Shown in pieces: positions 1 through 24,004 of a stretch of 24,004 bases of DNA. Below the pieces are notes generated by a model, which made no database searches, was not told the origin of the DNA, and was given only the letters and a program-made list of their open reading frames with translations. The position numbers and the translations under genes were made by a program. Within the stretch, counting starts at the first letter, position 1. Each line of letters begins with the position of its first letter. Origin of the DNA: a virus; IMG/VR virus record IMGVR_UViG_3300022700_000036, positions 1 to 24,004 of that record; one strand, written 5' to 3'.

Positions 1-1323
1 ATAATCATCAGCAGACGGTACTTTACTTGTTAATTCTGAAGTGGGGAGCTGGCTCATCCGTAAACTAGGAGGTAAATCTTCTACATCTCCATACCCCAGT
101 TTCTCTTTAATACCCGGAACTTGTTTCCATTCTTTTAGATTATCTTCAAAATTTTCATTAAATTTACCACCAAAAGTTTGGTCAAAATTACCAAACATAC
201 TTTCAGTAATATTATCTAAGCCAAGTTGTTCTTGAACTGTTGGAGGTAGTTTTGTGATAGCTTGAATAATACTTTCTGTTATAGTAGTAAATAAAAACTG
301 GCCAATATTGTTACTAACAGTTTCCCAAACACTTTCAAAGTATGCACCAGTATAAGAAGCTGCAGTGTCTACAGCGTCAAGAATAGTTTCTAACTCAAGA
401 AGTTTTAGTGTTATACCAATAGCAAATAAAGCAGCAGCTGGGGCGGCTGGACTAAACGCTGCCATAGCAAATAAAGCAGTAGCAAGGGCGTTTTTAATAG
501 CTTTACCATATTCACCTTCACTAATCTGTTTTGCTACATCAACAGCTTCATCTATAGCAAATCCTATAGCAACAGTCCTACCTAACTTACTAACTGTTCC
601 TTTTATACCACCAAGTTTAGAGCTAACAGTTTTTAGTTTAGAGCCTAATTTTCCAAAACTAGAAATAGTATCATAAATAAACCCGCCGGAAGTAAATGCA
701 CTTTTTACAGATAAATAACCAAGTTGGACGGCTCCAAGCGTCATAGCGGCAGTGCCAAGAGCAGCTCCAAGAGAAAGAAAACTTGCGGTTAGTGTTTGAT
801 TTTGTTTTACAAAATCAGCTATATTAGCAATAATAGGAACCAAAAAACCTAACAACGGTTCAAAGGCTTTTCCTACTTGGAATTTAAGAAACTGGAAAGC
901 ACCAGAAAGCCTATCCGCATTGGTTGTCGTATCCTCAAGTTTACCCATTACTTTGTTAAACGTTTTTATACCGGAACGAATAATACCGCCAAATATACGT
1001 TTCATCTGCATACCAAAGAACATCATTCCCATGGCAGCACCGTCGAACGCTTCCATCATGCTGTTAGTTCGTTTTTTGGTAACACGTTGTAAGCTATTAA
1101 AACCGTCTAACCGCGCTGTCATCTGGTTTATTGCAGAACTAACCTGACCGGCTTGAGCGTTCAACATTTTTGACGGAACAAAACGACCCATCTTGTGTCG
1201 CATATTAGCAAACTGTTTACTAGCCGCCGAAGACATCGAGTTTACTTGTGCTTGAACTTTATTGAGCGTAGCACTAGCTTTATCAAAGGCACGAATGTTT
1301 ATGTCAATATTCTCTCCTACCAT
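1..1323 (-). CDS. Tail tape measure protein (N-terminal part, runs off window)
   Basis: The reading frame is open from ATG at 1323 to the window edge, giving 441 codons with no stop, so only the N-terminal part is present. Tape measure proteins set tail length and are threaded inside the tail tube. Supporting features are the position directly downstream of two small chaperone-like genes and the major tail protein, an amphipathic N-terminus rich in Ala, Gln, Ser and Lys (about residues 1-70), and long hydrophobic Ala/Gly/Leu stretches near residues 155-205 and 275-315, typical of the membrane-interacting part of these proteins. The start is 2 bases after the previous stop and has no clear Shine-Dalgarno sequence, so it is probably translated by coupling. 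The family is assigned from composition and synteny, not from a catalytic motif. Confidence 0.85.
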   Translation of the reverse strand, partial: MVGENIDINIRAFDKASATLNKVQAQVNSMSSAASKQFANMRHKMGRFVPSKMLNAQAGQVSSAINQMTARLDGFNSLQRVTKKRTNSMMEAFDGAAMGMMFFGMQMKRIFGGIIRSGIKTFNKVMGKLEDTTTNADRLSGAFQFLKFQVGKAFEPLLGFLVPIIANIADFVKQNQTLTASFLSLGAALGTAAMTLGAVQLGYLSVKSAFTSGGFIYDTISSFGKLGSKLKTVSSKLGGIKGTVSKLGRTVAIGFAIDEAVDVAKQISEGEYGKAIKNALATALFAMAAFSPAAPAAALFAIGITLKLLELETILDAVDTAASYTGAYFESVWETVSNNIGQFLFTTITESIIQAITKLPPTVQEQLGLDNITESMFGNFDQTFGGKFNENFEDNLKEWKQVPGIKEKLGYGDVEDLPPSLRMSQLPTSELTSKVPSADDY

Positions 1324-1325
1324 GA

Positions 1326-1547
1326 CTAAATACTATTCTGATTCTTTTTACGCTCTCGTTCTCGTTTGTCTTGTTTAATCTTCGCCGTTTTTAACATATA
1401 AACAATATAAGGCATCGGCAGTTCCTTGAACTCATGCCAAGAAACGCCTTTGTCAAGAAAAAAATCAAGTGTCCAAACGTAGTCTGGTATTTCATCTTCC
1501 GGCTTTTTAACCAGACTACCGAAGTCAGCAATCCCGTTTCCGGGCAT
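1326..1547 (-). CDS. Putative second tail assembly chaperone (73 aa)
   Basis: Small protein immediately upstream of the tape measure gene and immediately downstream of a 114-aa gene, the position held by the gpG/gpGT-type tail assembly chaperones of long-tailed phages. The central part (WTLDFFLDKGVSWHEFKEL) looks like the short helical segment these proteins often have, and the C-terminus is a Lys/Arg-rich tail. In many phages the second frame is reached only by ribosomal frameshifting. Here it has its own ATG, with GAGGAG 8-13 bases upstream overlapping the end of the previous gene, which favours re-initiation. Function is inferred from context only. Confidence 0.6.
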   Translation of the reverse strand: MPGNGIADFGSLVKKPEDEIPDYVWTLDFFLDKGVSWHEFKELPMPYIVYMLKTAKIKQDKRERERKKNQNSI

Positions 1548-1551
1548 AAGC

Positions 1552-1896
1552 TTACTCCTCTACATCCACATCGATGTCTTCAGCATCGACATCCATGTTA
1601 ACTTGGATAACTGGCTCGACCAGTTCCATAAGATGTTGTGTAACAAACCTATCAAGGTTCTCCCGCTCGCTGTCGCTTACGTCATGTTCAAGTGACTTTA
1701 CAGCGATAAAGTGAAGCATCTCCATACTTTCTTCGTCAAGGTTGCTAACGTCACCTTCTTCGAGGTTCTGCAATCCCTTGATAGCTCTGTAGAATTTCTT
1801 GATGTGCTTACCCTCTACAGGTCGTAGTTCGTATGTATAATCAGTTCCGTTGTGCTCAATCTTTATCTCTTTAGAATATACGTCAAATCGTCCCAT
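1552..1896 (-). CDS. Putative tail assembly chaperone (114 aa)
   Basis: Acidic 114-aa protein two genes upstream of the tape measure gene. It begins MGRFDVYSKEIKIEHNGTDY and has a beta-rich N-terminus followed by helices, as first-frame tail assembly chaperones do (they coat the tape measure protein before the tail tube polymerises). AAAGGAGAT precedes the ATG by about 6 bases, one of the better ribosome sites in the operon. The C-terminus is a run of Asp, Val and Glu. The next frame starts 4 bases after the stop. No sequence motif proves the role; it rests on gene order and size. Confidence 0.6.
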   Translation of the reverse strand: MGRFDVYSKEIKIEHNGTDYTYELRPVEGKHIKKFYRAIKGLQNLEEGDVSNLDEESMEMLHFIAVKSLEHDVSDSERENLDRFVTQHLMELVEPVIQVNMDVDAEDIDVDVEE

Positions 1897-1908
1897 ATCT
1901 AATCTCCT

Positions 1909-2253
1909 TTAAAAAGCGTCGTTGTCTTCGCTGTCAGTGTCTTGTTCTTTTGGTTCGGATAGCTCTTGTTCAACTATCTGTTCGAGCGTGTGAAGCTCTC
2001 CTTTTACTTCGTCCAGCTCTTGCCGGACTCGTTCAACTTGTCTGTCTTGTTCAAGGTAACGAGAGAACTCGTCCTCAACCCTATACAAGTAACGTAGCTC
2101 CTCGGTATAGTCTCCGTCAGCTCGTTCCCAAGCCGACTCTTTAAACCGATTGTGAGTGTTTTTATTTGCCTCTGTCGCTCGTGCAGAAACCGTAAAACTA
2201 ATACGTTCTGCGATGTCTTCCATTCCTGGTATCTCGTCTTCGTTATCTGTCAT
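1909..2253 (-). CDS. Conserved-position tail-region protein, coiled coil (114 aa)
   Basis: Not recognised by sequence. Very acidic N-terminus (MTDNEDEIPG), a middle section rich in Arg/Glu/Tyr, and a heptad-like coiled coil at about residues 70-100 (QVERVRQELDEVKGELHTLE). It lies between the major tail protein and the chaperone-like pair, so a tail-assembly role is possible. It is the first gene after a terminator and a long hairpin (2288-2317), so it may have its own promoter and expression level. The ATG has an AT-rich leader with no Shine-Dalgarno sequence. Confidence 0.7.
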   Translation of the reverse strand: MTDNEDEIPGMEDIAERISFTVSARATEANKNTHNRFKESAWERADGDYTEELRYLYRVEDEFSRYLEQDRQVERVRQELDEVKGELHTLEQIVEQELSEPKEQDTDSEDNDAF

Positions 2254-2287
2254 GAATATAAAATTGTAAATTTTAGATTCAAATCGA

Positions 2288-2317
2288 GTGAATTTGACAG
2301 TTTACTGTCATATTCAC
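2288..2317. promoter_or_regulatory. Inverted repeat upstream of the 1909-2253 gene
   Basis: GTGAATTTGACAG at 2288-2300 and CTGTCATATTCAC at 2305-2317 are complementary over 13 positions with one mismatch, around the 4-base spacer TTTA. A second small palindrome, TCATA..TATGA, follows at about 2320-2334. The pair sits between the terminator after the major tail gene and the next start. It could be an operator or an RNA hairpin in the leader; the sequence cannot separate these. Confidence 0.6.
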
Positions 2318-2345
2318 CGTCATAATAAGTATGATGTAATGAATA

Positions 2346-2370
2346 TAAAATAAAAACGGGTAAAGCCCGT
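2346..2370 (-). terminator. Hairpin plus T-run after the major tail gene
   Basis: On the minus strand ACGGG, loop CTTTA, CCCGT is followed directly by TTTTTATTTTA. This is a 5-bp perfect stem with a T-rich tail 22 bases after the stop of the major tail gene. It probably ends, fully or partly, a transcript carrying the head-tail genes, so that the tail protein can be made in excess over the genes beyond. Confidence 0.7.
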
Positions 2371-2391
2371 CACTCTAACTGCTATTTAACT

Positions 2392-2928
2392 CTAAAGACT
2401 GTCGAGTGAACTCCAGTCTGTCAAGTCCGTAGCTGCAGTAGCTTCGACTTGGTGGTTTGGCTGTCCGCTCTCAGTGAGAGGTGGTACGTTGAACGTAACC
2501 GTGAGGGTACGTGTGTCGTCAGCCGAATGGTCTGGCTCGTAGCTCGTTGCTCGTGCGTTGTTGAAAGCGTGTGTGAACGGATTAGAACCGTCATCAGCTT
2601 CAACGTAAATCTGCTTGAGCGGAGCTTGTTGCGCAGACGTGTAGACACCTTGGTTAGTACCGTCTTCACCCATAAAGAGTGAAGTGTACTCTTCTACTTC
2701 GTTTTCATAAGCTGGTGTGACTTCAAGTGTAAACTCGAACTCTTCTCGTGGTAGTGTTCGACGGATGTCACCACCAAAGGTGTTAGTCGTCTCGAACTCT
2801 TGTGTTCCACCATTTTGAGAGTAGTTAGTAACACTGCCTTTGTACTTGTCCGATTCGGCCAAGTCAGAAGCAGCAGTACCTGTATCTACGATGTAAATTG
2901 TTAGTCCATCTCTTTCTATTGCTGGCAT
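2392..2928 (-). CDS. Major tail (tube) protein
   Basis: 178-aa beta-rich acidic protein that starts MPAIERDGLT after a strong AGGAGG site. The N-terminal part (residues 5-75) has the pattern of tail tube proteins: a short hydrophobic strand, SVTNYSQNGGTQEFETTNTFGG, then RRTLPREEFEFTLEV strands. The C-terminal half carries repeated strands (TLTVTFNVPPL). It lies downstream of the neck genes and upstream of the chaperone and tape measure genes, the canonical siphovirus place. It is followed by a terminator (2346-2370), which agrees with a protein needed in high copy. Family assignment is from order, size and strand pattern. Confidence 0.75.
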   Translation of the reverse strand: MPAIERDGLTIYIVDTGTAASDLAESDKYKGSVTNYSQNGGTQEFETTNTFGGDIRRTLPREEFEFTLEVTPAYENEVEEYTSLFMGEDGTNQGVYTSAQQAPLKQIYVEADDGSNPFTHAFNNARATSYEPDHSADDTRTLTVTFNVPPLTESGQPNHQVEATAATDLTDWSSLDSL

Positions 2929-2951
2929 GATAAAATCCTCCTATAATGTTA

Positions 2952-3356
2952 TTACTGTTGTGTCAACTGTCTAATACGGGTCAAAGCGTCTCGTCGTGCG
3001 GCATCCATGAATTTTGGATTACCTGTGTTTATGTGGTCTTCTGGACTACTAGCAGGGAAATACCCAGCACTTTGTACTGTTCGAGCGTGCATCCATCGAG
3101 GCAAATTAAATCCTCTATGTCTATATATTGATGGGTTTTTTGCTACAACGCGTCGTGTCTGCGGCCCGGCCTTTTCTATTCTAATATGGCTCTGTGTTCG
3201 TCCTGTATCACGAGGAGCATAACGAACTGCTCGTTGTTGTGTAAAACGTGAAAGGTCGCTAACTATCTTTTTTTGGTCTCGTTTTATTCGTCCTTTCATA
3301 TTTTTCATGAGACGAACAGCGCCTGTTGCGTCTACACTAACTTGTACATTAACCAT
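2952..3356 (-). CDS. Neck/tail completion protein, HK97 gp10-like
   Basis: 134-aa basic protein, the only clearly basic product in this acidic operon. The N-terminus MVNVQVSVDATG, helices rich in Lys/Arg (MKNMKGRIKRDQKKIV), then RAVRYAPRDTGRTQSHIRIEK match the HK97 gp10 (minor tail/neck) family pattern, where an 'AP.DTG.L...I' segment is typical. It would sit at the joint between connector and tail. Its ATG overlaps the previous stop (TAATG), so translation is coupled to the tail terminator gene. Confidence 0.75.
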   Translation of the reverse strand: MVNVQVSVDATGAVRLMKNMKGRIKRDQKKIVSDLSRFTQQRAVRYAPRDTGRTQSHIRIEKAGPQTRRVVAKNPSIYRHRGFNLPRWMHARTVQSAGYFPASSPEDHINTGNPKFMDAARRDALTRIRQLTQQ

Positions 3357-3757
3357 TATTTTCGTTCATACATAGCACTTATCGTATTGCTATGCATTTT
3401 CACATCCTGTGCTGGTGACAATGCGTGCGTAACCGTTACTTCTTCTTTATGAGCGTCTTCTACCCTGTTTGGTAAGTTATCAAGCACTTGCTCAGTTACG
3501 TCGTCTAAATCAAACGAATCAGGTGCATACACATATATCTGTTGTGTAATCGTTTGTGCTTCGTAGTCATCATCCCCAAACCTATTAAGTAAATCTGTTT
3601 TTTCGATAGGTTTAAGTGTTATAAACGGGGCTTGGGATTCTGTTACGTCTCTGTCACCGCCAGACGGTTCAATAGAGACCGGATTACCATCGCTGGTTAT
3701 CCCCGCACTGTCTAATTCTTTACCGAGTTCTTGTCGGAAGGTTGAGCGTCTAACCAT
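3356..3757 (-). CDS. Putative tail terminator / tail completion protein
   Basis: 133-aa acidic protein between a head-closure-like protein and the gp10-like protein, the usual place of the tail terminator (lambda gpU / SPP1 gp17 type), which caps the tail tube. The pattern AQTITQQIYVYAPDSFDLDDVTEQVLDNL (written here only as a landmark near residues 65-95) contains the long strand followed by the amphipathic helix common in this family. It overlaps both neighbours by one base (TAATG at each end), so the neck genes form a coupled set. Assigned by synteny and size. Confidence 0.6.
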   Translation of the reverse strand: MVRRSTFRQELGKELDSAGITSDGNPVSIEPSGGDRDVTESQAPFITLKPIEKTDLLNRFGDDDYEAQTITQQIYVYAPDSFDLDDVTEQVLDNLPNRVEDAHKEEVTVTHALSPAQDVKMHSNTISAMYERK

Positions 3758-4122
3758 TAGCTCACCCTATTCATAGTAATAATTTTGATAAGGTTTTTCT
3801 GTAAATAATTGTCTTCTATCTCGGTAACTTCGTACCGTTTACTGTCGAACTCGATATAATCATCTTGCTGTACTTCGTCACTATAACGGACAGCGGCTTT
3901 TGTCTCCCCGCTTTCCATCTGACCGAAGTCTTCAAAACTCATCCGCTGTGCGAATGTGTCATACGGTACGATTGTGATAGTCTGGCCGGATGAATACGTT
4001 GTATCCGACGGATTATCCCAGTCAGTATCAACTGATTGTTTCTGCTTCCACGTAGCGTCTAAGCCAAATTCGTCAAAAATCTTTGAATCGAATAAATTTC
4101 GTAAACTATCAGCAGAAACCAT
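3757..4122 (-). CDS. Putative head closure (stopper) protein
   Basis: 121-aa beta-rich protein located right after the connector adaptor, the position of SPP1 gp16/HK97 gp7-type head closure proteins that plug the portal after packaging. It contains YIEFDSKRYEVTEIEDNYLQ near residues 88-107, a beta-hairpin resembling the 'D.v..ggk.Y.V..v.d' pattern of that family. It is preceded by a 121-base gap with its own TATA box (4167-4177) and an inverted repeat, unusual inside a late operon, so it begins a sub-operon. Confidence 0.6.
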   Translation of the reverse strand: MVSADSLRNLFDSKIFDEFGLDATWKQKQSVDTDWDNPSDTTYSSGQTITIVPYDTFAQRMSFEDFGQMESGETKAAVRYSDEVQQDDYIEFDSKRYEVTEIEDNYLQKNLIKIITMNRVS

Positions 4123-4166
4123 TTTTAAATAAAGCCCTTCTATTTATCTATGACCTACAACGAAAG

Positions 4167-4177
4167 CTTTATAAAAG
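4167..4177 (-). promoter_or_regulatory. Internal promoter for the neck/tail sub-operon
   Basis: The minus strand reads CTTTTATAAAG, a good archaeal TATA box. Initiation about 25 bases downstream would fall near 4145, leaving a leader of about 20 bases before the ATG at 4122. It lies in the only sizeable gap (4123-4243) among the head-tail genes. Confidence 0.55.
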
Positions 4178-4207
4178 ATACAGTATGTATAAAATTCTAT
4201 ATTTTGT

Positions 4208-4228
4208 AATTTACAAGTTTCGTAAATT
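4208..4228. promoter_or_regulatory. Perfect 7-bp inverted repeat, candidate operator
   Basis: AATTTAC at 4208-4214 and GTAAATT at 4222-4228 are exact reverse complements separated by 7 bases. The repeat is 30-40 bases upstream of the TATA box at 4167-4177, a position suited to an archaeal activator. It could also arise by chance in such AT-rich DNA. Confidence 0.4.
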
Positions 4229-4243
4229 CAACCTGTTAGAATT

Positions 4244-4891
4244 CTACATTACGCTGTTCGTTCGGAAGCTTCGAGAACCGGAACGAAGCTCGTTTTCTAA
4301 CATCTCAATCTCAGATTTTAACATCTGGAGGTTAGTCGTGCCATACTCTTCTGGCTTTTTAATCTGAATACTTCCGACACGTACTTCGCTACCAGCATTT
4401 TCTTGTTCCACGTCACTGTTAAGTAACGTCTTCAATGTACGAAGCGTCACACGCTTTGCACAGAGACTTTTTATTCGTTTAGGGGTACTGGTATACCCAT
4501 AGGTATAATCTACTCTGAAACGCCTCTGACCATGCTTAGGATGGAATTCGGGTACGAACTCTATCCTGTCTTTATCCTCCAAGAACCTAAAGTCGTTACC
4601 CGCAACAAGTACTTCCCAATCCTCACTACCAAGCTTATTCTCGTTGTATTCAAGCTCATCTATGCTGATGACCGGGGTATTTCGTGGCAAAAGGCCACCT
4701 CCGGCATACATATGATACTCGTCCGTGACACTTTGCTCACCAAACTCTTGGTCAGCTATGCGTCTAATTCGGTCAGATTCTTGTTCTATCCAATTAGATA
4801 CTTGTGTATCTGTTGGGATAGTCGAGCCGTCAAAAGCGTTTTCTGCCCGTAATTCAGCTTGTACGTCTGCTACATCACAATAACTAACCAT
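4244..4891 (-). CDS. Head-tail connector adaptor (gp6/gp15-like)
   Basis: 215-aa protein with the layout of connector adaptors (HK97 gp6, SPP1 gp15): N-terminal helices (YCDVADVQAELRAENAF, then SNWIEQESDRIRRIADQEFG), a central beta section (residues 55-130) with DRIEFVPEFHPKHGQRRFRVDYTYGY, and C-terminal helices after PKRIKSLCAKRVTLRTLKTLL. The 'V.YTYGY...P..i...c...v' segment is characteristic. It would bind the portal ring and extend the DNA channel. It starts 1 base after the stop of the previous gene. Confidence 0.75.
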   Translation of the reverse strand: MVSYCDVADVQAELRAENAFDGSTIPTDTQVSNWIEQESDRIRRIADQEFGEQSVTDEYHMYAGGGLLPRNTPVISIDELEYNENKLGSEDWEVLVAGNDFRFLEDKDRIEFVPEFHPKHGQRRFRVDYTYGYTSTPKRIKSLCAKRVTLRTLKTLLNSDVEQENAGSEVRVGSIQIKKPEEYGTTNLQMLKSEIEMLENELRSGSRSFRTNSVM

Positions 4892-4892
4892 T

Positions 4893-6209
4893 TTACCAAT
4901 CTTGTTCCGTTACTATATCTAACCTAACATCGCCTGTTACATCTGCGTTAGCCAGTAAAACAATGACATCTCCATTCAAAAACACTCGCTTCGTAGCTGT
5001 TCTACTCTCACTAACTGTTTCATTAGTCCCTTGCCCACTTTGGTAACGGACATCGTAATTTAATTGGATGCCGCCGGGGTTAGCAGCACTGCCGGTATCC
5101 GTGCCCGTACTGTCAGGGAACGTTGTTATATTTTGTGTAGTTTGTATAACACTATTTTTGGAGTTATGCTCTTCTGGGGACACAAACCCAGTTGCATCAG
5201 TTTTTTCTGGACTTACACTTTGAGCTAATACACGAATAGAGCCATCTCCTGTAAACTCCCCTATGTTCATGTCAGTAATCTGGGTGTTAACGATATCATA
5301 ATCAGGGTTTTTCCTCATAGCAGCAAATGGAACCCATGTGTCCGTACTGTCTATAGTAGTGCCAGAAGTAGATATATTAAATACTTTTGCCCGTGTAAAG
5401 GGCTCTACATCTCCAAAAGTTTGCCATCCACAACTACCAGCACTAAGCTCTAAATTAGATGTACTACTCCCTGCTGTAATCTTAAACCGAATCCTTTGGT
5501 TTCCTTGTCGTGGGCCACGTGATGAATCATCAACACTAATCTTACCAAGTTCATCGTTTATTTGCTCACCGTCTTGGCTATAACTTTGTAATGCTTTATA
5601 ACGAGCTACATTATACCAAGCAAACAGGTGACCAAACCGAGTATAATTATTAAGAACATCTTGTACGTTAACGGTTTCAACAACTTTCTCTGTTCCGTTT
5701 CTCATGATAAACATATCCGCTTGAGAAGTACCAGTAAGACTGGTGAATTTTAAACCATAGCCGTCTTGTCCATCAAACGGACCAACTCGAATAACATCAC
5801 CACTCTGCAGTGATTGATTAATAGTTAATGCTTGTGTGACAAATGCTTCATAGCCAACAACATAACGGAATATTTCTGGTGTTTGAAAAATAAGAGTTTC
5901 TCCGCTGCCCGGCTTAATAGTATGTACGTCAAATTCACCATTTCCGTCAAACCGTTGGTGTTCATACCGTGAATCAGTACTATACTGTAAGAATATTCTG
6001 TTTGATTCACTATCATCTGTTTGATAGAATCGCCACCGCTCCGGATTAAAGGGATAATGACTGGCTATATCAGCTTCGTTACGTGTGCTATCAACGATAG
6101 TTTTTCCAAATACGTCATCAAAACCACGAGTTCCTGTAGTTCTAACTGATGTAGCACCATCAGCGTCTTTAGTAAATTTATCCTCGTTTTTCTTTATAAA
6201 TTGGTTCAT
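4893..6209 (-). CDS. Large structural protein of unknown role (438 aa)
   Basis: Not recognised. 438-aa acidic protein, rich in Thr, Ser, Asp, Asn and Gly, with a strand-rich pattern, no signal peptide and no membrane segment. It sits between the major capsid protein and the connector adaptor, where some tailed viruses encode head decoration, fibre or vertex proteins; a surface protein of the head is the best guess. The start ATG at 6209 has no Shine-Dalgarno sequence: only ATTCTTCTTTC separates it from a tRNA-like mini-helix (6221-6259). Alternatives include a tail fibre out of its usual place. Confidence 0.65.
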   Translation of the reverse strand: MNQFIKKNEDKFTKDADGATSVRTTGTRGFDDVFGKTIVDSTRNEADIASHYPFNPERWRFYQTDDSESNRIFLQYSTDSRYEHQRFDGNGEFDVHTIKPGSGETLIFQTPEIFRYVVGYEAFVTQALTINQSLQSGDVIRVGPFDGQDGYGLKFTSLTGTSQADMFIMRNGTEKVVETVNVQDVLNNYTRFGHLFAWYNVARYKALQSYSQDGEQINDELGKISVDDSSRGPRQGNQRIRFKITAGSSTSNLELSAGSCGWQTFGDVEPFTRAKVFNISTSGTTIDSTDTWVPFAAMRKNPDYDIVNTQITDMNIGEFTGDGSIRVLAQSVSPEKTDATGFVSPEEHNSKNSVIQTTQNITTFPDSTGTDTGSAANPGGIQLNYDVRYQSGQGTNETVSESRTATKRVFLNGDVIVLLANADVTGDVRLDIVTEQDW

Positions 6210-6219
6210 GAAAGAAGAA

Positions 6220-6259
6220 TACCCTGCCGAGGAATCGAACCTCGGAAACCAATCAGGGT
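6220..6259 (-). other. tRNA-like mini-helix (acceptor stem + T arm)
   Basis: On the minus strand ACCCTG (6259-6254) pairs with CAGGGT (6226-6221), and CCGAGG (6245-6240) pairs with CCTCGG (6232-6227) around the loop TTCGATT. The loop matches the invariant T loop of tRNA (T54 T55 C56 R57 A58) with the G53-C61 closing pair. The two helices abut on the 3' side and total 12 bp, the same as acceptor (7) plus T stem (5). A follows as the discriminator position. Only ATTGGTTT replaces the D and anticodon arms, so this is not a working tRNA. Confidence 0.7.
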
Positions 6260-6264
6260 GGGTG

Positions 6265-6279
6265 ACTGCTAAAAGCAGT
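6265..6279 (-). other. Small hairpin just after the capsid gene
   Basis: On the minus strand ACTGC, TTTTA, GCAGT forms a perfect 5-bp stem with a 5-base loop, 18 bases after the capsid stop and 5 bases before the tRNA-like element. There is no T-run after it, so it is not a typical terminator. It may protect the 3' end of the capsid mRNA. With a 4-bp stem it also resembles an anticodon arm with loop CTTTTAG. Confidence 0.5.
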
Positions 6280-6297
6280 TAATTATGAATCAGCGTT

Positions 6298-7281
6298 TTA
6301 AGCTGTTCGGATTGTTGCAAGGCCGTCTTCACGGAGAACTTGCATATCCCACTCTTCCGCTCCGACAATATCTGTCTTACGGTCAAGAGCATGATATTCA
6401 GTTCGGACTTCTGGTAGATGTTTCCTACAGATTCCGAAAGACCGTTCACCAGTCATGTTGGTTCGACCAGTCATGATGGCAACGTGGATGTCTGGGGTGT
6501 TAGATGTATCAACTGTTAGACGGTTACTTTCAAAGACTTCACAGCCATAGATTCGTCCAACACGTCCGGTTCGGAGTGTTTCATCCGTGCCAGCGTGGTC
6601 AACGAAGCTAAACTGTTGGTCTTTTGAAAGGTCTGCAAACTGTTTTGGCGTAACAAAGATTTTGTTAGCCTCAAAGTTGTCTTCTTTAAGAACTCGAACA
6701 GCGTCAACAACGGTTTCATAGTCCATTGTGTCGCCTGATGCGAGGTCTGAATCAGCTGCTGCAGTCCCTGGATAGACCGTATGACTTGCTCCGCTTTCAG
6801 CAGTGCTAATAGCGTTGTCTTCACGGTTAGTGATAAATGCATAACCAATCTTTTTGGACACATTGTCCATAACATCGAAGAACGCTCGGCGAGCCTCTTT
6901 GTCAGAGACTTGGAATCCAACAGTGTACTCAGTTGGATTGTACGTTACTTGATTGTAGTCGAGTGCTTGAATGCTAGCTGCATCACTTTCGTCCGTTTGA
7001 CTTGCTGGACTAGGTTCAACATCAATCTGTACGTTATATGTATCACCGGCTTGGTCAAGAAGACCATCTTCGATTTCTGCTTCCTCTTGAAGAGGTGTAG
7101 CATCTTCGGTGTAAGCTCGTAGTCGTCTGTCCCAAAGTTCGGGGTTAACGAGGTCGGCTGCGGCTTCTTGCGTATCAAACGCGTTAGCGTCAAGAGCCTC
7201 AGTGATAGCCTGTTTACCGCTACCTGAACCGGCAGCGTTAGAAAGTGTTCGGTATCCTAGGTTGTATTTTGCTTCTGTCAT
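6298..7281 (-). CDS. Major capsid protein, HK97 fold
   Basis: 327-aa acidic protein that starts MTEAKYNLGYRTL after a strong AGGAGG site 7 bases upstream. It lies right after the scaffold-like gene. The C-terminal two thirds shows the HK97-type pattern: NPTEYTVGFQVSDKEARRAF, a long helix (DVMDNVSKKIGYAFITNRED), then DYETVVDAVRVLKEDNFEANKIFVTPKQFADLSKD, and a late strand region with CEVFESNRLTV. Length is within the usual 280-400 aa range. No long N-terminal delta domain is present, in agreement with a separate scaffold. It forms the icosahedral head. Confidence 0.88.
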   Translation of the reverse strand: MTEAKYNLGYRTLSNAAGSGSGKQAITEALDANAFDTQEAAADLVNPELWDRRLRAYTEDATPLQEEAEIEDGLLDQAGDTYNVQIDVEPSPASQTDESDAASIQALDYNQVTYNPTEYTVGFQVSDKEARRAFFDVMDNVSKKIGYAFITNREDNAISTAESGASHTVYPGTAAADSDLASGDTMDYETVVDAVRVLKEDNFEANKIFVTPKQFADLSKDQQFSFVDHAGTDETLRTGRVGRIYGCEVFESNRLTVDTSNTPDIHVAIMTGRTNMTGERSFGICRKHLPEVRTEYHALDRKTDIVGAEEWDMQVLREDGLATIRTA

Positions 7282-7293
7282 GTTATATTCCTC

Positions 7294-7764
7294 CTAAAAA
7301 CTTGAATGTTTTTGCTTGAGATTCTCCCAAGCTTTTTCGTTGATTTCTTCGTCGTCAATCAATTCATCTACACTCGTCTGGTCATCCTCGTCGGGTTCGT
7401 CGTTCGGACTGTCATCTCGTGCGACACCCTTACTTCGACTACCGTTGTTCTTATCTTGTTTCTCCATCTTTTCTTCTAACTCACTTAATTTATCTTGATA
7501 TTCTGATTGTAACTGTTCAACTTGTTCTTTTGTTTGTTCAAGTTCAGACTTCATCTCTTTCCGCTCTTGTTCTTTTTCAAACTCTTCACGAGCTTCTTGT
7601 TTAATCTGTTCTTTATCTTCATCAGAGATGTCAGCGTTCTCTATAGCTGATTCAATCTGCTCACGAAGTTCATCCTTCGTTTCTTCTTCAGCTTGCTCAA
7701 CTGTTTCTTCGTCGATAACATCTTGCTCATCTTGTTCGTCTGTTTGTCCGTTTTCTTTACTCAT
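7294..7764 (-). CDS. Putative capsid scaffold protein
   Basis: 156-aa, extremely Glu/Asp/Gln/Lys-rich protein, almost wholly helical, with a long predicted coiled coil at about residues 25-105 (e.g. EQTKEQVEQLQSEYQDKLSE). It lies 12 bases upstream of the major capsid gene, the usual place and character of scaffolding proteins, which guide prohead assembly and are then removed by the protease (8874-9530). Its start overlaps the preceding gene by 8 bases. Sequence itself has no diagnostic motif; composition and position carry the call. Confidence 0.7.
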   Translation of the reverse strand: MSKENGQTDEQDEQDVIDEETVEQAEEETKDELREQIESAIENADISDEDKEQIKQEAREEFEKEQERKEMKSELEQTKEQVEQLQSEYQDKLSELEEKMEKQDKNNGSRSKGVARDDSPNDEPDEDDQTSVDELIDDEEINEKAWENLKQKHSSF

Positions 7765-8110
7765 CTTGTTTCTCCTCTAGTTCTTCAATCTGCTGTTCTA
7801 CCGATGCAATCTGTGCATCAATCTGTGCAACTTGGTCGCTGTCACCCATAGTATTAAGTTCATAAACAGCTTGTTGCCGTTCTTTTTCAGCTTCGCAATA
7901 TTCATCGTCATATACGTATTCTGGCCGGCCGTATTCGTTTTTCTCGTAACCAACTTCAACTCGACGTTCGTGCATCGTGTCACGAGCATCTGCAATCGTT
8001 TGCCGAAGCTCTTTCTTTCTCTTCAGGTTTTCTTTTTGTTCAGAGAGTCCTTCGATGCGTTTCCGTCGTTGTTCTTCTCGTTTTTTGGGTGTAAATTCTT
8101 TTTCTGTCAT
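7757..8110 (-). CDS. Coiled-coil head-region protein (117 aa)
   Basis: Not recognised. Charged helical protein with a basic first half (PKKREEQRRKRIEGLSEQ) and an acidic second half ending in a coiled coil (QIDAQIASVEQQIEELEEK). An upstream frame-matched start exists at 8149, but ATG at 8110 is preferred because GGAG lies 7-10 bases before it and it forms an ATGA overlap with the stop of the glycosyltransferase gene. Its place beside the scaffold suggests an assembly factor, perhaps an auxiliary scaffold. Confidence 0.7.
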   Translation of the reverse strand: MTEKEFTPKKREEQRRKRIEGLSEQKENLKRKKELRQTIADARDTMHERRVEVGYEKNEYGRPEYVYDDEYCEAEKERQQAVYELNTMGDSDQVAQIDAQIASVEQQIEELEEKQDE

Positions 8111-8874
8111 GTCTTTTGCTCCTTTCTCCACGTCTTTTTGTCCGTCCAAGGACTGGGGTCGTGGTCTACTTCCCTATCAGTGTCAACAAATGGCTGAATG
8201 CCGTTGTTTCGTAATTGAAAGTAAAACCATGTATCGGTATGTTGTTTGTCGCCGCCACGGTCTATGTGGTCTAATTCGGGTATCTCGGCCATCAAATCCG
8301 TGTCGATTAACGTGCAGCCAAAGCCACATCCGTGACACGGTTGTAAGCCACTCTTCCACCACCGGCCTATCTCCTGCCGACTAATTACTTTCCCGCCGTC
8401 TAACTTGTATTTCGTTCCAAGCATCCGGCTTCCAATCATACCCTGCTCGGTCTCTCTATCGACCATAATACACGGTTGGAAGTATTCGTCTTGGTGTGGT
8501 AAACCAAGAAAATACCATGAGCCGACTATCTCTTTGTCGTGCAACAGTAACCTGTCGATGACATCCGGTTCGGGGTATAAGTCGGATTCGACTGTCAATA
8601 CGTAATCAAAGTTGTTGTCCAACGCATAATCCCAGATTTTTTGGTACCCGTTGGTCACAGCTTCATACGCATCGTCGCCTGCATCCGCTTGAAGCGTTCT
8701 CACGCCTCTTCGTCTGAGGGTCGAAAGGTATGATGTACCTTGGCTCGTATCTACCATCAGATGCTTGTAATTTGGATATTTGATTGACCTGATGGAGTCG
8801 ATGTATTTTTCAAAAGCGTAGTCTTTGCCTTGGTACGTTGTCGTCGCAACAAGGACTCGTGGATAACCTGTCAT
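8107..8874 (-). CDS. GT-A fold glycosyltransferase
   Basis: 255-aa protein with the pattern of family-2-like glycosyltransferases: RVLVATTTYQG at residues 6-16, YKHLMVDTSQG near 36-46, DYVLTVESDLYPEPDVIDRLL near 90-110 with ESD (96-98) in the DxD metal/nucleotide-sugar position, and HTDTWFYFQLRNNGI with a final VDH (236-238) that fits the metal-binding end of the fold. A Cys-rich CHGCGFGC segment is at 180-187. It lies inside the head operon, between protease and scaffold genes, overlapping both neighbours, so it is made together with the capsid. It may glycosylate a virion protein or a host surface component; the target is unknown. Confidence 0.78.
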   Translation of the reverse strand: MTGYPRVLVATTTYQGKDYAFEKYIDSIRSIKYPNYKHLMVDTSQGTSYLSTLRRRGVRTLQADAGDDAYEAVTNGYQKIWDYALDNNFDYVLTVESDLYPEPDVIDRLLLHDKEIVGSWYFLGLPHQDEYFQPCIMVDRETEQGMIGSRMLGTKYKLDGGKVISRQEIGRWWKSGLQPCHGCGFGCTLIDTDLMAEIPELDHIDRGGDKQHTDTWFYFQLRNNGIQPFVDTDREVDHDPSPWTDKKTWRKEQKT

Positions 8875-9530
8875 TATGATTCGATGGAAGAGGCGGGATT
8901 CTTAGGATTGTCAGTAAAGATAAAACCAAGAGGGTTAGGTTTATACATCCTATCCCCTTTAACCTCCCCAACAGCCTCGATGCTGAGGCCGCTAAACTGT
9001 TCTGCCATGTCTTTCATGGCTTTGTCGAGCTTGCTCTGAATCCAGAGCTTGCCTTCTTTCACTTTAGCTGTAACGTCGTCCAGCCAACCACGGGCTTGTT
9101 TTAGACGTTTCTTGATACTATTTTCGTTCATAGCTTCTTGGATAGCCGTCTTTTTAAATTCATCGTGGCTACCAACGCCCGGCATACTAAGGCCGTTCTG
9201 ATTAATCTGTCGGGCCATGTAACGTAAGTCGTCTTCGGTATAATATTTACCGTCTGCTCGTTGTTCTGTGCTTGTCAGCACAGCTTCAAGCATATAATCA
9301 CCGTCTTCCGACTCGTAAATAATACTCTTTTCGGTTTCGTCTAGTTCAAACGTGTAAACTTCTGTTGGTCGGAAATCACTTGACTCAGCAATCATGCCTT
9401 TGTCAGTTTCTTGTAGTTTATCCTTTACACAACGCCACGCAACTCGGTCTCCGTATGCTCCACCGCCTACGTAGTCACTAACGTGGCTGTGGTAGTCTTG
9501 TACGTATTCTGGAAAATTATTCAGTTGCAT
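8874..9530 (-). CDS. Prohead maturation protease
   Basis: 218-aa protein between portal and scaffold/capsid genes. MLEAVLTSTEQRADGKYYTEDDL (residues 80-102, landmark) is the early strand/helix of the HK97-type (U35/assemblin-like) fold. GVGSHDEF carries the likely catalytic His122, and FSGLSIEAVGE carries the likely Ser183. These serine proteases remove scaffold and capsid propeptides during head maturation. The start overlaps the end of the portal gene by 14 bases. The catalytic pair is read from motif position, not tested. Confidence 0.8.
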   Translation of the reverse strand: MQLNNFPEYVQDYHSHVSDYVGGGAYGDRVAWRCVKDKLQETDKGMIAESSDFRPTEVYTFELDETEKSIIYESEDGDYMLEAVLTSTEQRADGKYYTEDDLRYMARQINQNGLSMPGVGSHDEFKKTAIQEAMNENSIKKRLKQARGWLDDVTAKVKEGKLWIQSKLDKAMKDMAEQFSGLSIEAVGEVKGDRMYKPNPLGFIFTDNPKNPASSIES

Positions 9531-10875
9531 CTTGACCTGCTTGTTGTGATTGTCGTTGCATATCGTTCTCTGACTGTCGTTCTCTGCTCTGTGCTGTGTC
9601 AGCAGACTCGTTGCCTTTGATACCCTCGTTACCAGTGCCTAAGTCTTTATTATTCATCCGAGCGAGTTGCTCATCTGTCTTAAACACTTGGTCTGTCTCG
9701 AACGCCATACCTCTCATCTCAAGGTATTCTTCGATAGCATCCGAAGTCATCTGGGCTTGTCTCATCGAACGCACAGTCTCCATAATTTCTTTGTGAGCTG
9801 TAGCGTCAGCTTCTCCCCATTTCAATGCTACAGATGGTGCGCCAAGCTTTGGGAACAGCTCTCGTTCTTCGTAACGAGACACTGTTCGTTGAATCGACTT
9901 TACGTAGTCGTTGAACTGCTTCCGCATCTCTGTTGCGATGCCTTTACTGGTGTCGTTATTGTCCCCAAGCAACACTGGTGGTACTTGCATCAGCATAAGT
10001 AGCTGGTCGTCACACCATGTTAAGAGGTCGTGCAAACTCTCAGCTTCACTAGCATACGATTGCAGTTTTTCAATCTGTGTATCTCCCTGTGTTGGGAACG
10101 GATGGTCAACTTGGTGTCTCATGTTTTCCAAGTCATCAAGCATATTCTTGATGTCTTTATCCGACGTGTTCTCATCGACATTAACGTGTGGCCTCATCTG
10201 GTGTGTCTCCATGAACCATCGAATCCAGCCACGAACGTAGTCTTTGATAAGAAGCGTCTCATAGACGGCTTCTAAGTCAACAGGACTCCAAGCGTTAGTA
10301 GTATAATGTGCTTGTTTTATATGAACAACTTCTTCGGGTTGCCACGTAGGTCGTGTATCGACTTCATCTGTTAAGTCACCGATGTCAACGTCTTGATAAT
10401 AAAACTTTACGTCACCGTTTACAGCGGTGCGAATTTCCATAAACTCTGGCTCAAGAAGGTTAACATACTTCTCTCCACCAACTTCTCGTACTTCGATAAA
10501 AGCATTATTATACAATACGAGATTACCTACAACCTCTTCGAGGTGTTTTTCAAAGTCAAGACCAGCATCGCTTCGGTCATTAATCTTCTGACGAAGGTTT
10601 TTAATCCCACTTTTACCGTTTTTTGGCTCAAGTCGATAACCACCAGTAAGTACTTTATTTACCGTCTTTTGAACTGCGGCTCTAACAACAGGGTCTTCTT
10701 TGTATAACTCCCGTGCTTTTTCTATACTAAAGTCTGGTGTTTCACCGAAGAACGGGCTTTGCTGTTGAGGACGAGACGGAAAGGCGGTCTCATAATCCTC
10801 TTTTGCACCCTTACTGTTTGCTTCGGTAATAGGTTCTTTTTCGCTTTTAAATAATTCAGTTATAAAATTAGCCAC
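9517..10875 (-). CDS. Portal protein, HK97-like
   Basis: 452-aa protein with the portal pattern: ARELYKEDPVVRAAVQKTVNKVLTGG (near residues 54-79) at the N-terminus, NLVLYNNAFIEVREVGGEKYVNLLEPE in the wing, EVVHIKQ, and the long C-terminal helical part with PPVLLGDNNDTSKGIATEMRKQFNDYVKSIQRTVSRYEERELFPKLG landmarks (near 300-350). The C-terminus is Gln-rich and disordered. It forms the dodecameric DNA gateway and docks terminase. The start is GTG at 10875: no ATG is available nearby and the frame opens here after a promoter at 10916-10932. Confidence 0.87.
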   Translation of the reverse strand: MANFITELFKSEKEPITEANSKGAKEDYETAFPSRPQQQSPFFGETPDFSIEKARELYKEDPVVRAAVQKTVNKVLTGGYRLEPKNGKSGIKNLRQKINDRSDAGLDFEKHLEEVVGNLVLYNNAFIEVREVGGEKYVNLLEPEFMEIRTAVNGDVKFYYQDVDIGDLTDEVDTRPTWQPEEVVHIKQAHYTTNAWSPVDLEAVYETLLIKDYVRGWIRWFMETHQMRPHVNVDENTSDKDIKNMLDDLENMRHQVDHPFPTQGDTQIEKLQSYASEAESLHDLLTWCDDQLLMLMQVPPVLLGDNNDTSKGIATEMRKQFNDYVKSIQRTVSRYEERELFPKLGAPSVALKWGEADATAHKEIMETVRSMRQAQMTSDAIEEYLEMRGMAFETDQVFKTDEQLARMNNKDLGTGNEGIKGNESADTAQSRERQSENDMQRQSQQAGQDATE

Positions 10876-10915
10876 AGATGAGAATAATCCTATTCAGTTA
10901 TTTATGACCGACAAC

Positions 10916-10932
10916 ATTTTATTTATAAAAGG
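10916..10932 (-). promoter_or_regulatory. Promoter upstream of the portal gene
   Basis: Minus strand CCTTTTATAAATAAAAT is a strong TATA box about 45-55 bases before the GTG start. Initiation would be near 10898, in the 62-base gap between the 88-aa gene and the portal gene. It would let head genes be transcribed apart from terminase. Confidence 0.55.
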
Positions 10933-10937
10933 TGTGG

Positions 10938-11204
10938 TCAATGGAAGTATTTAAGTGTCTTATCCGAATATTCACTATACGGTTTGTAGTTTTTAAACCT
11001 CGTTCGAAACATATGTAAGTCTGGTAAGTTATCTAAATAAAAACGTGGGTTTTGCTTTACACGTTCATAGACTTCATCGAGGTACTCGCGCTCCGTTTCT
11101 TTATCCATAAACAATCGGAGCTTGTTCTCCATGTCTACTTCGGACCGGCGGAGTTTATCACCATACTGGTCAGCCCACTGGTCTTGATTATTTTTTTGCT
11201 TCAT
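10938..11204 (-). CDS. Unknown protein between terminase and portal (88 aa)
   Basis: Not recognised. 88-aa charged, helix-rich protein (KLRLFMDKETEREYLDEVYE) with an aromatic C-terminus (YKPYSEYSDKTLKYFH). It overlaps the end of the preceding 61-aa gene by 17 bases. The position between large terminase and portal would suit a packaging accessory protein, but there is no supporting motif. Confidence 0.65.
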   Translation of the reverse strand: MKQKNNQDQWADQYGDKLRRSEVDMENKLRLFMDKETEREYLDEVYERVKQNPRFYLDNLPDLHMFRTRFKNYKPYSEYSDKTLKYFH

Positions 11205-11373
11205 TCTTCTTGCCCCATGTTTCTTCTAACTCTTCATCAGCATACTGTTCAGCATACTTACCACTATACCCGTACGCCATACGTTTTCGTCCATATACTT
11301 CGATGCGGCTAGGCATCTTTGGCTCGTTACGAAGCATATACTGACTGTCTTCCTGTTCTTCTTCGTTAGTCAT
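11188..11373 (-). CDS. Unknown small protein after terminase (61 aa)
   Basis: Not recognised. 61 aa, with an acidic N-terminus (MTNEEEQEDSQ), a Gly/Tyr/Arg middle (YGRKRMAYGYSGKYAEQYAD) and a Lys-rich end. It begins 1 base after the terminase stop and overlaps the next gene, so it is translationally coupled to both. No function can be assigned. Confidence 0.6.
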   Translation of the reverse strand: MTNEEEQEDSQYMLRNEPKMPSRIEVYGRKRMAYGYSGKYAEQYADEELEETWGKKNEAKK

Positions 11374-11374
11374 T

Positions 11375-12916
11375 TTACTTATACAAACTAAATAAACTCT
11401 TACTGCCGCTGTTATCTTCTTTTACGAAGAACCACGTGCTCATAACAAACGAGTCAATCATGTCATCCGTATAATTACGCGGTGCTTCGATTCGCGTCGT
11501 CCGTCGCATCTCTTCACGTTCCAACGCCTTCATTTCCTCTTCTAAATCCTCGTCCGGATAACTATATATACGGCCTTGTCGTAGCCACGTGTCGAACGCA
11601 CTATACGCTGAAGCCTTGTCTCCGGACGGATTAAACGGTTTCACGTTCCAGCCATAATTATTCTTCATCTTCTGAATATAATGGTCTCCCGCCGGGCAAA
11701 CTTCCGGTATAACTCGTTGGACATTGAACAACTCGTGGATAATCTCCAAGTCTTCTAACAGGTTCAAGTCACCTTGTATCTCATACCGTTTGTGGTAAAG
11801 ACGTTCTATTCTGTCGTTCTCTTCGTCATACGTACTCACTGTTACAACCGTGTGAGAGCTTTTTGAGCCTCCAAAGTCTATGCCGACATCCACCGGCTCC
11901 TCTGACTCTTTTACTTGGCTTAGACCGTCCGAAAACAAACCCTCAACCAAATCCGGGTCAAAGTATTGGTTCTTACCTTGGATAAATTCACAGTAATACT
12001 GTCTGTCCACAGCGTCATACTTCCCCCGTGTCCGTAGTGTTTCCATAGTATTTTCCACACTTTTAACTTGTGTTTGAGCGTGTTCTAACTCTTCCGCTCG
12101 TAACGCATCTATAGTAAACGAATATACTTTAACGTCTAAATCTTCCCGGTTTTTTATAATCTCATAAAAGAAGCCACTACTTTCATAAGGCGTACTAGTA
12201 AATACTTGTACACCGTCAGACGCATTCATCGTTTGTGAAAATATCTCTTCATAAAAATAGTCTGGAATCTTATTTGCTTCATCCAACCAACCAGCACTAA
12301 ACGTTTCCCCCAACGCTGATTCCGTTGGTGGGTAGGTATGTATACTCGGCCCAACTTTTGCCCCTTTCAAAACCTCACCGTGTAACGATGGGTCGTATGC
12401 TTCAAACGTAACCGTCGTCTTATTATTTGCTTCATCCGTGTCTATAAGACTGGTAAAGAACTCACGCTCTCCAATCTCCTCACGCATATGCGCATCTCCG
12501 CTGTGCATCCACTTCTTAATCTCACCCATCAACTTTTTAGACTGAACGTCCGTCATACTGAATGAGCCAATCTTTGTCGTGTTGTGAGGCCCGAATGCAG
12601 CATGGTTAAACATAGCTGTCCATAGAGAAAGATTTGCAAGTAACGTCGATTTTCCTATTTGGCGAGATGTAAGGATGGCAAACCGTTTTGTATCCATTTC
12701 ACCACGGATAGCACGTCCGATGTCAGTAAGCACACGAGCTTGCCAGTAATACGGTTGAACGCCGACCATCTCACGCATAAAGATAGCCGGGTTGCGTCGA
12801 GATGCTAAAAAGCGTGGGGAGCCCGACTCTTTTTCTTCCTCCGTAAACGACATATCCTCGTCTACTTGTTGCTTAAACTCACTATCTATCTCAATTGGTT
12901 TTATTATTTCTGCCAT
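11375..12916 (-). CDS. terL: Terminase large subunit
   Basis: 513-aa packaging motor with both domains intact. ATPase domain: Walker A SRQIGKST at residues 84-91, Walker B GWLDEANK with Asp212-Glu213, and coupling motif FTSTP near 239-243. Nuclease domain (RNase H fold): VDVGIDFGG with Asp346, IPEVCPAGD with Glu405, and the third acidic cluster TDDMIDS at 483-489. It cuts concatemeric DNA and pumps it into the prohead through the portal. It is the first gene of the late block and has a complex promoter upstream (12943-12990). No small terminase subunit is recognisable nearby. Confidence 0.95.
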   Translation of the reverse strand: MAEIIKPIEIDSEFKQQVDEDMSFTEEEKESGSPRFLASRRNPAIFMREMVGVQPYYWQARVLTDIGRAIRGEMDTKRFAILTSRQIGKSTLLANLSLWTAMFNHAAFGPHNTTKIGSFSMTDVQSKKLMGEIKKWMHSGDAHMREEIGEREFFTSLIDTDEANNKTTVTFEAYDPSLHGEVLKGAKVGPSIHTYPPTESALGETFSAGWLDEANKIPDYFYEEIFSQTMNASDGVQVFTSTPYESSGFFYEIIKNREDLDVKVYSFTIDALRAEELEHAQTQVKSVENTMETLRTRGKYDAVDRQYYCEFIQGKNQYFDPDLVEGLFSDGLSQVKESEEPVDVGIDFGGSKSSHTVVTVSTYDEENDRIERLYHKRYEIQGDLNLLEDLEIIHELFNVQRVIPEVCPAGDHYIQKMKNNYGWNVKPFNPSGDKASAYSAFDTWLRQGRIYSYPDEDLEEEMKALEREEMRRTTRIEAPRNYTDDMIDSFVMSTWFFVKEDNSGSKSLFSLYK

Positions 12917-12942
12917 ATATTAAAACAAATTAATCTGTTTGA

Positions 12943-12967
12943 ATTTCGCGCTACGCACGATATTCAA
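12943..12967. promoter_or_regulatory. Operator-like palindrome at the terminase start site
   Basis: GAATTTCGCGC, TAC, GCACGATATTC: 11-base arms around TAC, mostly complementary. The same design occurs at 14418-14446. It falls where a transcript from the TATA box at 12977-12990 would begin, so a protein bound here would block or adjust late transcription. It lies 27 bases before the terminase ATG. Confidence 0.6.
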
Positions 12968-12990
12968 CATTTAAATTTTATAAATGTTTT
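12966..12990 (-). promoter_or_regulatory. Late promoter before terminase
   Basis: The minus strand reads AAAACATTTATAAA (12990-12977), the TATA-type motif seen at other sites of this window. AACATTTA (12966-12973) and TAAATGTT (12981-12988) form a perfect 8-bp inverted repeat around it, so the element could fire in both directions. The start would be near 12955, leaving a leader of about 35-40 bases. Confidence 0.65.
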
Positions 12991-13068
12991 AAAACTTTTA
13001 ATAATAAATAAACTGTTAGTGTTGTAAAAATACTTAAAAACGACAACAATTTTAAAATGCTAAATTTG

Positions 13069-13407
13069 TTAAAATTCAATGTCATTATAACGCTGCCGTT
13101 TCTCTACTCGTTCTTGATTCTCTTCGTTACGAGCCAACGCCTCATCAACGTGCTCCTCTCCACCTATGATGTCAACCGCCTCTTCAAGGTTCACAACCTC
13201 CTCTCTATCAAAGAAGTACACGTCACTAACGCCAAACCGTTTATCACGTAACAAACCATCCTCAGTCGCCAGCCTCGTAGCGTGAAACGGGTGGTTGTCC
13301 TCTCCGTGCAGTACACCTTTTATAAGTTTAGCTGGAAACGAGTACAGCCGGCCTTCGTCATCGATGACCATAAACATACTGCCACTTTTACTAAGTCTTG
13401 CTATCAT
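13069..13407 (-). CDS. Unknown acidic protein (112 aa)
   Basis: Not recognised. Begins MIARLSKSGSMFMVIDDEGR; a beta-rich first half is followed by an acidic helical tail (EEVVNLEEAVDIIGGEEHVD) and a charged C-terminus. A frame-matched TTG start exists at 13464, but ATG at 13407 is chosen because TTTAAATT and an inverted repeat (13415-13437) lie just upstream in promoter position, and the extra N-terminal residues would be encoded by that palindrome. It is the last gene before the late promoter. Confidence 0.7.
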   Translation of the reverse strand: MIARLSKSGSMFMVIDDEGRLYSFPAKLIKGVLHGEDNHPFHATRLATEDGLLRDKRFGVSDVYFFDREEVVNLEEAVDIIGGEEHVDEALARNEENQERVEKRQRYNDIEF

Positions 13408-13414
13408 GATGTAA

Positions 13415-13437
13415 AATTCAATACATAGTGTTGAATT
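13415..13437. promoter_or_regulatory. Inverted repeat and promoter at the 13069-13407 gene
   Basis: AATTCAATAC (13415-13424) and GTGTTGAATT (13428-13437) are complementary with one mismatch around ATA. On the minus strand GTTTAAATTC just upstream (13433-13442) is a TATA-like box about 30 bases before ATG 13407, so the palindrome would lie over the initiation region. A second palindrome, TTCTTCGAAGAA within GTTGATT..AATCAAC, lies at 13445-13469. Confidence 0.5.
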
Positions 13438-13469
13438 TAAACGAGTTGATTCTTCGAAGAACAATCAAC

Positions 13470-13629
13470 ACAAAAGGGAGGTAACGAGGCTGGAAGCAAT
13501 GTTCATTCCTCCCAACCTCAAACTGGTTTCAACCCGACCAGCGGCGGAGCGCACGTCAACAACTGGCAAGCCTATAAAGCTGGCTCTTTCGTTGGCCCGT
13601 GCGTCTATTACTATATAGACACTGGTTCT
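13470..13629. other. Non-coding stretch, GC-richer than flanks
   Basis: 160 bases between two minus-strand genes. The plus strand holds GGGAGGTAACG followed, 18 bases after the GGAGG core, by ATG (13499) and 39 codons (to TAG at 13618) of low plausibility. The minus strand is the leader of a transcript from the promoter at 13628-13645 and contains a 13-codon frame from about 13513. I see no convincing gene; a structured leader or small RNA is possible. Confidence 0.35.
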
Positions 13630-13645
13630 TTATAAATGTTTCGGT
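13628..13645 (-). promoter_or_regulatory. Promoter overlapping the stop of the 13630-13944 gene
   Basis: Minus strand ACCGAAACATTTATAAAG matches the motif at 13967-13984 at 17 of 18 positions. The TATA part also encodes the last codons and stop (CAT TTA TAA) of the upstream gene. Initiation would be near 13603. Confidence 0.6.
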
Positions 13646-13944
13646 AAATCCTGGTTTTCTATATGATTTTCTATATATCTAATCTTCTTTTCACTAAGCC
13701 TAGCGTTAAACGTTATATCATCAATATAAACTACTAAACCCTCTTCTTTATGAATCGACATCTTTTTACTGCTTTCTTCGTCCAATAAAATATATCTTTC
13801 GTCTTCGTTTTTTATTGTATCAAACGTAAACCATATATGAGAACTATACTCCGAGTATGGGTCAATATTAAACTCGATATAACCTCTATATTCACTCCCG
13901 GCAAACGTTCCGGGGCTTCTAAAACTTAAATTTGTACCAGCCAT
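13630..13944 (-). CDS. Unknown protein (104 aa), AT-rich gene
   Basis: Not recognised. Beta-rich start (TNLSFRSPGTFAGSEYRGYIEF), a central WFTFDTIKNEDERYILLDEE and a C-terminal helix. It looks like a compact soluble domain. The codons are more AT-rich than those of flanking genes, which suggests separate origin. A very good promoter (13967-13984) places the transcript start only about 10 bases before the ATG, so the mRNA would be nearly leaderless. Confidence 0.65.
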   Translation of the reverse strand: MAGTNLSFRSPGTFAGSEYRGYIEFNIDPYSEYSSHIWFTFDTIKNEDERYILLDEESSKKMSIHKEEGLVVYIDDITFNARLSEKKIRYIENHIENQDLPKHL

Positions 13945-13966
13945 ACTATCTCATATGATATTTTTT

Positions 13967-13984
13967 CTTTATAAATGTTTTGGT
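13967..13984 (-). promoter_or_regulatory. Promoter of the 13630-13944 gene
   Basis: Minus strand ACCAAAACATTTATAAAG: a purine-rich BRE-like part plus TATA box, about 25-40 bases before the ATG. It is the clearest copy of the shared promoter motif in this window. Confidence 0.7.
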
Positions 13985-14128
13985 ACATAGTGCCAAAAGT
14001 ATATGTGAATCTTAAAATAAAATTTTGTTGTAGACATTGAACGTAAAGTGTTTTTGCTGCAAACATTCAATGAGAAGCACCCCCACCAGAAAAAAAGAAG
14101 TCATCCCCTCTCGGAGATTTTGAAGTTA

Positions 14129-14245
14129 TTAGCTGAGTATGCCAGCTTTGACTCGTTGCTTTGCTTTTTTGTGGTCGTGCTCTGTGATGTATGTCGTGGT
14201 ATTTCCTTGTGCTTGTTTTATTATTTGTTCTGTGGTTGGGTTCAT
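14129..14245 (-). CDS. Small protein with strong ribosome site (38 aa)
   Basis: Encodes MNPTTEQIIKQAQGNTTTYI and then a basic His/Lys-rich end (TEHDHKKAKQRVKAGILS). The start is supported by GGAGGTAAC 5-13 bases upstream and by a TATA box (14280-14297) at the right distance. One amphipathic helix is followed by a basic tail; it could bind nucleic acid, but this is inference. It is one of several microproteins in this region with the same GGAGGTAAC leader. Confidence 0.6.
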   Translation of the reverse strand: MNPTTEQIIKQAQGNTTTYITEHDHKKAKQRVKAGILS

Positions 14246-14279
14246 TTTTGTTACCTCCTATTACCTAATAGGTACTTAA

Positions 14280-14297
14280 CCTTTATAAGTCTTTGGT
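14280..14297 (-). promoter_or_regulatory. Promoter of the 38-aa gene
   Basis: Minus strand ACCAAAGACTTATAAAGG, a variant of the shared promoter motif. Initiation near 14262 gives a leader that holds TACCTATTAGGTA (a 6-bp inverted repeat) and the GGAGGTAAC ribosome site. Confidence 0.6.
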
Positions 14298-14321
14298 ACA
14301 ACGACCAAGTGACAACATCTT

Positions 14322-14339
14322 ACCAAAAGATTTATATAT
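14322..14339 (+). promoter_or_regulatory. Plus-strand promoter into the CTAG-rich region
   Basis: ACCAAAAGATTTATATAT resembles the shared motif and points right, away from the minus promoter at 14280-14297. A transcript would start near 14360 and begin with the hairpin at 14364-14401. No convincing gene follows, so this may drive a non-coding RNA. Confidence 0.45.
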
Positions 14340-14363
14340 CAGCGACAAGCTCGAGCAAAAGAA

Positions 14364-14401
14364 AATAACATTCGCATAATGCTTGTTATGCGAACGTTAT
14401 T
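14364..14401. repeat. Long inverted repeat (16-base arms)
   Basis: AATAACATTCGCATAA (14364-14379) and TTATGCGAACGTTATT (14386-14401) are complementary with one mismatch around TGCTTG; the inner 9 bp are perfect. TTATGCGAACG recurs as a direct repeat at 14455-14465. It could be an operator pair or, if transcribed from 14322-14339, a stable RNA hairpin at the 5' end. Confidence 0.7.
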
Positions 14402-14417
14402 CGCAGAACAAGCCTGC

Positions 14418-14446
14418 CTGATTCTCGCACTACGTACGACAATCAG
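14418..14446. promoter_or_regulatory. Second copy of the TAC-centred palindrome
   Basis: CTGATTCTCGCAC, TAC, GTACGACAATCAG: 13-base arms, near complementary. The core CGCRCTACGYACGA is shared with the terminase operator at 12943-12967. Probably a binding site for the same regulator. Confidence 0.6.
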
Positions 14447-14463
14447 CATCTATATTATGCGAA

Positions 14464-14770
14464 CGTGCGCACACGTGCGTGCGTACTAGAGTATGCTCTA
14501 GTGTGTAATCTAGTGTGTATCTAGTGATAGGCTAGAGGATAACCTCTTTATTTTACCTGTGTTATTTTACCTGTGTACTTACCTGTGTAATCCCTTGTAA
14601 TTATGCTAGAGTAGAGTTATGCTTATACTAGTGTTCCTTATCCTAGTGTTACATATTCTAGCTTATACTAGAGTCTTAGCACTCTAGAGGTCTAGACACT
14701 ACTCTAGAGTTATATTTTAATGCTTTATAACTTTTTTGGGTTTATAAATAGAGATGGTAAAAACTAGAGA
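14464..14770. repeat. CTAG-rich non-coding region A
   Basis: About 300 bases without a plausible gene and with about 14 CTAG tetramers, a word that is sparse elsewhere in the window. It opens with 22 bases of strict alternating purine-pyrimidine (14464-14485) and the 16-base palindrome CTAGAGTATGCTCTAG (14486-14501). It holds ACCTGTG tandem repeats (14548-14587), several TCTAGA/ACTCTAGAGT palindromes and a TATA-like TTTATAAATA near 14750. The function is not known; origin, partition, packaging or regulator-binding roles are possible. Confidence 0.7.
14548..14587. repeat. Tandem repeat ACCTGTG x3
   Basis: TTATTTTACCTGTG occurs twice in direct tandem (14548-14561, 14562-14575), then a shorter TACTTACCTGTG (14576-14587). 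On the minus strand this is CACAGGTAA three times. It resembles replication iterons or a clustered operator. Confidence 0.6.
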
Positions 14771-14773
14771 ATG

Positions 14774-14798
14774 ACGCGCTCCGGGGAGTGGGGCGCGT
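14774..14798 (-). terminator. GC-rich terminator after the 51-aa gene
   Basis: ACGCGCTCC (14774-14782) pairs with GGGGCGCGT (14790-14798): 9 bp with one G-T wobble and a 7-base loop, directly after the stop codon. On the minus strand it is followed within about 12 bases by GTTTTT. It separates the 51-aa gene from the CTAG-rich region. Confidence 0.7.
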
Positions 14799-14954
14799 TT
14801 ATAAAACGTTCAATACTTGTTCTTCGATACCATAACCAGTTTGTCGCTCATAGTCAGACAAAAGCTGTTTACCAGCTTCACCTTTCTCTCTGATTAAGCT
14901 TACCCACTGGTCTATTGTCAGATACCCTAAAGCGTGTAACTGTGTTCGATTCAT
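14799..14954 (-). CDS. Small protein (51 aa)
   Basis: Encodes a 51-aa helical protein starting MNRTQLHALGYLTIDQWVSL. Residues 9-35 could form two short helices (LGYLTIDQWVSLIREKGE, then GKQLLSDYE), reminiscent of a small DNA-binding or adaptor domain, but no family is recognised. The start is well supported by GGAGGTAAC 6-14 bases upstream and a TATA box (TTATAAG, 14994-15000) about 40 bases upstream. A terminator follows immediately, so it is a monocistronic unit. Confidence 0.7.
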   Translation of the reverse strand: MNRTQLHALGYLTIDQWVSLIREKGEAGKQLLSDYERQTGYGIEEQVLNVL

Positions 14955-15010
14955 GTGTTTGTTACCTCCTATGTCTTATTGTGTGGTGTGTCCTTATAAG
15001 TGTTGTGTTG

Positions 15011-15124
15011 TTACCTAAAATCTACATGTCCACACTGTCGGCATTCTAAATTAATAGTACTGCCATTTGTGTAGGTTCTTATGTCAGTTGATTCACACGC
15101 TTTACATTTTTGTGTTATAGTCAT
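15011..15124 (-). CDS. Zinc-ribbon microprotein (37 aa)
   Basis: MTITQKCKACESTDIRTYTN followed by GSTINLECRQCGHVDFR. Two CxxC knuckles (residues 7-10 and 29-32) separated by 18 residues make a complete single zinc ribbon of the TFIIB/TFIIS/ribosomal type. Such small ribbons often bind nucleic acid or the transcription apparatus. The start has GGAGGTAAC 6-14 bases upstream and a TATA box at 15162-15172. It is the first gene leftward from the divergent promoter region. Confidence 0.75.
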   Translation of the reverse strand: MTITQKCKACESTDIRTYTNGSTINLECRQCGHVDFR

Positions 15125-15159
15125 TCTTTGTTACCTCCGTATTATACCATACCTACCTG

Positions 15160-15220
15160 TTACTTATAAACTTTTTGTTCCACCGTACAGTAACAACACA
15201 AAACCACAATACTTAAAAAT
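15160..15220. promoter_or_regulatory. Divergent promoter region
   Basis: Minus strand GTTTATAAGT (15162-15172) serves the zinc-ribbon gene, and plus strand ACTTAAAAATA (15209-15219) serves the membrane protein at 15254. It is the switch point between leftward and rightward transcription. Confidence 0.55.
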
Positions 15221-15253
15221 AATCGTTGGATATATGAGTGTAGAGGTGACAGA

Positions 15254-15415
15254 ATGAACCTAAAACAAAGCACAGCGACATACACCATTGGATACCTAAC
15301 AGCGTTCGGGGTCACGTTTTTCACGACTGACCCACGCCTACTTATCGCACCACTTGGTGTATTGGGGACGCACTGGTTGGGTAACGCCGTCCACAGTTGG
15401 TTAAGCGATTCGTAG
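15254..15415 (+). CDS. Small membrane protein (53 aa)
   Basis: Starts MNLKQSTATYTIGYLTAFGV and has two hydrophobic segments (about residues 10-24 and 29-44, LLIAPLGVLGTHWLG), so it probably forms a membrane hairpin. GAGGTGA lies 5 bases before the ATG. The first gene of the plus-strand block; such small early membrane proteins can be involved in exclusion or lysis, but nothing specific is visible. A hairpin (15399-15422) covers its last codons and stop. Confidence 0.65.
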   Translation: MNLKQSTATYTIGYLTAFGVTFFTTDPRLLIAPLGVLGTHWLGNAVHSWLSDS

Positions 15416-15422
15416 CTTAACC
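15399..15422 (+). other. Hairpin between the two membrane-protein genes
   Basis: GGTTAAGC (15399-15406) and GCTTAACC (15415-15422) are perfect 8-bp complements around GATTCGTA, which holds the stop codon of the first gene. The next ATG is 3 bases later. It could tie translation of the second gene to that of the first. Confidence 0.55.
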
Positions 15423-15424
15423 AG

Positions 15425-15535
15425 ATGTTTAAAACGATTGTGTGGTTTATAGCCACACTCTTTTTATTTTTTGTTATGTTATTCGAGATGATACGAGGTT
15501 TTATAAATGGTGTCATTGCTTGGTTACATGACTAA
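15425..15535 (+). CDS. Small single-pass membrane protein (36 aa)
   Basis: MFKTIVWFIATLFLFFVMLF, then EMIRGFINGVIAWLHD: one strong membrane segment at residues 4-20 and an amphipathic tail. There is no Shine-Dalgarno sequence; the start lies 9 bases after the previous stop, behind a hairpin. The combination of a membrane span and short length resembles small viral holin- or toxin-like proteins, but this is only a resemblance. Confidence 0.5.
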   Translation: MFKTIVWFIATLFLFFVMLFEMIRGFINGVIAWLHD

Positions 15536-15594
15536 CTTTATATACCCATCTCACGCATACATGACCACAACGAAAATAACAACGGAGGTAACGA

Positions 15595-15822
15595 ATGAAA
15601 ACAAATAAACGAAACGACGCAGAACCAAACAACAGCAGGGATGAACAACTAGCCGCAAGAGCCAACAAAGCGTACGATGAAGGGAGACGAGTAGGAAAAC
15701 AAGACGCAGTACAAGAGGTCACAAACCTTATAAATGGCGCCATCGATAACACCATAGCAACGTCACCGATAGCACGAACACTTAAAGAGCTACGAGACAA
15801 GATTCAACGGGAGGTATACTAA
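15595..15822 (+). CDS. Unknown small helical protein (75 aa)
   Basis: Not recognised. Polar N-terminus (MKTNKRNDAEPNNSRDEQ), helices with KAYDEGRRVGKQDAVQEV and an amphipathic C-terminus (TLKELRDKIQREVY). The start is well supported by GGAGGTAACGA before ATG and a TATA box (CTTTATATAC, about 15536-15545). It heads a four-gene unit leading to the AAA+ ATPase, with 1 base to the next gene. Confidence 0.7.
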   Translation: MKTNKRNDAEPNNSRDEQLAARANKAYDEGRRVGKQDAVQEVTNLINGAIDNTIATSPIARTLKELRDKIQREVY

Positions 15823-15823
15823 A

Positions 15824-16183
15824 ATGAACCAAGAAAAACACACAGCGACCATACAATATAACCACACACTACCAGAGTTAGAGGAACAAGTCAAAAGCTA
15901 CGTAGACGACTACGTAGAAAACGGACACTTCGAGGAAAACCCCGAAGATATGACCCACGAGATAGCCGACACGGTAACGCCAGTTTACAACGCCGACTTA
16001 ATCGGTTTATGGTTAGATTATGGGGCTGATTTTGAACGTTACGGCAGAAATGTAGGTATACCCTATGAAAACGATGACACGATGGAGCAAGTCATACAAA
16101 CTGACCTGTTTTATTATCTTGAGCAACAAGCCAGAAACTACCTACACGATGAACATAAAGACTACGTGAATGAGGCACGATGA
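15824..16183 (+). CDS. Unknown acidic protein (119 aa)
   Basis: Not recognised. Acidic and aromatic-rich (ENGHFEENPEDMTHEIADTV, LIGLWLDYGADFERYGR), probably helical and soluble. GGGAGG lies 9-14 bases before the ATG. It overlaps the next gene by ATGA. Being co-transcribed with a zinc ribbon and an AAA+ ATPase, it may be part of a replication or regulation unit. Confidence 0.7.
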   Translation: MNQEKHTATIQYNHTLPELEEQVKSYVDDYVENGHFEENPEDMTHEIADTVTPVYNADLIGLWLDYGADFERYGRNVGIPYENDDTMEQVIQTDLFYYLEQQARNYLHDEHKDYVNEAR

Positions 16184-16443
16184 ATAACGAACGACGACCA
16201 CAAGAAACACCTCATTACCAGATGAGCGATGTGCGGTTTGATAACGCAACCGACACCACAACAAAGTCATGGTTTTGTCGGTTCTGTGGACAAACCATAC
16301 ACGCTTCACTCAGCAAGAGGAACGGACGATGTGGAACATGTGAACGGCAAGGGATAGGAGACGACTACATAGACGAACACGGAACGCCTAATAAACGGAT
16401 ACAAGTAGACGAAAACACATACAAGATAGTAGACAACACATAA
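16180..16443 (+). CDS. Zinc-ribbon protein (87 aa)
   Basis: A single zinc ribbon with CRFC (Cys33, Cys36) and CGTC (Cys51, Cys54) lies in the middle of the protein; flanks are polar and likely flexible. It may bind DNA or a partner protein. It starts in ATGA overlap with the previous gene and ends 7 bases before the AAA+ ATPase gene, so it is probably a functional partner of that ATPase. Confidence 0.7.
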   Translation: MNNERRPQETPHYQMSDVRFDNATDTTTKSWFCRFCGQTIHASLSKRNGRCGTCERQGIGDDYIDEHGTPNKRIQVDENTYKIVDNT

Positions 16444-16450
16444 AAGATTT

Positions 16451-17215
16451 ATGCACGTTGAGCACTACGCCGAGCTGTACGACTATTTCCAAGCGTACAG
16501 CTCTGGCAACATCTCTTTTCTTCTCATAGAATCACGTGGAGGCGTTGGTAAATCATACCACGCCGAGCACATCCTCCAAGACGAACCCACATATTTCACA
16601 GGACACGTCACACCATATTCTTTATTCAAAACCGTTAAAGACAATCCTAAGCAAAGTTTAGTCTTTGATGATGTAGATACCCTTCTTGAGAATAAACGAA
16701 ACGTAGCGTTGCTTAAACAGATGACAGATACCACCGAGCCACGACGTGTTCACTGGCGAACAACACGAGGCGGTGACAACGTAGAGGAGTCATTCACGAG
16801 TCATAACAAAACGTTGTTACTATGTAATGTCATAACACGAAGCGGTGCGAACATCGACGCATTAAAGACACGAGCGATACATATCAAGTTCACGCCAACC
16901 AATAAAGAAGTACTAAACCAGTTAAAACAGTTCTTAAACCACGATAAAATCATACAATATATCGATAAATTGGAGAAAAAGCCAAAAACACTTAATTTCC
17001 GCTGTGCGTTGAAAGCGAAAGAGCTGGACAAGGCAGGGTTAGACTGGAAGATGTACCTTAAACGTACACTCGAGGAAGCCGAACCGGACAGTGCACAGAT
17101 TGCACACGATTTGCACAGCGACGAATCACTCAGTAGTAAAGAATCAATAGCTGAGTATAAACGGATAACAGGACGGTCACGGCGAAGTTTCTATAACGAC
17201 CTAAAGAAACAGTAG
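16451..17215 (+). CDS. AAA+ ATPase with C-terminal helix-turn-helix
   Basis: 254-aa P-loop ATPase. Walker A GGVGKS (residues 30-35), Walker B SLVFDDVD (69-76), a sensor-1-like LLLCNV with Asn126, and Arg141 in DALKTRAIHI as a possible arginine finger. The C-terminal part (about 225-254, KESIAEYKRITGRSRRSFYN) resembles a helix-turn-helix or winged helix. The layout fits an initiator or helicase loader of viral DNA replication, in line with iteron-like repeats in and after the gene (17091-17353). A virus-encoded transcription regulator is an alternative. The ATG lies 7 bases after the previous stop with no ribosome site. Confidence 0.8.
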   Translation: MHVEHYAELYDYFQAYSSGNISFLLIESRGGVGKSYHAEHILQDEPTYFTGHVTPYSLFKTVKDNPKQSLVFDDVDTLLENKRNVALLKQMTDTTEPRRVHWRTTRGGDNVEESFTSHNKTLLLCNVITRSGANIDALKTRAIHIKFTPTNKEVLNQLKQFLNHDKIIQYIDKLEKKPKTLNFRCALKAKELDKAGLDWKMYLKRTLEEAEPDSAQIAHDLHSDESLSSKESIAEYKRITGRSRRSFYNDLKKQ

Positions 17216-17353
17216 ACAAAACTAATTCTGTTACGTTTCTGTGAACGATTATTTACATTTTTGTAATGACTATTTAAAAATGTTGTCACTTATTAGTAGC
17301 GTTAATGTGTGCAAAGTGTGCAAACTATAGAAATATACGTCTGGATTGCACAC
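17091..17353. repeat. TTTGCACAC-type iterons, candidate replication origin
   Basis: TGCACA occurs at 17092, 17101 and 17112 inside the end of the ATPase gene. In the intergenic region GTGTGCAAA is directly repeated (17307-17315, 17316-17324), the reverse complement of TTTGCACAC, and TTGCACAC recurs at 17346-17353. Between the two groups lies an AT-rich stretch (17216-17300) with the hairpin TTACA..TGTAA (17253-17266). Repeats plus AT-rich DNA beside an AAA+ initiator-like gene are the classic makings of an origin. Confidence 0.5.
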
Positions 17354-17534
17354 CAAACTTTCACAATCAATTCTAAGCAACGTTATTTTTTAGCCAACTC
17401 ATACCACCTAATAAACAAAAAGTTTTCTGGATAGGTCTTGTATAAGCTAACAGATAGTTAATTTTTTGTCGAGTTGATGTTATTCCACGTATCTTCTAAA
17501 ATGCCGCAGCAGTTCTAAACCGGCCCCCGGTGTA
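17216..17534. other. Convergent intergenic region
   Basis: 319 bases between the ends of two convergent genes; no gene seen. It holds the iterons described separately, a weak hairpin followed by six T on the plus strand (TAAC, AGATA, GTTA at 17448-17460, T run to 17466), and a hairpin next to the minus gene (17519-17531). Confidence 0.5.
17519..17531 (-). terminator. Possible terminator of the 78-aa gene
   Basis: ACCGG and CCGGT pair around a 3-base loop, 4 bases after the stop codon. Only TTTAG follows on the minus strand, so termination would be weak. Confidence 0.35.
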
Positions 17535-17771
17535 TTATTTTTCTTTAAACCTAATTATTTCGTGCGAGCCATCATCAAATTGTTCAACAGCATATGTCCA
17601 TTTACCAAATTCGCCGTATATATCTAAAATCTTTATTGTTCCAATATCAGAGTCTTCTTGATTGAAAGTAACCCATCCTCCACCAGCTGCTTTTAAAAAC
17701 TGAAACTCATATTCTCTGTCTTCGTCGTCCTCGTCTTCGGCTATGTCTAAATATTCAAATTCGTCTTTCAT
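17535..17771 (-). CDS. Unknown very acidic protein (78 aa)
   Basis: Not recognised. Asp/Glu-rich N-terminus (MKDEFEYLDIAEDEDDEDRE) then a beta-rich body with AAGGGWVTF and YGEFGKWTYAVEQFDDGSHE, which resembles a small SH3- or OB-like barrel. The acidic N-terminus could mimic DNA, as some anti-defence proteins do, but this is speculation. It stands alone, facing the plus-strand genes, and has a promoter at 17870-17886 with a GC-rich leader of about 75 bases. GGGAG lies about 8 bases before the ATG. Confidence 0.65.
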   Translation of the reverse strand: MKDEFEYLDIAEDEDDEDREYEFQFLKAAGGGWVTFNQEDSDIGTIKILDIYGEFGKWTYAVEQFDDGSHEIIRFKEK

Positions 17772-17869
17772 GATTTCACTCCCTTCGTATAGTGCTGTTC
17801 CCTCACTCTCCCAAGCCGCCCGGCTGTCCCGGTTCCGTGCGGCGTATATAATAGTATGTGGCTACTAAT

Positions 17870-17886
17870 ATTTAAATGTTTTGGTT
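17870..17886 (-). promoter_or_regulatory. Promoter of the 78-aa gene
   Basis: Minus strand AACCAAAACATTTAAAT, the same motif as on the opposite side of the CTAG-rich region (18126-18141). Initiation near 17847. Confidence 0.6.
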
Positions 17887-17941
17887 ACTATTTAAATTGG
17901 CGACCACTCCGATAATGCACCCCGGTCTGTTTCGCATTCTT

Positions 17942-18115
17942 CGTGCGTGCGCGCCCGTTCTAGAGTATACTCTAGGGATACTCTCTAGATAACCACTAGT
18001 AGGGGATTCAGTCATGTGTTATACACTAGGGAATCCCCCTTCGGTAGGCTGACTCTTGCTCTCCTACTCTAGTGTTCCACTCTAGAGTAAACTCTAGAAC
18101 GCACGCGCGCGTGGG
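17942..18115. repeat. CTAG-rich palindromic region B
   Basis: 174 non-coding bases bounded by imperfect inverted repeats. Left: CGTGCGTGCGCG then CTAGAGTATACTCTAG (17960-17975). Right: CTAGAGTAAACTCTAG (18082-18097) then GCACGCGCGCGTG. Eight CTAG words are present. Inside, GGGGATTC (18002-18009) pairs with GAATCCCC (18031-18038) around GTGT-TAT-ACAC. Outward promoters flank it on both sides. Left arm plus palindrome repeat the start of region A (14474-14501). Confidence 0.7.
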
Positions 18116-18125
18116 ATTCGTCTAC

Positions 18126-18141
18126 ACCAAAACATTTAAAT
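18126..18141 (+). promoter_or_regulatory. Promoter of the rtcB operon
   Basis: ACCAAAACATTTAAAT lies 24-39 bases before the rtcB ATG, so the transcript would start within a few bases of the start codon and be nearly leaderless. Confidence 0.7.
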
Positions 18142-18164
18142 AAAAGTAAAATGTATGCTGTAAT

Positions 18165-19406
18165 ATGTCGATAACACTAAACGGAAATTACACTGATGCT
18201 GAAATCAAGACTGACCATGTAGATGATACAACGATAGACCAGCTTCAAACGTTGGTTAACCATGAAGCGTTTACGAACCCTGTAAAGGTTATGCCTGATG
18301 CTCATGCTGGAGCAGGTGCAGTCATAGGATTTACTATGAAAGTAGATGATAAAGTATGTCCAAACACTGTCGGTGTAGATATTGGTTGTGGTATGTACGC
18401 AGTTAAACTGACAGAAACTGTTGAACCAAGAAAGTTTGTTATAGCGTGTAATGACGTTATTCCGATGGGTAGAAACGTTCATAATGAAGAGCGGGACTTA
18501 CTACCTATTGAAGACGAAGTAGAAAAAATTTGTGACAAGATAGATTATTCGTTTAGTCGAGCAAAACAAAGTATCGGCACACTTGGTGGTGGAAATCACT
18601 TTATCGAGTTAGCAGAGGATGAAGACGAAAATCAATGGATTGTTATTCACAGTGGAAGTAGAGGGTTTGGATTTAATGTTTCACAGTATCATCAAGAAAA
18701 AGCTGTTGAACAGTGCAGTTCATGGGATACATCGACACTGACAGAAAAAGAAAAAGAGTTTGTTGATGATGAACAGATAGATTATGAGTCGATTCGAGAT
18801 GCATACAGCGGAAAAAATATTGAACAAATGATAGACCGTCTTAACAACAAAAGAAGAGAATCTGAGCAGATTGACGAGGATTTAGCATATCTTACTGGTG
18901 AAGACGCAGCAGAATATAAACATGATATGCGAATAGCTCAAAGATATGCGAGTTTAAACCGGGGTGAGATGATGGGAGAAATACTATATAAACTTGGTGT
19001 AGAAGCTGCTGATAGTATACAATCACCACATAACTTTATAAGTCCAAAAGACAATATAGTTCGTAAAGGTGCAACACCGGCACGAGAAGGGCAGAGAGGT
19101 ATAGTACCCTTTAACATGGCTGATGGCAGCATTATTATTAAAGGTAAAGGAAACCCAGACTGGAATTATTCAGCTCCGCACGGCGCAGGACGTGTTATGA
19201 GTAGGAACGAAGCATATGATAGTATTTCAGTTACAGAATTTCAACAAAGAATGGAAGACGTGTTTAGTATTAATATAAACAGCGACACATTAGATGAAGC
19301 ACCACAAGCTTATAAAAATATATCTGTTATTATGGATGTAATCGATGAAACAGCAGAAGTTGTAGGTAGATTGACACCGGTAGCTAATGTTAAAGCAGAT
19401 GAGTAG
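18165..19406 (+). CDS. rtcB: RtcB tRNA/RNA-splicing ligase
   Basis: 413-aa RNA ligase that joins 2',3'-cyclic-phosphate (or 3'-phosphate) and 5'-OH RNA ends using GTP and Mn2+. All landmark motifs are present: VMPDAHAGAG (Asp44, His46), VGVDIGCGM (Asp72, Cys75), GTLGGGNHFIE (His145), IHSGSRGFG (from His162), SPHNF (His289) and the guanylated-histidine motif SAPHGAGR (His339). Length is close to the 400-aa bacterial/viral form and shorter than the roughly 480-aa cellular archaeal form. It is first in a long operon. It probably repairs tRNAs cut by host anti-viral nucleases. Codons are AT-rich relative to the structural genes, in line with acquisition. Confidence 0.95.
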   Translation: MSITLNGNYTDAEIKTDHVDDTTIDQLQTLVNHEAFTNPVKVMPDAHAGAGAVIGFTMKVDDKVCPNTVGVDIGCGMYAVKLTETVEPRKFVIACNDVIPMGRNVHNEERDLLPIEDEVEKICDKIDYSFSRAKQSIGTLGGGNHFIELAEDEDENQWIVIHSGSRGFGFNVSQYHQEKAVEQCSSWDTSTLTEKEKEFVDDEQIDYESIRDAYSGKNIEQMIDRLNNKRRESEQIDEDLAYLTGEDAAEYKHDMRIAQRYASLNRGEMMGEILYKLGVEAADSIQSPHNFISPKDNIVRKGATPAREGQRGIVPFNMADGSIIIKGKGNPDWNYSAPHGAGRVMSRNEAYDSISVTEFQQRMEDVFSININSDTLDEAPQAYKNISVIMDVIDETAEVVGRLTPVANVKADE

Positions 19407-19587
19407 CGAAACAAACGAGATGACAGACGAAGAAACGCAAAGAATAGTCAGTGATTGCTGCGGAGCAGAAATGATAAATAGCCACAAGGCAGGGTATACT
19501 CGTGGTACGACATTCTTCATGGTGTGCAAAGAATGCTATGAGGGGTGCAATCCTATCACCAAAAGAATAGCAAAAATAGAGGGTTAA
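19399..19587 (+). CDS. Small zinc-binding protein (62 aa)
   Basis: Zinc-binding residues are Cys-Cys in SDCCGAEM and two or three Cys in CKECYEGC, together with a His between; this is the CCGA-type knuckle common in small phage proteins. Start chosen at ATG 19399, which overlaps the rtcB end; an in-frame ATG lies 12 bases earlier (19387) and another at 19420. It is translated with rtcB and may be an RNA- or protein-binding accessory. Confidence 0.6.
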   Translation: MSSETNEMTDEETQRIVSDCCGAEMINSHKAGYTRGTTFFMVCKECYEGCNPITKRIAKIEG

Positions 19588-19590
19588 TTC

Positions 19591-20187
19591 ATGAGAAATA
19601 GTTTTGTTGAAAAGGAGTTGAGAAAATTAAAAGAGCACGAATGTCTTGTTGCTTGTGTGATTGCGAGAAAGAAAGAGAATGAGTCGCTGAAAAGTAATAT
19701 TATTTACCGTGCTGTGTTGGCAAAGGAGTACTATGAGGGCGGTCTAAGAAAACTTAAAGCGATAGATAATGGATTACCTTACTACACAAGAAAGTATATC
19801 ACAATGAACCCAAGAGACTTGAGAGAGGCGGTTGCTGACAACCATGAAGATATAATGAATATTGTCAGCAAAAACAAAGGGTTCAACAGGTTTGCAAGAA
19901 TACCAAGTAAATTTAAGTCAGCACTTCAGAAAAAGAAATGTCGTTCAAAAAGAAAGTATCATCTCATTGATATTGACACTAAAGATGTGAATCCAGACAA
20001 AGTTCTTCGGTCAGCTCATGAAGGCAGTGTTCGTAGATTGGTTTACAAGACTGAGACCCCGAACGGCTATCATTTAGTGATTGAGTGTAATGATACACAA
20101 GACTTCCGAGATATGGAAGATGTTGAAGTTCATACTGATTCGCTAACATTGGTACCTGATTTACTCGATGGGGTAAAGTTTAAATAA
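19591..20187 (+). CDS. Unknown protein with primase-polymerase-like motifs
   Basis: 198 aa. Basic N-terminal helical part (residues 1-115), then YHLIDIDTKD with a DxD (Asp127, Asp129), ETPNGYHLVIE with His161, and HTDSLTLVPD with Asp183. The order DxD, then small-polar-x-His, then a lone Asp, is that of archaeo-eukaryotic primase/PrimPol motifs I-III, but the domain would be unusually small and the spacing is short. It starts 3 bases after the preceding stop. Family unproven; an RNA-repair partner of RtcB is an alternative. Confidence 0.5.
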   Translation: MRNSFVEKELRKLKEHECLVACVIARKKENESLKSNIIYRAVLAKEYYEGGLRKLKAIDNGLPYYTRKYITMNPRDLREAVADNHEDIMNIVSKNKGFNRFARIPSKFKSALQKKKCRSKRKYHLIDIDTKDVNPDKVLRSAHEGSVRRLVYKTETPNGYHLVIECNDTQDFRDMEDVEVHTDSLTLVPDLLDGVKFK

Positions 20188-20225
20188 GAAAAAATTATTA
20201 TTATAATATAAACAAGGAGGAAAAA

Positions 20226-20270
20226 ATGAGAATCGAAGAAGACGAAGAATTGGAGGAACGAAAGACATGA
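20226..20270 (+). CDS. 14-codon ORF with ideal ribosome site
   Basis: MRIEEDEELEERKT follows AAGGAGGAAAAAATG, one of the strongest ribosome sites in the window, after an AT-rich stretch (20188-20215) that may hold a promoter. Its stop overlaps the next start (ATGA at 20267-20270), so it may serve mainly to load ribosomes for the zinc protein downstream. Confidence 0.45.
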   Translation: MRIEEDEELEERKT

Positions 20271-20578
20271 CAGATGACGTTGAAGGTGCTACTAAGGCTC
20301 CAAGTAATGATGAGTGCCCGCACTGTGAGAAGACGGGCCGGTATGTTTCGAATGACAGGGTTCGTTGTGAGAATGAAACGTGTCGTATACAAGTATTTTC
20401 GCCGATAAGCATCAAGCCAAGAGATGACAACGGAGAACCGTCAGAGGATATACGGTCTGAATGTACGTATGACGGGTGTCAGAGAAAACCGAATCATACG
20501 TTGTATCATAAATGGCAACGACACCGATTGTGTGACGAACATTATCAGGATTTTATAGAGGACGAGGAGGAACGATAA
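20267..20578 (+). CDS. Double zinc-finger protein (103 aa)
   Basis: Two zinc sites: CPHC (17-20) with Cys34 and Cys39 (CENETC), and Cys66/Cys71 (CTYDGC) with Cys89/His92 (LCDEH). The first resembles a ribbon with a short strand between; the second a cross-brace-like module. Both are complete. The ends are acidic. It could bind nucleic acid or act as an adaptor. The start has GGAGGAACG upstream and is coupled to a 14-codon leader ORF. Confidence 0.7.
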   Translation: MTDDVEGATKAPSNDECPHCEKTGRYVSNDRVRCENETCRIQVFSPISIKPRDDNGEPSEDIRSECTYDGCQRKPNHTLYHKWQRHRLCDEHYQDFIEDEEER

Positions 20579-20581
20579 CGT

Positions 20582-20767
20582 ATGACAGACGAAGAAATAG
20601 AGTGGATGGTGAGTGTCAACGCAATTATGATAGTAGAAGCAAAGGATGCGGAGGAAGCGAAACAACTCGCTGAGAACTCCCTCGCACCAGAACCAAGCGA
20701 TGTTGAGGAGGCGGTCAACGCTGTTCCAAGAGACCCAGAAATCCCTGATGAGGGGGTGCGGGGATGA
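20582..20767 (+). CDS. Unknown acidic protein (61 aa)
   Basis: Not recognised. MTDEEIEWMVSVNAIMIVEA: a beta-strand (WMVSVNAIMIVEAKDAEEAKQ) then a helix, recalling small phage proteins of the 'strand-x-A.d.eeA...a' form (DpnD/PcfM-like). The C-terminus is Pro/Glu-rich. It starts 3 bases after the previous stop and overlaps the next ORF by ATGA. Confidence 0.6.
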   Translation: MTDEEIEWMVSVNAIMIVEAKDAEEAKQLAENSLAPEPSDVEEAVNAVPRDPEIPDEGVRG

Positions 20768-20874
20768 AAATGAGCAAAAATAAGCAAACCGCTCATAACG
20801 GGTTGACAACGGGGAAACACATTTCAGAGAGGTCTATGCGAAAATGGGCGATAATAAGAGGTGATAACGTATGA
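20764..20874 (+). CDS. Basic microprotein (36 aa)
   Basis: MKMSKNKQTAHNGLTTGKHI, then SERSMRKWAIIRGDNV. Basic, unlike its acidic neighbours, so it may bind nucleic acid. It is linked to both neighbours by overlapping start/stop codons (ATGA at 20764 and at 20871), the main reason to believe it is translated. Confidence 0.5.
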   Translation: MKMSKNKQTAHNGLTTGKHISERSMRKWAIIRGDNV

Positions 20875-21194
20875 GGTCGGAGTCTGACTTGTTGGATGAG
20901 GTTTTGCCAGATGAGAATGAGAAGGGAACAGTTACCGAAGAGGATTTAGACGGCATGGCCCCTGAATTGTTTGATAGCCGTGAGGAAATCCTACGAGAGA
21001 TAAAGGAAACACGCCGTGGCAAAGGTTTGAGGTCCGAGTCTGAGTTACAGGACAAGCTCGACGAGCTACGAGAGCAGATAGACTCGTTGAAGTCTGAATA
21101 TCCTGATTCAACTTGTGCTTATATTTTTCGGAAAAAACTAGAGTGGTATAGTGACGCGTTGGAGTACGCCTTTGGGAGGCGTGACGAGCTGTGA
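20871..21194 (+). CDS. Coiled-coil protein (107 aa)
   Basis: Not recognised. Acidic; a long charged helix from residue 36 (SREEILREIKETRRG, then LQDKLDELREQIDSLKSEY) suggests a coiled coil, followed by an aromatic end (YIFRKKLEWYSDALEYAFG). The start has AGAGGTGATAACGT upstream and overlaps the previous stop. Ends in GTGA overlap with the next gene. Confidence 0.65.
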   Translation: MRSESDLLDEVLPDENEKGTVTEEDLDGMAPELFDSREEILREIKETRRGKGLRSESELQDKLDELREQIDSLKSEYPDSTCAYIFRKKLEWYSDALEYAFGRRDEL

Positions 21195-21379
21195 CGGATA
21201 AAGAAACAGAAGTCAAGGTTAAGTTCCGACAACTTAAGTCCGGCACGACAGTAACAACGACGTACAAAGAAAAAGGCGAGGACGTGGACAAAGACGAAAC
21301 ACTTAAAAAGGCCCATGAGTTACATGAAGATGCCAAGAAAATTGGCAGCAGAGAAACAATGAAAGACCAACTAGATTAG
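21191..21379 (+). CDS. Unknown charged protein (62 aa), GTG start
   Basis: Not recognised. Starts at GTG 21191, overlapping the previous stop (GTGA). First half beta-rich (EVKVKFRQLKSGTTVTTTYK), second half helical and Lys/Glu-rich. Member of the coupled small-gene run 20226-22818. Confidence 0.55.
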   Translation: MTDKETEVKVKFRQLKSGTTVTTTYKEKGEDVDKDETLKKAHELHEDAKKIGSRETMKDQLD

Positions 21380-21387
21380 GAGGAAAC

Positions 21388-21678
21388 ATGGAAGAAATAG
21401 AAAATTTAAAACTGGACAATACAACACAGCAGGAAAATAATAAAACAGATGATGTTCAACTAGAAGTAATAAATTTACATGGAAGGTGGACAGAATATCC
21501 CCATACTTTGTCAAAACAAAAAGAATCCTCAGAAACTATTAAAAGATTAAATCTTATTAATTCTAATGATGATAATTATGTATATTTTGTTTCACAGCAC
21601 AAGGGTTATCAAGTGCTATTAAGAGCCAACCGAAAAGATTATAAAGAAGCAGTTAATAGTACAACACAGGAGGAATAA
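21388..21678 (+). CDS. Unknown AT-rich gene (96 aa)
   Basis: Not recognised. MEEIENLKLDNTTQQENNKT is followed by a beta-rich part (VQLEVINLHGRWTEYP, YVYFVSQHKGYQVLLRAN). The codons are far more AT-rich than in the genes on both sides, which suggests insertion into the operon. AGGAGGAAAC precedes the ATG, so it is well translated. Confidence 0.65.
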   Translation: MEEIENLKLDNTTQQENNKTDDVQLEVINLHGRWTEYPHTLSKQKESSETIKRLNLINSNDDNYVYFVSQHKGYQVLLRANRKDYKEAVNSTTQEE

Positions 21679-21679
21679 C

Positions 21680-22093
21680 ATGACAGATACAAACCTATTA
21701 CAAGACCACGAAGAGTATGTCAACGACGACGTAACTGAAGGAAACCCGGAGGTTTACGAACAGAGTTGGCCCGGCGGTAGCACGAAGAAGATTGAGCTAC
21801 GAGACCGTGACGACAACGACGTTCAACATCTTGAAGCTGGAACCTACATCGATGTCGTAAAGAACTTTGCGGAAGCGAAGCACACGTACACCGATGACAA
21901 GAAAGGCTACGAACTACACAATGCCAGTGTCACGTTCAAAGGCGACGATGTGCAGATTACCATGTACGGTAACGAAGCACGGAAGTTCAACGAAACTGGT
22001 GGAGAAGGCGACACAGTTCGTATCCGACGTCGTAAGATTTGGGACGAAGAAGGAGACCGAGGATACACACGGACAGAGTTCATCAAGCAATAA
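21680..22093 (+). CDS. OB-fold ssDNA-binding protein candidate
   Basis: 137 aa. Residues 55-125 show the RPA/SSB-type OB pattern: VKNFAEAKHTYTDDKKGYEL, then SVTFKGDDVQITMYGNEARKF followed by GGEGDTVRIRRRKI, i.e. a strand pair with a conserved small-x-A helix and a 'GD.V.I' strand. It starts after CAGGAGGAATAAC, a strong site. It would coat single-stranded viral DNA during replication. The call rests on pattern; no structure check was possible. Confidence 0.6.
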   Translation: MTDTNLLQDHEEYVNDDVTEGNPEVYEQSWPGGSTKKIELRDRDDNDVQHLEAGTYIDVVKNFAEAKHTYTDDKKGYELHNASVTFKGDDVQITMYGNEARKFNETGGEGDTVRIRRRKIWDEEGDRGYTRTEFIKQ

Positions 22094-22102
22094 AAACAAT
22101 AC

Positions 22103-22345
22103 ATGCCGGCAAAAGAAAACGTAGACTCATTCATCGAATATTTTGTCGGCATGAAATGCCGTGTCCCAGTTTATAAGGACGGCTCCGTTGGTGACCCTGA
22201 AGTGAAGCAACGATTCGTCAGCACTAAAAACGAAGCCGACCTTAGCGAGTATAAGCTGGTCAAGAAAGACGGCTCTGAGGACAACGAGAAAGACGACAGT
22301 GATGAAACACCATCGATGGACGTAAGCGGCGAGGAATGGATGTGA
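22103..22345 (+). CDS. Unknown protein (80 aa)
   Basis: Not recognised. A beta-rich N-terminal half (FIEYFVGMKCRVPVYKDGSV) followed by a disordered, Asp/Glu/Lys/Ser-rich tail ending SGEEWM. An acidic tail ending in an aromatic residue is typical of SSB C-termini that recruit partners, and it follows the OB-fold gene, so it may act with it. The stop overlaps the next start (TGATG). Confidence 0.6.
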   Translation: MPAKENVDSFIEYFVGMKCRVPVYKDGSVGDPEVKQRFVSTKNEADLSEYKLVKKDGSEDNEKDDSDETPSMDVSGEEWM

Positions 22346-22494
22346 TGACTGGAGGGATGACCTGGAGCTGTGACTTTTGTGACAAACTAGGAACAGAAGC
22401 AGAAGGAAACGAAAAGCTTTATACAGACTATTCACACTATAGTCTATGGATTTGTTATGAATGTATAGAAGAATATGGAAACAAATTACCATGA
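22345..22494 (+). CDS. Zinc-ribbon microprotein (49 aa)
   Basis: MTGGMTWSCDFCDKLGTEAE, with CxxC at 9-12 and CYEC at 37-40: a complete zinc ribbon in 49 residues. Start at ATG 22345 (TGATG overlap with the previous stop, GAGGA about 10 bases upstream); a second in-frame ATG at 22357 is possible. It overlaps the next gene by ATGA. Confidence 0.65.
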   Translation: MTGGMTWSCDFCDKLGTEAEGNEKLYTDYSHYSLWICYECIEEYGNKLP

Positions 22495-22658
22495 CACATC
22501 CAACAACATGTAAAACGTGTTTAGAAAAAGGTTCAACATACCCAGAATACGACGCAGTGTGTAAAGACCAAGAACACGAGTCGATGGGTAGATGGCTTGA
22601 CAGTGACGAACGACAGAAATGGAAGGAGAAACAAGATGGAAATAGAACAACTGAATAA
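22491..22658 (+). CDS. Zinc-binding microprotein (55 aa)
   Basis: MTHPTTCKTCLEKGSTYPEY, with CxxC (7-10) and Cys24/His29, then a charged helical tail. The start at 22491 is chosen because of the ATGA overlap with the previous gene; an in-frame ATG 30 bases upstream has no support. It overlaps the following start at 22636. Confidence 0.6.
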   Translation: MTHPTTCKTCLEKGSTYPEYDAVCKDQEHESMGRWLDSDERQKWKEKQDGNRTTE

Positions 22659-22818
22659 TATAGAATCAGTACACGAAGAAACTGAAAATATTTATCTGTT
22701 TACAGAAGAAAAAGTTGACCAAACATTACGCCTATGGATAGAAGAGTGTTGGGATTGTGAACTTAGAAAAATAACACATTATTCTAACAACACTGCTCTA
22801 ATTTTTGAGAAAGAATGA
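22636..22818 (+). CDS. Unknown AT-rich small gene (60 aa)
   Basis: Not recognised. MEIEQLNNIESVHEETENIY, a Trp/Cys segment (LWIEECWDCELRK) and a final strand (TALIFEKE). Start at 22636 chosen because AAGGAG lies 8 bases upstream; a longer in-frame start at 22597 is deep in the previous gene. AT-rich codons compared with neighbours. Ends in ATGA overlap with the next gene. Confidence 0.55.
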   Translation: MEIEQLNNIESVHEETENIYLFTEEKVDQTLRLWIEECWDCELRKITHYSNNTALIFEKE

Positions 22819-24004
22819 AAGACGCATACGAACTACTACACTACAGAACACTCAAGACGTTTAAGAACAAGTACTACGACGGCGTTCTTACCGTCGAGCA
22901 TTTTGACCCGGAAGAAAAGCACTTCGACAAGTGGATACAGCTAACGACAGGGGACAAAAATCAAGGAGTCAATTTTGCTGGGTACGAGTTAGAAAAAGAA
23001 GCTACGAAATACCTTGTGCAGAGCTTCAACCCAGATGCACACCCAGACGAGGGCCAGAGAGTAGACGTAAAGGATATGCTGCCCATCAAGATAAATGACT
23101 CATACGCACGTGCAGTTAATAATACTGTGTATGAAGTAGCTGACGACATCTCACTGGTACGACACAAACCAGAAAAACAACTATCTTTTAAAGAACTGGT
23201 AAACACGTTAGCATCATTCCATCACACAAGCGAGAAACAATACAAACTATACTGGATGGTTGTACTGGCTTCTTACTTCTCACGTTGTTACGCACGGATA
23301 GCTACAGCTCCGGGCTTCGGTAAAGACAGCGCACTCAAGATTATGGAGCTACTAAAAGGCCGTGCTAACTCTGTCAACGCAGAGGTATCACGAGCAAAAC
23401 TAGAGTTTCTTACCAACCAGAAAGTTCTTGGAGTTACAGAGCTGGCTGACTTAACTAAAGACGAGTGGAGCAACATGGAGCAGTTCTTACTCGATGTAGC
23501 TGACTTTACACCATCCATCCCAAAACGTAGCAGAAGTTATAAAGGCGTAGACGAAATACTAGACGTGTCTGATTTCAGCGTGCTATTACTATACAATGAC
23601 CTAAAAGACTATTCTGACAAGAGCGGTTATTTTGACAACCGAGCAAAACAAGCTGTGGACGACAGGTTCCCGAAACTACGGTTTAATGGTACTATAGAAG
23701 ACGACAGGCTTGTAGAAATGGAAGACAAAGATGTAGAACAAGTCGTCGAAGATAGAATGGACGAATACCGTACACTCCTACAAAGCCTTGAGTATTGGGA
23801 GCAAAACGTAGAAGACGAACTCAACCGTGACTGGACTGCTGATTTCGACTATGAGTCCGCACGATGGCGTAAGAACATGAAAAGAATAGCAAAGATGGTA
23901 AACCTTTATGCTGAAGACGAAGACGAATATGAGTCATTTATTGACCTTCTAAAGGGACGTGTAACTGAGTATGATAAAATGTTACAATATCCTTCGGTCT
24001 ATGA
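22815..24004 (+). CDS. P-loop ATPase, helicase-like (partial)
   Basis: Open from ATG 22815 to the window edge, 396 codons. N-terminal part (1-140) unknown. ATAPGFGKDS near residues 163-172 is a Walker-A-like loop with Asp where Ser/Thr is normal; QKVLGVTELADLT near 205 resembles a Walker B with Glu; FSVLLLYNDL near 255 resembles sensor 1 with Asn. These follow in the order expected of an AAA+ or SF3-like helicase. As part of an operon with an OB-fold protein, a replication role is likely. Acidic C-terminal region continues beyond the window. Confidence 0.65.
   Translation, partial: MKDAYELLHYRTLKTFKNKYYDGVLTVEHFDPEEKHFDKWIQLTTGDKNQGVNFAGYELEKEATKYLVQSFNPDAHPDEGQRVDVKDMLPIKINDSYARAVNNTVYEVADDISLVRHKPEKQLSFKELVNTLASFHHTSEKQYKLYWMVVLASYFSRCYARIATAPGFGKDSALKIMELLKGRANSVNAEVSRAKLEFLTNQKVLGVTELADLTKDEWSNMEQFLLDVADFTPSIPKRSRSYKGVDEILDVSDFSVLLLYNDLKDYSDKSGYFDNRAKQAVDDRFPKLRFNGTIEDDRLVEMEDKDVEQVVEDRMDEYRTLLQSLEYWEQNVEDELNRDWTADFDYESARWRKNMKRIAKMVNLYAEDEDEYESFIDLLKGRVTEYDKMLQYPSVY

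Follow-up and report, generated by a model that had tools for sequence, protein, structure and literature searches.

The window analysed, a genome fragment of 24,004 bases from an uncultivated head-tail virus, carries on its minus strand a 40-letter element that, judged by its sequence and predicted fold, belongs structurally to the haloarchaeal t-elements. It is located between the genes of the major capsid protein and of a homologue of HFTV1 gp20, and is probably an intercistronic cutting signal at which host RNase P and tRNase Z would separate the capsid mRNA from the mRNA of the gp20-like protein. The features concerned are the following, all on the minus strand:

6298..7281, minus: major capsid protein gene (HK97 fold family), the upstream cistron, with a GGAGG ribosome site
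6279-6265, minus: short hairpin ACTGCT-TTT-AGCAGT, within the 3' UTR of the capsid mRNA, between stop codon and t-element
6220..6259, minus: t-element, a tRNA acceptor/T-arm mini-helix of 40 letters (sequence, fold, host pre-5S model, covariation)
6259-6254 ACCCTG with 6226-6221 CAGGGT, minus: acceptor-like stem, 6 bp
6253-6246, minus: linker ATTGGTTT, 8 nt
6245-6240 CCGAGG with 6232-6227 CCTCGG, minus: T stem, 6 bp
6239-6233, minus: T loop TTCGATT
6220, minus: discriminator A
6219-6210, minus: spacer TTCTTCTTTC, 10 nt, without a Shine-Dalgarno sequence, followed by the ATG at 6209
4893..6209, minus: downstream cistron, 438 amino acids, HFTV1 gp20 homologue (tblastn, synteny)

Twelve of the twelve pairs within 6259-6220 are Watson-Crick pairs, and folding of the region gives the mini-helix as the structure of lowest energy (-23.9 kcal/mol, z -3.98, with none of 200 shuffles equally stable). 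The D arm and the anticodon arm are absent, the 8-nt linker taking their place. An earlier note, made from the DNA letters, had described the minus strand as folding into the upper half of a tRNA, and the 12-bp stack, the TTCGATT loop and the discriminator A were all verified base by base. The GG that it pointed out in the linker replacing the missing arms is present, and is nearly universal among related elements. Its range of 6220-6279 contains the correct element coordinates but also spans the separate hairpin at 6279-6265. The element is placed 38 nt past the capsid stop codon and 10 nt ahead of the next ATG. When both strands of the window were searched with a descriptor of tRNA-like mini-helices, the only match was 6259-6220; in Markov sequences, 0.005 (strict descriptor) to 0.05 (loose descriptor) matches are expected per window by chance. 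ARAGORN reported no tRNA genes, and Rfam gave only sub-threshold chance matches in the element region, the tRNA family being unmatched.

The capsid gene is identified by its match to the PHROG 267/544 major head protein (E 2e-15), while the Pfam family Phage_capsid_4 falls just under the cut-off. The 438-residue protein matches HFTV1 gp20 at 27% (tblastn, E 8e-21), a homologue in record LR756508 at 36% and one at locus L517, the closest gp20-like relative found, at 39%. The gene order is that of HFTV1, where gp20 directly follows the capsid gene, and gp20 has been identified by mass spectrometry among the HFTV1 virion structural proteins (PMC12494034). The LR756508 homologue (30324-31622) is part of a 484-kb uncultured phage record, which also contains a distant terminase. 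Single-protein searches of viral contigs and phages with the capsid, terminase and portal proteins gave no relatives, a terminase alignment search gave relatives at 20-27% only, and a gp20 alignment search of viral contigs gave six distant relatives, one of them HFTV1-like (L450). Shine-Dalgarno sequences are present at the capsid gene and at several other genes of the window; upstream of the 4893-6209 gene neither a Shine-Dalgarno sequence nor a TATA-like box was found, in agreement with the earlier description of a downstream gene that lacks a ribosome site and starts shortly past the presumed cut.

Single-gene archaeal promoters and acidic proteins are found in the window; TTTATAAA-like archaeal promoter boxes lie 25-30 nt ahead of the ATGs at 13944 (minus) and 18165 (plus). 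The second of these positions begins the following gene:

18165-19406, plus: gene of an RtcB RNA ligase, preceded by an archaeal-type promoter of its own

The best match of this ligase in a phage collection is that of halovirus HCTV-5 (42%), followed by other phages. From the archaeal promoters, the acidic proteins, the HCTV-5-like RtcB and the HFTV1 gp20 homologue we infer a host that is haloarchaeal or similar. Elsewhere in the window, a non-coding region (14440-14720) between two divergent gene blocks is dense in short CTAG-containing repeats (tctagtg, ctagag) and could be an origin or a regulatory region, and the head-gene cluster contains a glycosyltransferase-like protein of 255 amino acids (8107-8874) with no Pfam family match.

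Assignment to the t-elements is based on comparison with those that precede 5S rRNA in haloarchaea. A covariance model, R1, was built from 20 haloarchaeal pre-5S t-elements (alignment A2), with the virus left out. The element is its top match in the window, at 31.6 bits and E 6.4e-7 against 15.3 bits for the runner-up; a covariance-model search had been proposed in the earlier note, and the host model does find the element. About 80 distinct haloarchaeal pre-5S elements have the acceptor CCGAC/GTCGG, a linker starting with NNWGG, a 6-bp T stem and a TTCGANY loop. The viral T arm has the same 6-bp stem, with a TTCRANY loop and G-C closure, and its acceptor stem is likewise stacked on the T stem, giving 12 pairs in the virus and 11, with a frequent A.C, in the hosts. 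The linker begins with ATTGG in the virus and with ACAGG, ACTGG, ATTGG and similar sequences in the hosts. In the L229 pre-5S element (ACCGAC-ATTGGTTTAA-CCACGG-TTCGATT-CCGTGG-GTCGG) the viral anatomy is almost copied. The viral element is located between two protein genes and not ahead of 5S rRNA; this location is not taken as defining, because haloarchaeal chromosomes, too, have members of the class between protein genes, there for signal-peptide-bearing, surface-type proteins:

L367:4561-11075: t-elements between protein genes
L370:6058-6100: t-element between protein genes
L462:4301-4344: t-element between protein genes
L463:4876-4919: t-element between protein genes, coordinates counted on the minus strand of L463

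In haloarchaeal chromosomes, R1 matches elements away from 5S in a run of signal-peptide-bearing, surface-type genes in Halorubrum saccharovorum and Natronomonas gomsonensis, and what is apparently one and the same gene pair carries an element in Halorussus and Halomicrococcus. Some candidates were rejected: the G005 C4 match (L371) and partial 18-34 matches of the models near annotated tRNA-Gln genes were regarded as tRNA T arms, and a pattern search for TTGGTTT plus a T arm found no relative, most of its matches being arms of the ordinary tRNA type.

A broader model, R2, comes from alignment A3, in which 16 elements, that of the window included, were assembled by structure. Compensating changes across related viruses had been named in the earlier note as a check, and 8 of the 11 pairs in A3 have changed on both sides, with 44 double-change cells and 99.4% paired; the covariation far exceeds that of shuffles and of slid controls. 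In a control of 1.55 Mb of other viral contigs, nothing scored above 26.3 bits.

Among known haloviruses, R1 matches HF2 (in two places), HFTV1, HRTV-7 and HCTV-6, to which R2 adds HHTV-2, HRTV-4 and HSTV-2. Elements of at least 38 bits are present in 7 of the 19 haloviruses tested, with HF2, HFTV1 and one HRTV-7 sequence being among the 16 training sequences of R2. The HFTV1 element is located between gp62 and the PCNA gene: it begins right after the gp62 stop codon, and the PCNA ATG follows 10 nt past the end of the modelled element. The gp62-gp65 cluster that contains it is reported to be expressed early (PMC12542753). In HRTV-4 the element shares one base with the stop codon of gene 25, and 5 nt separate it from gene 26; at L517 it occupies the gap from the stop codon of one gene to the ATG of the next. 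HRTV-7, HSTV-2 and HCTV-6 have it at one common place, where the intergenic region is longer and the element lies about 230 nt past one gene and about 145 nt ahead of the next. Downstream of both HF2 elements (L426:1406-1449 and 2876-2918) come a hairpin and GTGACACCGATG, a leader design that the two have in common. The 45-nt gap between capsid gene and gp20 in HFTV1 contains no element, and none was found in LR756508, either ahead of the gp20-like gene or across the record at E 0.05; the place between capsid and gp20 genes is therefore not conserved. R2 gave no significant element in the six relatives from the gp20 alignment search.

The t-elements of Haloferax are cleaved by tRNase Z and are processed in vivo by RNase P plus tRNase Z (PMC4326828, PMC3296008). 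By analogy, the viral element would act as a minimal tRNA, formed by the coaxial acceptor/T-arm stack, the T loop and the GG linker, within a polycistronic late mRNA. As in Haloferax, host RNase P would cut 5' of A6259 and host tRNase Z 3' of A6220. The capsid mRNA would be released with the short hairpin (6279-6265) and a few more bases at its 3' end, and the downstream mRNA with an unstructured 10-nt leader, from which translation would start leaderless or without a Shine-Dalgarno sequence. Haloarchaea commonly start translation in these ways. After the cuts, stability and translation of the two structural messages would no longer be coupled, and one promoter could serve to make capsid and gp20-like protein in different amounts. 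Other tailed viruses, archaeal and bacterial, apparently use this device as well. The processing site that the earlier note suggested is strongly backed by the comparison with pre-5S t-elements, by the relatives at gene boundaries and by the covariation; cleavage in this virus is extrapolated from Haloferax, and the corresponding HFTV1 junction has no element.

A search pattern made of the letters that are fixed in the class matched at least 119 IMG/VR stretches; stems are complete in at least 80 elements, at least 44 of them non-redundant. Position statistics were taken for 37 non-redundant elements away from contig ends, among the matches listed. A sense stop codon lies within 60 nt upstream of 84% of these, against 16% for random positions and 11% for the opposite strand, whereas a start codon lies downstream of 54%, against 42% for random positions. 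As this second enrichment is weak, it is the position 3' of a gene that holds up, and the elements in general may serve some end other than freeing the 5' end of a downstream RNA. In many viruses the stop codon overlaps the element, its last A being also the element's first. Contig L507 (IMGVR_UViG_3300032247_001328) has seven elements within 6 kb, at one gene boundary after another. No two of them have the same acceptor stem or the same T stem, while T loop and linker GG are constant; an AT-rich leader without a Shine-Dalgarno sequence follows each element, and the start codon is 14-16 nt past six of them. Other contigs have ten elements in 12.9 kb (L560), seven (L534) or four (L489 and L544), and in these five contigs all or almost all of the 4-10 mini-helices, within 6-14 kb, lie at gene boundaries and on the coding strand. 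One further locus, L470, is identical to Streptococcus phage Javan235 and has a mini-helix at 3263-3306, upstream of the terminase gene region; the class is thus not confined to archaeal viruses, the structures of non-halophilic viruses being assigned to it by a pattern derived from these same elements. Elements of archaeal and bacterial viruses are connected through their common anatomy, which could have arisen by convergence: the smallest substrates of RNase P/Z may all have such a shape. On balance, we lean towards a general and so far undescribed mini-tRNA system of gene punctuation in tailed viruses of archaea and bacteria, in which an acceptor, a T arm and a GG linker, placed at gene boundaries, up to nearly all of those within an operon, would let RNase P/Z produce single-gene mRNAs. 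Our literature search found no report of viral t-elements; a 2012 paper on H. volcanii may cover intercistronic ones of the host.

The main rival reading, which we consider unlikely and with which the position statistics of the wider class agree well, is that the element chiefly makes a tRNA-like 3' end for the capsid mRNA, any downstream effect being secondary. In that case tRNase Z would cut after A6220, CCA would perhaps be added, and the mini-helix would be kept as a protective cap, for which plant-virus tRNA-like structures and the mascRNA/MALAT1 pathway provide precedents. The tight link to the upstream stop codon (84% against 16%), and not to the downstream start (54% against 42%), favours this, as does the frequent sharing of the first A with the stop codon in viruses. 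However, six of the seven L507 elements are 14-16 nt before the next start, the next ATG follows within about 10 nt in the window, HFTV1, HRTV-4 and L517, and Haloferax constructs with flanking t-elements are cut on both sides, by both enzymes (PMC4326828).

Far less probable is an attP core or the fossil of a captured host tRNA gene, the alternative held open in the earlier note. Haloviruses do have tRNA-like attP sites, such as that of HF2 (HrrHF2_450, PMC8707807), which resembles the window element as a tRNA-like sequence in a halovirus but has a role in integration and corresponds to the 3' end of a host tRNA. For the window element, 20 nt of the 3' half have no exact match in 292 haloarchaeal genomes, and two one-mismatch places in total. 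Moreover, the 5' acceptor strand is complete, just 8 nt separate the arms, no integrase family was found among the scanned proteins of the window (itself a fragment), and the same architecture is met again at many gene boundaries, up to ten per genome, with stems that are unrelated or evolved independently. A plain stem-loop, acting as terminator, mRNA stabiliser or attenuator and resembling a tRNA by accident, is similarly improbable: intergenic hairpins are common after highly expressed genes, but such an accident would have to include the T-loop sequence, the 11-12-bp stack, the NNWGG linker and an E of 6e-7 to a model trained on host pre-5S t-elements alone, at a chance expectation of 0.005-0.05 per window. 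We give almost no weight to a decoy or regulator that titrates host tRNA-processing enzymes or serves as substrate of the viral RtcB: the window does encode this ligase, but the ends made by RNase P and tRNase Z, 5'-phosphate and 3'-hydroxyl, are of another type than those of RtcB (the link to RtcB was set aside on this end chemistry), haloviruses often have RtcB with or without t-elements, and the gene-boundary position is left unexplained.

If the intercistronic t-element is a cut signal for host tRNA enzymes, it would provide a mechanism for an observation on HF2 and phiH1, the long late transcripts of which are reported to appear as much smaller RNAs, with processing suggested, but unproven (PMC8707807). 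This is testable in HFTV1 and HF2, the hosts of which are in culture. The mini-tRNA pattern escapes standard annotation, and Rfam and ARAGORN left the elements unrecognised in the wider-class loci tested.

The closest known system is the pre-5S t-element of Haloferax volcanii and other haloarchaea (Hoelzle 2008, 2012; PMC4326828), which shares the acceptor stem, the 6-bp T stem, the TTCGANY loop and the NNWGG linker and, like the viral copy, is located immediately upstream of the RNA to be released. The acceptor sequence differs (CCCTG/CAGGG in the virus, CCGAC/GTCGG in haloarchaeal pre-5S elements), as do the sixth acceptor pair (A-T against A.C in most of the latter) and the linker, with 8 nt in the virus and at least 9 nt in the host pre-5S elements seen. 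RNase P also cuts bacterial and phage RNAs that are not tRNAs, among them the his and tna operon mRNAs and the P1 and P4 RNAs; these resemble the viral element in having tRNA-like folds, handled by tRNA enzymes, in non-tRNA transcripts, but are irregular and found singly, whereas here a regular architecture recurs. In phage T7, the host endonuclease RNase III separates phage mRNAs at sites between genes, which are likewise intercistronic RNA structures, but double-stranded hairpins and not of tRNA shape. In mitochondria, tRNAs or tRNA-like structures between genes, such as the t-elements of plant mitochondria, mark where transcripts are cut. Mini-tRNAs at successive gene boundaries, as in several uncultivated viruses and a Streptococcus prophage, would parallel this punctuation, with whole tRNAs or unrelated tRNA-like forms in the organelles and a mini-helix in the DNA viruses described here.
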